Shown here: piece by piece, positions 1 through 64,000 of the stretch
Position numbering within the stretch: the first letter of the stretch is position 1
Layout: every line of letters begins with the position of its first letter
Source of the DNA: an uncultured delta proteobacterium
Lineage (GTDB): Bacteria; Desulfobacterota; Syntrophia; Syntrophales; UBA8958
Direction of reading: 5' to 3'
Assembly (NCBI GenBank): GCA_903885795.1
Contig: CAISJV010000052.1
Location: forward strand, 68,592 to 132,591
DNA length: 64,000 nucleotides
Notes under the pieces: generated by a model
The model's database searches: none
Told to the model about the DNA's origin: nothing
The model's input: only the letters and a program-made list of their open reading frames with translations
Position numbers and translations under genes: made by a program

Positions 1-117
1 TTTTGCCCAGTTTCCTTTGGCGATAAGAAGGACGGCCCGGTCCAGGATATCCTGTCCGATATAGACCTCATAGGAGCGGGAGATTTTTTTTTCAATACTT
101 ACCTTGAATCGGTTCAT
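1..117 (-). CDS. aroB: 3-dehydroquinate synthase, N-terminal fragment (cut by window start)
   Basis: Only the first 39 codons lie in the window; the gene continues past position 1. The residues read [11 protein letters not shown], then [14 protein letters not shown], which is the start of the NAD-binding domain of AroB (the usual form is SY.I.IG...L). AroB converts DAHP to 3-dehydroquinate, the second step of the shikimate pathway. Its ATG overlaps the TGA of the DAHP synthase gene (ATGA at 117-114), so the two are translationally coupled and catalyse consecutive reactions. The family call rests on a short stretch and on context. Confidence 0.75.
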
Positions 118-1142
118 CGTGTCACCTCGATTTGCTCCCTCATGACCTTCGTCAGGATGCGCACTTCCTCCATGAGTTCATAGAATTTTTCCGGTTTCAG
201 GGACTGGGCGCCGTCGGAGATGGCCTTTTCCGGCTCCGGATGAACCTCGATGATCAACCCGTCCGCTCCGGCCACGACGGCCGTCCGGGCCAGGGGTTTA
301 ACATATTTCCAGTGACCGGCGGCATGGCTCGGATCAACGATGACCGGCAGATGGGTCAGTTCCTTCAGGACGGGTACGGCGCTGATATCCAGGGTGTTGC
401 GGGTTGCCGTCTCAAAAGTGCGAATCCCCCGTTCACAGAGGATCACGTTGTCATTACCGGCGGCAAGTATGTATTCTGCCGCCATGAGGAGTTCCTCGAT
501 AGTGCTCATCATGCCCCGCTTGAGAAGAACGGGTTTTCTCGCCTGCCCCACCTTCTTCAGAAGGGCGAAGTTCTGGACGTTCCGGGCCCCTATCTGGAGA
601 ATGTCTACGTATTGCTCCACCAGATCCACGTCCGTCGTGTTCATAACCTCCGTCACTACGGGGAGTCCGGTTTTCTCCCGTGCCTTTTTCAGGATTTTGA
701 GTCCTTCCTCCTCCATCCCCTGGAAACTGTACGGAGAGGTGCGCGGTTTGTAGGCTCCTCCCCGCAGGATCTGGGCGCCCCCTTTCTTGGCAATATAGGC
801 GCTCTCCAGGAGCTGCTCCTCGCTCTCGATAGAACAGGGACCGGCCATGACGACAAAATCGGGGCCACCGATCTCCACCTCTCTAACGCGGACAACCGTA
901 TTGCCGTCCCGCGATTCTCTGCTGGCAAGCTTGTAAGGTTTCAGGATGGGCATGATATTTTCCACGCCCGGCAGGTGCGCCGCCGATTTAAGTTGCGCCT
1001 TGCCCCGGTCGTCGCCGACGACGCCGATGATTGTTCTTTCCACCCCCTGGGAGGGGTGGGCTCGGTAGCCCACCGATTCGATCCAGCCGATAACGTCATC
1101 GATCTGTATTTCTGTGGCGCTCTTCTTCATGATGATAATCAT
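114..1142 (-). CDS. aroF: 3-deoxy-7-phosphoheptulonate (DAHP) synthase with N-terminal regulatory domain
   Basis: Condenses phosphoenolpyruvate and erythrose 4-phosphate, the first committed step of aromatic amino acid synthesis. The 342 residues fit the type I-beta family: a ferredoxin-like regulatory domain (about residues 15-80, as in the Thermotoga enzyme), then the barrel with [39 protein letters not shown] and VDPSHAAGH, which supply substrate and metal contacts. The first ATG is preferred because GGAGG lies seven bases upstream; a second ATG is four codons in. The gene starts a unit with aroB and sits behind a hairpin leader, so feedback inhibition through the N-terminal domain and attenuation could both operate. 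The enzyme call is firm. Confidence 0.95.
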
Positions 1143-1161
1143 TGCTTAGACCTCCAAATAA

Positions 1162-1198
1162 GTAAGGCCATGGAACCTTCTCCGTCCCATGGCCTTAC
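1162..1198 (-). promoter_or_regulatory. 12-bp perfect hairpin next to aroF ribosome binding site
   Basis: GTAAGGCCATGG (1162-1173) and CCATGGCCTTAC (1187-1198) form a perfect 12-bp inverted repeat between the leader terminator and the GGAGG of aroF. CCATGG also occurs in the terminator stem, so the two hairpins could pair alternatively. Its closeness to the ribosome binding site also allows translational control. The mechanism is inferred. Confidence 0.5.
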
Positions 1199-1203
1199 AA
1201 AAA

Positions 1204-1241
1204 CAAAAAAGCCACGGGGGATCAACCTTTCCACCCATGGC
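1204..1241 (-). terminator. Rho-independent terminator in aroF leader (attenuator candidate)
   Basis: Read on the minus strand, GCCATGGGTGG pairs with CCCCCGTGGC around a short loop and is followed at once by TTTTTTGTTTTTG. This is a strong intrinsic terminator placed in the sense orientation about 60 bases before the aroF start, so it would stop transcription before the gene. The placement is what suggests attenuation rather than simple termination, since no minus-strand gene lies just upstream. Confidence 0.7.
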
Positions 1242-1245
1242 TCAT
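1222..1245 (-). CDS. Putative 7-residue leader peptide of aroF attenuator
   Basis: On the minus strand ATG AGC CAT GGG TGG AAA GGT TGA encodes MSHGWKG. It lies inside the left arm and loop of the terminator-like hairpin upstream of aroF and contains one Trp codon. Leader peptides of aromatic operons often carry Trp or Phe codons so that ribosome stalling controls termination; a single Trp is fewer than in classic cases. No clear ribosome binding site is visible, so translation is inferred only. Confidence 0.35.
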   Translation of the reverse strand: MSHGWKG

Positions 1246-1601
1246 TTTTTTATTTTTTTATGGTTTTACGTTTTTCTGAGCGATAGGCAGTCCGGTGCGC
1301 CGAAATAATAATACCAAAAATAAAAGCTGTTTTGCGCAATCTTGCTACCCATCTTGTTGTCTAACTACTCCTTGCCGCTATTTACGAGGGTGCAGTAGCC
1401 CACACTTTGTCAAGGAAGTCAACAATAATTTTTCTGCAGAATAATTTCAATGTCCCAACAATTTCCAAGTCGCTCATCCAGGCTTATCGAAAAAACATGG
1501 ATGGATCTATGGTTACAGTGGCCCTTTTGTATTGAACATATTCTGGTTAAGTGGTAGAATCCCCTGTGTGAATTAAGACTTGGGAATTATAAGCTCCAGA
1601 A
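1246..1601. other. Intergenic, no gene seen
   Basis: AT-rich spacer between the divergent aroF and the gene at 1602. It must hold the promoters for both directions, but no convincing -35/-10 pair was found. No repeat, RNA gene or credible open reading frame was recognised. Confidence 0.5.
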
Positions 1602-1991
1602 ATGCAGGAAAAAACATTCGATGAAATTCTGAAGGAGGAGTTCCTTAGGGAAAGGGCCGTCGTCCTGGGACGGACCGGAGAAAGCGTAGCGAAGGCCGTG
1701 GTCAAGCTGCAGCGGATGGCGCAGGTTATTGAGGAAAATCAGCAGCATATGAGAAGTATTGAGAACCGCTTGTGCGGGAAAGACGACCATAATGACCTCA
1801 AAAAGGCGAAAGAAAAGGCCCTGAAAGATATTAATAATTTGATTATTCAGTACAATCGCCTCTGGGATCATGCCCAGATGCGGTATTATTACCTGATTGT
1901 TACGCGGGAGGCCATGGGTTTGAGAAGTCAGCACCGCATGGAGGAATTTTACCGCATTCCGCCGAAGAAAAAACAGCTCCCCGGGGGATAG
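1602..1991 (+). CDS. Conserved-looking hypothetical protein, coiled coil
   Basis: I do not recognise this 129-residue protein. It is very rich in charged residues and predicted helical, with heptad-like stretches from about residue 8 to 85 (LRERAVVLGRTGES, LKKAKEKALKDINNL). A basic segment follows and it ends PPKKKQLPGG. There is no signal peptide or membrane segment, so it is probably cytoplasmic. It ends six bases before pcm and is probably cotranscribed with it. The start has only a weak ribosome binding site. It is accepted as a gene because the codon pattern and spacing to pcm are regular and nothing better fits either strand. Confidence 0.7.
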   Translation: MQEKTFDEILKEEFLRERAVVLGRTGESVAKAVVKLQRMAQVIEENQQHMRSIENRLCGKDDHNDLKKAKEKALKDINNLIIQYNRLWDHAQMRYYYLIVTREAMGLRSQHRMEEFYRIPPKKKQLPGG

Positions 1992-1997
1992 GGAATA

Positions 1998-2651
1998 ATG
2001 GATCGCTTCCTAAAACAAAGAATGAAAATGGTGGATACCCAGATCCGGGCCCGGGAAGTTACAGACGAGCGAGTGCTCAGGGTCATGGAAAAGATCCATC
2101 GCCACCTTTTCGTTGATGAGGGTCTCATAGATCAGGCCTATAACGACAACCCCCTGCCCATCGGAGATCGCCAAACGATCTCTCAGCCCTACATCGTTGC
2201 CCTCATGACGGCGGCTCTGAACCTGACGGGAAAGGAGAAGGTGCTGGAAATCGGCACCGGCTGCGGCTATCAAACCGCCATTTTAGCGGAGTTGGCTGAG
2301 CAGGTCTTTTCCATCGAAAGGATAGGCTCGCTGGCAGCGGGAGCAAGAAAATGTTTGGATTTCCTGAATTATTTTAATGTGGCTATCCGGGTAGGCGACG
2401 GTACCTATGGCTGGCGGGAGGAATCGCCTTTCGACGGGATTATCGTTACCGCCGGGGCGCCGAAGGTTCCGAGGATCCTCCTGGAACAACTTGCCATCGG
2501 CGGCCGGCTGGTCATTCCCACCGGCAGCCGCGTCAGCCAGGAACTGTTAAGAGTTACGCGTCTTTCCGAAGACATTAATGAAATAAAGACCGAAGCTATG
2601 TGCGGATGCCGCTTTGTAGATCTTATAGGTGATCATGGCTGGAACGCCTGA
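1998..2651 (+). CDS. pcm: Protein-L-isoaspartate O-methyltransferase
   Basis: Repairs damaged proteins by methylating L-isoaspartyl residues with S-adenosylmethionine in the cytoplasm. The 217 residues match the family length. Visible signatures are the substrate segment PIGDRQTISQP (about 54-64), SAM motif I VLEIGTGCGYQTA (about 81-93), and FDGIIVTAGAPKVP (about 145-158). A purine-rich GGGGGATAGGG lies just before the ATG. The next gene encodes an NlpD-like lipoprotein; a pcm-nlpD pair is also found in enterobacteria, which supports both calls. Confidence 0.95.
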   Translation: MDRFLKQRMKMVDTQIRAREVTDERVLRVMEKIHRHLFVDEGLIDQAYNDNPLPIGDRQTISQPYIVALMTAALNLTGKEKVLEIGTGCGYQTAILAELAEQVFSIERIGSLAAGARKCLDFLNYFNVAIRVGDGTYGWREESPFDGIIVTAGAPKVPRILLEQLAIGGRLVIPTGSRVSQELLRVTRLSEDINEIKTEAMCGCRFVDLIGDHGWNA

Positions 2652-2700
2652 GCCGAAACCTTTCCCGTTGTTTTTTCAGATATTGTACTCTTTATTTTAT

Positions 2701-3579
2701 ATGAGACACAGAATCCTGCTTTTAGCCATCTTGTGTCTTTTCATCCTTTCCTGCGCCAGTCAGCAGAGCAATACATACAAGACCAAAGGGGTTTATCACA
2801 GCGTAAAAAAAGGTGAAACCATCTCGGAGATTGCCCGCACCTATAACACTGACCCTCGGAAACTTGCCGAGATCAATCATATCAACCTCCCGGAGCGTCT
2901 GGAAGAAAACAGTGTGGTGTTTATTCCTGATGCCGCTCAGGTCCGGGATAGTGAAAAATCTCCAAAATCAGGAACCAAAAATCTCCAAACCCAGGAAGTT
3001 CAAAAAAAGACGGAGACCGGCAAAAAATCTCCCTCCACTGGCCGACAACAAGAGTTCAAGCCAAGGGATCAGGGGAAAATAACTACCGCCACCGTAGGTC
3101 CTGAAGGGAAGAAGCCAGCCCGGGAGAAAACAGGGGGGATGGAAAAACAGAAACCAATGGATGCCCCGCCACCGCCACAACCGCCGGCCGGTGTTAATTC
3201 TGCCGAGAAGGGATCATTTGCATGGCCGATGCGAGGCCGTGTGACCGCCAATTTCGGACGTCAACCCAATGGAATGGTAAATAACCATATCCGCATCACA
3301 GCGCGTGATCATGCTCCCGTTGTCGCGGCGGCCACGGGGACAGTCATCTTTTCGGCATCCTTAAGAGACTTCGGGGAAACGATTATCATCAAGCATGACC
3401 AACAATATGCCACCGTTTATACCAACTTGGGGAACAGATCCGTTAAGGCGGACAGCCGGGTAAAAAAAAATGAAATCATTGGCCTGACAGGAAAATCTGA
3501 AAAAAAGGGAGAAGGTTATATTGATTTTGAAATCCGCCAGAACAATAAGGCAAGGAATCCCCTTTTATTTCTTCCTTGA
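2701..3579 (+). CDS. nlpD: NlpD-like lipoprotein with LysM and degenerate M23 (LytM) domain
   Basis: Predicted envelope lipoprotein that would bind peptidoglycan and regulate amidases during cell separation. I start at 2701 because MRHRILLLAILCLFILSC is a lipoprotein signal with the lipidated cysteine at residue 18; an upstream in-frame start at 2629 would overlap pcm and bury the signal. A LysM repeat occupies residues 31-76 (YHSVKKGETISEIARTYNT). A Pro/Lys-rich linker follows, then a LytM fold (about 170-292). The catalytic zinc ligands are missing: the HxxxD motif reads HIRIT and the HxHFE motif reads YIDFEIR, as in E. coli NlpD/EnvC activators. It is therefore probably not itself a hydrolase. 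Confidence 0.85.
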   Translation: MRHRILLLAILCLFILSCASQQSNTYKTKGVYHSVKKGETISEIARTYNTDPRKLAEINHINLPERLEENSVVFIPDAAQVRDSEKSPKSGTKNLQTQEVQKKTETGKKSPSTGRQQEFKPRDQGKITTATVGPEGKKPAREKTGGMEKQKPMDAPPPPQPPAGVNSAEKGSFAWPMRGRVTANFGRQPNGMVNNHIRITARDHAPVVAAATGTVIFSASLRDFGETIIIKHDQQYATVYTNLGNRSVKADSRVKKNEIIGLTGKSEKKGEGYIDFEIRQNNKARNPLLFLP

Positions 3580-3639
3580 ATATCAGGCTATGCGTGATTA
3601 CATTACCACGGTAGTAAATAGGGAAGTTTAAAAACATAT

Positions 3640-4788
3640 ATGGGATTATCTTTTGAACAGGGACCTATCCGGCCGCCAAGTGAGGCAAAGAGCCTCCTGA
3701 TTAGGGCAACCCGTAATTGCCCGTGGAATAAGTGCGCCTTCTGCCGAACCTACCAGAAAAAAAAGTTTGAGCTCCGTTCCGTTGAGGAAATCAAGGAGGA
3801 TATCAGGCAGGCCAGGGCCATAGCCGATGATATAAAGGCCATGTCCTGGAAACACGGTGGTGCCGGGGAAGTGACGGATTCTCTTGTCCGCTTCATCTAC
3901 AATGAAGGTAGCGGCTATAACGACGGCTACCGATCCGTCTGTGCCTGGTTGTATTGGGGAAGTGAATCCGTTTTCCTTCAGGATGCCAATTCCCTGATTC
4001 TGAAAACGGACGATCTGGTTGATATCCTTTCATTTATCAAAAATCAGTTCCCTTATGTACAGAGAATTACTTCCTACTGCCGATCGAAAACTGCCGCCAG
4101 GAAAACCGTATCGGAATTAAAAAGAATCTATGACGCAGGTTTGTCGAGGATACACATCGGTCTGGAGAGCGGTTATGACCCGCTGCTGGAATTCATTAGC
4201 AAGGGCGCCACGGCAGCCGATCATATCGAGGGAGGCAAACGGATTGTTGCCGCGGGTATTTCCCTCTGCGCTTACGTCATCCCCGGCCTAGGGGGCGACC
4301 GTTGGTCCACAGAGCACGCCATTGCCACGGCAGAGGTCGTCAATGCCATCAATCCCGACTACGTCCGGCTGCGCTCTCTGCAAGTCGTAAAAGGGACGGG
4401 GCTTTATGAGCTGATGCAGAACGGGGAGTTCACCCCTGCGGATGATGAACATATAGTAAAAGAAATCCGCCTCTTTATCGAACATCTCGAGGGAATACAA
4501 ACAACCCTTGTCAGTGATCATATTCTTAATCTTCTTGAAGAGCTGGAGGGAAAGCTGCCCGAGGATAAGGAAAGGCTTCTATCTGTCATTGACAGGTACT
4601 TTTCCCTTCCTCTGGAGGATAGAATGATCTTTAGGTTAGGGAGGAGACAGGGAATCTATCGTCAATTGTCTGATTTGGACGACCGCGCTATGTATAAACG
4701 GATGAAAGCTCTCATTGATGAATACCTTGAGGATGGTTCCGAAAGATTCGATGAAGACCTGAAACGGTTGATGCACCAATATATATGA
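3640..4788 (+). CDS. Radical SAM protein
   Basis: A 382-residue radical SAM enzyme of unknown substrate. The 4Fe-4S cluster motif is near the N terminus with cysteines at residues 27, 32 and 35 (NCPWNKCAFC). That is CX4CX2C rather than the canonical CX3CX2C, a spacing seen in some Elp3/MiaB-like groups. Barrel features include IHIGLESGYD and CAYVIPGLGG. There is no second ferredoxin-like cysteine cluster. The C-terminal 100 residues are charged and helical. It stands alone between nlpD and carD with about 60-base gaps, so context does not indicate the reaction. Confidence 0.85.
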   Translation: MGLSFEQGPIRPPSEAKSLLIRATRNCPWNKCAFCRTYQKKKFELRSVEEIKEDIRQARAIADDIKAMSWKHGGAGEVTDSLVRFIYNEGSGYNDGYRSVCAWLYWGSESVFLQDANSLILKTDDLVDILSFIKNQFPYVQRITSYCRSKTAARKTVSELKRIYDAGLSRIHIGLESGYDPLLEFISKGATAADHIEGGKRIVAAGISLCAYVIPGLGGDRWSTEHAIATAEVVNAINPDYVRLRSLQVVKGTGLYELMQNGEFTPADDEHIVKEIRLFIEHLEGIQTTLVSDHILNLLEELEGKLPEDKERLLSVIDRYFSLPLEDRMIFRLGRRQGIYRQLSDLDDRAMYKRMKALIDEYLEDGSERFDEDLKRLMHQYI

Positions 4789-4795
4789 TGATGTA

Positions 4796-4824
4796 TTGAC
4801 TATATTGTAAAAGTATGTTAACCT
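4796..4824 (+). promoter_or_regulatory. Possible sigma-70 promoter of carD
   Basis: TTGACT at 4796-4801, a 17-base spacer, then TAACCT at 4819-4824. The -35 is close to consensus and the -10 is fair. It lies 33 bases before the carD ATG, directly after the radical SAM gene ends, which fits a separate start for carD. Confidence 0.4.
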
Positions 4825-4856
4825 GCGGAAATTCAAAATATATTAGGTGGTGTAAG

Positions 4857-5342
4857 ATGTTTAAGATCGGCGATATGGCAGTTTATCCCGCCCAGGGCGT
4901 CGGGGTTATTGAGGACATTGAGAACCGTGAAGTCATGGGGACCAAGCAGGCGTTTTACATCCTGAAGATCATGGGAAACGGCATGAAGATCATGATTCCC
5001 ACAAAAAGCGCGAAGTCGGTGGGTCTGCGCGAAGTTATCTCCGAAAAAGAGATTTCCAAAGTATATGATATCCTTAAGAATAAAGATGTTACGATCGACA
5101 AGCAGACATGGAATAAGCGTTATCGGGAATATCTCGAGAAAATCAAAACCGGGTCTGTTTACGAGATAGCCAGGGTGCTCCGGGATCTGCTGATCTTGAA
5201 GAATGACAAGAACCTGTCCTTTGGTGAGCGCAAAATGATGGATACGGCAAAAAACCTGCTGGTAAAGGAAATTTCCGTAGCAACGAAGTCGGACGAAACC
5301 AAGATCGAGGAGGACCTGAGAACGATCTTCACGATTCAGTAA
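4857..5342 (+). CDS. carD: CarD-family RNA polymerase-binding transcription regulator
   Basis: Binds the RNA polymerase beta subunit and stabilises open promoter complexes. The 161 residues have the N-terminal Tudor-like RNA polymerase interaction domain (MFKIGDMAVYPAQGVGVIED, then MGTKQAFYILKIMGNGMKIMIP) and an all-helical DNA-binding C-terminal half ending in LRTIFTIQ. The ATG at 4857 is chosen because the family begins FKxGDxVVYPxxGVG and AGGTGGTG lies just upstream; a longer frame to 4815 would add unrelated residues. It begins the carD, PIN-TRAM, ispD, ispF series, an order I associate with deltaproteobacteria. Confidence 0.93.
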   Translation: MFKIGDMAVYPAQGVGVIEDIENREVMGTKQAFYILKIMGNGMKIMIPTKSAKSVGLREVISEKEISKVYDILKNKDVTIDKQTWNKRYREYLEKIKTGSVYEIARVLRDLLILKNDKNLSFGERKMMDTAKNLLVKEISVATKSDETKIEEDLRTIFTIQ

Positions 5343-5460
5343 TCTGAATCAACAGGCTGCGAGCAATTTATCAAGGGAAAGCAATAACCTGTATTAATGG
5401 GAGTTCCTGCTTTCCGTGAAGCATTATAAAAAAAATCATAAAAGGAAGGGGGTGAAAAAA

Positions 5461-6489
5461 TTGATTATCAGAATGATACTTATTGCTGCCTGTTCTATTA
5501 GCGGTTTTTTCATTGCCTACCTGACTTATCCCGCCACTCAATGGTGGACCCGGCCCGTGGGATTCATTGCCGGGTTGTTGATCGCTTTCTTCGTCATCAA
5601 GGTGGAACAGGATATTAGAAAGGTTTCCCTGAGGATTATCCTTGGGGGAGTTGTGGGCATGATAATTGGTCTTATCATAGCTTTTCTTCTTGCCTATGGT
5701 CTAACTTTTGTAAGTAATATCAAACAAAACCAGGAAGTAGCTCCCTGGATATACGCTCTCCTGACGGGAATCATGGGATACCTCGGATTGGTTCTCGGAT
5801 CGAAAAAGATAGAGGAATTCAATATATTCGGTTTTGGACAAGCCAAAGAGCCTGACGAAGCCAGAGTTCTCGACACCAGTGTCATTATCGACGGCCGGAT
5901 TGCCGACGTCTGTGATACGGGTTTTATCGAAGGGACGCTCATGGTTCCCAGATTTGTCCTTGACGAGTTGCAGTACATCGCCGATTCCTCCGATTCCCTG
6001 AAACGTTCCCGGGGCAGGCGCGGGCTTGATATCTTGAACCGGATGCAGAAAATGGCGGGAATCACGGTCGAAGTAGGAGAACAGGACTTTCCCAAGATCA
6101 AGGGAGTGGACGCAAAACTCGTGGCTCTAGCCAGAAAGACCAATGCCAAGATCCTCACCAACGACTTTAACCTTAACAAGGTAGCAGAATTACAGGGCAT
6201 AAAGATTCTCAACGTAAATGAGCTTGCCAATGCCCTGAAACCGGTGGTTCTACCCGGTGAGACCATGACGGTCAAGATCATCAAGGAAGGCAAGGAGTCT
6301 GGACAAGGGGTGGCCTATCTGGATGACGGCACGATGATCATTGTTGATCACGCACAGAAATTTCAGGGTTCCGTGGTGGATGTGCTTGTTACCAGCGTTC
6401 TTCAGACTACGGCAGGCCGTATGATCTTTTCCGAAATGAAATCCCTGGCCGTCGACAAGAAACCATTTGCCTTGTCATCCAAATCCTGA
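5461..6489 (+). CDS. Membrane-anchored PIN-TRAM domain protein (YacL-like)
   Basis: Predicted integral membrane protein with a cytoplasmic nuclease-like part. Hydrophobic helices cover roughly the first 110 residues. The PIN domain begins [18 protein letters not shown], with the conserved acidic residues of metal-dependent RNases, and continues through [22 protein letters not shown] and [15 protein letters not shown] domain ([14 protein letters not shown] to the C terminus) suggests RNA binding. The start is uncertain: TTG at 5461 has AGGAAGGGGG at good spacing and matches the family N terminus, whereas GTG at 5416 would add 15 basic residues without a good ribosome binding site. YacL-type proteins commonly lie beside carD and ispD. 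Confidence 0.85.
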
Positions 6490-6498
6490 ACACTTTCC

Positions 6499-6536
6499 AG
6501 AGCCCGGATGAAAGAAAAGCATCCGGGCTCTCTCTT
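6499..6536 (+). terminator. Hairpin between PIN-TRAM gene and ispD
   Basis: AGAGCCCGGATG (6499-6510) and CATCCGGGCTCT (6520-6531) make a perfect 12-bp stem with a 9-base loop, followed by CTCTTTATT. The T tract is imperfect, so termination may be partial. It also shows that ispD should start after it. Confidence 0.65.
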
Positions 6537-6543
6537 TATTACC

Positions 6544-7251
6544 ATGACGAACGCGAACACGAAAACTACGGCCGTGATCCCCGCCGGCGGGTCCGGCAGG
6601 CGCATGCAGAGCAGCGAGGCAAAGCAGTATCTGCTCCTGCAGGGCACCCCCTTACTTGTTCACACCCTTCGTATCTTCCAGGAGTCCCCGGTCATTGGGG
6701 ACATTGTCCTCGTAGTTCCCGTAAACGATGTGTCCATGATTCAATCTGACATTGTCGATGCCTTTGCCATGACCAAGATCCGTCAGGTCGTTGCCGGCGG
6801 CAAGGAAAGACAGGATTCCGTCCGGAATGGACTCGCAGTGCTGCCGGCAGATTGTGAGATCGTCATTATTCACGACGCGGCCCGGCCTTTTGTATCACCC
6901 GCCTTGATCGAAAAAGCGGTGGATGGAGCGGTGCAGGAAGGGGCTGTGGCCGTCGGAGTCCGTGTAAAGGACACGGTCAAAAAGTGCGACGGGGAAGGAA
7001 GAGTGATGGACACCCTTGATCGGGAACAGATCTGGATGGCCCAGACTCCCCAGGCATTTCGGCGGGCGACGATCGTGGCCGCCCATCAAAAGGCACGGGA
7101 AGACAACTTTTACGGCACTGATGACGCCGTTCTGGTGGAAAGGATGGGGATACCTGTGAGAATGATCGACGGTATTCCCGATAATATCAAGATCACCACG
7201 ACAGAGGACCTCGCCTGGGCAGAATGTCGGCTCTCGGCAAGGAAACTTTGA
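6544..7251 (+). CDS. ispD: 2-C-methyl-D-erythritol 4-phosphate cytidylyltransferase
   Basis: Third enzyme of the MEP isoprenoid pathway, joining CTP to methylerythritol 4-phosphate. The nucleotide-binding start TTAVIPAGGSGRRM (about 8-21), VAGGKERQDSVRNGL, HDAARPFVSP and the terminal PDNIKITTTEDL are family signatures. I choose ATG 6544, giving 235 residues (typical is 225-240), because the alternative ATG at 6508 falls inside the hairpin just upstream. It is followed by ispF after 26 bases; these two non-consecutive MEP enzymes are often adjacent or fused. Confidence 0.93.
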   Translation: MTNANTKTTAVIPAGGSGRRMQSSEAKQYLLLQGTPLLVHTLRIFQESPVIGDIVLVVPVNDVSMIQSDIVDAFAMTKIRQVVAGGKERQDSVRNGLAVLPADCEIVIIHDAARPFVSPALIEKAVDGAVQEGAVAVGVRVKDTVKKCDGEGRVMDTLDREQIWMAQTPQAFRRATIVAAHQKAREDNFYGTDDAVLVERMGIPVRMIDGIPDNIKITTTEDLAWAECRLSARKL

Positions 7252-7277
7252 AGGCTTCGTCGATTAGGAACGAAATA

Positions 7278-7772
7278 ATGGTAAACCAAGCAAGAGTCGG
7301 TATTGGATATGACAGTCACAGATGGTCCGGAGATCGCCGTCTGGTCCTTGGCGGCGTCAATATCCCTTATCAAAGAGGCCTGTTGGGGCATTCCGACGCC
7401 GACGCCCTTATCCATGCTATTTGCGACGCCATTCTTGGGGCGGTCGGGGCCGGGGATATCGGCACCCATTTCCCGGATCACGATCCCGCTTTTAAGGACA
7501 TATCGGGCATCCTGTTGTTGAATCGGGTAAGGGAGATCGCTGCCGGTAAAGGATATCGGGTTGTCAACATAGACGCTACGGTGATTCTGGAAGAGCCGAA
7601 GCTGCGGCCATATGCATTGGAAATGATTAATAACATTGCCGGAGCGCTTGCGCTGGTTCCGGAAATGGTCAGTGTCAAGGCCAAAACCAATGAGGGGATG
7701 GGCTTCGTGGGGCGGGGAGAAGGCATCGCCGCCATGGCCGTCGCCTTGGTCGAAACCATAGAAGCAATTTGA
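7278..7772 (+). CDS. ispF: 2-C-methyl-D-erythritol 2,4-cyclodiphosphate synthase
   Basis: Fifth MEP pathway step, cyclising the CDP intermediate with release of CMP. The 164 residues show the zinc ligands in GYDSHRW (Asp12, His14) and GHSDADALIHA (His about 42). DIGTHFPDHDP, ATVILEEPKL, VSVKAKTNEGMGFVGRGEG complete the family pattern. The ATG at 7278 has TAGGAA 8 bases upstream and gives the normal N terminus; an in-frame extension to 7224 overlaps ispD and looks unrelated. No hairpin separates it from ispD, so they are probably cotranscribed. Confidence 0.95.
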   Translation: MVNQARVGIGYDSHRWSGDRRLVLGGVNIPYQRGLLGHSDADALIHAICDAILGAVGAGDIGTHFPDHDPAFKDISGILLLNRVREIAAGKGYRVVNIDATVILEEPKLRPYALEMINNIAGALALVPEMVSVKAKTNEGMGFVGRGEGIAAMAVALVETIEAI

Positions 7773-7814
7773 CGCTTTTCAACATCCTGATTGTTGGATG
7801 CTTGTACACAGTTC

Positions 7815-7930
7815 ACCCCCTAGGCCCTCCCCCTGAAGGGGAGGGAAAATGCCGGGTATCACCCTCCGCAGGGGTGGGTAAGTAACGTGCAGTTCCCCCT
7901 TCAAGGGGGAGGTCAGGAGGGGGAGGGGAC
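7815..7930. repeat. Compound dispersed palindromic repeat (GGGGAGGG family)
   Basis: Several nested GC-rich inverted repeats in tandem: CCCTCCCCCTGAAGGGGAGGG, then CCTCCGCAGGGGTGGG, then CCCCCTTCAAGGGGGAGG. Shorter relatives occur at 25178, 30551 and 53673. It lies entirely between ispF and gltX. It is interpreted as a REP-like element; it may also act on transcript ends. Confidence 0.7.
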
Positions 7931-7958
7931 TAAGTAACGGAATGGAATCAATAATAAT

Positions 7959-9413
7959 ATGACGAATATGCCTCCCCGCGTCCGCTTCGCTCCCTCCCCG
8001 ACGGGGGAACTGCACGTCGGCAACGCTCGTACAGCTCTGTTTAACTGGCTTTTTGCGAAGCATAATCGCGGAAACTTTATACTGCGCATAGAGGATACGG
8101 ATCAGGTCCGGACATCCAGGGTCTTCGAGGCAAATCTGCTGCAAGATCTGGCCTGGCTTGGCATCGACTGGGATGAAGGACCTGGCAAGGAAGGGCCTTG
8201 CGGCCCCTACCATCAAAGTGAAAGATTATCACTCTATCGGACGCACCTGGAAAGGCTGATCGCCGCTGAACTTGTCTATCCCTGCTACTGCACAGATGAG
8301 GAGTTGGAGGCGGAAAGACTGAGCCTCGTGTCCCGAAAGATGATGCCCCGCTATATGGGAAAGTGCCGGAATCTGACTGCCGAGACCCGCAGCAGATTGG
8401 CGGCGGAAGGCAGACCGGCGGCCTATCGTTTCCATGTACCCCCGGGGCCGATTACCTTTTCTGATCTGATCAGGGGAGAGATGCGCTTCGAGGGCAGCGC
8501 CCTGGGTGATTTCATTATCGTCCGCTCCAACGGCATCCCGGCCTACAATTTTGCCGTCGTAATAGATGATCATCTGATGGAAATAACTCATGTTATCCGC
8601 GGGGAAGACCACCTTTCCAACACCGCCCTGCAATTGCTTCTCTACCTGGCCCTCGGTTTCGAACCTCCCCGATTCGCCCACCACGCCCTGATCCTGGGGC
8701 GGGACCGATCCAAGCTCAGCAAGCGGCATGGGGCCACCGCCGTCCGGGAATTTCGCGAAAGAGGAATCCTTCCGGAGGTATTGCTAAATTATCTGGCCCT
8801 GCTAGGGGCCTCCTTTGGAGAAGGAAAGGAAGTTTTTACAACCGGGGAGATGATCGACGCATTTTCCCTTGACCGGGCAGGTAAAAGCGGCGCCATCTTT
8901 GATGAAGACAAACTGCTCTGGCTAAACAGCCTGTATATCAGGAAGGAATCTCCGGCGACGCTTGCCGGACACATGCGACCGTTTATCAGCGCAGCCGGCT
9001 ATGATCATATTACTGAGGTCCGTCTCCATAGGATTATCGAGGCAGTCCGGGACAATCTTACGAATCTGGCGGAAATCGGCTATTACCTGCGTGTTTTTGA
9101 CGACAACGCCTACGAACTTTCCGCCGAGGCATTGCAACTCCTTGCCACCGAGGAAGCAAAAAAGGTTATGGTCGGCCTCCTCGATCTACTTGATGATCTT
9201 GGCAAGGTTCCCGCGGAAGACGACCGGCTTTATGGAACCCTGATGCCCCTGATGCCCGAGAAAACGGGCCTGCGGGGGAAGAAAATCTTCATGCCCCTCC
9301 GCGCCGCCCTCACCGGACAAACCAAAGGGCCTGAATTAGACCGATGCTTTGCCGTTCTGGGAAAGTCATCCCTGCAACACCGCCTGCACCGAGCCATCGC
9401 CGCTACAGCCTGA
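7959..9413 (+). CDS. gltX: Glutamyl-tRNA synthetase
   Basis: Charges tRNA-Glu (and possibly tRNA-Gln if the cell uses the amidotransferase route) in the cytoplasm. The 484 residues match class I bacterial GluRS. The HIGH motif appears as PSPTGELHVGNART (about 13-25) and KMSKS as SKLSKRHG (about 250-257). A CYC...C cluster (YPCYCTDEEL, KCR) resembles the zinc-binding insertion. GEDHLSNT and an all-helical anticodon-binding C terminus complete the pattern. It starts after the repeat cluster and is convergent with the toxin-antitoxin pair downstream; no clear terminator is seen in the 33-base gap. Confidence 0.96.
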   Translation: MTNMPPRVRFAPSPTGELHVGNARTALFNWLFAKHNRGNFILRIEDTDQVRTSRVFEANLLQDLAWLGIDWDEGPGKEGPCGPYHQSERLSLYRTHLERLIAAELVYPCYCTDEELEAERLSLVSRKMMPRYMGKCRNLTAETRSRLAAEGRPAAYRFHVPPGPITFSDLIRGEMRFEGSALGDFIIVRSNGIPAYNFAVVIDDHLMEITHVIRGEDHLSNTALQLLLYLALGFEPPRFAHHALILGRDRSKLSKRHGATAVREFRERGILPEVLLNYLALLGASFGEGKEVFTTGEMIDAFSLDRAGKSGAIFDEDKLLWLNSLYIRKESPATLAGHMRPFISAAGYDHITEVRLHRIIEAVRDNLTNLAEIGYYLRVFDDNAYELSAEALQLLATEEAKKVMVGLLDLLDDLGKVPAEDDRLYGTLMPLMPEKTGLRGKKIFMPLRAALTGQTKGPELDRCFAVLGKSSLQHRLHRAIAATA

Positions 9414-9446
9414 ACATATACAGATCAGTGCCGCCGGCATTGACTG

Positions 9447-10121
9447 TTACCTGGCCGTGGCCTCCTCAAGCCTGTCGATGGATGCCTTGAGGATGGTAAA
9501 ATTTTTCTCCACATAATAACTCCGCTTTTCCGCCGCCAGCAGCGACCCCAACTTTGACGTGTAATCCTGCTTGGTCAGCAAGTCGATCCTACGCCGGACC
9601 TCTTTCAAGACATCAGGATCGGCAGCAGGCGTGATACCTTTCTTCACTAAAAATTCCATGTCATAGACGTCACGGATCTCTTTTCTATCCATAAAGGCGG
9701 CGATTTTTGAGGACATCATCGCCGGCAGCGAAACCGTACGCAGGAGCACCTGTCGAAATGAGTGGGGGCTGAAGGCAATGGCCTGCTCAGAAAGAGGCGA
9801 TTGGACTTCTTTGCGGATTTCTATTTTGAGACGGCGGGGATATGTTGGTGAACTCAGCTCAAACAGGAGGGTATAATATTTGTCAGCGGCGTCTTTGAGA
9901 TCGTAAAAACGGTTAAGATAATCAGTCATCTCCTTAAATATTTTCGAGGCATCCTCTGGGTGCGCCAACCAGAAATCGAGATCAACAGAAAAACGATCCA
10001 ACCCGTGACAAAGCCGCAGCATCGTGCCGCCGCCAAAGATCAGTCTGTGCAGGAAACGTCCGCTGTTTAGCCTGTCCAGCACTTCCATTTCAAGACATTC
10101 CTGAGCAATCAGATCTTGCAT
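9447..10121 (-). CDS. AbiEii-type nucleotidyltransferase toxin
   Basis: Likely toxin of a type IV toxin-antitoxin and phage abortive-infection pair. The 224 residues carry the AbiEii nucleotidyltransferase signature: FGGGTMLRLCHG (about 29-40), then RFSVDLDFWL with the catalytic DxD around residues 47-49. MMSSKIAAFMDRKEIRDVYDMEFLVKKG is the conserved second region with Lys and Asp residues. Known homologues transfer nucleotides to tRNA or GTP. Its start overlaps the antitoxin gene by 13 bases, so the two are coupled. The family call is secure; the phage-defence role is inferred. Confidence 0.9.
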   Translation of the reverse strand: MQDLIAQECLEMEVLDRLNSGRFLHRLIFGGGTMLRLCHGLDRFSVDLDFWLAHPEDASKIFKEMTDYLNRFYDLKDAADKYYTLLFELSSPTYPRRLKIEIRKEVQSPLSEQAIAFSPHSFRQVLLRTVSLPAMMSSKIAAFMDRKEIRDVYDMEFLVKKGITPAADPDVLKEVRRRIDLLTKQDYTSKLGSLLAAEKRSYYVEKNFTILKASIDRLEEATAR

Positions 10122-10705
10122 ATCGTTTTAATCCGATCCTTTAGATAGGGAGAAAAGGGATCCATTTGCTGCACGAGCATTTCCTTGTCCAAGCGCGCCA
10201 GATCAAGGGAATCCCAATCCAGTGGATATCGCCCCAGGAAATGCAGATACGCCGCATCGAGAAAGGCTTTTTCGGGGGAGGCGATAAAATACCCTTCCCT
10301 CCTGACAAATCCGCGATAATACTGATTTTTCATCTGATAATATCGGAAGCGCACCCCCTGGACTTCCCGCACCGGCGAGCGGCGCCGGGTAACGCCTTCA
10401 TACCAGTCCTGCTGGACCTGCGTGGAAATCCCATAAAAGGAAAGGGCCGAGAGGCATGAAATATAAGACGGGACATGGAGAAAATTGCTGATCCGAAAAA
10501 AGTCTTCCCCGCCATAACGCTCCCAGTTACGGGCCAGGACATAGAAATTTTTCTTCAAACGGATGAAATAACCTTTTTCTACATACCGATTACATAAAAC
10601 ATGAGCGGAGGGCAGCGCAATACCCCTTCCGGCGGCGACATCCGCGACGGTGAAAAATGGATAATCTTTGAAATTTTGCCATTCTCTGTCGACGGTCAAG
10701 TACAT
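10109..10705 (-). CDS. AbiEi-type antitoxin / transcriptional repressor
   Basis: Antitoxin partner of the nucleotidyltransferase. The 198-residue protein begins with a winged-helix segment (FFTVADVAAGRGIALPSAHVLCNRYVEKGYFIRLKKNFYV, residues 17-56). The AbiEi C-terminal domain follows, with YISCLSALSFYGIS and SPEKAFLDAAYL. In studied AbiE systems the antitoxin represses its own promoter by binding inverted repeats, and here an inverted repeat covers the promoter and the start codon. The start MYLTVD is supported by that architecture. Order (antitoxin first) and overlap match the family. Confidence 0.9.
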   Translation of the reverse strand: MYLTVDREWQNFKDYPFFTVADVAAGRGIALPSAHVLCNRYVEKGYFIRLKKNFYVLARNWERYGGEDFFRISNFLHVPSYISCLSALSFYGISTQVQQDWYEGVTRRRSPVREVQGVRFRYYQMKNQYYRGFVRREGYFIASPEKAFLDAAYLHFLGRYPLDWDSLDLARLDKEMLVQQMDPFSPYLKDRIKTICKI

Positions 10706-10753
10706 ATCCTTAACTATTTTGTTAAGTATATGTACTTAGGTTCGTCATGTCAA
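10698..10753 (-). promoter_or_regulatory. Promoter and inverted-repeat operator of the abiE pair
   Basis: On the minus strand TTGACA (10753-10748), a 17-base spacer and TATACT (10730-10725) form a near-perfect sigma-70 promoter. A 17-base inverted repeat with 16 matches (arms 10698-10714 and 10721-10737, 6-base gap) spans the -10, the predicted start near 10718, and the antitoxin ATG at 10705. This gives a very short untranslated leader and fits autorepression. Confidence 0.8.
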
Positions 10754-10783
10754 TAGACAAATGTTGAAGCGAGTTTCTCAGGA

Positions 10784-11629
10784 CTATGGGAGATCCCAGG
10801 CTGTCTGGAGCTTCCGGTAGGTCCCTTCCGGGAGCTGGATGAGGATGGGATTTGCCGAAGGATCGAGCCAGCGGAGGAGTCTCTCCATGTTTTCCTGCGA
10901 CATGGCCGTACATCCCGCCGTCCCTGCATCAGATCCTTTCCAGATGTGAATAAAAATACATGAACCCCTGCCGGGGATGACTGGGTTGGTGTTATGATCG
11001 ACAACAATGCCCAGGCGGTACTGGACGTCAGGACGGAGCATCTCTTCGGCGCTTTTCCAGTCGGGATTAATCAGGGCTGAATCGACAATCCGGTTATAGT
11101 GAAGGGACTGGGTGTCATCGACGCATCGCAGGGACGGCGTTGCTTGCATGTAAGGCAGTTTGATCCCGCCGGCTATCTTAGGCGGAGCATAACCAAAGGC
11201 GCTACTCAACCTGAAAATTCCCGCTGGGGCCCGCCCGTCTCCCTCCCGCTTTTTCGGGCCGGTGTCTCGATTGGCTTCCGTATCAGCAGACGGATGGAGG
11301 CCAATGCCCCATCCCAGGCCGTTGCGCCCGACCACGACAGGGATAGACTCCCCCACCGCTTTCCACGTCTCGTTTGCGGAAGATCTTTCGTAGCATTGAA
11401 GACTCCCCTGATGAGCTTTCCAATTAGCGGTTTTGACAACCACTGCCTGCCGGGACGTCGATGAAGACGATGTCCAAGCGTCGGCGGGAACGGAAAAGGA
11501 AATAAGGAAAATTAAGGAAATAAAAACACCCCCATAAAGGTTACAGTAAATGTCTGTCCAGACCATTCCGATTTCGAATGGCCTTACCCATAATGACCTC
11601 GGCTCTTTATGAACGATTGATTTTTCCAT
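10784..11629 (-). CDS. L,D-transpeptidase family protein (YkuD-like), exported
   Basis: Predicted periplasmic enzyme acting on peptidoglycan cross-links or on lipoprotein anchoring. The catalytic signature HIWKGSDAGTAGCTAM puts His at 228 and the nucleophile Cys at 240 (numbered from the first ATG), fitting HX(n)GC of the YkuD fold. Residues 24-50 are hydrophobic and end SVPADAW, a probable signal peptide. ATG at 11566 would place this signal at the N terminus and may be the real start. The Gly/Arg-rich stretch around 100-140 includes DGRAPAGIFRL, a common feature of YafK/ErfK-type members. It lies downstream of an AmpG-like permease, which suggests a shared cell-wall theme. Confidence 0.85.
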   Translation of the reverse strand: MEKSIVHKEPRSLWVRPFEIGMVWTDIYCNLYGGVFISLIFLISFSVPADAWTSSSSTSRQAVVVKTANWKAHQGSLQCYERSSANETWKAVGESIPVVVGRNGLGWGIGLHPSADTEANRDTGPKKREGDGRAPAGIFRLSSAFGYAPPKIAGGIKLPYMQATPSLRCVDDTQSLHYNRIVDSALINPDWKSAEEMLRPDVQYRLGIVVDHNTNPVIPGRGSCIFIHIWKGSDAGTAGCTAMSQENMERLLRWLDPSANPILIQLPEGTYRKLQTAWDLP

Positions 11630-11663
11630 GTCAAGATGCGATCGGCTCCCTGATGACTCCTGC

Positions 11664-12881
11664 TCAGGTTTTAGGGTCGACTCCGCCGGCCCATTTGTTA
11701 TATCTAATTAGCAACAGTAGCCCCGGAATGGCCAGGGCGGTGCAGATGATAAAAAACCATACCCAGCCGGCGGCGACGACAAGATACCCGGTGGGTGCCC
11801 CGGTGATGTAGCGGCTTACCGCCATGAGGCTGCTCAGGAGGGCGTACTGGGTTGCCGTGAAGCGGGCATTGCAGAGACCCATGAGGAGGGCCATATAGGC
11901 CGCCGTCCCCATGCCGCCGCAGATGTTTTCCACGCCAATGACGACGCTCAGAGCCCAGAGCTGGCGACCCGTAAACTCCAGGAGGACAAAAGAGATTGTG
12001 GAGACACCCTGTAGTATCCCGAAGACTAGGAGGGAGCGCCGCAGATCCCATTTCGTCATCAGGGCGCCGCCAACAATGCCCCCCATGATCGTGGCAGCCA
12101 TGCCGAAACCCTTGAAGATGGTTCCGAGTTCCGTTCGGGAAAAGCCGATGTGCTGAAGGATATAGGGTGTTGTCATCTGGGCGGCGGCGACATCCCCGAT
12201 TTTATAGAGGATAACGAAAAGGAGAATCTCCCAGGCCCCCGGCCGCCGGAAGAATTCTACAAAGGGATAAATGATGGCCTCGTGGAGGCTTTTTGGCGGC
12301 GTTGCCGTCTCCTGCCGGGGACGTCCCTGAGCGGGGTCCGGGCATAAAAATGTGGCAACGCAGCCGATGACCATGACCAGTCCCATAATTACATAAACGC
12401 TGCGCCAGGAGATGTGATCCGACAGGATCAGGGCCAGGGCGCCGCTGACCAGGATGGCCAGCCGGTAACCCATGATCCATATTCCCGCTCCCGCCCCTCG
12501 CTCTTCGGGAGCAAGATATTCCGTTCGGTAGGCGTCCAGAACGATGTCCTGGCTGGCGCTGAAAAAGGCCAGGGCCACGGCCCAGAGGGCGACAAGGAGG
12601 GGTTGCGAGGAGGGGTTGAAAAAGCCCATCGTGGCGATGATTGCAATAAGGGCCAATTGGGTGATGAGCATCCATCCCCTTCTCCTGCCCAGGAAAGGGG
12701 GGATGTAGCGATCCATAAAAGGCGACCAGAGAAACTTGAAGGCGTAGGGAAGGCCGACCAGGGAAAAAATGCCGATCGTCTTGATATCGACGCCCTCCGT
12801 GACCAGCCAGGCGGAGAGGGTAGAACTTGTCAGGGCCAGGGGCATCCCGGAAGCAAACCCCAGGACAAGCATGAGGAGCAT
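11664..12881 (-). CDS. ampG: AmpG-like muropeptide permease (MFS)
   Basis: Inner-membrane major facilitator protein expected to import anhydro-muropeptides for cell-wall recycling. The 405 residues form about 12 hydrophobic segments. Close AmpG signatures are LGFASGMPLALTSSTLSAW, KTIGIFSLVGLPYAFKFLWSP, DRYIPPFLGRRRGW and FSASQDIVLDAYRTE. The first ATG gives a slightly short N terminus; an alignable upstream stretch (IFKIYLSKK) has no standard start codon, so ATG 12881 is kept. Neighbours on the same strand are an L,D-transpeptidase and a C26 amidotransferase. Confidence 0.88.
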   Translation of the reverse strand: MLLMLVLGFASGMPLALTSSTLSAWLVTEGVDIKTIGIFSLVGLPYAFKFLWSPFMDRYIPPFLGRRRGWMLITQLALIAIIATMGFFNPSSQPLLVALWAVALAFFSASQDIVLDAYRTEYLAPEERGAGAGIWIMGYRLAILVSGALALILSDHISWRSVYVIMGLVMVIGCVATFLCPDPAQGRPRQETATPPKSLHEAIIYPFVEFFRRPGAWEILLFVILYKIGDVAAAQMTTPYILQHIGFSRTELGTIFKGFGMAATIMGGIVGGALMTKWDLRRSLLVFGILQGVSTISFVLLEFTGRQLWALSVVIGVENICGGMGTAAYMALLMGLCNARFTATQYALLSSLMAVSRYITGAPTGYLVVAAGWVWFFIICTALAIPGLLLLIRYNKWAGGVDPKT

Positions 12882-12937
12882 CTTTTTGCTGAGGTAGATT
12901 TTAAAAATGGCAAGCGCCCCAATGTTAAGTCAAATGT

Positions 12938-13759
12938 TTAAAAGGCAGAAACCCTGTTATTTGCTGCCGCCTTCACGAGGGCCAAAAACGGCTGGCGATG
13001 AGGCGCCTCATCCTGCATCCGTTCGGGGTGCCACTGAAGCCCCAGGACAAACCGGTTGCTTGCGGCCCAGGGCGAACCGGGGTCGGGTTCGATGGCCTCG
13101 ATGATCCCGTCGGCGCTCCAGGCCGATGCGATGAGGTACTTCCCAAGCCAGTCCGGATGGATGGCCTGGTGATGGAAGGAATTCGTCGCCAGCATGGCCC
13201 CCGGTGGCGTGTCTGTGGTGCGAGCAGCCAGGCCGTTAGGAATGAACCGGACGGGATGCCGGAAAAGAGAGGCTTCTTTCCCTTGCTTCTCCCTGTCTTG
13301 CTGGCTGTGAGGCAGGGGTGCACCCCCATCCGCCGCCTTGCATTCCGTGCCAATGTCCTGAATCAGGGCGCCCCCTCGGGAAATGGCAAGGAGTTGACAA
13401 CCCCCGCATATGCCCAGCACCGGAAGATCAGTTTCTTCCAGGATAATTTTGGCCAAGGCGATATCGAAATCATCCCGTCGGGGATGCATCAGTTCTTCAT
13501 CCGGTTGCGGATGTCCGCCGTAATGTTCCGGCCGGTAGTCGGCCCCGCCGATGAAAAGAAAACCGCTCAGTAAAGTAATTATTTCGCGGATCTGCCGGTA
13601 ATCCTGATAAGGGGGGATACAGATGGGGATACCGCCGGCGCCCGCTATGGCATCAATATAGGCCAGAGGCGCCATCGCCTCGCCGGGGTCATCCCCTGAC
13701 GGCGGCGGGATAGACATGTTTACTCCGATAAACGGCAGGGAATCCGGTGTTTTCAACAT
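12938..13759 (-). CDS. Gamma-glutamyl-gamma-aminobutyrate hydrolase family protein (peptidase C26)
   Basis: Class I glutamine amidotransferase-like hydrolase of 273 residues. The nucleophile elbow is LGICGGCQLL with Cys at about 118, and the catalytic His-Glu pair is in LQWHPE near the C terminus. FIGGADYRPEHYGG is the conserved oxyanion region of PuuD-like enzymes. Known relatives cleave gamma-glutamyl bonds (gamma-glutamyl-GABA, polyglutamate). Its position upstream of ampG could hint at cell-wall peptide turnover, but this is only contextual. It has no signal peptide. Confidence 0.85.
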   Translation of the reverse strand: MLKTPDSLPFIGVNMSIPPPSGDDPGEAMAPLAYIDAIAGAGGIPICIPPYQDYRQIREIITLLSGFLFIGGADYRPEHYGGHPQPDEELMHPRRDDFDIALAKIILEETDLPVLGICGGCQLLAISRGGALIQDIGTECKAADGGAPLPHSQQDREKQGKEASLFRHPVRFIPNGLAARTTDTPPGAMLATNSFHHQAIHPDWLGKYLIASAWSADGIIEAIEPDPGSPWAASNRFVLGLQWHPERMQDEAPHRQPFLALVKAAANNRVSAF

Positions 13760-13764
13760 ATTTT

Positions 13765-13791
13765 GGCCCCGGCTTTCGCCGGAATGACGAC
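13765..13791. repeat. Short palindromic repeat (half copy of the ThyX-linker element)
   Basis: GGCCCCGGCTTTCGCCGGAATGACG-type sequence. It matches the end of the element found in frame inside the neighbouring thyX-like gene (14510-14584), sits just upstream of the C26 gene, and includes the hairpin CCGGCTTTCGCCGG. Confidence 0.6.
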
Positions 13792-13843
13792 AGGGAGACC
13801 GAAATGGAATCTTTCAAAGGTCTTTAATAGGAGCGCGGTACCC

Positions 13844-15442
13844 CTATTCATATGTTTGCCTATAAAGGACGTCAAACCCGTCTTTACCCGTGGCCAGAAG
13901 CAAGGTCAAAGGCATGACCGACCGGGCCGCCGCCAGCATCTTTTCCGTCAAATCACGGATGTCCCACTGGGCGTGGCGGTCCGCCCGGAGCCGGGCTATA
14001 TGGTAGAGTTCTCGGGCATTTACCTTCATGGCGACGCGGCGCCGGTGGGCATTGGTCAGTATATAAGGGGCCGCCGCAAAGGTCGCCTTTCTCATTTGCC
14101 CGTAGATTTCATTCGTCCGGGTCATGATATCCATGAATGACTCCTCCATGCCAATTTCCCTGATTGCCGGCGGCACGGTAACCCCGAGGGCGGGATCATA
14201 GTCCTGAACAGTGAGGGTGGCCATGCGGTGCCGTTTCAACTGGGCGAAACAACTGGCACTAACCGTCAACTCAAAGAGGAGTTCCACATGTTCGAATTCC
14301 CGCAGGACGGGATCATAGGCCCGGATATGGCGGAGCGCGGCCCGCATCATATCCTGCCGCTGCTGCTCACCCATCTGTCCGGCCAGGATAAAGCACTCTG
14401 CCAGGGAACGATCCGAGGAAGAATGGATCAGTCCCGCCAGCACCCGCAGGTCGGCGTCGGGGGTGGCATGCACCAGGGAAACGGTAGGGATCTCATCCGA
14501 TGGCGACGTCGCCCCGGCGAAAACCGGAACAGATTCCATATTTTTCAGGGATTGTCTGGATTCCGGGTCGAGCCCGGAATGACGTAAAAGATCGTTTCCC
14601 GAAGTATGCGTATGCGGCGGAAGTTGCACGGGCTGTATCGGTTGCAATGGCGGCAAAGGTTTCAGCGCGGAAACCATCTCCCGCAGTTCCTGGCGCGTCA
14701 GACGGTCATAGTCTGTCGCTTCCGTATAACGAACCAGGGAAGGGGCCACGGATTTAGTGCTCTTGAAGAGAGCGGCGCTGAAATCCCTGGCTTCGGCAAG
14801 GGGGTGGGCGGCCAGACGACGGAGCATCAGTTCCAGGTTCCGGGCGTTGAGGGTCATGCCTAACTGTGTTTCCGTTGCCAGGGCAATCGCGTAGCGGGCG
14901 TCTTCCTTGGCCCACCCTTCCAGCAGGGAGCGATTGGCCGGATCAGCGGCCAAGTCAGGGTGCTTCGCAAAGACGTATGGTCGCAGCCGTTCATAGCAGG
15001 CATGGTAGTATTCATTCTGGCGCCGGATCATTTCCGCAAACGGGGCTTCGAGACCGGCCTTTTTGATTTCCGCGGGGACAACGAAGTCATCCTTGAAAAG
15101 AACATACCGCTGGGATTTCTCCGTATACGAGCAGAGGCGGAATTTTTCGATATCCTCGACGAGGAGACGAGATACGCCCAGGACATCGATGTTGAACACC
15201 GCATGTTCGGCAATGGAGCTGTGGCCCATCTCGAAGACGATATTCCGGTTGGACTGCCTGGCCTTGTCCACCTCTCCCCGCGCCGCCGCCCGCAGCTCAT
15301 GGACCGCCTTGGGAGACCTGCTGATCCGGGCATAAGCGGCGGCGATCGTCTCCGGCGTCAGCTCTTCGAGATCCTCACAAAGATCCTCCAGATCCATGAT
15401 GGTTTCATAATCGATATTGTAACCGGCAAGGATAACTTTCAT
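13844..15442 (-). CDS. thyX: Double-length ThyX-like (FAD-dependent thymidylate synthase) protein
   Basis: At 532 residues this is over twice the usual ThyX (about 220-250) and appears to be two ThyX folds in tandem. The N-terminal copy has MGHSSIAEHAVFNIDVLGVSR but its RHR motif reads EKFRLCSYTEKSQRY (about 99-113), so flavin/dUMP binding may be lost there. The C-terminal copy keeps KRHRMATLTV (near 403) and ends with NARELYHIARLRADRHAQWDIR, the usual NLREW.HF..LR....Q.EIR region. Residues about 286-311 between them are encoded by a dispersed palindromic repeat. It would methylate dUMP to dTMP, but the unusual motifs mean activity is unproven. Confidence 0.8.
   Translation of the reverse strand: MKVILAGYNIDYETIMDLEDLCEDLEELTPETIAAAYARISRSPKAVHELRAAARGEVDKARQSNRNIVFEMGHSSIAEHAVFNIDVLGVSRLLVEDIEKFRLCSYTEKSQRYVLFKDDFVVPAEIKKAGLEAPFAEMIRRQNEYYHACYERLRPYVFAKHPDLAADPANRSLLEGWAKEDARYAIALATETQLGMTLNARNLELMLRRLAAHPLAEARDFSAALFKSTKSVAPSLVRYTEATDYDRLTRQELREMVSALKPLPPLQPIQPVQLPPHTHTSGNDLLRHSGLDPESRQSLKNMESVPVFAGATSPSDEIPTVSLVHATPDADLRVLAGLIHSSSDRSLAECFILAGQMGEQQRQDMMRAALRHIRAYDPVLREFEHVELLFELTVSASCFAQLKRHRMATLTVQDYDPALGVTVPPAIREIGMEESFMDIMTRTNEIYGQMRKATFAAAPYILTNAHRRRVAMKVNARELYHIARLRADRHAQWDIRDLTEKMLAAARSVMPLTLLLATGKDGFDVLYRQTYE
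14510..14584 (-). repeat. Dispersed palindromic repeat inserted in frame in thyX
   Basis: About 75 bases with GC-rich hairpin ends (CCGGGCTCGACCCGG and CCGGTTTTCGCCGG on the minus strand). It is translated as RHSGLDPESRQSLKNMESV and onward to VFAGATS. This is the typical accidental peptide of the common GGAATGAC/GGATTCC intergenic repeats. It falls in the linker between the two ThyX domains. Confidence 0.7.
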
Positions 15443-15541
15443 ATACTTATCTCTCTAATCGGATGTGGGGCTTTTGTATATGAACTCCCTTTTATTATCA
15501 AGAAAATTAGTCCGTCTGCCCGAGCTTGACCTTCGGCAAGG

Positions 15542-15577
15542 TTATCTCTTGACAGGAAGAGATAAAAAAAGGATAAG
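15542..15577 (+). promoter_or_regulatory. Predicted sigma-70 promoter of der with overlapping inverted repeat
   Basis: TTGACA (15549-15554), a 17-base spacer and GATAAG (15572-15577). An inverted repeat TTATCTCT/AGAGATAA (15542-15549 and 15558-15565) overlaps the -35 and spacer and could be an operator. Predicted transcription starts near 15585, 30 bases before a short reading frame. Confidence 0.55.
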
Positions 15578-15614
15578 GGTGGGAAATCGTTAAACAACAA
15601 TAAGGGATCGGAAG

Positions 15615-15671
15615 ATGAATAAGGTCCAAGTTATTAACATTTACGACAACATCGGAAAGGCTGGGGTATGA
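15615..15671 (+). CDS. 18-residue upstream reading frame coupled to der
   Basis: ATG at 15615 with GGATCGGAAG ahead of it encodes MNKVQVINIYDNIGKAGV, and its TGA overlaps the der ATG (ATGA). Such an arrangement couples der translation to the short frame. The peptide is not recognised and may be only a leader. Confidence 0.4.
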   Translation: MNKVQVINIYDNIGKAGV

Positions 15672-16993
15672 AGCCCGTCATTGCCATTATCGGCCGTCCC
15701 AACGTGGGCAAGTCCACCCTGTTTAACCGCCTGGCCCGGAAAAACAAGGCGATCGTCATCGACGAGCCGGGGGCCACCAGGGACCGGAACTACGCCGATG
15801 GCGACTGGCATGGTCGCCCCTTCATTCTCATCGACACCGGCGGTTTTGAACCCACCGCCGACGGCATCCTCGCCCAGATGCGGGAGCAGACGACTCTGGC
15901 TATAGAAGAGGCCGATATCATTCTATTTCTCCTGGATGGCCGGGACGGCCTGACCCCCTCTGACCGGGAGATTGCCGGAATCCTCAGGGAAGTCAAGAAG
16001 CCCATTTATTATATCGTCAATAAGATCGACGGCCCGAAACACGAGGATCTCGGTTACGATTTTTTCGGTCTGGGAGTCGAGAAATTCTTTACCCTCTCCG
16101 CCCAGCACGGCCCCGGCATCGATGATCTGATGAACGATCTGGCTTATCTCCTTCCCGAAGAGGCAGCCGCTCCGGAAGACGAAGATCAGATCCGGATCGC
16201 CGTCATCGGCAAGCCCAATGTGGGGAAATCGTCGCTGATCAACAAGATATTGGGTTACGAACGAACGATTGCAAACCCTATCCCCGGAACGACCCGGGAT
16301 TCCATCGATACGCCTTTTGAACGGGATGGGAAAAAGTATCTCCTCATCGATACGGCGGGAATTCGCCGGAAGAGCCGCGTGAGCCTTACCCTTGAAAAGT
16401 ACAGCGTCGTCCAGGCCCTCAAGGCTATCGGCCGTTGCGATATCGCCCTGATCCTTATCGACGCTGTCGAGGGGATGACGGAACAGGACGTCAAGATCGC
16501 CGGATTGGCCCATGATAAGGGGACAGCCTGCATTATCGTCGTCAATAAGTGGGACGCTGTGGCCAAGGATAACGAGACCATCGGTCGCTATGTGTTCGAC
16601 ATCAAGGATAAGGCCAAGTTCCTCGATTTTGCTCCGATTATTTTCATCTCCGCCCTCTCGGGGCAGCGGGTGGTGAAGATCTTCGATCTGGTCACAACGG
16701 TTTTTGACCAATTTACCCGCCGGATCACCACGGGAGACCTCAACCGGGCGGCCCGGGTATTCACGGACAGGAACCCTCCGTCCCGGTCCAAGGGGAAGCC
16801 TAATAGCTTTGCTTATGTAACCCAGGTTGCCGTCAAACCACCGACGTTTGTCTTTTTCGTCCGCGATCCCAAGTCAGTCCACTTTTCCTATGAACGCTAT
16901 TTGATGAATCAGCTTCGGGAGGCCTTTGGCTTCGACGCATCGCCGTTACGGGTCTTCTTCAAGAAAAAGTCCAAGGATAAAGGGGAGACTTGA
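15668..16993 (+). CDS. der: Ribosome-associated GTPase Der (EngA)
   Basis: Essential double-GTPase of 50S subunit assembly. The 441 residues hold two G domains in tandem. Domain 1 has P-loop GRPNVGKST (about 8-16), DTGGFE and NKIDG; domain 2 has GKPNVGKSS (about 181-189), DTAGIRRKSR and NKWD. A KH-like C-terminal domain with a basic tail (FFKKKSKDKG) follows. Length and order match the family. The start is set by the ATG overlapping the stop of an 18-codon upstream frame. The ribosome binding region GGAAAGGCTGGGG is inside that frame, which supports translational coupling. Confidence 0.96.
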   Translation: MKPVIAIIGRPNVGKSTLFNRLARKNKAIVIDEPGATRDRNYADGDWHGRPFILIDTGGFEPTADGILAQMREQTTLAIEEADIILFLLDGRDGLTPSDREIAGILREVKKPIYYIVNKIDGPKHEDLGYDFFGLGVEKFFTLSAQHGPGIDDLMNDLAYLLPEEAAAPEDEDQIRIAVIGKPNVGKSSLINKILGYERTIANPIPGTTRDSIDTPFERDGKKYLLIDTAGIRRKSRVSLTLEKYSVVQALKAIGRCDIALILIDAVEGMTEQDVKIAGLAHDKGTACIIVVNKWDAVAKDNETIGRYVFDIKDKAKFLDFAPIIFISALSGQRVVKIFDLVTTVFDQFTRRITTGDLNRAARVFTDRNPPSRSKGKPNSFAYVTQVAVKPPTFVFFVRDPKSVHFSYERYLMNQLREAFGFDASPLRVFFKKKSKDKGET

Positions 16994-17047
16994 GCTAAAG
17001 AGATACTACCCTTGCTTTATATCATCAAATAACGATCAGCAGGTTTT

Positions 17048-17971
17048 TCATATCCTGCCTGCATAGGCAAAGACAGCGTTTACGTAGGCCTTTTCATGGT
17101 TGTAATTATAGACCGCCCGCCTCATTTTCTTCTCGTTGCCGGTTTTCCAGCCCACACGATAAAGATAATTGGCGATGCTGGCAAAGGCATCGGGATAGTC
17201 ATTAAGGTCGGTTTTCCCGTCATCATTATAATCAACGGCAAAGGTAACATACGAGGACGGCATGAACTGGGGAATGCCGAAGGCGCCTGCCCAGGAACCT
17301 TTAGTTGCAAAGGGATCCATGTCTCTTCGCTTGCACATCCTCACCCAGGTGACAAGCTCTCTATTGGCCATTTCCACCCTTTTCGCTCTTTTATCGAGCA
17401 TGGACATTGTATAGAGGGCGTTGAAAACGCTGTATTTACCGAGATGCTTTTTAAAATCCGTTTCTATCCTGATGATTGACACAATATAATTGGCCGGCAC
17501 GCCATAGAAACTTTCGATCTTATCAAATAGTTCTTTATTATCCGCTATGATCCTTTTCCCGGATTCAATGGACTCAGGTTTGAACAGACCGAACTCCTCA
17601 TCGAAGTAACTCAGCTTCTTCTTTTTCTTCTCCCCCTCTTTCAGTGCCGGCGGCGCGTAAATATTGTAGTATAACTCGATCCGCTCGTCGGAAAAAATAT
17701 CATCGGCATCATCCTGGCTAATTCCGGCCCTCCGGAAGGATGCCTTCAGAGCAGCCTCTCTTTTTTCAATACTCCCCATCACCACGGGGCTTCGTTTTTC
17801 CCCTCTACTCTTCTTTTTCCCGGCTTTATCTTTTGCGATCTCTTTGCTTGCAACTTCATTTTTGCCGGCAACCTTACTTTCCGCGTTAGCACTGTTACTG
17901 AAAAGACATCCGGCGATAAATAATGCCGCGACCACAGTACCCGTTATTTTTATGATGTTTACTTTCTTCAT
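17048..17971 (-). CDS. Lytic murein transglycosylase (MltB-like lipoprotein)
   Basis: Cleaves the glycan strand of peptidoglycan non-hydrolytically. I start at ATG 17971, where AGGAAATGATT gives good ribosome spacing and the protein opens with a lipoprotein signal (MKKVNIIKITGTVVAALFIAGC, cysteine at 22). After a Lys-rich linker comes the SLT_2 domain. It includes YGVPANYIVSIIRIETDF (catalytic Glu), GSWAGAFGIPQFMPSSY, AVDYNDDGKTDLND, and the final YNHEKAYVNAVFAYAGRI. That order of motifs is specific for MltB. It would be anchored to the outer membrane. It is convergent with der, about 54 bases apart. Confidence 0.9.
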   Translation of the reverse strand: MKKVNIIKITGTVVAALFIAGCLFSNSANAESKVAGKNEVASKEIAKDKAGKKKSRGEKRSPVVMGSIEKREAALKASFRRAGISQDDADDIFSDERIELYYNIYAPPALKEGEKKKKKLSYFDEEFGLFKPESIESGKRIIADNKELFDKIESFYGVPANYIVSIIRIETDFKKHLGKYSVFNALYTMSMLDKRAKRVEMANRELVTWVRMCKRRDMDPFATKGSWAGAFGIPQFMPSSYVTFAVDYNDDGKTDLNDYPDAFASIANYLYRVGWKTGNEKKMRRAVYNYNHEKAYVNAVFAYAGRI

Positions 17972-18009
17972 AATCATTTCCTGGAGAGCACTGTACAGCA
18001 TATGGACCG

Positions 18010-18036
18010 AAAAAAAAAGGCCGGGGAGAACCGGCC
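18010..18036 (-). terminator. Rho-independent terminator, minus strand
   Basis: On the minus strand GGCCGG-TTCTCC-CCGGCC is followed by nine Ts. It lies about 40 bases upstream of the mltB-like start, so it ends transcription arriving from the right or acts in the leader of that gene. Confidence 0.75.
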
Positions 18037-18324
18037 GTTGTCATTAATGGGGCACTATGTTGACCTCAGTTAAAAAGGACATACCGCTGGCCGTAACATG
18101 AGTTTATTGAAGTCGAGATTTTGGGGATACGGGCTTGTGTAGTAGCTTTGAACTCGTAATGTTCGGGCAAGATTAAGGAAAATATCAAGGGTGGCGGTTA
18201 TCGCTGTCATCTACGAGTCAACACCTTTATATTTGGCAACAAATCCATTATAACAGGTTGAAAGCGTATATGGCTAAAGAATTATCGAAAAATACTGGAC
18301 AAACTTATCAATGCTCAGTTCGAT

Positions 18325-19431
18325 TCATGTTTTGATAAGATGCTCCCAGAAATAATACTCGACTTTAGCCGGGGTATGTAAACCAACAAGGCGCAAATGT
18401 GCTTTTAATACCTTAGGGGTGCTTCTCCTCCCGCCACTAGGTCCATGAGCCGGATCGTCCCAGTCAATGAGTCTTATACGGTTTCCTTGAAGGATCATAT
18501 TATTTACAGTCCAATCATTATGAAACGGATCTTGTATTTCCCTGACTGCTTCTTCGAGCTTTTCTCGTGATGGGTAAGTGCCATTGCACATTAAGAAAGT
18601 GAGCAAATTAATCCCTGGTTCCCAATCATAGACCTTCAATGTTTCCGAATGGGGCGGCCATTTCGTAATAGTCTTTGTTTCGTAGTTACTTGTGATTGTG
18701 TAGTGGTCTTTGGTTTTGGGGGCAAGCCAATGCTTTCGAACCAATTGCTTCTTCTCTGATTCCAAAAGGTAAATACTCACCATTTCATTAGAGGTATGGC
18801 GAGGAACTTTCCCAATAATTTGTGCTTTGTTGAAAATTAAATATTTTTCAATTTCCTTCCTTAAATAATTCTGCTCTTCACTTGCGTGTTCTTCCTCCGG
18901 AGGCGTCTCAATAATAATGTTATCTCCCAAATTAAAGATCGCATCAGCGACTTCTTTCCATCGAGGGCCAAACCAATGGATGATATTCAAGGCCAAAACG
19001 ACGCTGAAGCTTTCACATTCTCCCAACTTTATGAGATCTTTCGGGACAACTTCCTTGTTAAGGAGAATAATGTTTTCCAGAGAATCATTCGCTTCGCAAA
19101 GATTGAGCAATTGAGTTCCCACTTTGGGGTATTCAGCATTATTGCCTTCAATCATCACACAGACACAGTCATAGTCATGTGCCGCTCTAAAAGAGAAATA
19201 TCCTTGGCTTGCACCAATATCCAACATACAGAATTGTCTGCGATATTGATTCAAAACCTCTTGAATAATTTTGTATCGTGCTTTTGTATCATGGTTTCCG
19301 TTTGCTTTTTTAACCACAACATCATTGATGATGATGTCTTGATATTGCTCATGGCCATACTTGGTTATATCAAGAAAGCTTTGCTTGTTTTTTTGAGGGA
19401 AACGGGAAAACAACTTGCGATTAAATAACAT
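18325..19431 (-). CDS. Methyltransferase fused to a kinase-like (APH-type) motif domain
   Basis: A 368-residue protein with two parts. The N-terminal half is a SAM-dependent methyltransferase: motif I MLDIGASQGYFSF (69-81) and an acidic strand end MIEGNN (93-98). The C-terminal part carries HNDWTVNNMILQGNRIRLIDWDD (304-326), the catalytic loop HxDxxxxN and metal-binding D of aminoglycoside/choline-kinase-like folds, with almost no room for an N lobe. Similar pairings occur in surface-polysaccharide modification, but the substrate cannot be inferred. It is an orphan in a stretch of lower GC than its surroundings, which suggests recent transfer. An opposing terminator and no close neighbours isolate it. 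Confidence 0.75.
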   Translation of the reverse strand: MLFNRKLFSRFPQKNKQSFLDITKYGHEQYQDIIINDVVVKKANGNHDTKARYKIIQEVLNQYRRQFCMLDIGASQGYFSFRAAHDYDCVCVMIEGNNAEYPKVGTQLLNLCEANDSLENIILLNKEVVPKDLIKLGECESFSVVLALNIIHWFGPRWKEVADAIFNLGDNIIIETPPEEEHASEEQNYLRKEIEKYLIFNKAQIIGKVPRHTSNEMVSIYLLESEKKQLVRKHWLAPKTKDHYTITSNYETKTITKWPPHSETLKVYDWEPGINLLTFLMCNGTYPSREKLEEAVREIQDPFHNDWTVNNMILQGNRIRLIDWDDPAHGPSGGRRSTPKVLKAHLRLVGLHTPAKVEYYFWEHLIKT

Positions 19432-20095
19432 TGAGAGATTGCCCTCCAGTATTTAATACAACCATATTTAATTTTATGGACAGGATAATAACATAAGAAA
19501 ATAAAAATTACAAGCCCATGATTATTACAAAATTGTAATATATAAAACTCCTGGAAAGGGGAAGCTTTAATAACCCCCCCTTTCCAGCTTTGGAACATGA
19601 GGAGACGGTGTTCTGGTCCACAGCCATTAATGATAGTCGATGAACTACAAGTGGTTAAAAGTCCCGAGTCAATCCAAGATAAATCTCCAGTTATTGAATA
19701 TTGTCTGAACTTTTGGACATTAGGCAATATTTTGGCTTGCTTGACTTAAGGAAGGAGCGCAGATGCAACGTGAAAGGGGTTTTGATTAGCAAGGCACTGC
19801 ATGTTTCTGCCCGTTTTCATCGATCTGGCCTGTCATCTTGCTTCTCTATTTGATTTGCACCCCACTGGTTTGATCAGACTTGTGGGCTCCAGCAAGATAT
19901 CCTCAAATATTCCTTGTCGCAGGTTATAGTTATGAGGACTTCCATGCCTGCCGGCAAACAATTGTAGATACCGCATAAAAAACGCTTACTAATACTTTTA
20001 CGGGGAGTATCTCCTTAGCTCAAGCCGCCCCTACAATATTGTGGTTCCGGAGGAATCACAATTAACTATTCCTGCACCCATCCGTCCCCTTTCCC
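19432..20095. other. Long AT-rich intergenic region
   Basis: About 660 bases between the methyltransferase-kinase gene and livK. It shows a run of seven Cs near 19575, a hairpin ATTGTG...CACAAT near 20038-20062, and several short frames with no recognisable product. A 120-codon minus frame (19365-19727) overlaps the neighbouring gene and looks accidental. No RNA gene or riboswitch was recognised. Confidence 0.5.
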
Positions 20096-20124
20096 TTGAC
20101 GCGTGATGGTTTTTTAAGTATGGA
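20096..20124 (+). promoter_or_regulatory. Possible promoter of the liv operon
   Basis: TTGACG (20096-20101), 17-base spacer, TATGGA (20119-20124), followed 50 bases later by AAAAGGAGGT and the livK ATG. The -10 is weak, so this is tentative. Confidence 0.35.
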
Positions 20125-20170
20125 GACACCCTGATCTATACAAAAATAGTAGCGATAAAAAGGAGGTTAT

Positions 20171-21337
20171 ATGAAAATCAGGTTATCCGGGCGTGTCTTT
20201 TTATCTTGGTTTATTATTGCCGGACTGGCGGGTATTTTTGCCGGTCCCGCGGCGGCGGCGGACACGATCAAACTGGGTGTTGCCGGTTCTCACAGCGGTG
20301 ATTTGGCCTCTTATGGCTTGCCGACCAAACGGGCGGCGGAATTGGTAGCCAAGGAATTCAACGCCAAGGGCGGCGTGCTTGGGAAAAAAGTGGAAATTCT
20401 TTCCGAAGACGATGTCTGCAAACCGGAACTGGCCACGAACACAGCTACCAAACTGGTTTCCCGGGGGGCCCATGTCGTCCTGGGGCACATCTGTAGCGGG
20501 GCCACCAAGACCGCCCTGGGGATTTATAAAGACGCCGGAATCGTGACCATGTCCTCCTCGGCGACCAATCCTGAGCTTACCCAGAGCGGCAAATATCCAA
20601 ATTTCTTCCGGACCATTGCCTCCGACGACGCACAGGCGAAACTGGACGCCGATTTTGCCATGGATGTCCTGAAGGTTAAAAAAATCGCCATTCTTCATGA
20701 CAAAGGTGATTATGGAAAAGGTCTGGCGGAATTTGCTAGGGGCTTTATCGAAGCCTCTAAAAAGGCGCAGGTTGTAGTCTTTGAGGGGATCACCCCCGGA
20801 GCCGTCGATTATTCCGCAGTTGTGAACAAAATCAAGCAGTCAGGCGCGGAAGCGGTGATATACGGAGGCTATCATCCTGAGGCCTCGTCCATTGTGATTC
20901 AGATGCGTAAGAAAAAAATGGGCACCCTCTTCATCTCCGACGACGGCGTGAAGGACGACACCTTTATCAAGGTGGCGGGTAAGGCTGCCGAAGGGGTTTA
21001 CGCCTCGGGACCCAGGGATACCACCAAAAACCCTCTGGCCATTGCCGCCATCGCGGCCAACAAAAGCACCTACAACACTGATCCAGGGGCCTTCTTCCTG
21101 AATGGATACGCCGCCGCCCAGGCCCTGCTCAACGCGATTCAAAAAGCGAAATCTACCAAGTATGAAGATGTCGCCAAGGCGTTGCGCACCTACCCGGTGG
21201 ACACCCCCCTGGGAAAGATCAAGTTTGACAAGCGGGGCGATGCCATCGGCGTGGGTTTTTCCATGTACCAGGTGCGAAATGGCGTCTACGTAGAGGTCCC
21301 TGCCGCCACGCCGGCACCCGTAAAAAAGAAGAAATAA
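20171..21337 (+). CDS. livK: Branched-chain amino acid ABC transporter, substrate-binding protein
   Basis: Periplasmic receptor of the liv transporter. Of 388 residues the first 30 are a signal peptide ending AGPAAAA-DTIK. The rest is a type I periplasmic binding fold: IKLGVAGSHSGDLASYG, KGGVLGKKVEILSEDD, GHICSGATKTALGIYKDAGI, and YAAAQALLNAIQKAKS. A Lys-rich tail (PVKKKK) ends it. GGAGGT six bases before the ATG supports the start. It is first in a five-gene livKHMGF unit, so the import of Leu/Ile/Val or a related amino acid or amide is likely; exact specificity is not readable. Its stop is immediately followed by livH. Confidence 0.93.
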   Translation: MKIRLSGRVFLSWFIIAGLAGIFAGPAAAADTIKLGVAGSHSGDLASYGLPTKRAAELVAKEFNAKGGVLGKKVEILSEDDVCKPELATNTATKLVSRGAHVVLGHICSGATKTALGIYKDAGIVTMSSSATNPELTQSGKYPNFFRTIASDDAQAKLDADFAMDVLKVKKIAILHDKGDYGKGLAEFARGFIEASKKAQVVVFEGITPGAVDYSAVVNKIKQSGAEAVIYGGYHPEASSIVIQMRKKKMGTLFISDDGVKDDTFIKVAGKAAEGVYASGPRDTTKNPLAIAAIAANKSTYNTDPGAFFLNGYAAAQALLNAIQKAKSTKYEDVAKALRTYPVDTPLGKIKFDKRGDAIGVGFSMYQVRNGVYVEVPAATPAPVKKKK

Positions 21338-22240
21338 GTGGACTATTTTTTTGAATTGTTTCTTGGCGGCTTGACCCGGGGCAGTATCTACGCCCTCATC
21401 GCCCTCGGCTATACGATGGTTTACGGGATCATCGAGCTTATCAATTTCGCCCACGGAGAGATTTACATGATCGGGGCCTTCACGGCCCTAATCGTGTCTT
21501 CGGTCCTGGCGTTTGCCGGGATGTCGGGTCCGTCGGTCCTCTTTTTAGCGGCATCGGTGGCGATTATTTATTCCGCCGCCTATGGCTTCACGGTGGAAAA
21601 GATCGCCTATAAGCCCCTGCGCCAGGCGCCCCGCCTTTCTCCTCTGATCAGCGCCATCGGCATGTCCATCTTTCTACAAAATTACGTGATGTTAGCCCAG
21701 ACGTCGGATTTTCTGCCCTTCCCGAGCCTGCTTCCTGAGTTGCCCTTTCTGGAAAGCTACGGACTGAAAATCGGCTCTTCGGAATTTATCATCCTGGTGA
21801 CGACGGCAGTTTCCATGGTCCTCCTGATGCTGCTGATCAAGTTCACGAAGATGGGCAAGGCCATGCGGGCGACGGCCCAGGACCGCAACATGGCCATGCT
21901 CGTCGGCGTCGATGTCAACCGGACGATTTCCTACACCTTTATCATCGGCTCCATCCTTGCGGCCATCGGTGGGGTCCTCATCGCCTCCCACATCGGCCGG
22001 ATCAACTTCTACATCGGCTTCATCGCCGGGATCAAGGCCTTTACCGCCGCTGTCCTCGGCGGAATCGGATCGATTCCCGGGGCTGTTCTGGGGGCCTTCA
22101 TCCTCGGCTGGACGGAGAGCTTCGCCACGGGCTATGTCTCTAGCGATTACGAGGATGTTTTTGCCTTTGTCCTCCTCGTATTGATCCTCATCATTCGTCC
22201 CTCCGGTCTTCTGGGCCGCTCCACGGTCCAGAAGGTATAG
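21338..22240 (+). CDS. livH: Branched-chain amino acid ABC transporter permease LivH
   Basis: One of two inner-membrane permeases of the liv system. The 300 residues are strongly hydrophobic with about eight membrane segments, and carry LGYTMVYGIIELINFAHGE and GKAMRATAQDRNMAMLVGVDVNRTI, the conserved loop that contacts the ATPase. ALGGIGSIPGAVLGAF-type sequence (here AVLGGIGSIPGAVLGAF) is diagnostic of LivH/BraD. The start is GTG directly after the livK TAA, so translation is coupled. Confidence 0.94.
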   Translation: MDYFFELFLGGLTRGSIYALIALGYTMVYGIIELINFAHGEIYMIGAFTALIVSSVLAFAGMSGPSVLFLAASVAIIYSAAYGFTVEKIAYKPLRQAPRLSPLISAIGMSIFLQNYVMLAQTSDFLPFPSLLPELPFLESYGLKIGSSEFIILVTTAVSMVLLMLLIKFTKMGKAMRATAQDRNMAMLVGVDVNRTISYTFIIGSILAAIGGVLIASHIGRINFYIGFIAGIKAFTAAVLGGIGSIPGAVLGAFILGWTESFATGYVSSDYEDVFAFVLLVLILIIRPSGLLGRSTVQKV

Positions 22241-22251
22241 GAGGCTTACCG

Positions 22252-23496
22252 ATGAACGCCTTCGCCCAGATCCGCCAATCCCTGATCATCGCCCTGTGGT
22301 TCATGTTCATCACCTTTCCTGTCCTTGTTGTCCGCGTCAACACCATCGAAAAGGTCGTCGAATGGCGCTGGCTGAACATGATCTATGTCGGGATCGGGAG
22401 TTTCCTGATCTCCTTTGTCTGGCGGTATTTTCTGGAGAGAAAGGCTCAGGGGGGAAAGGAAGACACGCACCCGGCCCCGGCCACAGCAACGGAGAAACCA
22501 TTCATGCAGCGCCTCATGGCCGAGCCGCGGCTTTACCGTCCCTTCCTGATCGTCCTTTCCCTTTTCGGCCTTGCCTTTCCCTTCCTGCCCTTTGCCTCGA
22601 CCTACCAGATCAACATTGTCACCAACGCCCTCCTCTATATCATGCTGGGGTTGGGGCTGAATATCGTGGTGGGGCTGGCCGGCTTGCTCCACCTGGGTTA
22701 TGTGGCTTTCTACGCCGTCGGGGCTTACAGCTACGCCCTCCTCTATTACCATTTCGGGATCGGCTTCTGGGTGGCTCTGCCCATCGGCGCCCTTTTCGCG
22801 GCCATCTTCGGGATTATTCTCGGTTTTCCCGTCCTGCGCCTCCGGGGAGACTATCTGGCTATCGTCACCCTTGGTTTTGCCGAGATCACCCGCCTGGTCC
22901 TGGAAAACTGGAATGGATTCTCCTTCGGCCCGAGCGGCATCGCCGGCATCCCCCGTCCGGGCCTCTTCGGCATGGAGATGGACCTCCATCAAGGGACAAT
23001 CTACATCTACTTTCTCATGATCGCCCTTTGTCTCTTTACGATCTTTGTGGTCAACCGTCTCCAGAACTCCCGCATCGGCCGTGCCTGGGTCGCCCTCCGG
23101 GAGGATGAAGTCGCCTGTGAGGCGATGGGGGTGGACCCTACGACGGCTAAACTGACGGCCTTCGCCCTCGGTTCCACCTGGGCAGGGCTGGCCGGAGTGG
23201 TCTTTGCCGCCAAGACGACCTTCGTCAACCCGGCGAGTTTTACTTTCCTGGAATCGGCCATGATCCTCTCCATAGTTGTCCTGGGAGGAATGGGCTCCAT
23301 CGTGGGGGTAATCATCGGCGCCTTCATTCTCATCCTCCTGCCCGAATATCTGCGGGCCTTCAGTGAATACCGGATGCTCCTGTTCGGTATGATTATGGTG
23401 GTCATGATGATCTTCCGTCCCCAGGGAATCATTGTCGGCATCCGCCAGATTTATGAATTCAAGAAAGTGGCCGCAAAGGAAGGCAACCGGCAATGA
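22252..23496 (+). CDS. livM: Branched-chain amino acid ABC transporter permease LivM
   Basis: Second permease of the liv transporter, 414 residues. Two extra N-terminal hydrophobic segments and a hydrophilic loop (about 62-92) precede the conserved core, as in many long LivM proteins. The core has GLGLNIVVGLAGLLHLGYVAFYAVGAY, PVLRLRGDYLAIVTLGFAEI, SRIGRAWVALREDEVACEAMGV (ATPase contact loop) and VVLGGMGSIVGVIIGA. GGAGG precedes the ATG. Its TGA overlaps the start of livG (ATGA). Confidence 0.94.
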   Translation: MNAFAQIRQSLIIALWFMFITFPVLVVRVNTIEKVVEWRWLNMIYVGIGSFLISFVWRYFLERKAQGGKEDTHPAPATATEKPFMQRLMAEPRLYRPFLIVLSLFGLAFPFLPFASTYQINIVTNALLYIMLGLGLNIVVGLAGLLHLGYVAFYAVGAYSYALLYYHFGIGFWVALPIGALFAAIFGIILGFPVLRLRGDYLAIVTLGFAEITRLVLENWNGFSFGPSGIAGIPRPGLFGMEMDLHQGTIYIYFLMIALCLFTIFVVNRLQNSRIGRAWVALREDEVACEAMGVDPTTAKLTAFALGSTWAGLAGVVFAAKTTFVNPASFTFLESAMILSIVVLGGMGSIVGVIIGAFILILLPEYLRAFSEYRMLLFGMIMVVMMIFRPQGIIVGIRQIYEFKKVAAKEGNRQ

Positions 23497-24296
23497 TGGA
23501 ACCCCTTCTGGACGTGAAAGAACTGACTATGGATTTTGGCGGCCTTCGGGCCCTCGACAAGGTCAGCCTTCAGGTCCTCCCCGGCGAGATCGTGGCCCTG
23601 ATCGGTCCCAACGGTGCGGGGAAAACCACCTTTTTCAATTGTATAACCGGTATCTACAAACCGACGGGGGGAAATGTATTCGTGACGCCGCCGGGGAAAA
23701 AACAGCGGCGGATAAGCGGTATGAAGACCCACAGGGTGACGGCCCAGGGTATGGCGAGGACCTTTCAGAACATCCGCCTCTTTCCGGAAATGACCGTATT
23801 GGAGAACGTCATGATCGGTCGGCACTGCCGTTCCCGGGCGGGCGTCCTCGGGGCGATCTTCCGTGACAGGGCGACACGCCGGGAAGAGAAAGACATTGTC
23901 GACAAGAGCTACGCCATCCTGGAGAAAATGGGGCTGGCCGGGGAAGTAAATGAACTGGCCAAGAATCTTCCCTACGGAGCCCAGCGGCGTCTGGAGATCG
24001 CCCGGGCTATGGCCACGACGCCCTTTCTGCTCCTCCTCGATGAACCGGCGGCGGGTATGAACCCCCGGGAAACGGACGTCCTTGAGGAACTGATCCGCCG
24101 TATCTGCACGGAAGAAAATATTGCCGTCCTCATGATCGAACACGACATGCGTATTGTAATGAGCATCTCCAGCCGCATCTATGTGCTGGACTACGGAAAG
24201 ATGATCGCGTCAGGAACGGCGCCGGAGATCCTGGCGAATCCCGTAGTGATTAAGGCCTATCTGGGTGAGGAAGACGTGGACGTGCCGGCTTCGTAA
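23493..24296 (+). CDS. livG: Branched-chain amino acid ABC transporter ATP-binding protein LivG
   Basis: ATPase subunit, 267 residues. Walker A GPNGAGKTT (about 37-45), LivG-specific GMARTFQNIRLFPEMTVLENVMIG, the signature segment LPYGAQRRLEIARAMA and Walker B LLLLDEPAAGMN are all present. The last codons (VPAS and stop) are formed by the terminal inverted repeat of a 125-bp element inserted at the 3' end, so the original C terminus may have been changed. ATG overlaps the livM stop. It functions with LivF as the ATPase heterodimer. Confidence 0.94.
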   Translation: MMEPLLDVKELTMDFGGLRALDKVSLQVLPGEIVALIGPNGAGKTTFFNCITGIYKPTGGNVFVTPPGKKQRRISGMKTHRVTAQGMARTFQNIRLFPEMTVLENVMIGRHCRSRAGVLGAIFRDRATRREEKDIVDKSYAILEKMGLAGEVNELAKNLPYGAQRRLEIARAMATTPFLLLLDEPAAGMNPRETDVLEELIRRICTEENIAVLMIEHDMRIVMSISSRIYVLDYGKMIASGTAPEILANPVVIKAYLGEEDVDVPAS

Positions 24297-24408
24297 AAAG
24301 TCCGGATGCGGCGTTGCGCTGCATCCTTCGTCACTGCGGCGTACGCTAAGTACGCCTCATTCCTCTGGATTTGCGCGCCTTGCCTGCGGATCTTTTTACG
24401 AAGCCGGC
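24284..24408. repeat. 125-bp palindromic element with 16-bp terminal inverted repeats (copy 1)
   Basis: Ends GCCGGCTTCGTAAAAA and TTTTTACGAAGCCGGC are perfect inverted repeats; the centre contains GGCGTACGCTAAGTACGCC. It overlaps the last 13 bases of livG and supplies its TAA. Copies 2 and 3 (30275-30400, 58502-58626) have the same length and a similar centre but different ends. It resembles a MITE-like non-autonomous element; no transposase is inside. Confidence 0.75.
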
Positions 24409-24450
24409 AATTTTGGCTAATTATTTGACAATTAACGGATTCATCAAATT

Positions 24451-25167
24451 ATGACGAATGTTCTTGAACTGACCAATGTCCAGACCTTCTACGGCAACAT
24501 CCAGGCCCTGAAGGACGTCAATATAGAGGTGGGTGAGGGGGAGATCATCACCCTCATCGGCGCCAACGGGGCCGGCAAATCGACGACCCTCATGTCCATC
24601 TCCGGCATCGTTCCGCCCCGTTCCGGAGAAATCCGCTTTATGGGTAAGAGCCTCGCGGGCATGAGTCCCGACAGGATCGTGGCCTTGGGCATCTCTCAGG
24701 TTCCTGAGGGCCGCAGGATATTTCCCTGGCTGACGGTCACGGAGAATCTTGATATGGGGGCCTTTCTGAGAAAAGACAAAGAAGGCGTCAAAAAGGACAT
24801 GACCCATATCTTCGAACTATTCCCTATTCTCTCGGAGCGAAGGAACCAGCAGGGGGGAACCCTCAGCGGCGGGGAGCAGCAGATGCTCGCCATCTCCCGG
24901 GCTCTTATGGCCCGCCCCCGGCTGCTCCTCCTTGACGAACCTTCTTTGGGCCTGGCTCCCATTTATGTCCGCCTGATCTTCGATATCATCAGGAGGATCA
25001 ACCGGGAAAACGGGACGACGATCTTTCTCGTGGAACAGAACGCTAATATGGCCCTCAAGGTTGCCCATCGCGGCTATGTAATGGAGATCGGCCGCATCGT
25101 CATGGCCGATACAGCGGAGAGTCTCCGCAACGATGAGGGGGTCAAACGGGCCTACCTGGGGGTATAA
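24451..25167 (+). CDS. livF: Branched-chain amino acid ABC transporter ATP-binding protein LivF
   Basis: Second ATPase of the liv system, 238 residues. Walker A is GANGAGKSTT (about 36-45). LivF-typical ISQVPEGRRIFPWLTVTENLDMGAF, the signature LSGGEQQMLAISRALM and Walker B LLLLDEPSLGLAP are visible, and the family end FLVEQNANMALKVAHRGYVMEIGRI is intact. It is separated from livG by the 125-bp element, unusual for this operon, whose other genes overlap. No good ribosome binding site is obvious. Confidence 0.94.
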   Translation: MTNVLELTNVQTFYGNIQALKDVNIEVGEGEIITLIGANGAGKSTTLMSISGIVPPRSGEIRFMGKSLAGMSPDRIVALGISQVPEGRRIFPWLTVTENLDMGAFLRKDKEGVKKDMTHIFELFPILSERRNQQGGTLSGGEQQMLAISRALMARPRLLLLDEPSLGLAPIYVRLIFDIIRRINRENGTTIFLVEQNANMALKVAHRGYVMEIGRIVMADTAESLRNDEGVKRAYLGV

Positions 25168-25177
25168 AGGCAGTGTT

Positions 25178-25217
25178 CCTCCACCTTCAAGGGGGAGATT
25201 AGGGGGGATGGGTTTGT
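25178..25217. repeat. GGGGAGGG-family palindromic repeat
   Basis: CCTCCACCTTCAAGGGGGAG, then TTAGGGGGGATGGGTTT. The CCTTCAAGG core and GGGGATGGGTTT tail match the copies at 30551 and 53673. It ends exactly where the next gene starts and supplies no ribosome binding site of its own other than the G-rich tail. Confidence 0.65.
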
Positions 25218-25664
25218 ATGACGGAGCAGAATATGTTTGAATCAAAAATAATTATCGAATCCCTGCCAATTGGTGGCCCGGACGAGGCCGAAAGAAGGAT
25301 CTACTCCGACAAGGGAGAGATGGCCCAGATCGTAAACCGCGAAGGCGACTCCTTCCGGCAGATCGTTTACTGGGACATCGACTCCCCCCGGACCGGCGTT
25401 GACCGGGGGCATCACTATCACCAGAAGAAAACGGACCGATTGTATGTGATCTCCGGCGAGGTCGAGCTCCTCCTTGAAGATCCGCAGACCGGCGAGAAGG
25501 CCACGGCGAAGCTCAAGACCGGGGATCGCGTCCTCATCGCTCCCGGCGTTGCCCACGCCGTCCGCTCCCTGACCTATGCCCAGGTCCTCGAATACGCCCC
25601 CGATCCTTACGACCCTGCCGACACCTATCCCTACAAACTTGATGAAATAAATACTGCGGATTAG
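25218..25664 (+). CDS. Cupin-domain protein
   Basis: A 148-residue single-domain cupin. The first cupin motif reads GHHYHQKKTDRLYVISGE (two metal-binding His and a variant Glu position), and the second is GDRVLIAPGVAHAVRSL with the final His. These resemble sugar-nucleotide isomerases/epimerases such as WxcM-like proteins and dTDP-sugar 3,4-ketoisomerases, but the substrate is unknown. The start may be ATG 25218 or the internal ATG 25233 (MFESKIII). It follows livF through a repeat and probably is not part of that operon's function. Confidence 0.8.
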   Translation: MTEQNMFESKIIIESLPIGGPDEAERRIYSDKGEMAQIVNREGDSFRQIVYWDIDSPRTGVDRGHHYHQKKTDRLYVISGEVELLLEDPQTGEKATAKLKTGDRVLIAPGVAHAVRSLTYAQVLEYAPDPYDPADTYPYKLDEINTAD

Positions 25665-25702
25665 CTTGACAGCACGGGTTCAATCTTTTAGTCTCACCGT
25701 TC

Positions 25703-26617
25703 ATGGGCGTCAAGACAACATCAGCGACCATCAGCAGGAAACCCTTTCTTGCCCTCGCCTTCTTGAGCATGATCTGGGGTTATAACTGGGTGGTCATGAA
25801 GGAGGGGCTCCGCTTCTGCGACCCTTTTGTATTTGCGGCTATCCGGGTATCTCTGGCGGCTGTATTCCTTTTCGCCATCCTGCTCTGGTCAAAAAAAAGC
25901 GTCCGTCCGCGACAGGTTAAGTTGACCATCCTCCTCGGATTGCTTTCCACGACCTTTGGGCTGGGCCTTCCCATGTGGGCCCTGGTGAGCGGCGGAGCGG
26001 GGAAGACGGCCATCCTCCTGTACACCATGCCGTTCTGGGTTATTCTCCTCGCCTGGCCCATCCTGGGCGAAAAAATGAGGGGCCTGGAATGGCTGGCCGT
26101 AATCCTTGCCTTCATAGGTCTGGCGTTGATGGTGGATTTCCATGCCGTCGGGGTAAAACTCTGGTCAAGCATCATTGCGGTGATCGCGGGCATAGCCTGG
26201 GCGGGAAGCGCCATTGTCACGAGGATCATGAGGCGAAGTCCGGATTTCGAACTCCTCTCAGTCACGACCTGGCAGATGATTTACGGTGCGGGACCGCTAA
26301 TTATTATTTCCCTCGTCCTACCGACGCCTCCTATTCAGTGGACCCCGGTATTCGTTGTGGCCATGTCCTATAATGTCATTTTCACGAGCGTCATCGCCTT
26401 CCTGCTCTGGTTTTACATCCTGGAAAGGGTCCCCGCCGGGATGGCGACGATGGGCACCCTGGCCACGCCGGTGATTGCCATCGTCGCCGCCGCCCTCCAG
26501 CTTGGCGAAATCCCGTCCTTACAGGAAACTGGCGGGATTATTCTAATTCTTTCGGGGATAGGTTTTCTGAGCGCCGTCGCTATCCTGAGAACCCGCCGCT
26601 TGGGAAGGATTCAATAA
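25703..26617 (+). CDS. EamA/DMT-family transporter (RhaT-type)
   Basis: Ten hydrophobic helices arranged as two EamA repeats over 304 residues. [14 protein letters not shown] opens repeat 1 and [17 protein letters not shown] marks repeat 2. [15 protein letters not shown] and [17 protein letters not shown] are the paired conserved ends. These proteins export metabolites such as amino acids, but the substrate cannot be told. Its last 75 bases overlap the DUF255 gene on the opposite strand. No signal other than the first helix is present. Confidence 0.88.
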
Positions 26618-28420
26618 GGCCAGGGCAATCATGAACATGGTATGGGAGGAAGGGCTCCGGTCAATAAGATGGGAGAAGGCCCGTCCCAGTTTTCCCGCCC
26701 AGGTGGCATAGGCTTCCTCACCGGTCAGGCGGTGCAGGCGGATGAGATTGTAAAAGGCGACGCTGTTCCCGGAGGGTATGGCGCCGTCAAAGCTTTCCTT
26801 CGGGCGGATGGGGATATCCGTCTGATCGTCGGCGCTCATAAAATAACCGCCCTGCTTTTCATCCCAGTAATGGCAATCAAGGATATCCTGAAGTGAGCGG
26901 GCCGCCGCCAGGAAGGAAGCATCGCTGGAATAGTCGTAACATTCGAGTAATCCCCAGATAAGAAAGGCGTAATCATCGGCAAACGCCCCTGCCGAAGCCT
27001 CCCCGTCCCGCCACCGATGACGGAGGCGTTCAGCAGAATCTCTCAGGTTTTTCACGATAAAAAGATACGCCCGGTACGCAGCCTCGAAATACGCCGGTTC
27101 TCCAAAAACAGCCGCCCCCCGGGCCAGAGCCGCCATCATGAGGCCATTCCAGTCCGTTAGGATCTTGTCGTCCTTGCCGGGGCGAACCCGTCTTTCCCGG
27201 ACGGCGAAGAGACTTTCCCGAGCCTTGGACAACTTTTCCTCCAAGGCTTTCTCCGTAATCCCCCGGACTGAGGTAAGACGGGCGGTGGCCTCAAGGCGAT
27301 GGAGAATGTTTTCCCCTGTCCGTCTGCCCGTGGCTTCTTCTACGAAATTTCCTTCCTTTTCTAGACCATAGGTTTCAGCAAAAAGCTCGGCGTCCTCTTT
27401 TCCCAGGATATTTTCAACTTCCTCTTCCGTCCAGAGATAGAATTTCCCTTCTTTCCCCTCGCTGTCTGCATCCTCGGCACAGTAAAACCCCCCTTCCGGG
27501 GCCGTCATATCCCGCAGGATGTAGGTGATAATTTCCCGGGCCGTCTGGCCGAAAGCCGCTTCCCCGGTGACATGAAAGGCCTCGGTATAGGCCAGGCAAA
27601 GGAGGGCCTGGTCGTAGAGCATCTTTTCAAAATGGGGGAGGAGCCACTGCCGGTCCGTAGAGTAGCGGTGAAATCCATAGCCGAGATGATCGCATATCCC
27701 GCCGGCGCGCATGATCCGCAGGGTGTCGGCCGCCATATGCACGGCCTTCTCCTTCCCCCTTGCCTTCCCGTAGCGGAGGAGAAAGACAAGCTGGTGGGGC
27801 ATGGGAAATTTGGGGGGGGGACCGAAACCTCCCCATGTTTCGTCATATTTTGACATCAAATCTTCGTAAGTCTCGTCGGCAAGGGCCGCCGCCAGTGGTT
27901 CTCCTGGTGTCACCGGTTGCTCCTCCCTTTTCAGCAGGTTCAGGATCTGCTTGGCGGACTGGCTAATTTCGTCTCGCCGGTTTTTCCAGGCCTCCTTTGC
28001 CTGGGGAATGAGCTCCCGCAGACCTGTCCGGCCGAACCGGCTGTCTTTTGGAACATAGGTGGCGGCAAAAAACGGGCTTTTATCCGGGGTCATGAGGATG
28101 GTCAGGGGCCAACCGCCGCCGCCCGTCATCATCTGGCCAGCGGTCATATAGAATTTATCGATGTCGGGCCGCTCCTCCCGGTCCACCTTGATACAGACAA
28201 AGGCCTCGTTCATTAAGGCTGCTATGTCGGGATCTTCAAAGGATTCATGGGCCATGACATGGCACCAGTGGCAGGTGGAATAGCCACTGGAAAAAAAGAC
28301 GGGCTTATCTTCCCGGGCAGCTCTGGTGAATGCTTCATCTCCCCAAGGATACCAGTCCACAGGATTTTCGGCGTGTTGGAGGAGATAGGGACTTTTTTCG
28401 TGGTAGAGCCGGTTAGTCAC
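26543..28420 (-). CDS. Thioredoxin-domain protein of the DUF255/YyaL family
   Basis: A 625-residue cytoplasmic protein of unsettled function, related to YyaL and mammalian SPATA20. The N-terminal thioredoxin fold has [16 protein letters not shown] with the redox pair Cys50/Cys53. [19 protein letters not shown] supplies the family's second signature. The rest is an alpha/alpha toroid similar to N-acylglucosamine epimerases ([44 protein letters not shown]). The C terminus overlaps the EamA transporter gene on the other strand by 75 bases. The start overlaps the upstream pgi stop by four bases, so the two are cotranscribed. Confidence 0.92.
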
Positions 28421-30195
28421 GGCAATTCATCCTTTATATCAAAGGTCATTCTTTCCAGCTCCCTTAAAAGGTTTTCCCGGAAATGCAAACGAATTACCCG
28501 GCGGCCGCTGTTAATAAGGGCTTGCCGGTCTCCCATCGCCTGGGCAGCCTTGAGGGCGCCGAAGGTTATGGATGAGGACGACTGCCCGGGTTCATCGGGG
28601 ATGGGGGCGTCTTCCCGGTCGTCAGCGGTGATCTGGATAAAGAGCCCTGCCCCCCGGTCCCCTTTGTGGAGCTGCCCGGTGGAATGGAGATACCGGGGCC
28701 CATAACCGACCGTGGTTGCCAGGCGATATCTGTCCCGGATGCGGAGGCGCAAGTTCGCCAGGGCCATATCCATCTCCTCCGTGGGTTCAACATAGGCCTG
28801 AAGGGCAATGTAATCTCCTGCCTTTGCCTGGCCAAGAAAGTTTTTTAAGGACGTAACATCTCCATAAATATCCAAGGCTTCTGAAGACCAGGCAGGCATC
28901 TCTTCCGGGAGTTTTCCCTTGTCCCGGTAAGCGGCGACCATTTGTCGGGCCAGCACCTTGGCCGCCTCCACATTGGGCTGGTCGAAGGGGTTGATCCCCA
29001 GCCGCTGCCCGGCGACGGCGGTCGCTAGCTCCCAGCGCAAGATCTCTCCTCCCAGGGCATAAGGTTCTTCCATCGAAAGCGCTATGACGGGGTGACCGGC
29101 CTGATGGAGCGCCGCCAAAAGGTCATGGCGCCGTTTGTCCTCCCCGATGCTTACATTGATGAAGACCCGGTCGTCGCCGTAGACCTCCGGTGATCCCGGC
29201 GGCTCCCCGACAATGGGGAGAATTCCCTGGCCATCTTTGCCGGTGCTTTCCGCAATAAGTTGCTCCAGCCAGGCGCCGAAACTCTCGATCTGCGGGGATA
29301 TGAAGAAAGTAGCTTTGTCCCGCCCCGCCTTTGCCAACTCGCCCAGGGTCGCACCCAGCAGGGCAGCGCTAATTACTGCCTTTCCCGGCTGAGCGCCGCT
29401 GTCCTTCTGACTGCCCCCCGGGGGAGATATTTTTTCTCCTTCTCCTTTATGTCCGGTACTGAAGACCGCAGACTTATCATCGCTCGACGCTTTTTCCCTC
29501 TTCCCCTCGGCGCGGGCCAGGGCAAGCAACCACCCGATGTCCAAACCAATGAGGGCCCCGGGGACAAGACCGAAACAGGACAGGACCGAAAACCGCCCCC
29601 CGATGTCCGGGTTGTTAAGGAAAGTATGGCGGAAATGAAGTCGCTCCGCCCAGTCAGCAATCCCGCTGCCCGGATCGGTAATGGCGATAAAATGGCGGCC
29701 CGCCTCTTCCGGACCCAGCGCTGCCAGGACCTGGTTATAGAAATATTTCATGAAGGAGAAGGTCTCGACGGTGCCCCCGGACTTGGTGGAAACAATGAAC
29801 AGGGTCCGGGAGAGATCAAGACTCCGGGCCAAGGAAAGGACCGTCGCCGGATCGGTGCTGTCGAGCATGGCAAGCTCCAGGTAGCCTGGCTTGACGCCGA
29901 ATACCTTCCTGAAGGTCTCAGGACCCAGGCTCGATCCCCCCATCCCGAGGAGGAGGGCCTGACGGTATCCATCGTGACGGACAGATTCAACAACGGATTT
30001 AATCTCGGTGAGGCGATCCCCCATGTTCCAGGGACTATCCAGCCATCCCAGGCGATTGGAGATCTCGGCGGGAGAGGGCTTCCAGACCGTGTAATCCCTC
30101 GTCCAGATCCGCTCCGTGATGTGTTCAGCCTGCAAAGCGGCAAGCGCCTTGTCTATGATGGTCTGGTAAGAACCCGGGTAAAAATTATCCTTCAT
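28417..30195 (-). CDS. pgi: Glucose-6-phosphate isomerase
   Basis: Interconverts glucose 6-phosphate and fructose 6-phosphate. The two sugar-isomerase (SIS) folds are visible: [12 protein letters not shown] and [13 protein letters not shown] in the first; [20 protein letters not shown] (the PGI signature region) and DQPNVEAAK in the second. At 592 residues it is long. Around residues 230-275 there is a low-complexity Lys/Gly/Ser-rich insert (from [10 protein letters not shown] to AQPGK) that is unlikely to be part of the fold. The form resembles the long PGI domains found alone or fused to transaldolase. The gene is first of a pair with the DUF255 gene. Confidence 0.92.
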
Positions 30196-30274
30196 TTGCC
30201 GTCACCTCCGTCAAAGAGACCTTATGTTTCCTTCATGCTCATCCGGCAGAAAAAGCGGTATCAACATGTAGAAT

Positions 30275-30400
30275 ATTCCGCTTCTAAATCAAAGATGATA
30301 TCAAGGCGGCAAGGCAGAGGCGACGCAGGCGTATTTCTCATACGTCGAGGAGCCGATGGCCGCTGCCAACGAAGATAGCGCTTTGATTCAGAAGCGGAAT
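30275..30400. repeat. 126-bp palindromic element (copy 2)
   Basis: Ends ATTCCGCTTCTAAATCAAAG and CTTTGATTCAGAAGCGGAAT pair with 19 of 20 positions. The centre GGCGTATTTCTCATACG forms a hairpin. It is about 87 percent or better identical by eye to the copy at 58502-58626 and shares its length and central layout with the one at 24284. It lies in the pgi upstream region. Confidence 0.8.
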
Positions 30401-30485
30401 TACTTTGTCATAACGCAAGGGTAATTACAACTGTTTTTGCCTGACGGACAATTCCATTTGTTATTGACACAGACGATTTTCCTTA

Positions 30486-30514
30486 TTGACGTAATGGGTC
30501 GGATGCAATAATCT
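30486..30514 (+). promoter_or_regulatory. Predicted sigma-70 promoter of the lipoprotein-flavodoxin unit
   Basis: TTGACG (30486-30491), 17-base spacer, TAATCT (30509-30514). It is the only good promoter pair in this spacer and points to the genes starting at 30637; the G-rich repeat lies between it and the first gene. Confidence 0.5.
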
Positions 30515-30550
30515 CGGGCAAATTATAACGTGTCCGCAACAATTCCTGAA

Positions 30551-30593
30551 ACACCCTCCCCTTCAAGGGAAGGGACGGAGTGGGGATGGGTTT
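30551..30593. repeat. GGGGAGGG-family palindromic repeat
   Basis: CACCCTCCCCTTCAAGGGAAGGG, then GGAGTGGGGATGGGTTT. It matches the copies at 25178 and 53673 in the CCTTCAAGG core and in the tail. In this copy it would be transcribed in the leader of the lipoprotein gene. Confidence 0.7.
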
Positions 30594-30636
30594 CATGTAG
30601 TCGTTAACTGGAGAGAACGGTGCAAATGAGGAAATC

Positions 30637-31308
30637 ATGATGCCTGCCATTATCAGAAGGGTCCCACCGGCGCTGAAACTTGTTTTTGCTTCTCTTGCCA
30701 TTGTTTTCCTGTCGATTGCCTGCTCTGACAAGCCGGCCCCCGTATCTTCGGGCGGCAAATCCGCCATCAATGTCCTCCGGGACCCGATTCAGGAGCCCTG
30801 TGACCCGACGCCGACTTATCAAAAGCAGATTACCGGTGGCAGCGTGACCATAATGCCGGTGGCTACGTATCGGATATCAGGGGAAGTCATGTCCAAGAGA
30901 AAATACACCCGCGGCTGGGGGAGCGAGATCATGCCCTTCGATCTGGCCTTGGTGTGGGGCATGCTGACGTATCCCCATGTGCAGAAACAACTGACCATAA
31001 AACATGACAGCACCAGGATGGCCTGGTTCCGGGTAAAGGGAGACGATCCCCCCGTTGATCTCGACTACGCCATGTCCCACGGTTCCAATAACCACATCAT
31101 CCCCGCAAACGAAAATATCCGGAAGATCGTCGATGATCAGATCAGGATTCATGACCGGGTCGTCCTGGAAGGTTATCTGGTCAATGTGGAAGGCCGCAAT
31201 AAAGAGCAAGGCATAACACTCAAGAGCAGCCTTTCCAGGGAAGACACAGATCGCGGGGCCTGTGAAATCATCTACGTCACCAGCGTGCAGATAGAAAGGA
31301 AAAAGTAA
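30637..31308 (+). CDS. Hypothetical lipoprotein
   Basis: I do not recognise the 223-residue protein. Its N terminus is a lipoprotein signal: basic MMPAIIRRVPPALK, hydrophobic core, then LSIAC with the lipidated cysteine at about 29. The mature part is soluble and has several Trp/Tyr residues, a SHGSNNHIIPANENI segment, and a VVLEGYLVNVEG strand-turn that could be an OB-like barrel. There are no catalytic motifs. It is the first gene of a plus-strand unit; the flavodoxin-like reductase follows three bases later. Confidence 0.75.
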   Translation: MMPAIIRRVPPALKLVFASLAIVFLSIACSDKPAPVSSGGKSAINVLRDPIQEPCDPTPTYQKQITGGSVTIMPVATYRISGEVMSKRKYTRGWGSEIMPFDLALVWGMLTYPHVQKQLTIKHDSTRMAWFRVKGDDPPVDLDYAMSHGSNNHIIPANENIRKIVDDQIRIHDRVVLEGYLVNVEGRNKEQGITLKSSLSREDTDRGACEIIYVTSVQIERKK

Positions 31309-31311
31309 AAA

Positions 31312-31908
31312 ATGAAGGTCACAGCTATCATCGGAAGTTACCGGAAAGGCGGTATAATCGATCAGGCCGTCGATGAGATTCTCACCGCGGCAAGGGATAA
31401 AGGCGCCGAGACAGCAAAGATCCACTTGCTCGACAAACATATCGAATTTTGCAGAAACTGCCGAGCCTGCACGCAACAGGAGGGACCGAACCGCGGCAAA
31501 TGCCCCCTTGACGACGAGATGGGCGCCCTTCTGGATGAGATTGAGGAATCAGACGCCATAGTTATCGCCTCACCCATGAATTACGGCACCGTAACGGCGG
31601 TCATGAAGAGGTTTATTGAAAGACTCACATGTTTTGGCTACTGGAAATGGGGAATGATGGCCCCGAAAGTGCGCAACAAGGAGAAACGGAAACGCGCTGT
31701 CGTGGTCGCCGCTTCCGCCGCCCCGTCCATCCTCGCCCGCCTTTCGTCAAAGATGGTCGGTCTGATGGAAGATGCCGCAGGCCTTCTGGGCGCAAAGACG
31801 ATAGGTGTCCTTTCTATCGGGATGGCCGCCCGGGAACAACGCCAGGAGATAGGAGAGCGAACCAGGCAGAAGGCCCGCCGCCTGGGGGAAAAGCTGGTCG
31901 TCAGGTAG
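31312..31908 (+). CDS. Flavodoxin-like NAD(P)H-dependent FMN reductase family protein
   Basis: A 198-residue flavodoxin-fold protein. The phosphate-binding loop of FMN is IIGSYRKGG near the N terminus and SPMNYGTVTAVMKRFIER is the conserved second loop. The cysteines in CRNCRACTQQEGPNRGKCP (about 49-67) are typical of iron-sulfur flavoproteins of anaerobes (compact cysteine cluster), suggesting a bound 4Fe-4S cluster and low-potential electron transfer. It follows a lipoprotein gene at three bases and precedes an AlkD-like gene. Confidence 0.85.
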   Translation: MKVTAIIGSYRKGGIIDQAVDEILTAARDKGAETAKIHLLDKHIEFCRNCRACTQQEGPNRGKCPLDDEMGALLDEIEESDAIVIASPMNYGTVTAVMKRFIERLTCFGYWKWGMMAPKVRNKEKRKRAVVVAASAAPSILARLSSKMVGLMEDAAGLLGAKTIGVLSIGMAAREQRQEIGERTRQKARRLGEKLVVR

Positions 31909-31930
31909 CAGGATATAGGTGATTATATTG

Positions 31931-32824
31931 ATGAAAGCGCAAGAAATTCAGACTTGCCTGGAGCGGCTTGGCGACCCGGAAAAGGCGCAGATCCACCAGC
32001 GGTTCTTCAAAACGGGGCCAGGTGAATACGGCGAGGGCGATGTCTTTCTCGGAATTCGGGTTCCTGAGACGAGAAGACTGGCCCGGGAATATCAGAGCCT
32101 TTCCCTTCCGGAGACGATCAAGCTTCTCCAATCCCCCCTCCATGAATCAAGGCAACTGGCCCTTTTCATTCTGGTGATGGCATATGGGAAGGGAGATGCG
32201 GTGCTTCAGGAGCAGATCTATCATCTGTACCTGGAAAATACCCGGTTCATCAATAATTGGGATCTGGTGGACGCCTCCGCCGAGCATATCGTCGGTCCCT
32301 GGTTGCGGCATCGCCGCAAGACGCCCCTTCATGACCTGGCCGCATCGGGGCTGGTCTGGGAACGCCGGATTGCCATCATGGCCACCTTTCACTACATCAA
32401 AAAGGGGGAGTTCGACCCAACCCTGCGGATTGCCGAGCGACTCCTGGCCGATGAACACGACCTGATTCATAAGGCGACAGGCTGGATGCTCCGGGAGATC
32501 GGCAAGCGCGATCTCGCCGTGGAAGAATCGTTTCTGAAAGCACACTACCGGCAGATGCCCAGAACCATGCTCCGCTACGCCATCGAGAAATTCCCCGAAG
32601 ACCTCCGGCAACAATATCTGCGGGGGGAAAGCGCCCTGGTAACATCAAAAAAAGAGGGATCGAGTAATAATGAAAAACAGCGTGACCCAGATTTTATCAA
32701 TGCCGAAATAGCAATGAAGCGGGCGGCCCAAAAGGCGCGTAAGCGGGCTTTGCAGGTGGGTATTGGTGTCATGGTGTATCGTGATGGCCGGATTATAGAA
32801 GAGAAACCCGATCTTGAAGAATGA
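31931..32824 (+). CDS. AlkD-like DNA alkylation repair protein with extra C-terminal module
   Basis: HEAT-repeat DNA glycosylase family acting on alkylated bases. The 297 residues open with the AlkD pattern (QRFFKTGPGEYGEGDVFLGIRVPETRRLAREY) and NNWDLVDASAEHIVGPWL, WERRIAIMATFHYIKKGEF, HDLIHKATGWMLREIGKRD, the repeats that cradle DNA. After about residue 240 a linker leads to a 45-residue tail, DPDFINAEIAMKRAAQKARKR to VYRDGRIIEEKPD. That tail resembles small stand-alone proteins rather than AlkD and suggests gene fusion. ATG 31931 is preferred over GTG 31919. It borders the defence-gene island. Confidence 0.87.
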   Translation: MKAQEIQTCLERLGDPEKAQIHQRFFKTGPGEYGEGDVFLGIRVPETRRLAREYQSLSLPETIKLLQSPLHESRQLALFILVMAYGKGDAVLQEQIYHLYLENTRFINNWDLVDASAEHIVGPWLRHRRKTPLHDLAASGLVWERRIAIMATFHYIKKGEFDPTLRIAERLLADEHDLIHKATGWMLREIGKRDLAVEESFLKAHYRQMPRTMLRYAIEKFPEDLRQQYLRGESALVTSKKEGSSNNEKQRDPDFINAEIAMKRAAQKARKRALQVGIGVMVYRDGRIIEEKPDLEE

Positions 32825-32840
32825 TTTTATAGGCATGCAA

Positions 32841-33035
32841 ATGACCAATAAAAGCAACCAAAAGACCGTCGAAACCCTCACCCACGATGAGGTGCGGCGC
32901 AAGCACATCCCTATCGCCAAAAGCGAAAAGATCCACCGGTTGCAGGAAGAGCTGGTAGTCTCAAGCCTCAAAAAAGAACAGCGCATCATGGAGATCGTTG
33001 GGCGGATCAAGACACTTATGGAGAAGCGGGCATGA
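32841..33035 (+). CDS. Small protein with type III Mod-like N-terminal motif
   Basis: The 64-residue product begins MTNKSNQKTVETLTHDEV then RRKHIP. VETLTHDEAxRKxIP is a motif I know from the N terminus of type III restriction-system methyltransferases, where a catalytic region should follow. Here a helical, Lys/Glu-rich segment ends the protein instead. It may be a remnant, or an independent partner of the next gene, whose ATG overlaps its TGA (ATGA). Two other in-frame starts exist (32814, 32835). It is accepted mainly for the coupling. Confidence 0.6.
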   Translation: MTNKSNQKTVETLTHDEVRRKHIPIAKSEKIHRLQEELVVSSLKKEQRIMEIVGRIKTLMEKRA

Positions 33036-34048
33036 AAGGGAAGACGACAAAACCAAAAATCTTGCAGGATCCGCCGGCAGGTTACAACGAATCGGCTATC
33101 GTGATCTATGAGACGCCCGACGGTGTCCGACTTGACGTCAAACTGGAGAAGGATACCCTCTGGCTTAGCCAAAAACAGATGGCCGAACTGTTCGAGACGG
33201 AACGCAGCGTCATTACCAAGCATTTGGGGAATGTCTTTGCATCCGGGGAATTAGACAAAGAAAGCAATGTGCAAAAAATGCACATTCCCGGTTCGGATAA
33301 ACCGGTGACCTTCCATGCACTTGACGCCGTCATCTCCGTCGGCTATCGGGTAAACTCGAAACGGGGCACCCAGTTCCGCATCTGGGCAACCTCGGTCCTG
33401 CGTGATCATCTCCTGAAGGGCTACAGCATGAATGATCGCCGCCTCCGGGAACTCAACCAGACGATCCGGCTGATCGCCGACGTCGCCGGACGTCGGCAAT
33501 TATCCGGTGACGAGGCCAAGGCGCTGCTCTCCGTTGTGGCCGATTATTCCTTCGCCCTCGACCTGCTGGACGATTACGATCACCAGCGCGTTGCCATTCG
33601 CGTCACGACACCTGGAGTCGTCAAACCTCTCGACTATGAAGAGGCCCGGCGGATAGTGAACCGCCTGGGAGAAAAATTCGGCGACTCCGACCTCTTCGGG
33701 CGGGAAAAAGACGAGAGCCTGAAAGGCGCCCTCGGGGCGGTCATGCAGACCTTCGGAGGGAAGGACGTTTACCCCGGCATCGAGGAAAAGGCCGCGAATC
33801 TGCTATACTTCCTGATTAAGGACCACCCGTTTGTGGACGGTAACAAGCGGATCGGCGCCTCCCTCTTTTTGTGGTTCCTGGAAAAGAACGAGGCCCTCTA
33901 CCGTTCTGACGGAATCAAACGCATCGCCGATACCGCCCTTGTCGCCATGACCCTCCTCATCGCCGAAAGCAAACCGGCGGAAAAGGACCTCCTGACCCGG
34001 GTCCTCATCAATCTGATCAACTGGAGGGAGGCGGAACAATGCCGTTGA
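33032..34048 (+). CDS. RhuM-type virulence protein fused to a Fic/Doc domain
   Basis: A 338-residue two-domain protein. Residues about 20-150 are the RhuM (KilA-N-related) DNA-binding region: VRLDVKLEKDTLWLSQKQMAELFE, RSVITKHLGNVFASGEL and GYRVNSKRGTQFRIWATSVL. The C terminus is a Doc-type Fic domain with HPFVDGNKRIGASLF (about 265-279), the loop that transfers a nucleotide or phosphate from a nucleotide donor. Doc-like proteins usually phosphorylate EF-Tu and act as toxins. No separate antitoxin (Phd-like) is evident; the small preceding protein is the best candidate. The fusion is known in many bacteria. Confidence 0.9.
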   Translation: MKGKTTKPKILQDPPAGYNESAIVIYETPDGVRLDVKLEKDTLWLSQKQMAELFETERSVITKHLGNVFASGELDKESNVQKMHIPGSDKPVTFHALDAVISVGYRVNSKRGTQFRIWATSVLRDHLLKGYSMNDRRLRELNQTIRLIADVAGRRQLSGDEAKALLSVVADYSFALDLLDDYDHQRVAIRVTTPGVVKPLDYEEARRIVNRLGEKFGDSDLFGREKDESLKGALGAVMQTFGGKDVYPGIEEKAANLLYFLIKDHPFVDGNKRIGASLFLWFLEKNEALYRSDGIKRIADTALVAMTLLIAESKPAEKDLLTRVLINLINWREAEQCR

Positions 34049-34287
34049 CAAACTACTATGGATTGAAGGCTTGTTCCCGTTTAAGAGGAATGTGGCAGTT
34101 ATCCCTAAGTCAATGTTGACTGATTAGGAGAAGTATGCAACATTATAAATAAATGTCATTAATTTAAGAAGTATTCTTTAAAATTCCCTCTTTATGAAAA
34201 AGAGGAGTTATAGTGTTTAAGTCAATGACATTTCATCATAAATTATAATTGTTAAGATATTCTGTTGTTGCACAGGAGAATTGAGTA

Positions 34288-36972
34288 TTGCCAACTGAAA
34301 AAATCACCCTCTCCCAGCTCGAATCCTTCCTTTTCAAGTCTGCCGATATTCTGCGTGGCAAGATGGACGCCTCGGAGTTCAAGGAATTTATCTTCGGCAT
34401 GCTCTTCCTCAAACGTCTCTCCGATGAGTTCGATCGCAAGCGTGAGCAACTGCGGAAGAAAGACTTTGTCCACCTGAAGGATCAGCCCGATCTCATCAAA
34501 GAGCTGCTGGAAGACAAGACCTCTTATGGCGAGACCTTTTTCGTTCCCCCGCGCGCCCGCTGGCACGAACCCTGGATCGACAATAACGGTGATCCGGTTC
34601 CGGCGTTGAAGGATCTGAAATATGACATCGGCAACATGCTCAACAAGGCCATTGCCGCCGTAGAAGAAGAAAATGACGCCCTGGCGGGGGTGCTCAAGAA
34701 CAACATCGATTTCAACGCTGTCAAAGGCAAGACCAAGATCCCCGATCAAAAATGGAAGGACCTGCTGGACCACTTCAACCAGCCCCGGTTCGTCCTGGTC
34801 AATGACAACTTCGAGTTTCCCGACCTGCTCGGTGCGGCCTACGAATACCTGATAAAGTTCTTTGCCGACAGCGCGGGCAAAAAAGGCGGCGAGTTCTACA
34901 CCCCCGCCGAGGTGGTGCGCCTATTGGTGCAGATCACCAAGCCCGAGGCAGGCAACGAAATCTACGACCCCACCGCTGGGTCCGGTGGCTTTCTGATTCA
35001 ATCACACCAATACGTGGAGGAGCAAGGACAAGATCCCAACGATCTGGCGCTCTACGGCCAGGACTCCAACGGCACCGTCTGGTCGATCTGCAACATGAAC
35101 ATGATTCTTCACAATATTACCCGCTTCACCATCGAAAACGGCGACACCTTGGAAAACCCGCTGATTCTGGAAAACGGTCAGGTGCGCAAGTTCGACCGCG
35201 TGCTGGCCAATCCGCCCTTCTCGCAGAACTACAGCCGCGCCACCTTAAAATTCCCCTCTCGTTTCCGCGAATGGTGCCCCGAGACCGGCAAAAAGGCAGA
35301 TTTGATGTTCGTGCAGCACATGCTGGCCAGCCTCAAGCCGCGCGGCCACATGGCCACCATCATGCCCCACGGCGTGCTCTTTCGCGGCGGCAAGGAGAAG
35401 CTGATTCGCGAGATCTTTATCAATGACGACGTGATCGAGGCCATCATCAGCCTGCCCCCCGGCCTGTTTTACGGCACCGGCATCCCCGCCTGCGTCATCG
35501 TAGCCAACAAGAACAAGCCCGAAGCCATGAAGGACAAGGTGCTGTTTATCAATGCCGACCGCGAATACGCCGAGGGCAAGGCTCAGAACAAACTGCGCCC
35601 CGAAGACGTCGAAAAAATCGACTTCGCCTTCACCCATAAGCTGGAAATTCCCAAATACAGCCGCCTGGTGGACAGGGCCGAAATCGTCGAAACTCATGAT
35701 TACAACCTCAACATCCGCCGCTATGTGGACAACACCCCCGATCCGGAACCGGAGGATGTGCAGGCCCACCTGATCGGCTGCATTCCCGAGGCCGAGGTCG
35801 CAGCCCGTGCGGCCGACTTTGCCCGCTTCGGGATAAAACCGGATACCCTCTTCCAGCCCGCACGCTCCGGCTACCTCTCTTTCCGCTCCGAGATTGAAAC
35901 CAAATCCGCCATCAAGGCCATGCTCGCAGCCGACCCGGCGCTGCGACAGACCGTCGCCGCTCACCACGACGCCCTGGAAGTCTGGTGGGCCGTGGCCCGG
36001 GAAGACTTTTCCGGGTTGCAGGGTGGCAAAAAAATGCCCGAAGTCCGCCACGAACTGCTGACCACCCTGAAAGACAAGCTCATACCCGTGAACGTTCTCG
36101 ATGAGTTCAAAAGCGCCGGGGTGTTTGTGAACTGGTGGCAACAGATCCGTTATGACCTGAAAACCATAATCTCCACCGGCTGGCACCATAGCTTGATTCC
36201 CGATAACTATCTCATCGCCGCCTTCTTCCAGACCGATGCCGACGAGATTGAAACACTGGAAGCACAGATCAGCGAGGCCCAGAGCGAGCTTGCCGAGGCG
36301 GTGGAAACGGCGCAGGAAGTGGCCGCGTATGAGCCGGAAGAGGACGAAACCGTCACCGCCGCCGTCATCAAGAAGGCCCTCAAGGACCTGATCGACGACC
36401 TCAAAGGCAGCACGGGCGACTCTGCTCGCAAAGAACTGATAAACCTCCAAGCCCAGGAAAATGCCATCACCGCCATTGAAAAGCGCATCAAAGACAGCAG
36501 GGCCGCACTGAAAGCCAAAACCGATGAACTGGAACTCAAACTCCAGCTCAAACGCCTGGGAGGCGACGAGTTCAAGGCCGAGAGCCGGGAGCTGCTCCGG
36601 CAGGTGGACGCCCAACTGGCGAACATCGATAATAACAGCAAAGACGACAAGAAGAAAATTACCGCCCTGAACAAGGATAAAGCCGCCCTGCAAGCCCGGA
36701 TAGTCAAAACCGACGCACTCCTCGCCGCCATCGGTGGACAACTCACCGCCGAGGAGGCCCGCAGTCTGATCCTTAAAAAGCTTTATGACCTCGCCCACAA
36801 CGAGCTGAACCGCTATCTGAATGCCGAAAAGCGCGGGTTATTTGCGGTGGTGGAAAACCTCTGGGACAAATACGCCGTCTCCAGCCGCGAACTGGAGAGG
36901 GAACGTTCCGAAACCCTGAAAACCCTGGACGGTTTTCTGCGGGGTCTGGGATATTTTGGAGAAACATCATGA
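34288..36972 (+). CDS. hsdM: Type I restriction-modification methyltransferase subunit HsdM (long form)
   Basis: Adenine-N6 methyltransferase of a type I system. SAM motif [15 protein letters not shown] (about 226-240) and catalytic NPPF in [10 protein letters not shown] (about 305-314) are present. [21 protein letters not shown] follows. At 894 residues it is far longer than canonical HsdM (about 500). The extra C-terminal part (beyond 540) is mostly charged helices with coiled-coil character, e.g. [20 protein letters not shown]. The first codon is TTG at 34288, with AGGAG 11 bases ahead; no ATG fits better. Its TGA overlaps the next ATG. It is the first gene of the operon that also holds hsdS and hsdR. 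Confidence 0.94.
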
Positions 36973-38516
36973 GCCAGACTCGGGTCTTCATCAGCAGTGT
37001 ACAAAAGGAGTTTGCCGAAGAGCGCAAGGCGCTTCGGGACTTTCTGCGGGGAGATCCTCTTTTGCGGCGGTTCTTTGATGTTTTCCTTTTTGAAGATGCC
37101 CCGGCTAAAGATCGACGGGCGGACGAATTATACCTGGAGGAGGTAGAGAAATCCTCAATTTATGTCGGGCTTTTCGGAAATGAATACGGCATCCCCGACA
37201 AAAAAGGCCTTTCGCCCACCCATATGGAATTTTTACTTGCAACGGAACTCAAAAAACATCGCCTAATTTTTGTAAAAGGCGCCGCCGACAGCGCCCGCAA
37301 ACCGCAGATGAAGACCCTGATTAAAGAGGCCGAGTCACAACTGGTACGCCAACGCTTTTCCACGTCTGCCGACTTGATTTCCGGCGTCTATGCCAGTCTG
37401 ATCGACTATCTTGCCGATAAGGAATTGCTGCGATTCGGGCCTTTTGATGCCTCCATTTGCGAAGATGCCGGGCTTAAGGATATCTCGACCGCAAAGGTGA
37501 AGTGGTTTCTGGAACTGGCGCGTGCCTCCCGGGATTTTCCGCTGAAGGCCGGGACCGATGTCCGGACTGTCCTTTCCCATCTGCGGCTTCTAAAACAAGA
37601 GCTGCCCACCAATGCGGCGATCCTTCTTTTTGGCAAAGATCCCCAGCGCTTCATCTACTCTTCCGAAGTGAAGTGCGCACACTTTCATGGCACGCAGGTT
37701 CAGAAGCCTATTCCTTTTTATCAGGTCTACAAGGGGAATCTCTTTGAGTTGGTCGACCAGGCAGTCAATTTCGTCCTTTCCAAGATCGATCTGGCCGTGG
37801 GTACAAGGGCCGTAAGCATCCAGGCGCCCGTTGCTTACGAAATACCGCCGGAGGTGATCACGGAAGCCATTGTCAACGCCGTGGCTCACCGCGACTATAA
37901 CAGCACGGCCAGTGTGCAGGTCATGCTTTTTTCGGATCGCCTTGAGGTCTGGAACCCCGGCGCTCTGCCGCCTGTCCTTACCCTTAAGTCTCTGTTGAAA
38001 CCCCATGGTTCCTTTCCGAAAAACCCCCTGGTCGCCGAGCCGCTTTACTTGACAAAATATATTGAGCGCATGGGCACCGGCATTCGGGATATGGTGGACC
38101 GCTGCCGCATTGCTGGATTATCGGACCCGGAGTTTAAGCTCACCGACGGCTTCGTCGCCACTGTTTACCGGAAGCCTGGCGTGGCTTTTGAAGCTGTAAG
38201 CAAGGCATCGGGGCAAATGAGGCCACCGATACCTGCGGACCAAGTCGGGACCAAGTCGGGACTAAGTAGGGACCAAGTCGAAATGCTCCGTCAGTGCCTT
38301 AAAGATCAGTCGATCGCCAATCTTATGGTTATTGCCGGGAGAACAAACAGGACCAAGTTCAGGGACCAGGTGCTTAATCCGCTGGTCGAAATGGGTCTCA
38401 TCGAAATGACCATTCCCGGCAAACCCACAAGCAGCAAGCAGAAATACAGGCTTACCAAGAAGGGGCGCAACCTCATCGCGAAACTGGCGAAGGAGGCTGG
38501 GAGTGATGGAAAGTAG
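36969..38516 (+). CDS. DUF4062-GHKL ATPase-winged helix protein
   Basis: A 515-residue protein with three parts. Residues about 1-150 are DUF4062 ([36 protein letters not shown]), a TIR-like fold found in STAND and other defence proteins. The middle is a GHKL-type ATPase resembling COG2865 regulators: [12 protein letters not shown] (N box, about 298-309) and [13 protein letters not shown]. The C terminus, after an unusual repeat-encoded linker ([14 protein letters not shown]), is a winged helix ([23 protein letters not shown]) that the Fic protein of this operon also carries. It overlaps hsdM (ATGA). Its role in restriction is unknown; regulation or an abortive response are guesses. Confidence 0.85.
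38235..38278 (+). repeat. Four 11-bp tandem repeats inside the DUF4062-GHKL gene
   Basis: GCGGACCAAGT, CGGGACCAAGT, CGGGACTAAGT, AGGGACCAAGT in direct tandem. Since 11 is not a multiple of three, gain or loss of one unit shifts the frame just before the C-terminal winged helix. The four units encode the hydrophilic linker [15 protein letters not shown]. Confidence 0.85.
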
Positions 38517-38808
38517 AACATGGAATCGCAACACCCTTGAATTCCTCGGCATATGGGAACTACTTCACAACCCTGATTTTAAAGGTGGCGAATTCGAGAC
38601 CTTTAAAACACAAGCGGGGCTCAACAGTTTCCATCTCACACCACGCAAATGGATAGATGCCACCGGAGCTATCGAAATCCAATCACGGGCAGGTCGCTTT
38701 GGCGGTACGTATGCCCACAAAAGTGAACATGAAGGAATTGAGGGACGGCACGGAGGCCGATGGAAAGCAAAACGGAACCGCAGATGGATGACCTTGTCAA
38801 GTCGATAG
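38506..38808 (+). CDS. Truncated KilA-N domain protein
   Basis: The first 71 residues are a clear KilA-N DNA-binding fragment: LEFLGIWELLHNPDFKGGEF, LTPRKWIDATGAIEI, and RFGGTYAHK. Normal members continue with a DIAFEFASWIS-type helix, but here the sequence changes at residue 71 to SEHEGIEGRHGG and ends in Arg-rich out-of-frame residues. An internal deletion joining it to the start of the next gene is the simplest reading. It probably lacks function. ATG 38506 is used (a GTG lies one codon earlier), and the gene overlaps the DUF4062 gene by 11 bases. Confidence 0.65.
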   Translation: MESRTWNRNTLEFLGIWELLHNPDFKGGEFETFKTQAGLNSFHLTPRKWIDATGAIEIQSRAGRFGGTYAHKSEHEGIEGRHGGRWKAKRNRRWMTLSSR

Positions 38809-39086
38809 GCGGACTCGCAAAGGCACGCAATGAGCTTGCACATCAGGCTGAGCAACAATATGCGCCGGAAGTGGCGGACATCCTGCGAACCCAATGCCGT
38901 GATCCCAAACGTATCGAACATCTGCTTGACGGCATGCTCGATTTTTGCTTCTACCCTGCGATGCTGTGCTTATATAAGAAACTCTGCCGATATTACTTCG
39001 AAATAGACCCGAAGGCAACCGCTTCGTATGTCTATGTCTATCGTGACATGTGGGATGATGGCGAGAATGTGAAGGGTGTAAGATGA
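38760..39086 (+). CDS. Hypothetical helical protein of type I restriction operon, probably frameshifted
   Basis: The 108-residue product (DDLVKSIGGLAKARNELAHQ to YRDMWDDGENVKG) is helical, with a conserved-looking RIEHLLDGMLDFCFYPAMLCLYKKLCRYYFEIDP core. I have no function for it. RNELAH fits the RX4H pattern of HEPN ribonucleases, but that may be chance. A better start, ATG 38729 (MKELRDGTEADGKQNGTADG), is in another frame and would run into this one if one copy of the doubled GATG at 38783-38790 were removed. So the gene is likely frameshifted by a 4-base duplication. Its TGA overlaps the hsdS ATG. Confidence 0.6.
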   Translation: MESKTEPQMDDLVKSIGGLAKARNELAHQAEQQYAPEVADILRTQCRDPKRIEHLLDGMLDFCFYPAMLCLYKKLCRYYFEIDPKATASYVYVYRDMWDDGENVKGVR

Positions 39087-40258
39087 AGACTGTGGAAGGT
39101 TGGAGTTCATTCGCCATTGAACAATGTTGTGATATCCTCGATAGCATGCGGGTACCAGTGAATGCTGAAGACAGAAATAAGCGTATTGGTGAAATTCCAT
39201 ACTATGGGGCAAATGGTTTGCAGGGATATATTGATGATTTTATCTTTGACGAACCGCTAATACTTGTCGCTGAAGACGGCGGTTGTTTCGACGAGTTTGC
39301 TACTCGTCCGATTGCATACCGTGTCAAAGGGAAAAGCTGGGTTAACAATCACGCACATGTACTCCGTGCGAAAGAAGCGTTCTGCCAGGACGCCATATTT
39401 TACAATCTTGAACACAAAGATATTCAGTCCTTTATTGTTGGGGGAACACGATCCAAACTGAATCAGGTTGCCCTCCGGTCGATAACATTCACTCTTCCTA
39501 CCTCCAAAACAGAGCAAGCCAAAATCGCCGAGATCCTCTCGACAGTGGACCGGGCGATTGAACAGACCGAGGCGTTGATTGCCAAGCAGCAGCGCATCAA
39601 GACCGGCCTGATGCAGGACCTCCTCACCGGCGGCATCGACGAACACGGCAACCTCCGCTCCGAACAAACCCATCAATTTAAAGACTCCCCCCTGGGCAGG
39701 ATTCCTGTGGAATGGAAGGCAACTCAAATAATTAAGGCAGCATCATTACAAAGAGGGCACGACATTACAGCAGGCGAATTATTAGATGGCCCATATCCCG
39801 TTGTCTCATCGAGTGGCATTATCGGCTGGCACCGCGAATACACATCTAACGGTCCTAACGTCGTTGTTGGGAGAAAAGGAACCATCGGGAACGTGCATTA
39901 TCTGCAAGAAAAATTTTGGGCTCACGATACGAGCCTCTATGTCACAAATTTCTACGGGAACGATGAAAAGTTTTTTTACTATCTGTTTATTCATCTTGAC
40001 CTTGCACGTTTTGGAACAAAGTCAGGTTCTCCTTCCCTGAACCGGAATGATATACACCCTATATGGATAGGCTTACCGATATCAACAGAGCAGAGTCAAA
40101 TAGCAAATATCCTTACGGAGTGTGACCGCCAAACTAATTCGCATTGCTCCAATTTGGCTAAGGTAAAACGTCTGAAGATCGCCCTCATGCAAGACCTGCT
40201 CACAGGCAAGAAGCGCGTCACCGACCTGCTGGATGACACGGAGGCTGTAGTTTTATGA
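39083..40258 (+). CDS. hsdS: Type I restriction-modification specificity subunit HsdS
   Basis: DNA target-recognition subunit, 391 residues. Two recognition domains (about 1-145 and 200-345) are each followed by the conserved helical spacer. The first is SKTEQAKIAEILSTVDRAIEQTEALIAKQQRIKTGLMQDLLTG and the second EQSQIANILTECDRQTNSH to ALMQDLLTGKKRVTDLL. Second-domain residues KATQIIKAASLQRGHDI and VVGRKGTIGNVHYL are typical. Start ATG overlaps the preceding stop. As usual for this subunit, the recognition sequence cannot be read from it. It is complete, so the restriction system may be active. Confidence 0.94.
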   Translation: MKTVEGWSSFAIEQCCDILDSMRVPVNAEDRNKRIGEIPYYGANGLQGYIDDFIFDEPLILVAEDGGCFDEFATRPIAYRVKGKSWVNNHAHVLRAKEAFCQDAIFYNLEHKDIQSFIVGGTRSKLNQVALRSITFTLPTSKTEQAKIAEILSTVDRAIEQTEALIAKQQRIKTGLMQDLLTGGIDEHGNLRSEQTHQFKDSPLGRIPVEWKATQIIKAASLQRGHDITAGELLDGPYPVVSSSGIIGWHREYTSNGPNVVVGRKGTIGNVHYLQEKFWAHDTSLYVTNFYGNDEKFFYYLFIHLDLARFGTKSGSPSLNRNDIHPIWIGLPISTEQSQIANILTECDRQTNSHCSNLAKVKRLKIALMQDLLTGKKRVTDLLDDTEAVVL

Positions 40259-40279
40259 GTGACCCTGGGAGCGTGAAAG

Positions 40280-41302
40280 ATGACTGACCGATACACCCCA
40301 CCTTACCGCATCACCCCCGCCATTCTGCATAGTATCGAGGAGATCGGCGAGGCTTTGGGGAAACTCCGGGCGGGATCTGACAGTGCTGTTGTTCCCGCTC
40401 TGCGGCGCGGTAACCGCATCAAAACCGTTCAGGCATCGCTGGCCATCGAAGGCAACACGCTGAGTATCGAGCAGGTCACGGCGGTGCTTTTCGGCAAACG
40501 GGTGTTGGCGCAACCCCATGAAATTCAGGAGGTGCGCAACGCCTTTGCCGCTTACGAGAAACTCTCAGACTGGACCGCGCATTCTCGAAAGGATCTGCTT
40601 GCCGCGCATGGCCTGCTGATGGCCGGGCTGGTTGATGAAACCGGGCGTCTCCGTTCCGGCGGGGTCGGTATCCAGCGGGGCGGGGAGGTAATCCACATTG
40701 CGCCGCCGCCTGGGCGGGTGCCCGCACTCATGGACGATCTACTCGCCTGGCTGGAAAATACCGACGAGCATCCCCTTGTCGCCAGTTGTGTCTTCCACTA
40801 TGAATTCGAGTTCATCCATCCTTTCGAGGATGGCAACGGCAGGTTGGGACGTCTCTGGCAGACGCTCATCCTAAGCCACTGGCGGCCGATCTTTGGCCTC
40901 CTCCCGGTGGAGAGTATCATCCGCGACCGCCAACAGGACTACTATGCCGCCCTCGGTCAAGCTGACCATACGGCCGATGCCACCGCATTCATCGAATTTA
41001 TGCTTGCCGCCATTCTGCGGGCCATTGAAGAGTTAGCCCTCGCGAGCGATCAAGAAAGCGACTATCAAAGCGACCAAGTAATGCGGCTAATCCGCGCCCT
41101 GCGGAAATCGCAACGCAGCGCATCCGACCTCATGACCGAACTGGGGCTCTCCCACCGGCCCACGTTCCGCAAAAACTATCTCCACCCGGCACTGGAGGCG
41201 GGGCTGATCGAGATGACCCAACCCGACACGCCCCGCACCCGCAACCAGAAATACCTGCTGACAGCGTTGGGTATGCAACGGTTGAACAGAGAGGACGTCT
41301 GA
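40280..41302 (+). CDS. Fic-family protein with winged-helix C terminus
   Basis: Predicted AMP-transferring (or related) enzyme of 340 residues. The Fic active loop HPFEDGNGRLGR starts near residue 180. The class II inhibitory helix motif SLAIEGN (S53...E57-G58) precedes it, so activity is expected to be self-inhibited. The C-terminal 70 residues (LGLSHRPTFRKNYLHPALEAGLIEMTQPDTP) are a winged helix closely like that of the DUF4062-GHKL protein in the same operon. The gene sits between hsdS and hsdR; its TGA overlaps the hsdR ATG by one base, indicating operon membership. Target unknown. Confidence 0.9.
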   Translation: MTDRYTPPYRITPAILHSIEEIGEALGKLRAGSDSAVVPALRRGNRIKTVQASLAIEGNTLSIEQVTAVLFGKRVLAQPHEIQEVRNAFAAYEKLSDWTAHSRKDLLAAHGLLMAGLVDETGRLRSGGVGIQRGGEVIHIAPPPGRVPALMDDLLAWLENTDEHPLVASCVFHYEFEFIHPFEDGNGRLGRLWQTLILSHWRPIFGLLPVESIIRDRQQDYYAALGQADHTADATAFIEFMLAAILRAIEELALASDQESDYQSDQVMRLIRALRKSQRSASDLMTELGLSHRPTFRKNYLHPALEAGLIEMTQPDTPRTRNQKYLLTALGMQRLNREDV

Positions 41303-44300
41303 TGATCCAGGACAAAACGCCCCACTACATCAAGCTCGACGAACGCAACCATGTCGAGAAACCCCTCCTTGATCAGCTCGATGGGCTTGGCTGGGAAATC
41401 ATCGATCTCGACGGCAAGCAGCACCCCGGCGACAGCTACCGCCAGAGCTTTACCGAGGTGGTGATGCTGAAGGTGTTGCGGGAGCAACTCAAGGTCATCA
41501 ACGACTGGCTGGAAGACGATCAGGTGGAGGAGGTGGTCAAACAACTCACTGCAGGTTTTCCGGGGAACGATCTGATTAAAAACAATCGCCATGTCTTCAC
41601 CCTGCTTCTGGAAAGCACCAGCGTTAGCGAGAACCGCCGGACTGGCGAGAAGAGCCCGACGGTTTGCTTTGTGGACTTCACCCACCGGGACAACAACCGT
41701 TTTATCGCCGTCTGCCAGCTCAAGGTGCGCATTCTGGGCACTGAGCACCACATGGTCCCGGACATCGTCCTGTTTCTGAACGGCCTGCCGGTGGGGGTGA
41801 TCGAGTGCAAGTCGCCCAAGGTCAAAGACGCCATCCCCGAGGCCATCGACCAGATGCTGCGTTACAGCGAACAGCGCGGCGCCAAAGGCGAAGGCAGCGC
41901 CCCGCTTTTTTATTACAACCAGATCGTGATTGCCACCTGCCGGAATGAGGCCAAGTTCGGCACCATCACGACGCATGGCGAGAAACACTTCTACCGCTGG
42001 GCTGATCCCTATCCCCGCACGGTGGACGACCTCCCCCACGGCGGCAGCGGCCCCAACGATCAGCAGCGCCTGGTCGCCGGGATGCTCGACCGCGACAACC
42101 TGCTTGATCTTACCCGCACCTTCACCCTCTTTTCGACCAACGACAAGGGCGAAACCATCAAGATCGTGGGGCGCTACCAGCAGTTCCGCGCCGTCAAACT
42201 GGCGGTAAAGCGCCTGCTGACGGGGCAAAGCCCGCGCGAGCGCAGCGGCATCATCTGGCACACCCAGGGCTCCGGAAAATCGCTGACCATGATGTTCATG
42301 GTGCGGGAGATGTATCGCCACGCCCGGCTCTCCCACTGGAAGGTGATCTTTGTGACCGATCGCACCCAACTGGAAGGCCAGTTGACTGAGACCAGCCGCA
42401 GCATCGGCTTTACGGTCAAGGTGGCCGACAGCATCAAGAAGCTCAAGGAACTGCTGCGCTCGGACTCGTCGGATCTAATCATGGCGATGATCCATAAGTT
42501 CCGTGAAGCCGACCTTACCGAGACCTTTCCGGAGTTGAATGCCGGCCCGAACATTCTGGTGATGACCGATGAGGCCCACCGCTCCCAATACGCCATGCTC
42601 GGGGCCAACCTCGACCGGGGCATCCCCAACGCCGCCCGCATCGGCTACACCGGCACGCCCATCGACAAGACGGAGCGGGTTTTCGGTGACTACATCGATA
42701 AATACACCATGCGCCAGTCCATCGATGACGGCGTGACGCTGGAGATTGTTTACGAAGGCCGCACCCACAACGCCGAAGTGGCCGATCAGACCGGCATGGA
42801 CAGAGCCTTCGCCGATGTCTTCAGCGACTACAACCTCCAGGAACGTATGGCAATTCTCGGTTACGGTTCCAGAGACGCCTATTTGGAAGCCGAGCCCACC
42901 ATCGCGGCCAAAGCCAAAGACATGGTGGCCCACTACCTGACCCATGTCTTCCCCAACGGCTACAAGGCGCAAGTAGTGGCCACTTCCCGCGAGGCGGCGG
43001 TGCGTTACAAAAAGCATATCGACGCTGCCCTGGCGACTGCCCTTGCCGATCTTAAACAGGCCAACCCGCGGAGGTTAGACCTCGACCAACTGAGTAAGCT
43101 GAAGTCGGATGTCATCATCTCCGGCAGTCACAATGACCTGCCTCACCTCAAGGCCTGCTCGGACAGTTCCCGGCACGAGGCGAGCATTAGAAGCTTCAAG
43201 ATGGCCTTCGGGAGTGAAGAGGAAGGCGTCGCCGGCGATATGGGCATCCTGATCGTGAACAATATGCTTATTACCGGCTTTGATGCCCCGGTGGAGCAGG
43301 TGATGTATCTGGACAAGGTGATTGTGGCCCACAATCTCCTTCAGGCCATCGCCCGGGTGAATCGTGTGGCCGGAGAGTCCAAGGACAAGGGCTTCGTGGT
43401 GGATTATGTGGGCATCGGCCACCACCTGAAGAATGCCATCGACACCTACGACGAGCGGGAACAGAAGGAAGTGCTCGACACCTTGAGTTTCCCCGAGGAG
43501 GAACTTCGTGAGCTCCGGGCCAGCCACGCCGCCGTCATGGATCTGCTTAAAAAACACGGCCTGACGGACCTGACCGATCACGATGCGTTCTTCGATCTAT
43601 TCTATGATGAAGATCTGCGTTTCGATTACATGCTGGCATTCAAACAACTTACCAAGTGTCTGAATGTGGTCTTTCCCGCCCGGCAGGCCCTCGACTATAT
43701 GGCCGACTATCAAGCCCTTGCCGGAATCAATGTGATGGCCGCCAAACACTTCCGCGATGAGCGCCTGAGCATGAAAGGCATCCCGCCCAAGTTGCGGGGC
43801 ATTACCGATGCTTATTTGGAGTCAAAAGGGATCGATGTGAAGATCGAGCCGATCTCCATTCTTGATGCAGATTTTCAGAAGCAGGTAGGCCATCGGAGCC
43901 GCACCAAGACCAAGGCGGCGGAGGTGGAGCACGCCATCCGCCACCACCTCGATGTCGAGCTGGACGACGATCCCGATTTGCAAGCCTCCTTTGCGGAGGC
44001 GCTGGCGGCGATTTTCAAGGATTTCCGCGACAACTGGAGCAAGATTTACGAAGAACTTGAGAGGCTGCGAACTCGCATTATCAATGTCGGCAAGGAACCG
44101 ACCTATGGGTTGCACCGCAAGAAGCAGATGCCCTTGTTCCGTATGTTCAAGCGGGAAATCTTCGGGGAAATATTTGAGCAAGGCGGCTTTCAACTGCCCG
44201 AAGGGGCGCCCGGGATAGGGGAAAAGATGAATTCGGAAGATAAAATCAGCCGCCTGGTTGATTTGACGCAGCAGTCCTTCCTCGTGGTGGAGCGGGAATT

Positions 44301-44484
44301 GAAACTCACGGGCTTTTGGGAGAGCATCCCCGCCCGCAATAAGCTCAGGGCGGATCTTCAGAATGTCCTGCTGGCGCCGGAATTCGCCAAGCTTCCCGGT
44401 GTTGTGAAGAATCGAGCTCATATTATCAGCCGGGTTATGGAATTCGCCGAAAATAAAAACGATGTCATTCTTTACGCGGAGTAA
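41302..44484 (+). CDS. hsdR: Type I restriction endonuclease subunit HsdR
   Basis: ATP-dependent translocase and nuclease subunit, 1060 residues, full length for the family. The PD-(D/E)XK nuclease motif is VPDIVLFLNGLPVGVIECKSPK (lysine of ECK about residue 170). Helicase motif I HTQGSGKSLTMMF (about 319-331), DEAHRSQY (about 422-429), RIGYTGTPID, and motif VI-like AIARVNR follow. The C terminus holds a helical HsdM-binding domain. All catalytic motifs appear intact, so a working restriction enzyme is plausible. It follows fic with a one-base overlap and is followed six bases later by a YgjP-like metallopeptidase gene. Confidence 0.95.
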   Translation: MIQDKTPHYIKLDERNHVEKPLLDQLDGLGWEIIDLDGKQHPGDSYRQSFTEVVMLKVLREQLKVINDWLEDDQVEEVVKQLTAGFPGNDLIKNNRHVFTLLLESTSVSENRRTGEKSPTVCFVDFTHRDNNRFIAVCQLKVRILGTEHHMVPDIVLFLNGLPVGVIECKSPKVKDAIPEAIDQMLRYSEQRGAKGEGSAPLFYYNQIVIATCRNEAKFGTITTHGEKHFYRWADPYPRTVDDLPHGGSGPNDQQRLVAGMLDRDNLLDLTRTFTLFSTNDKGETIKIVGRYQQFRAVKLAVKRLLTGQSPRERSGIIWHTQGSGKSLTMMFMVREMYRHARLSHWKVIFVTDRTQLEGQLTETSRSIGFTVKVADSIKKLKELLRSDSSDLIMAMIHKFREADLTETFPELNAGPNILVMTDEAHRSQYAMLGANLDRGIPNAARIGYTGTPIDKTERVFGDYIDKYTMRQSIDDGVTLEIVYEGRTHNAEVADQTGMDRAFADVFSDYNLQERMAILGYGSRDAYLEAEPTIAAKAKDMVAHYLTHVFPNGYKAQVVATSREAAVRYKKHIDAALATALADLKQANPRRLDLDQLSKLKSDVIISGSHNDLPHLKACSDSSRHEASIRSFKMAFGSEEEGVAGDMGILIVNNMLITGFDAPVEQVMYLDKVIVAHNLLQAIARVNRVAGESKDKGFVVDYVGIGHHLKNAIDTYDEREQKEVLDTLSFPEEELRELRASHAAVMDLLKKHGLTDLTDHDAFFDLFYDEDLRFDYMLAFKQLTKCLNVVFPARQALDYMADYQALAGINVMAAKHFRDERLSMKGIPPKLRGITDAYLESKGIDVKIEPISILDADFQKQVGHRSRTKTKAAEVEHAIRHHLDVELDDDPDLQASFAEALAAIFKDFRDNWSKIYEELERLRTRIINVGKEPTYGLHRKKQMPLFRMFKREIFGEIFEQGGFQLPEGAPGIGEKMNSEDKISRLVDLTQQSFLVVERELKLTGFWESIPARNKLRADLQNVLLAPEFAKLPGVVKNRAHIISRVMEFAENKNDVILYAE

Positions 44485-44489
44485 TTGCA

Positions 44490-45173
44490 GTGGTTCTGGA
44501 ATACACGATTCAGAGATCTGCCAAAAGGCGCAAGCTGACCATCACCGTCGAGCGTGATCGCAGCGTCGTAGTGCACGCGCCGGAGGGAATATCTGACGAA
44601 AAGATCCGGCAGGTGGTGGATTCAAAACGCCAATGGATTTACGAGAAGACTGGCCACCCTCAAAAATACCGGAACCTTCCCCATCCACCGGGGAAAGAAC
44701 TGGTGAGCGGCGAATCGGCCCTCTATCTAGGGCGGCAATACCGCATCGAAGTGGTAAATTCAGGCGTGGCCGCAGTCCATTTCGCCCAGCGCTTTTTCAT
44801 TCCGGAAACACAGGAGGTGAAACGGACGGAGGTGTTGCGTGAATGGTATGTCGGCAAGGCCAAAGAAAAGATCGTTCCACGGGTGAAGGGTCACGCCCGC
44901 GAACTCGGCGTCTCTGTTGCCGGGATCAGGATCGTGGACAATCGGTACCGCTGGGGTTCCTGCACCATGAAGAACAATGTCAATTTCAACTGGCGGCTAA
45001 TTAAGGCGCCCATGTTCGTCATCGACTACGTCATCATCCACGAACTCGCTCACCTCATCGAGTCCAACCACACGTCCAGGTTCTGGAACATCGTCCGCGC
45101 ACAAGCCCCGACGATGGAAAAAGCAAAGGCTTGGTTGAAGGAGAATGGGCAGTTACTTGAACAAGAGATATAG
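44490..45173 (+). CDS. YgjP-like zinc metallopeptidase (DUF45/SprT-type)
   Basis: A 227-residue protein with zinc motif HELAHLIESNHTSRFWNIV (HExxH plus a third His), preceded by RYRWGSCT and VNFNWRLIKAPMFVIDYVIIHEL, the YgjP signature. The first 60 residues (YTIQRSAKRRKLTITVERDRSVVVHAPEG) are the family's N-terminal domain. Members are repeatedly found next to type I restriction genes, but their role is not settled. Start is GTG at 44490. It closes the hsd operon. Confidence 0.88.
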   Translation: MVLEYTIQRSAKRRKLTITVERDRSVVVHAPEGISDEKIRQVVDSKRQWIYEKTGHPQKYRNLPHPPGKELVSGESALYLGRQYRIEVVNSGVAAVHFAQRFFIPETQEVKRTEVLREWYVGKAKEKIVPRVKGHARELGVSVAGIRIVDNRYRWGSCTMKNNVNFNWRLIKAPMFVIDYVIIHELAHLIESNHTSRFWNIVRAQAPTMEKAKAWLKENGQLLEQEI

Positions 45174-45477
45174 GCACATTAGCGATGTATCATGATGTGA
45201 CCGGAGACCATGCCAACGGTTAGAGGTATGCCTCCAAAACGTACAAAGAGACCCATTCTTCCTCGTCGGAATGACGGTTCCCGGAATAAGATAATTAGTT
45301 GATATAAAAGAATATTCGGCAACGGTTATTTCGCTGTGCCGTATGAAATAACAAAAATAGTGAAAATATCATTAGACTATAATTTAGTTAATACCTTTAA
45401 ATAAAGTTATAAACTCTGTTTTCTCACAAATTCTCTCACGATCTTGATCTACAATATTTGACTTTATATTCAAGAAG
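45174..45477. other. AT-rich spacer after the hsd operon
   Basis: About 300 bases. A remnant GTCGGAATGACGG near 45268 resembles the GGAATGAC repeat family. The rest is AT-rich with no gene seen. It separates the hsd operon from the DUF4143 gene and may hold that gene's promoter. Confidence 0.4.
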
Positions 45478-46773
45478 TTGTATTGCACATATGTGGAATT
45501 GCTTTATAAAGCCGTCAATCCCTGGTGGCAGGGAAAGGGATTCGCGACCGGCATCAAGCGGGAACAGTATCTGGGGGATATTAAGGACCGGCTGGGGCGG
45601 GATGAGATCGAGGTCTTCAATGGCGGCCGGGGCGTCGGCAAGACGACGATCCTCAAGCAGATCATCAAACACCTGCTGAACACCGGTCGACCCGCCGCAT
45701 CGATCCTCTATCTGCCCATGCATTATCCCGCCCTGATGGGTCGTTCCCTGCCCGGGCATCTCTATGAAGTACGGAGGCTGATCTTTCCCAACCGGGACCG
45801 GTTGCATTATCTCTTCATTGATGAGATCGAGTCCCCCTCCGTATTTGATAGCGATATCAGGGCCATCCAGCGAACAGGACTTTTCAAGATCATCGCCGCG
45901 GCCACGACGTTGCCCCCTCACCCACGGCGGGGGAGGCGTACCACCAGCCGGAGGGAAACAATCGTATATCCTCTGAATCTAAAGGAGTTCATAACCTTTC
46001 GCGGTCATGATGTCACGGCTTGGGCGCCGGAGCAACTCCTCGAACTGACCGAGGATTATCTCCTGAGCGGTGGTTATCCGGCCCACGTCCTCAACCCCGC
46101 CGGGGAAGAACTGGAGGAGATAGCAGCCACCGCCGCGGCCCGGGATACGGGTCACGGCAACATCTGCGGTTTGAGAAAGGCTTATCTACTGCCGGACCTC
46201 CTCCAGCGTCTTGCCCACAGCGTCGGTTCACCCACAACCTATCGTCTATTGGCCGGAAAACTGCATCTGTCTGCCGATTCCGTCAAGGATTATCTCGGTT
46301 ATCTTGAAGAAGCCTGGCTGGTGAAATCCCTGGAGCGCTGGAGCGCCGACGGTCAGGAAAGGAAGTTGGCGCCGAAGAAATTCTATCTTGGGGATAACGG
46401 TCTCCGGACCATCCTGAGCGGGGACATGGCAATGCCCGCCCGGGCGGAAAACGCCGTTTTCCTGGAGCTGCGGCGCCACGGTATTGCCTGCGGCTATGAT
46501 GGCCAGATGGAAGGCGGGGTGGATTTCGTCCTGGGCCCCCGGTCCCGGCCGGTCCCCATCGACGTCCGCTACGATACGGTGCCCCTCGGGGAGGAACGGC
46601 ACGATGACGGTGTCCGGTCGTTTATCCGCCGTCATCCCCGCACCCGCAAGGCCGTCGTGATCACCAAAAACATAGAAGGTTTTTATAAAATCGAGGAAGC
46701 GGCTGTGCAGGTTATTCCACTTTGGAAGGCCCTGCTTGACGGAAAGCTTGCCAAGATCGTCCTGAACGGCTAA
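45478..46773 (+). CDS. AAA ATPase with C-terminal DUF4143 domain
   Basis: A 431-residue AAA_14/DUF4143 protein. Walker A NGGRGVGKTTILK (about 48-60) and Walker B LHYLFIDEIES (about 117-127) are present, followed by IVYPLNLKEFITFRG, and the DUF4143 nuclease-like part with KKFYLGDNGLRTILSG and GGVDFVLG. These proteins are common on genomic islands and are of unknown function. Segment LPPHPRRGRRTTSRR (about 143-157) is encoded by a GC-rich stretch similar to the GGGGAGGG repeats and could be a repeat insertion. The start is uncertain: TTG 45478 or GTG 45493. Confidence 0.82.
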   Translation: MYCTYVELLYKAVNPWWQGKGFATGIKREQYLGDIKDRLGRDEIEVFNGGRGVGKTTILKQIIKHLLNTGRPAASILYLPMHYPALMGRSLPGHLYEVRRLIFPNRDRLHYLFIDEIESPSVFDSDIRAIQRTGLFKIIAAATTLPPHPRRGRRTTSRRETIVYPLNLKEFITFRGHDVTAWAPEQLLELTEDYLLSGGYPAHVLNPAGEELEEIAATAAARDTGHGNICGLRKAYLLPDLLQRLAHSVGSPTTYRLLAGKLHLSADSVKDYLGYLEEAWLVKSLERWSADGQERKLAPKKFYLGDNGLRTILSGDMAMPARAENAVFLELRRHGIACGYDGQMEGGVDFVLGPRSRPVPIDVRYDTVPLGEERHDDGVRSFIRRHPRTRKAVVITKNIEGFYKIEEAAVQVIPLWKALLDGKLAKIVLNG

Positions 46774-46833
46774 AGAGAATCCCTGATTGAAGAAAGACAC
46801 TATCTGCCGCCAAATTAAGCATTAAGGATTGCC

Positions 46834-49242
46834 ATGAACGAATTAAGATATGAAAAGATTGCCAAGGAACTCAACCTGTCCCCGGACCAGGTTCGTGATA
46901 CGGCCCAGTTGTTTGCAGAAGGGGCGACGGTGCCCTTTATTGCCCGCTACCGCAAGGAGGTCACCGGCTCCCTCGATGAAGTGGCCATTACGGCCATCCG
47001 GGACCGTCAACAGCAGTTGGAAGAACTGGAGTCCCGCCGCGAGGCCATCCTGGCGTCGCTTACGGAACGGAATCTCCTGACCGACGAATTGCAGGGAAAG
47101 ATCGCCGCGGCGGAAACGATCTCCGTCCTGGAGGATATCTACCTGCCCTTCCGGCCCAAGCGCCGGACCCGGGCGACCATCGCCAGGGAAAAGGGATTGG
47201 AGCCCCTGGCGATAAAGATTTTTGCTCAGGAAGAAATGGATCCGGAGGTCGAGGCCGCAGCGTTTATCGCTCCGGAAAAGGGCGTAGAATCCGCCGAAGA
47301 TGCCCTCTCCGGAGCCCGTGATATCATCGCCGAGTGGGTCAATGAAGATCAGGAAGCGCGGGCGCGGATGCGAGCCCTGTTTTTTGAAAAAGGGGTGCTC
47401 CGGTCCCGGGTGATCGCCAATAAAGAAGAGACGGGGGTTAAATACAAGGACTACTACGAATGGGATGAGGCGATCGTAAAGGCGCCGTCCCACCGGGTCC
47501 TCGCCATCCGCCGTGGGGAGCGGGAAGAGTTTCTGTCCCTCCGCATCCTCCCGCCGGAAGAAGATGCCTTGGCCATCTTGACGGGACTCTTTGTCAAGGG
47601 AACGACGGTCGCCTCCGAACAGGTCCGCCTGGCCGTCCAGGACAGTTACAAGCGCCTCCTGTCCGGGGCGATGGAGACGGAGATCCGCCTCGCCTCGAAA
47701 AAACGGGCCGATGAAACGGCCATCCAGGTGTTTGCCGACAATCTCCGGCAACTCCTGCTTTCGCCCCCATTGGGGCAGCAGGCGGTGCTGGCCGTCGATC
47801 CCGGCTTTCGTACCGGTTGCAAGACTGTCTGCCTGGATCGACAGGGGAAACTTCTCCATCATGAAACCATCTTTCCCCTCCTTTCCCAGAAGAGTCGCGA
47901 GGAGGCGGCGCTAACGATTCGCGCCCTCTGCAGACGCTTTGCCAGCGAGGCGATCGCTGTGGGGAACGGCACTGGGGGACGTGAGACGGAGGCTTTTCTC
48001 CGCGCCCTGGAGCTTCCTCAGGAGGTCCGGATCGTCATGGTCAACGAAAGCGGGGCCTCGATTTATTCCGCTTCGCCAGCGGCCCGGGAGGAGTTTCCCG
48101 ATCAGGACGTCACCGTCCGGGGAGCAATATCCATAGGACGACGGCTCATGGACCCGCTGGCGGAACTCGTCAAGATCGAGGCGAAAGCCATCGGCGTCGG
48201 CCAGTATCAGCACGACGTAGACCAGGGAGAGCTGCAGCGCCGCCTTGACGATGTGGTGGTCAGTTGCGTCAACGCCGTGGGCGTCGAGGTGAACACGGCC
48301 AGCGCCCAACTCCTTTCCTATGTGTCGGGACTGGGGCCGGCCCTGGCGGAAAATATCGTGAAGCATCGGGATGAACAGGGGCCCTTCCGGAGCCGGGCAG
48401 AGCTGAAGAAGGTCCGCCGCCTCGGACCTAAGGCCTTTGAACAGGCTGCCGGGTTCCTCCGGATTCGGGACGGCGCCAATCCCCTGGATGCCAGTGCGGT
48501 CCATCCGGAGAGCTATCCCATCGTGGAAAAGATGGCCCGGGATCAGGCCTGTACCGTCGCCGATCTGCTTGCGGACGAGGCTCGGCGGCAAAAGATAAAC
48601 CCGGAACAATATACAACCGAAAAGGTCGGCCTGCCCACGTTGCGTGAGATCCTCTCCGAACTGGCCAAACCGGGACGGGACCCCCGCCGGCAATTCGAGA
48701 GCGTCGTTTTTGCAGCAGGCATCGAGAAAATCGGCGACCTGCTGCCGGGCATGAAACTGCCCGGCGTCGTCACGAACATCACCGCCTTCGGGGCCTTCGT
48801 GGATATCGGTGTCCATCAGGACGGCCTCGTCCACTTAAGCGAACTGGCCGACAGCTATGTGAAGTCGCCCGGAGATGTGGTCAAGGTGAGTCAGCAAGTT
48901 GAGGTTACTGTCCTGTCCGTCGATCTGGAGCGGAAGCGTATCTCCCTATCCATGAAAAAGACACGGGGGGAGAGGCCGCTGGAAAAACCAGGGGGAGAGC
49001 CAAGGGGAGAGATCGACAAACCTGCCCGTTCCCACACCGTTGCGGGCGGTACAGAAAAGCCCCCAGCCGACGGCCGTCCTACAGGAAAGGCACAAACCGG
49101 CGAACGCCGGAACCAGCCAGGCGCCTCGCACGGAACAAACCGCCAACCCCGTCCGGGACAGAGCAGGTCGGCCAAGGAAGAACCAAAACCGTTTCACAAC
49201 CCCTTCGCTGACGCCTTCCGCCGGGAAGGAGTCAAGCGCTAG
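46834..49242 (+). CDS. tex: Tex-family RNA-binding transcription accessory protein
   Basis: Cytoplasmic nucleic-acid-binding protein of 802 residues. The N-terminal helical domain has ARYRKEVTGSLDE and EDIYLPFRPKRRTRATIAREKGLEPLA. A YqgF-like domain follows (VLAVDPGFRTGCKTVCLDRQGKLL). Helix-hairpin-helix elements are at SYVSGLGPALAENIVKHRDEQGPF. A C-terminal S1 domain is at GVVTNITAFGAFVDIGVHQDGLVHLSEL (about 645-672). After the S1 domain about 90 residues of Pro/Arg/Gly-rich disordered tail are added. ATG has AAGGATT upstream. It is a housekeeping gene between the ATPase and a Fic gene. Confidence 0.95.
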   Translation: MNELRYEKIAKELNLSPDQVRDTAQLFAEGATVPFIARYRKEVTGSLDEVAITAIRDRQQQLEELESRREAILASLTERNLLTDELQGKIAAAETISVLEDIYLPFRPKRRTRATIAREKGLEPLAIKIFAQEEMDPEVEAAAFIAPEKGVESAEDALSGARDIIAEWVNEDQEARARMRALFFEKGVLRSRVIANKEETGVKYKDYYEWDEAIVKAPSHRVLAIRRGEREEFLSLRILPPEEDALAILTGLFVKGTTVASEQVRLAVQDSYKRLLSGAMETEIRLASKKRADETAIQVFADNLRQLLLSPPLGQQAVLAVDPGFRTGCKTVCLDRQGKLLHHETIFPLLSQKSREEAALTIRALCRRFASEAIAVGNGTGGRETEAFLRALELPQEVRIVMVNESGASIYSASPAAREEFPDQDVTVRGAISIGRRLMDPLAELVKIEAKAIGVGQYQHDVDQGELQRRLDDVVVSCVNAVGVEVNTASAQLLSYVSGLGPALAENIVKHRDEQGPFRSRAELKKVRRLGPKAFEQAAGFLRIRDGANPLDASAVHPESYPIVEKMARDQACTVADLLADEARRQKINPEQYTTEKVGLPTLREILSELAKPGRDPRRQFESVVFAAGIEKIGDLLPGMKLPGVVTNITAFGAFVDIGVHQDGLVHLSELADSYVKSPGDVVKVSQQVEVTVLSVDLERKRISLSMKKTRGERPLEKPGGEPRGEIDKPARSHTVAGGTEKPPADGRPTGKAQTGERRNQPGASHGTNRQPRPGQSRSAKEEPKPFHNPFADAFRREGVKR

Positions 49243-49475
49243 TTAATCGAACCCCTGATGGTCGAAGGTTCTGCTTTTAAAGACATTCCACGAATTTCAC
49301 CCGCGCCGGCCCCGCTACATGGAGCGAAGTTGGAGAAAATCATGCAGATAATTAGCGAGTGGCGGACATTTATTGGGGAAACTTTTGCTTGATAAATTTA
49401 AATTATACTGTATTTGTATAGTGTTACGAAATAATTTGGCGAGACATTCTGCTGGACATTTCAGGAGACAAAATA

Positions 49476-50630
49476 TTGTCTGATAATATCAAGGAACGTG
49501 CAGAAACCTCACGCTTCGGCCCATTTATCTTTCAGGTCGGCGTCGACCACCGTGAGGCGGCAATGCTTCAACAACGTGTTGCCGACGCACAGGTACGGTT
49601 TTTGAGTTCTCCTCTTTCCCAGGTGGCTAATCGCTTGGAGCAGGAAGTTCTTGTCAGCAGCATCTTCAGTACCAACACCATCGAAGGGGGCAGGCTGACT
49701 GAAGAGGAAACGAAAGATGCTCTCAATCTCGACCCCGCACAGGTGCAGGCCAAAGAACAGCTTCGTGCCATCAACATCAAGACGGCCTATGACATCGCTC
49801 AAAAATCGGCGCAAGACCCTGACTGGCGCTTGTCGGTTGATTTCATTAAACAGATACATGCCGCCATTACCGATGGCATTCCCCACAAGTATAACCAGCC
49901 TGGACTGATACGGAGTAACCCCAAAAATATCGTGACCCATGTAGGCGATACTGCACACGGCGGCCGCTATAAGCCGCCGCAGTATGGAGGAGACATTGAG
50001 CTCTTACTTCATCATCTGGTACTATGGCATAATGAAATGGCCAACGGTGAGATAACGGCTCTGATGCGAGCGCCACTGACGCATTACTATTTTGAGTTGA
50101 TTCATCCTTTCTGGGATGGAAATGGCCGCGTTGGGCGAGTGCTCGAAGCCGCTGTGCTTCATAGCGCCGGCTTCCGCTATGCTCCTTTCGCCATGGCTCG
50201 CTACTACATGGAGCGGATCGACCAATATTTTACTCTCTTCAATCTTTGTCGCAAACAGGCAGACAAAAAAACGGCATACCCAAACACCCCTTTTGTCGTG
50301 TTTCATCTCGAAGGGATGCTTGCAAGCATTAATCGCCTCCATGACCGGGTGAACGCCATGGTGAGACTACTGTTATTTGAATCGCACATCAAGCATTTGC
50401 GGGATACAAAAGCAATCAATCTGCGTCAATATGCCATTCTGACTCAAGTTATTGAGCGTGACAAACCATTGCAGATAGACGAACTGCGCCGTGCACCCTG
50501 GCATGAGGCGCTCTATGCCAAACTTGGCGACAAGACCAAACAGCGTGACTTAAGCGGCCTTCGCGAGCAGGAGCTTCTGTATGTTGATGAGAAAGGTCTT
50601 GTTTGGCCGGGGTTTACGAGATCAAGATAA
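49476..50630 (+). CDS. Fic-family protein
   Basis: Second class II Fic protein of the window, 384 residues. The inhibitory helix is STNTIEGG (about 65-72) and the active loop is HPFWDGNGRVGR (about 210-221). A 100-residue helical C-terminal part (HDRVNAMVRLLLFESHIKHL) ends in a winged-helix-like segment (LTQVIERDKPLQIDELRRAPWHEALYAKLGDKTKQRDLSGLREQELL). Start is TTG 49478-type codon at 49476 with AGGAG 10 bases upstream. It stands alone, not in the hsd operon. Target and partner are unknown. Confidence 0.9.
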   Translation: MSDNIKERAETSRFGPFIFQVGVDHREAAMLQQRVADAQVRFLSSPLSQVANRLEQEVLVSSIFSTNTIEGGRLTEEETKDALNLDPAQVQAKEQLRAINIKTAYDIAQKSAQDPDWRLSVDFIKQIHAAITDGIPHKYNQPGLIRSNPKNIVTHVGDTAHGGRYKPPQYGGDIELLLHHLVLWHNEMANGEITALMRAPLTHYYFELIHPFWDGNGRVGRVLEAAVLHSAGFRYAPFAMARYYMERIDQYFTLFNLCRKQADKKTAYPNTPFVVFHLEGMLASINRLHDRVNAMVRLLLFESHIKHLRDTKAINLRQYAILTQVIERDKPLQIDELRRAPWHEALYAKLGDKTKQRDLSGLREQELLYVDEKGLVWPGFTRSR

Positions 50631-50671
50631 CAACCTATCGACTGAAAAACAGCGTTTCATCTCAGGCGGAA

Positions 50672-50797
50672 ATGTCAGGCATGGCTTTGCTGATCAAGTT
50701 GATAGAAGACGCTACCGGGAAGACGGTTCTTCCGGTTGATACGGAAGCACCGCCAGAAGATGAAGATGATGATGATGACGGAGCTACAGAGGATTAG
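50672..50797 (+). CDS. Possible small acidic protein
   Basis: A 41-residue frame, MSGMALLIKLIEDATGKTVL followed by a run of Glu and Asp ending DDDDDGATED. It starts 41 bases after the Fic stop with no good ribosome binding site. It might be a remnant or a tiny partner of Fic; low confidence. Confidence 0.25.
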   Translation: MSGMALLIKLIEDATGKTVLPVDTEAPPEDEDDDDDGATED

Positions 50798-50994
50798 GCA
50801 TAATGGGAAATCAAGAAGGACCCATAATCTCAAGAGGTCGCTGTTTCACCGCATTGACGTGGTGCCTTGGGACTGCGGTCCCTTAGCTTCGGCATACAAA
50901 CGCCTTTTCCGTAGAGTTCGTGCTAAATCATCAGGAGATGCCGCGAACCCCGGATGAGGGAAATCCATAAACACTGACATAATAAGGAGTAGCC

Positions 50995-51927
50995 ATGAAG
51001 AAGCGATTATCTGTCACGATCTTACATTTCCTTATCTATGGTCTTTTTTTATCGGCGTATCCCGTCTGGGGAGCCGGTACTGACACTGTTGCGCCGGTAG
51101 GTATCGATCTTCAGACAATAGCGTTACAATCCGAGCGCGTCGGCGACATCGACATCAGTTACCGGACAATAGGAAGCGGTCAGCCGCTGCTCCTTATTAC
51201 GGGATATAGTGCGACCATGGACATGTGGGATCCGGTGGTCCTCAAAGAGCTGTCATCCCGTTACCGGGTTATTATCTTCGACAACCGGGGAATCGGCAAA
51301 ACGACGGCCTCGGAAAAACCTTTCACCATCGAGCTTTTTGCTGAGGATACGATCGGCCTCATGGACGCCCTGCAGATAAAAAAGGCCCATGTCCTCGGCT
51401 GGTCCATGGGATCCTTCATTGCGACGGAGGTTTCCCTGCGGCGCCCGGATCGGGTGGGGAAGCTGATCATTTATGGGGGCAACTGCGGTTGGCAGAATAA
51501 AGAGGTCGTCCAGGCCGCGCCGGAAGTGGTGAACTCCCTGACGAACCTCTCCGGCACACCCAGGGAAAGGTCGCGACGTCTCATCCGGGTCCTCTATCCG
51601 GAAAAATGGCTCCAGGATCACCCTGATTTCCTTAAGGGCCTGCCCAGGCCAAAAGACCCTGTATCACCCGCCACCATCGCCCGCCAGGGGCAAGCGATGG
51701 GCGAGTGGAAAGGGACGTGCGGCAGGATGGCCGAGATCGCGCAACCCACCCTCGTCATCACCGGCACGGAAGACGTCGTTGTCCCCCCGGCCAACGCCTT
51801 GCTTTTGGTGTCACGAATTCCCGGTTCCTGGCTGATCAGGATGCCTGGCGGTCATGCCAACATGTATCAGTATCCCGAGACGTTCAGCCGGGCTCTCCTC
51901 ACCTTTCTGGAAGCAGAACCTGAGTAG
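50995..51927 (+). CDS. Exported alpha/beta-hydrolase
   Basis: A 310-residue alpha/beta-hydrolase carrying a signal peptide (MKKRLSVTILHFLIYGLFLSAYPVWG, cleavage near AG). Nucleophile elbow GWSMGS places Ser at about 138. FDNRGIGKTT, GTEDVVVPP (acidic residue) and GGHANMYQYP (His) complete a Ser-Asp-His triad. It is most like the lactonase/esterase group. AAGGAG precedes ATG. It is likely periplasmic; substrate unknown. No operon partner is evident, and the next gene (znuB) is on the other strand. Confidence 0.88.
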   Translation: MKKRLSVTILHFLIYGLFLSAYPVWGAGTDTVAPVGIDLQTIALQSERVGDIDISYRTIGSGQPLLLITGYSATMDMWDPVVLKELSSRYRVIIFDNRGIGKTTASEKPFTIELFAEDTIGLMDALQIKKAHVLGWSMGSFIATEVSLRRPDRVGKLIIYGGNCGWQNKEVVQAAPEVVNSLTNLSGTPRERSRRLIRVLYPEKWLQDHPDFLKGLPRPKDPVSPATIARQGQAMGEWKGTCGRMAEIAQPTLVITGTEDVVVPPANALLLVSRIPGSWLIRMPGGHANMYQYPETFSRALLTFLEAEPE

Positions 51928-52009
51928 AAATCGCACCGCTGACTCTTTTGTCATCTGGATAAATTTCGATCTCGCTGATATTTATACCGTTTCGTATTCC
52001 CATATTCTC

Positions 52010-52855
52010 CTAACGCCGCCATCGGAAAATCTGCCGCCCAGATACAACAAGAAGATAAGTGATCCCGGCGATGATGATGGTCGTCGCCCCGGCAGGAAGG
52101 TCCGGGCCATAGCTCACCGCCAGGCCGGCCGTGGTAAAAAGGGCGGTCAGCAACGTAGCAAGGGCCATCATGTGCCAGAGTCTTTTGGTCAGCTCACCGG
52201 CCACGGCGGCGGGCAGGGTGAGGAGGGCGATGACCATGACGATGCCGACGACGGTGACGAGCAGGACCACTGTAAGGGCCGTGAGGCAGAGGAGCATCAG
52301 GTAATAAAATTCGACATGGACGCCCCGAAGGCGGGCAAATTCCTCATCGAAACACAGGGCAAGGAACTGGTTGTAGAAAAGAACGCCGACGACCACGACC
52401 AGAATATCGAGACCGGCGATCATCCAGAGGTCCTGGGGGGAGACCATGAGGATGCTTCCGAAGAGATAGCTCATGAGATCTTCGTTGTAACCGGGGGTCT
52501 TGTAGATAAAGAGGATGCCGGCGGCCATGCCGATGGCCCACAGGGATCCGATGACCGTATCCTCCCGCTGCTTTGCCCGCATGCTCACCACGCCGATGAT
52601 CACCGCCGAGAGGAGGGCGGCCAGGACAGCTCCGTAGAGGGGATGGAACCAATCCCAGTGATAGACCGTCTGACAATAGCGGGCGGCGCCGAGACCGCCC
52701 AGGACGGTATGGGCGATACTTCCGGCGATGTAGGTGATGCGCTTGGTGACGACATAGCTGCCGATGATCCCGCAGGCGACGCTTACAAGCAGACCCGTGA
52801 GGAGGGCATACTGGAGAAAGGGATACTGTGGTAGATCCGCAAGAAAGGCGCTCAT
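52010..52855 (-). CDS. znuB: Zinc/manganese ABC transporter permease ZnuB
   Basis: Integral membrane component of a high-affinity metal uptake system, 281 residues with about eight hydrophobic segments. YPFLQYALLTGLLVSVACGIIGSYVVTKR begins, GSIAHTVLGGLGAA and EEFARLRGVHVEFYYLMLLCLTALTVVLLVTVVG follow, all typical of ZnuB/MntB. It is last of regulator-znuA-znuC-znuB; the ATG lies 18 bases after znuC. Whether zinc or manganese is transported depends on ZnuA and the regulator; zinc is favoured. Confidence 0.93.
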   Translation of the reverse strand: MSAFLADLPQYPFLQYALLTGLLVSVACGIIGSYVVTKRITYIAGSIAHTVLGGLGAARYCQTVYHWDWFHPLYGAVLAALLSAVIIGVVSMRAKQREDTVIGSLWAIGMAAGILFIYKTPGYNEDLMSYLFGSILMVSPQDLWMIAGLDILVVVVGVLFYNQFLALCFDEEFARLRGVHVEFYYLMLLCLTALTVVLLVTVVGIVMVIALLTLPAAVAGELTKRLWHMMALATLLTALFTTAGLAVSYGPDLPAGATTIIIAGITYLLVVSGRQIFRWRR

Positions 52856-52873
52856 TTTTATCCTCTACCCCCT

Positions 52874-53611
52874 TTAAACACCGTGATCGTGACGCACCAT
52901 GCGGACATACGATCCATAGAGGGCGCTGATCACCTCGCCCGTAACGGCGGTGGTGGGATGCATCATTACCCGGCGATTGACGCAGATCACACTCTGCACA
53001 TACTGGGAAACAAATCCCAGGTCGTGGCTGACGACGACAACGGTGATGGTCTCGCTCATGGTGTTGAGGAGTTCAAAAAGCTCCGTTTCCACCGCCATGT
53101 CCACGTTGGAAGTTGGCTCGTCTAAGAGGAGCAGTTCCGGTTCCGCGGTCAGGGCGCGGGCAATGAGAACCCGCTGGCGTTGCCCCCCGGACAGGGCCAT
53201 GAAAGGACGATTCTTTGCCCTGTCCATCTCCAGTTTATGCAGGGCTTCCAGGGCGATCTCCTTGTCGGCTTTTCCGTAGGGACCGAAACGCACACCGTGG
53301 CCAAGGCGGCCCATGAGGACGACATCAAGAACGCTCACAGGAAAGTTGGGATCGAACTGGACGTATTGGGGCATATAGCCGATGCGGGGGCGGGCCTGCT
53401 CGGGAGGCTGTCCGAAGACCTCAATATTCCCCCGGGAAGGTTTGAGAAGCCCCAACAGGAGTTTCAGCAGGGTAGTCTTCCCGCCGGCATTCGGACCGAC
53501 AATGGAGATGAAGGTCCGTGCCTGAATTGTAAAACTCACATCCTCCAGAACAGGCGCTCCGTCATAGGAAAAGGTGACGTCCTTAAATTTAACAACTTGA
53601 TTTCGATCCAT
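52874..53611 (-). CDS. znuC: Zinc ABC transporter ATP-binding protein ZnuC
   Basis: ATPase of the metal transporter, 245 residues. Walker A GPNAGGKTT (about 36-44), the signature ALSGGQRQRVLIARAL and Walker B LLLLDEPTSNVD are intact; IGYMPQYVQFDPNFPVSVLDVVLMGRLG is the ZnuC-type Q-loop region. It follows znuA after about 150 bases that contain a palindromic repeat, and precedes znuB by 18 bases. Confidence 0.94.
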   Translation of the reverse strand: MDRNQVVKFKDVTFSYDGAPVLEDVSFTIQARTFISIVGPNAGGKTTLLKLLLGLLKPSRGNIEVFGQPPEQARPRIGYMPQYVQFDPNFPVSVLDVVLMGRLGHGVRFGPYGKADKEIALEALHKLEMDRAKNRPFMALSGGQRQRVLIARALTAEPELLLLDEPTSNVDMAVETELFELLNTMSETITVVVVSHDLGFVSQYVQSVICVNRRVMMHPTTAVTGEVISALYGSYVRMVRHDHGV

Positions 53612-53672
53612 TACTTAATTTTCCACCATTAGTTTCTCGACTATACTTTCCCCTCTCAGAGTTTCCTTGTTT

Positions 53673-53713
53673 CCCTACCCTTCAAGGGGAGGGTCGGGGT
53701 GGGGATGGGTTTG
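53673..53713. repeat. GGGGAGGG-family palindromic repeat in znuA-znuC gap
   Basis: CCCTACCCTTCAAGGGGAGGG, then GGGTGGGGATGGGTTT; near-identical in layout to 30551-30593. It splits an otherwise tight operon and may alter processing or stability of the znu transcript. Confidence 0.7.
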
Positions 53714-53764
53714 TGCCGCATTTTCATCCATCCCCCTTTGTGACGGCTGCCCGTCATTTGTGCT

Positions 53765-54718
53765 TTAGCGCAGCCCTTGCTCGACAGCGGCGGCGATATT
53801 GTCGAGATTGGCTAAATAATCCCTGGACAGAGGATCGATGGGAACCACGACGCCCCCGATGGCTTTCGCTACTGCCTCGGCGCTCCTTGCCGAGAACTGC
53901 GGTTGTACAAACATGACCTTAACCCTGTCTTTCTTCGCACGGTCGATGACCTTGGCCAATTGCCTGGCCCCCGGTTCCTTGCCTTCGATTTCAATGGGGA
54001 CCTGAATAAGACCATAGGCATCGGCAAAGTATCCAAAGGACGGGTGAAAGACATACATCTTCCTCCCCTTGAACGGGGCAAGAGAACGGGAAATCCTGGC
54101 ATCCATCCGATCCAGATCGGCATCGAAGGCACGCAAATTAGTCGCATATTCTTTTTTGTGGGCGGGATCCAGGCGGTTCAGGGCATCACAGATATTCCGG
54201 GCCTGGATCTTGACGAGCTTCGGCGCCATCCAGATATGGGGGTCCGGCGTTTTTTGGTCTGCTTTTGCAGGGGAATGTGTTTCGTTGCCCCCTGTTCTAT
54301 CGTTTTTTCCATGTCCTTCGCCGTGTTCGTGATCATGGCCGGCGAGATAACGGTATGTGATTCCCTGCTGGGTCTCCACGATTACGAGCTGCTTATGGGA
54401 TTGCCTGATTTTTCTCAAAACGCCCTTTTCCACGGGCACGCCAATGGTGAAAAAGGCCATGGCCGTGGCGAGTTTCGCCATCTGTTTCGGCGTCGGCTCG
54501 TAGCTGTGGGGAGACTGCCCGGCCCCGATGAGGACCTCGACATCTACATGAGACCCACCGATGCGTTCGAGAAAATAGGCCTGGGGAAGAATGCTCACAA
54601 ATACGGGAATTTTTGCTTTTTCGCCTTGTCCCCAGACCAATTGGGAACAAACCAGCATGGGAACAATAATCATTAAAAAGACCAGACTTTTTTTCACATT
54701 CATCCCTTTGCCAAGCAT
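53765..54718 (-). CDS. znuA: Zinc ABC transporter substrate-binding protein ZnuA
   Basis: Periplasmic cluster A-I metal receptor, 317 residues. Signal peptide MNVKKSLVFLMIIVPMLVCSQLVWG; an upstream ATG adds five residues. Metal ligands are suggested by SPHSYEPTPKQM (His about 70), DPHIWMAP, FHPSFGYFADAYGL and the Asp near the end (PIDPLSRDYL). A His/Asp-rich loop GHDHEHGEGHGKND (about 136-150) is the zinc-scavenging loop typical of ZnuA rather than of manganese receptors. It follows the regulator gene by 24 bases. Confidence 0.92.
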   Translation of the reverse strand: MLGKGMNVKKSLVFLMIIVPMLVCSQLVWGQGEKAKIPVFVSILPQAYFLERIGGSHVDVEVLIGAGQSPHSYEPTPKQMAKLATAMAFFTIGVPVEKGVLRKIRQSHKQLVIVETQQGITYRYLAGHDHEHGEGHGKNDRTGGNETHSPAKADQKTPDPHIWMAPKLVKIQARNICDALNRLDPAHKKEYATNLRAFDADLDRMDARISRSLAPFKGRKMYVFHPSFGYFADAYGLIQVPIEIEGKEPGARQLAKVIDRAKKDRVKVMFVQPQFSARSAEAVAKAIGGVVVPIDPLSRDYLANLDNIAAAVEQGLR

Positions 54719-54741
54719 GGATTATCTATTGTTCGTCCCGT

Positions 54742-54999
54742 TTAATCTACTTTCGCACACTCGATAAAGAGTTCATCGCAATCCTCACAGCGCTTGACGG
54801 CGTGGTGCCGAGCAAAGCTCTGCCAGTGCTCCTTTTGCTTTGGCGTCAGGAGACCCGTTCCGTTGCACAGTGGACAGGCGCTCTCGAGGGCCGTCATGAT
54901 CGCCGCCCGGATGAACTCCGAACGGTTGGGTATGTTCTTGATGACCTCCAACATGTCACCATTTACCTTGAAGGTGATGATTCCTTCTTTCTTTTTCAT
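54742..54999 (-). CDS. Ribbon-helix-helix regulator with CxxC metal-binding tail
   Basis: An 85-residue protein first in the znu operon. The N terminus (GIITFKVNGDMLEVIKNIPNRSEFIRAAI) is a CopG/NikR-like ribbon-helix-helix DNA-binding fold. The C-terminal half carries CPLC (42-45), HWQSFARHH and CEDC (71-74) plus C81, candidate zinc ligands. A zinc-responsive repressor of znuABC is the natural reading. ATG 54999 is chosen because GGGAG is eight bases upstream and the protein begins MKKKEG; a longer frame to 55056 crosses the promoter. The family name is inferred, not confirmed. Confidence 0.8.
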   Translation of the reverse strand: MKKKEGIITFKVNGDMLEVIKNIPNRSEFIRAAIMTALESACPLCNGTGLLTPKQKEHWQSFARHHAVKRCEDCDELFIECAKVD

Positions 55000-55027
55000 G
55001 GATGCACTCCCTAAGAATAGTCGCAAC

Positions 55028-55056
55028 ATATTACTTAGTAATACCGTCCATGTCAA
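55028..55056 (-). promoter_or_regulatory. Promoter and palindromic operator of the znu operon
   Basis: On the minus strand TTGACA (55056-55051), 17-base spacer, TAATAT (55033-55028) is close to the sigma-70 consensus. TATTACTTAGTAATA (55029-55043) is a perfect 7-base inverted repeat about one base, covering the spacer and -10. It is a likely binding site for the ribbon-helix-helix regulator encoded 29 bases further on. Confidence 0.75.
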
Positions 55057-55166
55057 GTTTTCTCGGTCATTTTTATTTGTCAGTTCATGGGATCACGATA
55101 ATTTAGCTGCGAGGACTGCGGAATTTAATGATCAATGGCGGCAGGAACCAACTTTTTGCGAGAACG

Positions 55167-55634
55167 TCACTTTTGAGCGGTCTCGTTTTTCAACTGTCTC
55201 ACCAAAAAGCTATCCAGTTGGTTGACGAAGGCATGGCAGTCTTTTTTGCTGAACATAGATGGACCGCCCGTCATCATGCCTCCGTCTCTCAGCTCATACA
55301 GCAGGTCGCGCAACGCCAGCCGGTCCTTGATGTTGTCCTCCGTATAAAGCTTGCCCCGATAGTCAAGGGCAAAGGCCCCCTTGGCAACCACCCGGTCGGC
55401 AAGGGGGATATCGGCCGTTATCACCAAGTCTCCCCGCTGTGCCAGTTCAACGATGTGGTCATCGGCAATATCAGGTCCTTCAGGGACGATGATGCTTGAA
55501 ATAATGAAGGAGGATTCATGTTTCAACTTTTTGTTGGCCACAAAGACCAGGGGCACTTGCAAGCGTATGGCGGCCCTGATCAGCAGCCCTTTGACTGCAC
55601 TGGGAAATCCGTCCGCATCGACATATATCTTCAA
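55167..55634 (-). CDS. yaiI: UPF0178 (YaiI/YqxD) family protein
   Basis: A 155-residue uncharacterised conserved protein of the PIN/NYN-like fold. Signatures are MKIYVDADGFPSAVK (acidic residues D6/D8), VFVANKKL, VPEGPDIADDHIVELAQRGDLVITADIPLA, and DRLALRDLLYELR with PSMFSKKDCHAFVNQLD. The start codon is TTG, four bases after the ywbE stop (TGAAAATTG), so it is coupled to that gene. No function is established for the family. Confidence 0.88.
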   Translation of the reverse strand: MKIYVDADGFPSAVKGLLIRAAIRLQVPLVFVANKKLKHESSFIISSIIVPEGPDIADDHIVELAQRGDLVITADIPLADRVVAKGAFALDYRGKLYTEDNIKDRLALRDLLYELRDGGMMTGGPSMFSKKDCHAFVNQLDSFLVRQLKNETAQK

Positions 55635-55637
55635 TTT

Positions 55638-55835
55638 TCAGGTATCCATAATTTCTTTGACTCTACCGACGATGCCGCTTTGCAGGCGTACCTTGATCCC
55701 GTGGGGGTGGGTGGGTGATTTCGTGAGAACATCTTTGACGATGCCTTCAGACAGTTTACCGCTGAGTTGGTCCTGCTTCTGGACGATCTTCACATGCACT
55801 CCAGATTTAATGTTTGATCGACTATTTCCATTCAT
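55638..55835 (-). CDS. ywbE: YwbE-family small protein
   Basis: A 65-residue protein with the YwbE/DUF2196 pattern: NIKSGVHVKIVQKQDQLSGKLSEGIVKDVLTKSPTHPHGIKV and VGRVKEIMDT. It is probably a small OB/SH3-like barrel; the function is unknown. It is coupled to yaiI through adjacent stop and start codons. Upstream (right) is a 130-base gap to a hypothetical protein on the same strand. Confidence 0.88.
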   Translation of the reverse strand: MNGNSRSNIKSGVHVKIVQKQDQLSGKLSEGIVKDVLTKSPTHPHGIKVRLQSGIVGRVKEIMDT

Positions 55836-55964
55836 AAGTATACCCTTGAAATTTCGAGATTATCCGTCAATAATCATTACCGCCTCGCATGCCATCTTCA
55901 CGCTATCTTTCCCCGTGTCTCAAGCACAAAATGTTAGTCTCATTTTTCTGGCGTGAGGGCGTGC

Positions 55965-56510
55965 TTAACCGGCGGGTGGTGCTTGACATATATCCCCAGC
56001 CATCGCCAGGAGTGCCGAACCGACGGCCTGCTTGTGCTCCAACATTACCAGGCGAGCAATGCTGCCGGGGCCGAACAGAAGTTCTCCTAACCCGCTTGCA
56101 TCTATTTCAAGAAGGACCGCCAAAACCCTGGGCCCGTGACGGTGGAGCATTGCCTCAACGTTCCGGTAAAAGCGCTCGGCTCCGTCGTTTGCCAGGAGAA
56201 GCAACCGGGAGACGCGTACCCCCCGCGTTACACCGATTTGCCTGTCTGCCATTCGGAGGCCTCGCCCCTCAGAGGCTAGTTTTCGCTCCGCACTCTCCAA
56301 ACCACGGATCAATTGTCCGGCACCGTGTGCTTTCCGCAGTGCCTCTGCCAGTTCCAAATTCAGTCTGGCCACCGGCACATCAAGCTCGCTTTCCCTCCAC
56401 AACGGCTGTGTGTTAGCGGTCAGGCTGCGGAGTAGTTGCGGCCCCCGCGGATCGGACTCGACCAGCTTTGGCAAACGCAGCGCTTTATTTGCAGGAGTAT
56501 CTACTCGCAT
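55965..56510 (-). CDS. Hypothetical protein
   Basis: A 181-residue helical, Leu/Arg/Ala-rich protein I cannot place. It contains VARLNLELAEALRKAHGAGQLIRGLESAERK, MADRQIGVTRGVRV and LLFGPGSIARLVMLEHKQAVGSALLAM. Codon use and length favour a real gene. There is no signal peptide or membrane segment. It lies between the ywbE/yaiI pair and the DEAD-box gene, without clear operon links. Confidence 0.55.
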   Translation of the reverse strand: MRVDTPANKALRLPKLVESDPRGPQLLRSLTANTQPLWRESELDVPVARLNLELAEALRKAHGAGQLIRGLESAERKLASEGRGLRMADRQIGVTRGVRVSRLLLLANDGAERFYRNVEAMLHRHGPRVLAVLLEIDASGLGELLFGPGSIARLVMLEHKQAVGSALLAMAGDICQAPPAG

Positions 56511-56817
56511 GATTATGCTTTCTCATCCAACATCGCTATCGACGGATATGGTAGGTCTGCTTCTTAATAGATCAGCACTAGACAAGAATTCTTTCTGGCG
56601 CGACTATAAGAAAGATTTGGACTATCCGTCAAGACAAAAAGATCTTACGTTTAGGCTAATATGGATAAAGATTTGCTTTCCCCGTTGACTAAGTGTATGA
56701 AGAGCAACTTGGTGAGTCCATATATCTGTCCTGTGCACCCCCGTAGTATCCGGGTTGACTACTGCATTATCGCTACTGCACTCTCCTGAAACCAACAAAT
56801 GATCGGATAAAAAGGCC
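56511..56817. other. Leader region upstream of DEAD-box helicase gene
   Basis: 307 AT-rich bases before deaD. A long untranslated leader is common for cold-shock helicase genes, but no cold-shock box was recognised. TTGACT near 56755 has no good -10 partner. Nothing else seen. Confidence 0.4.
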
Positions 56818-58482
56818 ATGACATTCAAAGAATTAAGCATCGATAAAAGAATTTTGAAGGCAATTGCGGAAATGGGATTTGAAACTCCGATGCCCGTTCA
56901 GGAAGAGGTAATCCCTTTTCTATTGAAGGAGACAAGGGACCTCGTCGCCCTTGCTCATACGGGAACAGGCAAGACGGCAGCATTCGGGATACCCATCATT
57001 CAAAAGGTCGATCAATCTTCATCGAAAACACAGGCCCTGATCCTGGCCCCCACCCGGGAGCTTTGTATGCAGATAACCGACGATTTAAGCCACTTTGCCA
57101 AACATATGGACGGTTTGAATATTGTGCCCATCTACGGGGGGGCCAGTATTCTGACCCAGATCAGGCAGATTGCCGCGGGCGCACAGATAGTTGTGGCCAC
57201 CCCCGGCAGAATGCTTGATATGCTGAAGCGGAGAAAGGTTGATGTTTCCGCCATCAGTTGGCTGGTCCTGGACGAGGCAGATGAAATGCTGAACATGGGA
57301 TTCAAGGAAGATTTGAACGCCATATTGTCCGGGACTCCAGCCAGTAAAAGGGTTTTGCTGTTTTCAGCGACCATGGCCAAGGAAATTGAAGGTATCGCCC
57401 AGAGTTATATGAAAAACCCCGTGGCGATTACCATTGGCGCCAAAAATACGGGGGCGGAAAATGTTCACCATCAGTACTATGTCGTCCATGCCAAGGACCG
57501 ATATATAGCATTGAAAAGGATTGCTGATTATTATCCCGATATATATGCGATCATTTTTTGCCGGACAAAAATTGAAACCCAGGAAATTGCCGATGCCCTC
57601 ATCAAAGACGGCTATAACGCCGACTCCCTGCACGGCGATCTTTCGCAGCCCCAGCGGGACAGCGTCATGGGCCGCTTCAGAAGCAGAAATCTGCAAATGC
57701 TCGTGGCAACCGATGTTGCGGCCAGAGGAATAGATGTGACGGATTTAACCCATATCATCAACTATAACCTCCCCGACGATATTGAATACTATACCCACCG
57801 GAGCGGACGCACGGGCAGGGCCGGCAAATCAGGCATTTCCATTGTTATTGTCAATTTGAAGGAAATTTTCAAGATCAGGCAGATTGAAAAACAGATTGGG
57901 AAGAAATTTGCGGCCGTAAAAATCCCCACGGGCAGTGAAGTCTGTGAAAAGCAACTCTATCACCTCGTTGACAAGATGAAGAACACCGAGATTCAGCATC
58001 AGGAAATCGAAGCCTTTTTGCCGGCGATCTATGAACAGCTACAAGGAATCGGCAAGGAAGAAATCATCCAGCGCTTTGTCTCAGCCGAATTTAATCGCTT
58101 TTTAAGCTATTACCGGGATGCCCCCGATATCAATGTTGAATTGAAAAAAAGGGAAGGCAGCTCCGGCGTCGCCCGTCTGTTCGTCAATATGGGGCTGATG
58201 GAAAGATTCACGCCGAAAAGTATCAAAACATATCTCGTGGAAACGTCAAAAATTGCGGATCTTCGTATTATTAATGTTGATGTCATGAAAAGCTGCTCTT
58301 TCTTTGAGACGGATGCGGGGCAGGCAGCTCCTCTGATTGCGGCATTTAAAAAAGTTGGATTCAAAGGCCGCCGGGTTCATATCGAGTATGCCGACCGAAA
58401 ATACAACAAGGAAAAGGGAAATAAGGGCTTTTCAAAAACCCGAGATTTCTCCTTCGCGAATAAAAAAAGAAAACGGTTCTAG
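56818..58482 (+). CDS. deaD: DEAD-box ATP-dependent RNA helicase
   Basis: RNA helicase of 554 residues used in ribosome assembly or mRNA turnover. Q motif GFETPMPVQEEVIP, motif I AHTGTGKTAAF, Ia PTRELCMQI, II VLDEADEML, III FSATM, IV-VI including VATDVAARGIDV and HRSGRTGRAG are intact. After a 100-residue helical dimerisation segment the C terminus has a DbpA-like RNA-binding domain (ARLFVNMGLMERFTPKSIKTYL, DLRIINVDVMKSCSFFE). A Lys-rich tail (KKRKRF) follows. It most resembles DeaD/CsdA of anaerobes. Confidence 0.93.
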   Translation: MTFKELSIDKRILKAIAEMGFETPMPVQEEVIPFLLKETRDLVALAHTGTGKTAAFGIPIIQKVDQSSSKTQALILAPTRELCMQITDDLSHFAKHMDGLNIVPIYGGASILTQIRQIAAGAQIVVATPGRMLDMLKRRKVDVSAISWLVLDEADEMLNMGFKEDLNAILSGTPASKRVLLFSATMAKEIEGIAQSYMKNPVAITIGAKNTGAENVHHQYYVVHAKDRYIALKRIADYYPDIYAIIFCRTKIETQEIADALIKDGYNADSLHGDLSQPQRDSVMGRFRSRNLQMLVATDVAARGIDVTDLTHIINYNLPDDIEYYTHRSGRTGRAGKSGISIVIVNLKEIFKIRQIEKQIGKKFAAVKIPTGSEVCEKQLYHLVDKMKNTEIQHQEIEAFLPAIYEQLQGIGKEEIIQRFVSAEFNRFLSYYRDAPDINVELKKREGSSGVARLFVNMGLMERFTPKSIKTYLVETSKIADLRIINVDVMKSCSFFETDAGQAAPLIAAFKKVGFKGRRVHIEYADRKYNKEKGNKGFSKTRDFSFANKKRKRF

Positions 58483-58501
58483 ACCGTCCATATCGGACCT
58501 G

Positions 58502-58626
58502 ATTCCGTTTCTAAATCAAAGATGAAATCAAGGCGGCAAGGAAGAGGCGACGCAGGCGTATTGTTTATACGTCGAGGAGCCGATGACGATGCCAACGCAG
58601 ATATCGCTTTGATTTAGAACCGGAAT
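58502..58626. repeat. 125-bp palindromic element (copy 3)
   Basis: Ends ATTCCGTTTCTAAATCAAAG and CTTTGATTTAGAACCGGAAT are inverted repeats; the centre GGCGTATTGTTTATACG forms a hairpin. It lies between the convergent ends of deaD and the permease gene and shares sequence along its whole length with copy 2 at 30275-30400. Confidence 0.8.
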
Positions 58627-58632
58627 GTCATC

Positions 58633-60354
58633 CTATTCCATCTTGAACCAAATATAGGTCGTCCCGGAAATCTCCGCCTGGTGGAGGTCGTGGACGACAT
58701 TTCTGAACAAGGCCAATCCCAGACGGTCCAGCTCCGGTTCATCAGCCGCCATGAGATTTTCAGGCATTTTGACATCTTCCAGGTTGGCAAGGCGCTTGCC
58801 ATAAATCATCTCTACGTGCAGTTCTCCTTCGTAAAGATTAATCCGCAGCGCCAAGGCGTTATCCTCTTCGCCTTCCCCCGAACCGGTAATGTGAACAAAG
58901 ATTTCTTCACAGGCCAACTGGAGGCGAAGGATTTGTTCCTGTGTGATATCAAGCTTGTCGCCAACCTGGGAAATATGATCTGCCAGAACCGGCAGATTGT
59001 CCAGTCCGGCCGGGACCGTGGTCGTATAACCGCGCCTTTCCGTCAGATGGAAAAGCAGACTCAGGATAACCGCCGTCAGACCTCCGGCAGCAACGCCGCT
59101 ATTCAAAAACACACTCAGGGAAATGGGGAAAAGATTGGGAAAGAATCTTCCCGATTCCGCAATCAAACCTACGCACAGGGAAATACCGAGGAGCAGGCCC
59201 GAGCGATGGGTGATGCCTCGGGAAAATACGAGCTCCAGCCCCGATGGTATCATCATGGCGGCCAATCCCATCAGGAAACCGCCAAAAACGGGAGAAGGCA
59301 GGTTGACCAAGGCCATACTCAACTTTGGGGAAAATGGCAGGGCGATGAGCATGAGCGCGCCGCAGACGCCGACGGTGCGACTGGCCACACCAGTGATTTT
59401 TTGCACGGAGAGATTTTCCGAGTAGGTCTCGTTGGGGATGGTCCCCATGAAACCGGTGATGACGTTACCCAGGGCGTCGCCGTACATGGTCCCTTGGACA
59501 ACCTTGTAATTAATGGGGCGGGGTTGGCGATGGGATATCTGTTGCACGGCCATGCTGTTGCCGATGGCCTGCACGCCATTGATAACTGTGAGGACGGCCA
59601 GGGCTGCAAACAATGGTAAATAATCGATATTAAGATCAAAGGTTAAACCCGGCCAGGAGCCCGGGAATGCCCCCAGCCAGGGGTGGGCCAGGAGATCGTG
59701 GAATTGAAACTGCCCCAGCACCCGAGCGGTAAAGAGACCGCCGGCCATGCCGATCAGGGGGCACCAGAGCCTCAGGAACCTGTTGCCAAAGAGGGACAAC
59801 CCCAGCAGGATACTCACAGCGGCAAGTCCCGTGAGCAGGTTTTCCCAGGAATTATAGAAGTTGCTCCCTTTTTCGCCTACCCACTCCTGGATGCCTACGG
59901 GCACCAGACTCAGGCAGACGAGGAGGAGGATCGCGCCGCCAACGGTGGGTGTGACAATATGGCGCAAATGGCGCAGGAAATAGGCCATCAGGATCTCAAT
60001 GGGGGCCACCAGGATGCTCAGAGTGGCCAAAAGGGGAAAGCCGCCCGCCCTGATGGTTTCTATGCTGCCGGCCATATAAGCGGCCGAACTGCCCATGAAC
60101 AAAGTATAACCTGCGCCGAACCGGCCTAACCGCAAGACTTGGATCATAGTGATGATGCCGGAGGTGAACCCGGCGGCGCAGGAGGCAAAAAGAATGTGTT
60201 CCATGGGAGCCCCGGCATGCCTGCCGATGATCACCGGCAGCAGCGATATCTCGCTGTAGACCAGCATCACATGTTGCATCCCCATTATAATGGCCAGCCA
60301 CAGGGGTGTTTTGTCATTAACTTCGTAAAGGAGATTGTTGGACTTGAGGCTCAT
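58633..60354 (-). CDS. NCS2 xanthine/uracil permease fused to a GHKL-type ATPase-like domain
   Basis: Residues 1 to about 430 are a nucleobase:cation symporter-2 permease: PLWLAIIMGMQHVMLVYSEISLLPVII, ILFASCAAGFTSGIITMIQVLRLG, GAILLLVCLSLVPVGI and NVITGFMGTIPNETYSENL. The last 140 residues are not membrane-like. QILRLQLACEEIFVHITGSGE and LGLALFRNVVHDLHQAE recall the N and G boxes of RsbW/anti-sigma HATPase domains, although the N-box Asn is His. This arrangement is unusual and could link purine uptake to signalling. ATG 60354 is preferred to TTG 60363. The gene is isolated, convergent with deaD across a palindromic element. Confidence 0.85.
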   Translation of the reverse strand: MSLKSNNLLYEVNDKTPLWLAIIMGMQHVMLVYSEISLLPVIIGRHAGAPMEHILFASCAAGFTSGIITMIQVLRLGRFGAGYTLFMGSSAAYMAGSIETIRAGGFPLLATLSILVAPIEILMAYFLRHLRHIVTPTVGGAILLLVCLSLVPVGIQEWVGEKGSNFYNSWENLLTGLAAVSILLGLSLFGNRFLRLWCPLIGMAGGLFTARVLGQFQFHDLLAHPWLGAFPGSWPGLTFDLNIDYLPLFAALAVLTVINGVQAIGNSMAVQQISHRQPRPINYKVVQGTMYGDALGNVITGFMGTIPNETYSENLSVQKITGVASRTVGVCGALMLIALPFSPKLSMALVNLPSPVFGGFLMGLAAMMIPSGLELVFSRGITHRSGLLLGISLCVGLIAESGRFFPNLFPISLSVFLNSGVAAGGLTAVILSLLFHLTERRGYTTTVPAGLDNLPVLADHISQVGDKLDITQEQILRLQLACEEIFVHITGSGEGEEDNALALRINLYEGELHVEMIYGKRLANLEDVKMPENLMAADEPELDRLGLALFRNVVHDLHQAEISGTTYIWFKME

Positions 60355-60363
60355 TGAAGACAA

Positions 60364-60899
60364 ACCGTCCTGCCACTTTTTTGAATATACCGTACCACAT
60401 GCCTGATGTGATGATAAGAAAAATGAACTCCTCCGGATTCTCCTCGGTCTGTAATAATTTTACGGGACTGACGCAAAACATCGTAAAAAACCCTTCATGA
60501 CCATCGTGAAATAAATGAAGTCCATATGCGATCTTGAGATCACATCAAGCAAAGACGGTAACTTCTGGCCCGTCAGGTAATATGTATTCTGATTTGTAAA
60601 TCACTGTTAAAAACAATTCGCTGGTTTTTCTGGATTATTTCAGCTCTTACACATTTCAGTCGTAAATTATTAAGGAGCCCGCCAGTAGGGAAGGCCTTCC
60701 CTACATCGCAGGAAATGATTCCATAGTTACTGATCTATAATCCCTCCGAGCGCGTTGAACGCACCATCTTGCCCGCATAAATGTTCTATAATTTTAGCAT
60801 GTTAACATTTAATGTTTTTATCTTGGTGGTTGGCATAGGGTTTGCTGGTATAACAGGCCGGCTTTCTAAAGGTTCTCAGTAAGATCATAAAAGCTACAG
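60364..60899. other. Intergenic, AT-rich
   Basis: About 530 bases upstream of the divergent permease gene and before the gvpA fragment. No credible gene or RNA was recognised. It marks the beginning of the degraded AT-rich end of the window. Confidence 0.4.
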
Positions 60900-60917
60900 A
60901 TGGAGGAAGAAACAACA

Positions 60918-61085
60918 ATGGCAAAAGTGCAGAAATCAACGGATTCTTCGGGATTAGCGGAAATTGTCGACCGTATCCTCGCCAAAGTAGGGGTATCCCC
61001 ACTATCAAGACAAAAAATTGGGCTGTACTTGGTGCGTAATCAGGCCGTCTGTTTTGTTTGTAGGCTTACACGTTCTTTGGCATAA
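60918..61085 (+). pseudogene. gvpA: Truncated gas vesicle protein GvpA start
   Basis: MAKVQKSTDSSGLAEIVDRI then LAK is a strong match to the N terminus of the major gas vesicle protein, which normally continues KGVVIDAW. Here, after residue 23, it becomes VGVSPLSRQKIG and unrelated residues to a stop at 61085, so only the first third of gvpA remains. GGAGGAAG precedes the ATG, as in a real gene. No other gvp gene is in the window. It is a remnant of a lost gas vesicle cluster, not a functional gene. Confidence 0.65.
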
Positions 61086-61193
61086 ATTCCATAAAGGGAT
61101 TTATAAACCAGAGATTCATGAACTCTCTCAGTTTTGTAGAAATGGAAGTAACTTCTTGTGGCTAACCAAAAACGGATAACCCCTCTTTTTATA

Positions 61194-61221
61194 TGGTGCG
61201 CCCAGCAAGATTCGAACCTCC
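61194..61221 (-). tRNA. tRNA 3'-end fragment (pseudo-tRNA or attachment-site remnant)
   Basis: On the minus strand GGAGGTTCGAATC then TTGCTGGGCGCACCA is a T-arm loop (GGTTCGAATC), acceptor strand and encoded CCA end. The T-stem is imperfect (GGAGG against CTTGC) and no good partner anticodon arm exists within a normal 76 bases; a weak 5' match (GCGTCCC near 61274) would make an 81-base molecule with an overlong anticodon loop. It is not scored as functional. Such 3' ends are often left by integrating elements. Confidence 0.45.
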
Positions 61222-61250
61222 GTCAAAGAGGTGGTTTTTTCAAGATCTCG

Positions 61251-61442
61251 TTATATTACCTTACACAGGGACGCCAGAATATTCCCTGATACACCCATAT
61301 TTCCCCATTTTGTCTCAACCCAAAGGTCGGGGTCGGGGAAGATATCAATGCGATGCTTGCATTTCGGACAAGAAAGACCATATCCATACCGCAAAACTGC
61401 AAACTCCTTTTCACAGTACGGGCAAATGCCTGTGTCCTCCAT
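61251..61442 (-). CDS. Small zinc-ribbon protein
   Basis: A 63-residue product, MEDTGICPYCEKEFAVLRYG, then YGLSCPKCKHRIDIFPDPDLWVETKWG. Two CPxC knuckles form a zinc ribbon. AAGGAGG five bases before the ATG at 61442 is a strong ribosome binding site. The protein family is not named by me. The final residues (LASLCKVI) run into the tRNA-like fragment. In degraded surroundings it seems a rare intact gene. Confidence 0.5.
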   Translation of the reverse strand: MEDTGICPYCEKEFAVLRYGYGLSCPKCKHRIDIFPDPDLWVETKWGNMGVSGNILASLCKVI

Positions 61443-62141
61443 AAGTCCTCCTTTTGAACGTCTTAATTCACGCATTTTGCCGCGCTTCGCGGCATCCAAA
61501 CTCATGGCAACCAAAGTCGGGTGCACTGAAAACCTATTTTTCTGGAGTGGGGGGATACGACGGGAGGGCTTATTTGTCAAGAAGATTTTGACGGCAATTA
61601 TTTTATCGAAATGGTGTGATAAAAGCTAATAATGTTGCCTATAAAACGTTCGTAATCATCGGCACGAATAACGGCCATACAACGGTTTTGATTGATTCTT
61701 TGATTTCAGGGGAAATATTTTCCATAGTAGGTAGTATACTCTCAAGAGTTGCCAATGGAGGTTCTTTTCACGTTCCACAGGGATGCAAGCAACCGAAAGG
61801 GTTTGTCAACTCAGTTTGTCGCGTCAGCCACGCATAGTATCAAGATGAGCCACGCCACGATTCATATATGAGAAGTCCACCATGACTAGGAAGAAAAAAG
61901 ATGTTCCGAAAAAGATTGACGAACTCTTTCATGCCTGTTCTGCCTCATGAGGCGTAAGGCGATGTCTGATACCATTAGTGATTCTGACGTTTATGCGATC
62001 TTGAAAATCAGTAATCTGATTTTTTGAGCTCTTCTTCCTGCTATACGTAACAAAATGATGGTTGACAGATTTTAGGTAAGCGGTAATTATCTATCTGTTT
62101 TTCTTATTGAAACATTTAATAAGGAGACAGAGATGACCAGC
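61443..62141. other. Degraded AT-rich region, no supported gene
   Basis: About 700 bases with only accidental frames. A 22-codon frame MTRKKKDVPKKIDELFHACSAS at 61882-61950 is vaguely like the start of an IS256-type transposase but stops at once. No hairpins or promoters stand out. Confidence 0.4.
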
Positions 62142-62348
62142 AGAAGCTTAGATTTTCATCAGACAAGGCTTCCTCCGGCTCTTCTCCCGGAGACCATCTA
62201 ATCAATGCTCTTCATAGGTCTATTTGATGTCGTAGAAATGCTGACGTGATACACCGTTGATCTTGCAGGCTTGAGAGACGTTCTGAAGATATTCAGCCAT
62301 CTCTATTAAACTCTGCTTTTTTCTGATAAGCTTTTCCTGGGTGGTCAT
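62142..62348 (-). pseudogene. Transposase N-terminal remnant (IS481/IS3-like)
   Basis: From ATG 62348 with AAGGAGG upstream it reads MTTQEKLIRKKQSLIEMAEY, then NVSQACKINGVSRQHFYDIK and a TAG. Past the TAG the same frame continues TYEEH, TGA, LDGLREKSRRKPCLMKI and another stop. The helix-turn-helix (SQACK..GVSRQ.FYDIK) and SRRKP tail are typical N-terminal parts of IS481-type transposases. It therefore has three in-frame stops and lacks the DDE domain. It is a decayed insertion sequence, IS type inferred. Confidence 0.65.
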
Positions 62349-62551
62349 GATTTATTTCCTCCTTGAACTTGATCGCTGCTAACAATCCAGGAGGTAATCT
62401 GACCACCTTTTACAACTGATTGTCAACTCAAATTCGTCTTCTCCCAGCTCATTGAATGACCGTCCTCCCGCTCCTGAATCTTGGTTGCACTGAAGAACAT
62501 ACAATGGCAGGATTCTAACTTAACATGTGGTAAAAGTTTCGGGGGCAGGTC

Positions 62552-62984
62552 ACCTGTAGGGCAATTTCTAAACCGCTACCTCAAGTTCTCCCTTCACCCG
62601 GCTATAGAAAATTGAAGAACCAGGATCTGCTCTGATTGAAGATACAAGTGAATAATGTTCAGCGCCCTGTTCAGAAACCATCCTGGCAATCTCGTAGGAC
62701 TATGTAAAATCGACTTTAAAGAAGTTATCTTTCGTTTCCGCCTTATTGATAGTCCTTCCCAGAGCGCATATGACATGATCTGCCTTGATGAAGTGGCGAT
62801 ATTCTCCAAGGTGCTCAAAGTCGATAATGTGGCGTTCAACTCTGGAATTCTTAATATCCGTTGTTAATGGTGAGCGCGTCAGAACCTTGATTTTTCAATA
62901 GTAATTGTCCTGGATAAGTAGCTTCAGACATTCCCCACCGACCAGGCCGGAGGCACCAAGAAGGAGTACGGATTTGTTATTCAT
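62552..62984 (-). pseudogene. NAD(P)-binding oxidoreductase (HTATIP2/YwnB-like) with nonsense codons
   Basis: Translating from ATG 62984 gives MNNKSVLLLGASGLVGGECL then LIQDNYY and TGA; KIKVLTRSPLTTD... HVICALGRTINKAETKDNFF then VDFT and TAG; SYEIARMVSEQGAEHYSLVS then SIRADPGSSIFYSRVKGELEVAV and TAG, then KLPYR. GASGLVG is the NAD-binding loop and SSIFYSRVKGELE the catalytic YxxxK region. So one frame aligns with a complete domain to about residue 140 but has three nonsense codons of two kinds. It is a pseudogene. Confidence 0.75.
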
Positions 62985-63235
62985 TACATGCTCCCAGTCC
63001 AAAGATCTTTCAATCTTTTAATCTGTATTAAGAAATTGCCATGATTATTTTGAAAGTCCAAAACTTATCTCCTGAAGCATGAGATGAAACACGTTATGGC
63101 GCATCTCCGTTATGGCTTCCAGTTTGGCCATGATCGTTGATCCTGCAATTTAATCAACTCCCGATTAAATTTTTCATTACCAGAAAAACGCAGGATCCGG
63201 CGCTTTTGGCGATAAAACGCACTGGGGTTCGTTTT

Positions 63236-63502
63236 TCATGTCAAAGATTTATGCCCTGCATACAGGAAAATCTTGGATTCTCCTTCTTCTATGGATAAAA
63301 TGGTCCCTTCTTCAACCAATAATCCCAGGACTGAAGAGGTCATGGAAAGCAGATTCCGGTATGTTCCCAAGAATATTGATTGTTGCTGCAATTGAGTGCA
63401 TATTTCGGAAAAAGTAATTCCATCAGGATTCTGCTTGATCAGGCCTTTCACAGCTTCCTTTGTCCTGCATGGCTCTTTAGATATCTTTTCGTAGTCCATC
63501 AC
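63236..63502 (-). CDS. Small predicted winged-helix-like protein
   Basis: An 88-residue frame, MMDYEKISKEPCRTKEAVKG then LIKQNPDGITFSEICTQLQQ, ending EGTILSIEEGESKIFLYAGHKSLT. The helix-helix-turn-helix-strand order (KGLIKQNPDGITFSEICTQL...LLVEEGTILSIEEG) looks like a winged helix. AAAGGTG lies just before the start. I cannot name it, and in this AT-rich degraded area it could be spurious. Confidence 0.45.
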   Translation of the reverse strand: MMDYEKISKEPCRTKEAVKGLIKQNPDGITFSEICTQLQQQSIFLGTYRNLLSMTSSVLGLLVEEGTILSIEEGESKIFLYAGHKSLT

Positions 63503-63581
63503 CTTTATTTACGCTTTACCTTTAAATCTTTCCTTATAGATGGACATGTCATTACGATCATCAATAATCAGGAGTGTGTTT

Positions 63582-64000
63582 TCAAGATTTCTTGCTCTTG
63601 AAAAATCTGTAAACGGGGTAAATTGTCTTTTTCATGCAAACAGTCGGATTCCATTGAAGCCTCGCAATGGTCATGCAGTTATAATCCAAATTGTCATAAA
63701 AACGATCAATTGGTTTCCAACCTGCAGCCATTGCAATTTCTGCCGGTTCTCCCTCATATTTATATTTCATGTGCCATCCCCCTAAGCGCATTATAAAGTC
63801 TGTAAGAGGGTCCCCAAGAACCATTTTATTTTTCACCATGCTAAACACAATGATTCCACCCCAACGAGCATAGACAGTCAGGTTGCCGATAACCTTTTTG
63901 GAAATATCCGATTGTCTTGTGCAAAATATGCCTATCAACAGCAGCATGTCAAATTTGTCACCGCTGAAATCCTGGAGTTTTTTCTCCACGAAAGAGAAGC
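63582..64000 (-). CDS. SAM-dependent methyltransferase-like protein, C-terminal part (cut by window end)
   Basis: The frame is open through position 64000, so the start lies outside; a GTG at 63989 also exists. The visible 139 residues include FVEKKLQDFSGDKFDMLLLIGIF, the motif IV-like region of class I methyltransferases, then GGIIVFSM and YEGEPAEIAMAAGWKPIDRF, the last strands of the fold. The N-terminal SAM-binding motif is missing from the window. Substrate unknown. No overlap with its neighbour. Confidence 0.6.
   Translation of the reverse strand, partial: FSFVEKKLQDFSGDKFDMLLLIGIFCTRQSDISKKVIGNLTVYARWGGIIVFSMVKNKMVLGDPLTDFIMRLGGWHMKYKYEGEPAEIAMAAGWKPIDRFYDNLDYNCMTIARLQWNPTVCMKKTIYPVYRFFKSKKS

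Follow-up and report, generated by a model that had tools for sequence, protein, structure and literature searches.

The gene studied here raises the question of what a soluble, regulatory-looking tail is doing at the end of a membrane transporter. It lies in a 64,000-nucleotide stretch of DNA (the window) from an uncultured delta proteobacterium of the order Syntrophales. Tails of the signalling type, such as those of SLC26-STAS proteins and CbrA, illustrate how transporters have their uptake regulated or sensed. The gene was analysed with respect to its permease part, the fold and catalytic state of the tail, the distribution of the fusion and its possible partners.

Architecture of the Fused Gene

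The open reading frame 60354–58633 (−) encodes one polypeptide, whose 573 residues are counted from an ATG. A TTG at 60363, upstream of this ATG, is an alternative start that would add three residues; in orthologues L009 and L011 the frame starts at the equivalent of the ATG. The soluble part of the protein starts after about residue 438. The features of the gene are listed in Table 1.

Table 1. Features of the fused permease gene, with positions in the window
Feature	Position	Strand	Description
Whole fused gene	58633..60354	−	573 aa; NCS2 permease with a C-terminal degenerate RsbW-like GHKL domain
NCS2/SLC23 permease core	59047..60327	−	Residues ~10–436; predicted 7+7 fold, like UapA/UraA; PF00860 and AlphaFold2
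C-terminal RsbW/SpoIIAB-like GHKL domain	58636..59040	−	Residues 439–573 (~440–573)
Degenerate N-box LQLACEEIFVHI	58888..58923	−	Residues 478–489; Glu present, His in place of Asn
Degenerate G1-box region EMIYGKRLA	58792..58818	−	Residues 513–521; Asp of DxG missing; from alignment with the genome's RsbW-like proteins
Partial G2 box LGLALFRNVV	58693..58722	−	Residues 545–554
TM8 segment around GVQAIGNSMAVQQ	59536..59577	−	Residues 260–272; Gln262 at the UapA Glu356 site, Asn266 at the UapA Asp360 site
TM10 NAT-signature segment around YSENLSVQKITG	59386..59424	−	Residues 311–322; Glu313-Asn314 correspond to UapA Gln408-Asn409

The Permease Part

Residues 22–398 match the Pfam family PF00860 (E = 2.8e-45; 155.1 bits against a cut-off of 27). 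Among NCBI models, pbuX (xanthine permease) comes nearest, with a score under its own cut-off. The full-length AlphaFold2 model (pLDDT 82) has the 7+7 transmembrane fold of NCS2/SLC23 transporters. Its best PDB matches are UapA (E = 1.2e-17) and UraA, and it also matches SVCT1 and then SLC26 transporters.

The protein shares with UapA, UraA and XanP/PbuX (NCS2/SLC23, NAT) the Pfam family, the 7+7 fold, the TM1 Gln-His, the TM9 Asp and the TM10 Asn. In UapA, residues Q85, E356, D388 and N409 are irreplaceable (PMC3405029); Q85, D388 and N409 correspond to Q27, D293 and N314 in the window protein, whereas the TM8 residue E356 is replaced by Q262, so that the residue set of the UapA/UraA-type purine-proton symport site is incomplete. 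The same position is mostly Lys in one of the two fused lineages described below (lineage B) and in the unfused relatives of that lineage, and is Glu in two members of the other, lineage A (L051, L052). Because other NCS2 proteins in the set, both fused and unfused, carry Lys there, Q262 is, as judged from the residue comparison, relevant to mechanism and irrelevant to NCS2 membership. Since a Glu essential in UapA is Gln in the window protein, neither substrate nor coupling ion is to be assumed; the substrate is probably purine-like or a related small molecule.

The second difference from ordinary members, which stop soon after the last helix, is the tail itself. The original prediction would have been undermined by a tail common to all NCS2 permeases. 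This was checked: ordinary NCS2 proteins in the set end within about 4–26 residues of the same point past the last helix, and the fused ones extend 133–148 residues past it, except for L051 and L032, whose frames end early.

The Tail Has an RsbW/SpoIIAB-Type GHKL Fold

Taken alone, the window tail gives HATPase_c_2 as its best Pfam match (E = 0.0091; 16.5 bits against a cut-off of 27.4), and a GHKL call from this sequence by itself would be only suggestive. A set of orthologues was gathered within the phylum, with tail identities of 24–89%. HATPase_c_2 is matched by all 12 orthologue tails at E ≤ 1 (best 1.8e-6), at identities as low as 24–33%, and no other Pfam family is matched by more than one of the 12. 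In the PDB, the tail profile retrieves mycobacterial and B. subtilis RsbW (E = 0.005–0.03), and the full-length profile finds RsbW at 3.8e-5 across residues 442–563.

The AlphaFold2 model of the tail, like the full-length one a monomer built from a shallow alignment, has a pLDDT of 88, a pTM of 0.82 and the element order E-H-H-E-E-H-H-E-E. In Foldseek, SpoIIAB and RsbW/UsfX chains account for every one of its first 17 PDB matches (E from 1.1e-7; TM by query 0.55–0.76). When the tail profile is run against 395 genomes of the phylum, the fused permeases rank first, followed by weaker matches to other proteins. Four stand-alone matches of 136–156 aa were examined; all are genuine HATPase_c_2 proteins, and their VEEAxxN / AEEALVN, DxG and GGLG / GGIG motifs are intact.

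The tail thus has the Bergerat/GHKL fold of the HATPase_c_2 type by family profiles, PDB profiles and structure prediction alike. Its assignment to the RsbW/SpoIIAB type is firm, resting on the relatives, the AlphaFold model and the retrieval of stand-alone RsbW-like proteins. The fusion of an NCS2 permease to an RsbW-like domain, as originally proposed, is borne out, and the outcome that would have spoken against it, a model with no GHKL fold, did not occur. That the tail is an ordinary extension resembling GHKL by chance would fit the sub-threshold Pfam score of the window sequence, but is extremely improbable in view of the independent agreement of these three lines of evidence and the retrieval of stand-alone RsbW-like proteins with the tail profiles of both fused lineages.

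The ATP Site Is Degenerate throughout the Family

The two motifs on which the prediction was built are present as quoted and align with the N-box and G2 box of genuine HATPase_c_2 proteins. In two stand-alone proteins of the same genome (C11 and C82), the N-boxes aligned with LQLACEEIFVHI read ELAVEEALVNV and ELCVEEVLVNI, and the G2 boxes GGLGVFLIQRMV and GGLGIYFVRQLM align with LGLALFRNVV. The predicted substitution of the key N-box Asn was confirmed, and the residue is missing in 12 of the 12 lineage A members, being His in all except L052, which has Arg. The prediction had not included a further loss, that of the G1-box Asp: EMIYGKRLA aligns with EILDSGAPF and EIMDSGIPF of the genome's RsbW-like proteins. 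The G2 box is shrunk to LGL, with the double Gly missing. The N-box Glu is the sole invariant column in an alignment of 17 fused and genuine proteins.

The tail therefore resembles the RsbW/SpoIIAB anti-sigma kinases (HATPase_c_2) in fold, domain length, N-box Glu and part of G2, but lacks the rest of their kinase signature (N-box Asn, G1 Asp-x-Gly, Gly-rich G2 box), is membrane-tethered and has no adjoining STAS or sigma gene. Because the ATP-site residues are lost family-wide, GHKL biochemistry makes kinase activity or nucleotide sensing by the tail unlikely, and the fused protein is not expected to be a kinase. The original suggestion of a nucleotide sensor is accordingly disfavoured. A sensor or kinase in which the old pocket still binds ATP/GTP or a nucleobase could explain why a catalytic-type Glu is invariant in 17/17 proteins and why LGL is retained; the substitution of the N-box Asn in every lineage A member, the disappearance of the whole DxG motif and the G2 box without its double Gly make such a function very improbable.

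In M. smegmatis, RsbW1 is an anti-sigma factor with no kinase activity, and the kinase-negative RsbW3 antagonises RsbW1 by binding, for which the authors propose a heterodimer (PMC7693655). The RsbW fold of mycobacterial RsbW1/UsfX and RsbW3 is a binding module in these cases, and UsfX/RsbW, the closest PDB sequence to the tail, likewise lacks the N-box Asn. Unlike the window tail, these proteins are soluble, stand-alone and part of a known SigF circuit.

Distribution, History and Selection

The fusion occurs as one polypeptide in two lineages. Lineage A forms one clade with support of 100/100 in a permease-only tree and is present in 10–11 of the 395 sampled genomes of the phylum; lineage B is present in about 13 of the 395. 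Both occur in the window genome, where the lineage B copy is G000:C17. Lineage B is also found in Azospirillum, Pseudoroseomonas and Thiodictyon (Alpha- and Gammaproteobacteria) under the NCBI name "solute carrier family 23 protein". Its tail is more divergent, with HATPase_c_2 matched by 8 of 19 members (best 3e-6). A direct profile-profile comparison of the lineage A and B tails gives a probability of only 37% (E = 3.5e-4). Both tail profiles retrieve the same stand-alone protein, G449:C7, and this, together with the HATPase_c_2 matches of both, argues for a common origin of the tails. The permease tree, whose root is not fixed and in which unfused forms nest among lineage B, accommodates either one or two fusion events. 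The nested unfused proteins (440–450 aa, moderate support) suggest that the tail seems to have been lost at least once while the permease was kept, and hence that it is dispensable for transport.

Within the genus (four genomes), dN/dS is 0.09–0.17 for the tail and 0.08–0.12 for the core. Since the tail value is near that of the core, the tail is, on these ratios, maintained under purifying selection. In more distant pairs, dN is higher in the tail than in the core. In-frame stops were noted in two orthologues: a TAA at codon 15 in L010/L018 (G085), where a later start codon is available, and a TAG that cuts the tail short in L051 (G187). Either sequencing error or decay would account for them.

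The prediction also held that no standard NCS2 protein with such a domain was known. A broad class of fused proteins is in fact present in public genomes under a bland name, so this stands only as regards publications: among open-licence PMC papers, none was found on an NCS2 protein or other transporter fused to RsbW/GHKL/HATPase_c_2, an absence of little weight. The novelty is apparently that of a widespread, undescribed transporter architecture rather than of a unique protein. Many genomes encode, without a functional label, a 7+7 transporter fold joined to the RsbW half of a partner-switch pair; at least two lineages and two phyla are involved.

Genomic Neighbourhood

The fused gene has no conserved neighbour; flanking genes vary between genera, and those of the window gene are not conserved outside its genus. 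No STAS, sigma or RsbW gene lies beside the window gene or consistently beside its orthologues, and no riboswitch was found upstream by Rfam matching of 56500–64000. A search of the genome for anti-sigma antagonists, as recommended with the prediction, did yield candidates, namely two adjacent STAS-HATPase_c_2 pairs, five SpoIIE domains and five STAS domains, but all are away from the fused gene. In Thiodictyon, two fused permeases have a STAS gene and a SpoIIE gene within about 3–5 kb.

In one genus, a STAS-like DUF4325 gene is found 3′ of the fused permease (L087 3786–5081, L088 4753–5118). In one of the two genomes (L087/L088), a frame-broken ATPase whose N, G1 and G2 boxes are intact is located between the permease and the DUF4325 gene, and in L088 a 5′-nucleotidase is encoded upstream. 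A conserved operon partner was rejected, the 5′-nucleotidase and DUF4325 neighbours being limited to this genus. The purine-catabolism genes guaD and puuD were likewise discarded as conserved partners, as they occur near the fused lineage B gene in Azospirillum only.

The second fused permease of the window genome (L093 6285–9992, G000:C17) is preceded by CT_C_D and CT_A_B genes and by a short acylphosphatase-like ORF. The CT_C_D and CT_A_B genes correspond to 5-oxoprolinase PxpB/PxpC, formerly KipI/KipA; KipI of B. subtilis is reportedly a kinase inhibitor.

Proposed Role of the Tail

NCS2 proteins dimerise via their gate domains, and UapA functions as a dimer (PMC4837479); homodimers are also formed by RsbW-fold proteins (PMC7693655). 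Since NCS2 dimers keep their gate domains static and RsbW-fold proteins are themselves dimeric, two tails would probably pair beneath the dimeric transporter. The protein is an NCS2/SLC23-type transporter with a cytoplasmic, RsbW/SpoIIAB-derived tail that lacks the ATP/Mg-binding residues; this tail most likely serves as a non-catalytic dimerisation and docking platform that regulates the transporter or reports from it. The paired tails may bind each other or a partner of the STAS or RsbW-like type, which would link the state of the transporter to a cytoplasmic protein or control the gating of transport. If the tail docks partners, purine-type uptake would be tied to bacterial regulation in a way open to direct testing, and the tail would be a naturally occurring GHKL domain that selection has retained although it is catalytically dead.

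This role would parallel that of STAS on SLC26/SulP transporters, using the other half of the partner-switch pair. SLC26 proteins share the 7+7 fold with SLC23 and carry a regulatory STAS domain, giving a dimeric 7+7 transporter with a C-terminal partner-switch-type domain (PMC6497670). STAS has the anti-sigma-antagonist fold, whereas the window tail model matches SpoIIAB/RsbW and not STAS. The SSS transporter-histidine kinase fusions CbrA and MxtR also link a transporter to a GHKL-containing signalling unit; they belong to another transporter family and are active kinases with conserved N, D and G boxes and DHp and STAC domains (PMC7918813). The window protein has no DHp/HisKA or further Pfam domain, and its boxes are degenerate.

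The tail might instead act purely within the transporter, as a dimerisation or auto-inhibitory domain with no link to signalling proteins. We consider this rather unlikely, even though the lack of a conserved neighbouring partner gene, the degenerate ATP site, the dimeric functional unit of UapA (PMC4837479) and the similar constraint on tail and core among close relatives are all in its favour. Retention of the Glu and the G2-box segment, and descent from a protein-protein switching fold, suggest an interaction surface; the higher tail dN in distant pairs fits partner-driven as well as relaxed evolution.

Coupling of uptake to partner switching, as raised in the original prediction, would go further than docking. 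As a true input, nucleobase uptake would free or capture a STAS antagonist or RsbW-like protein and so shift a sigma-factor or phosphatase output. The two STAS + HATPase_c_2 pairs and five SpoIIE phosphatases of the genome, the precedent of RsbW3 acting by binding RsbW1 (PMC7693655), the Thiodictyon genes and the DUF4325 gene point in this direction. Each linkage is, however, confined to one genus, with none at the window locus, and such genes are common, so that finding them in the genome says little; we regard the input as unlikely. No neighbour is conserved, and the choice of any signalling partner is therefore a guess. On an equally tentative view, the proteins form a transceptor class in which a tethered pseudo-RsbW, able to capture STAS or RsbW-like proteins, is uncovered or buried by substrate-driven movement, nucleobase supply feeding a partner-switch circuit. 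Such a class of NCS2 transceptors would be the mirror image of SulP-STAS.

Additional Observations

The tail profile also matches larger frames of ~440–515 aa, namely L126 244–1557 (G194:C309) and about ten others. In the L126 frame, which spans 437 aa and matches no Pfam family, the N-terminal part contains a degenerate RsbW-like stretch, LATEELFLYL ... LDDLGLVLASRSVDRF; the long region after it is perhaps acetyltransferase-like, as judged by eye only. Frames of this type may represent a further family based on a dead RsbW domain.

A ~125-bp near-palindromic interspersed repeat lies just 3′ of the fused gene (58502–58626), with a second copy in the window at about 30275–30400. The genome contains about 30 near-full-length copies (41 matches; 77–96% identity), four relatives of the genus have 10–34 matches, and in G060 a copy occupies the equivalent place beside the orthologue. 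The repeat has no Rfam match, folds far better than shuffled sequences (z −6.6) and resembles a MITE or a large REP element.
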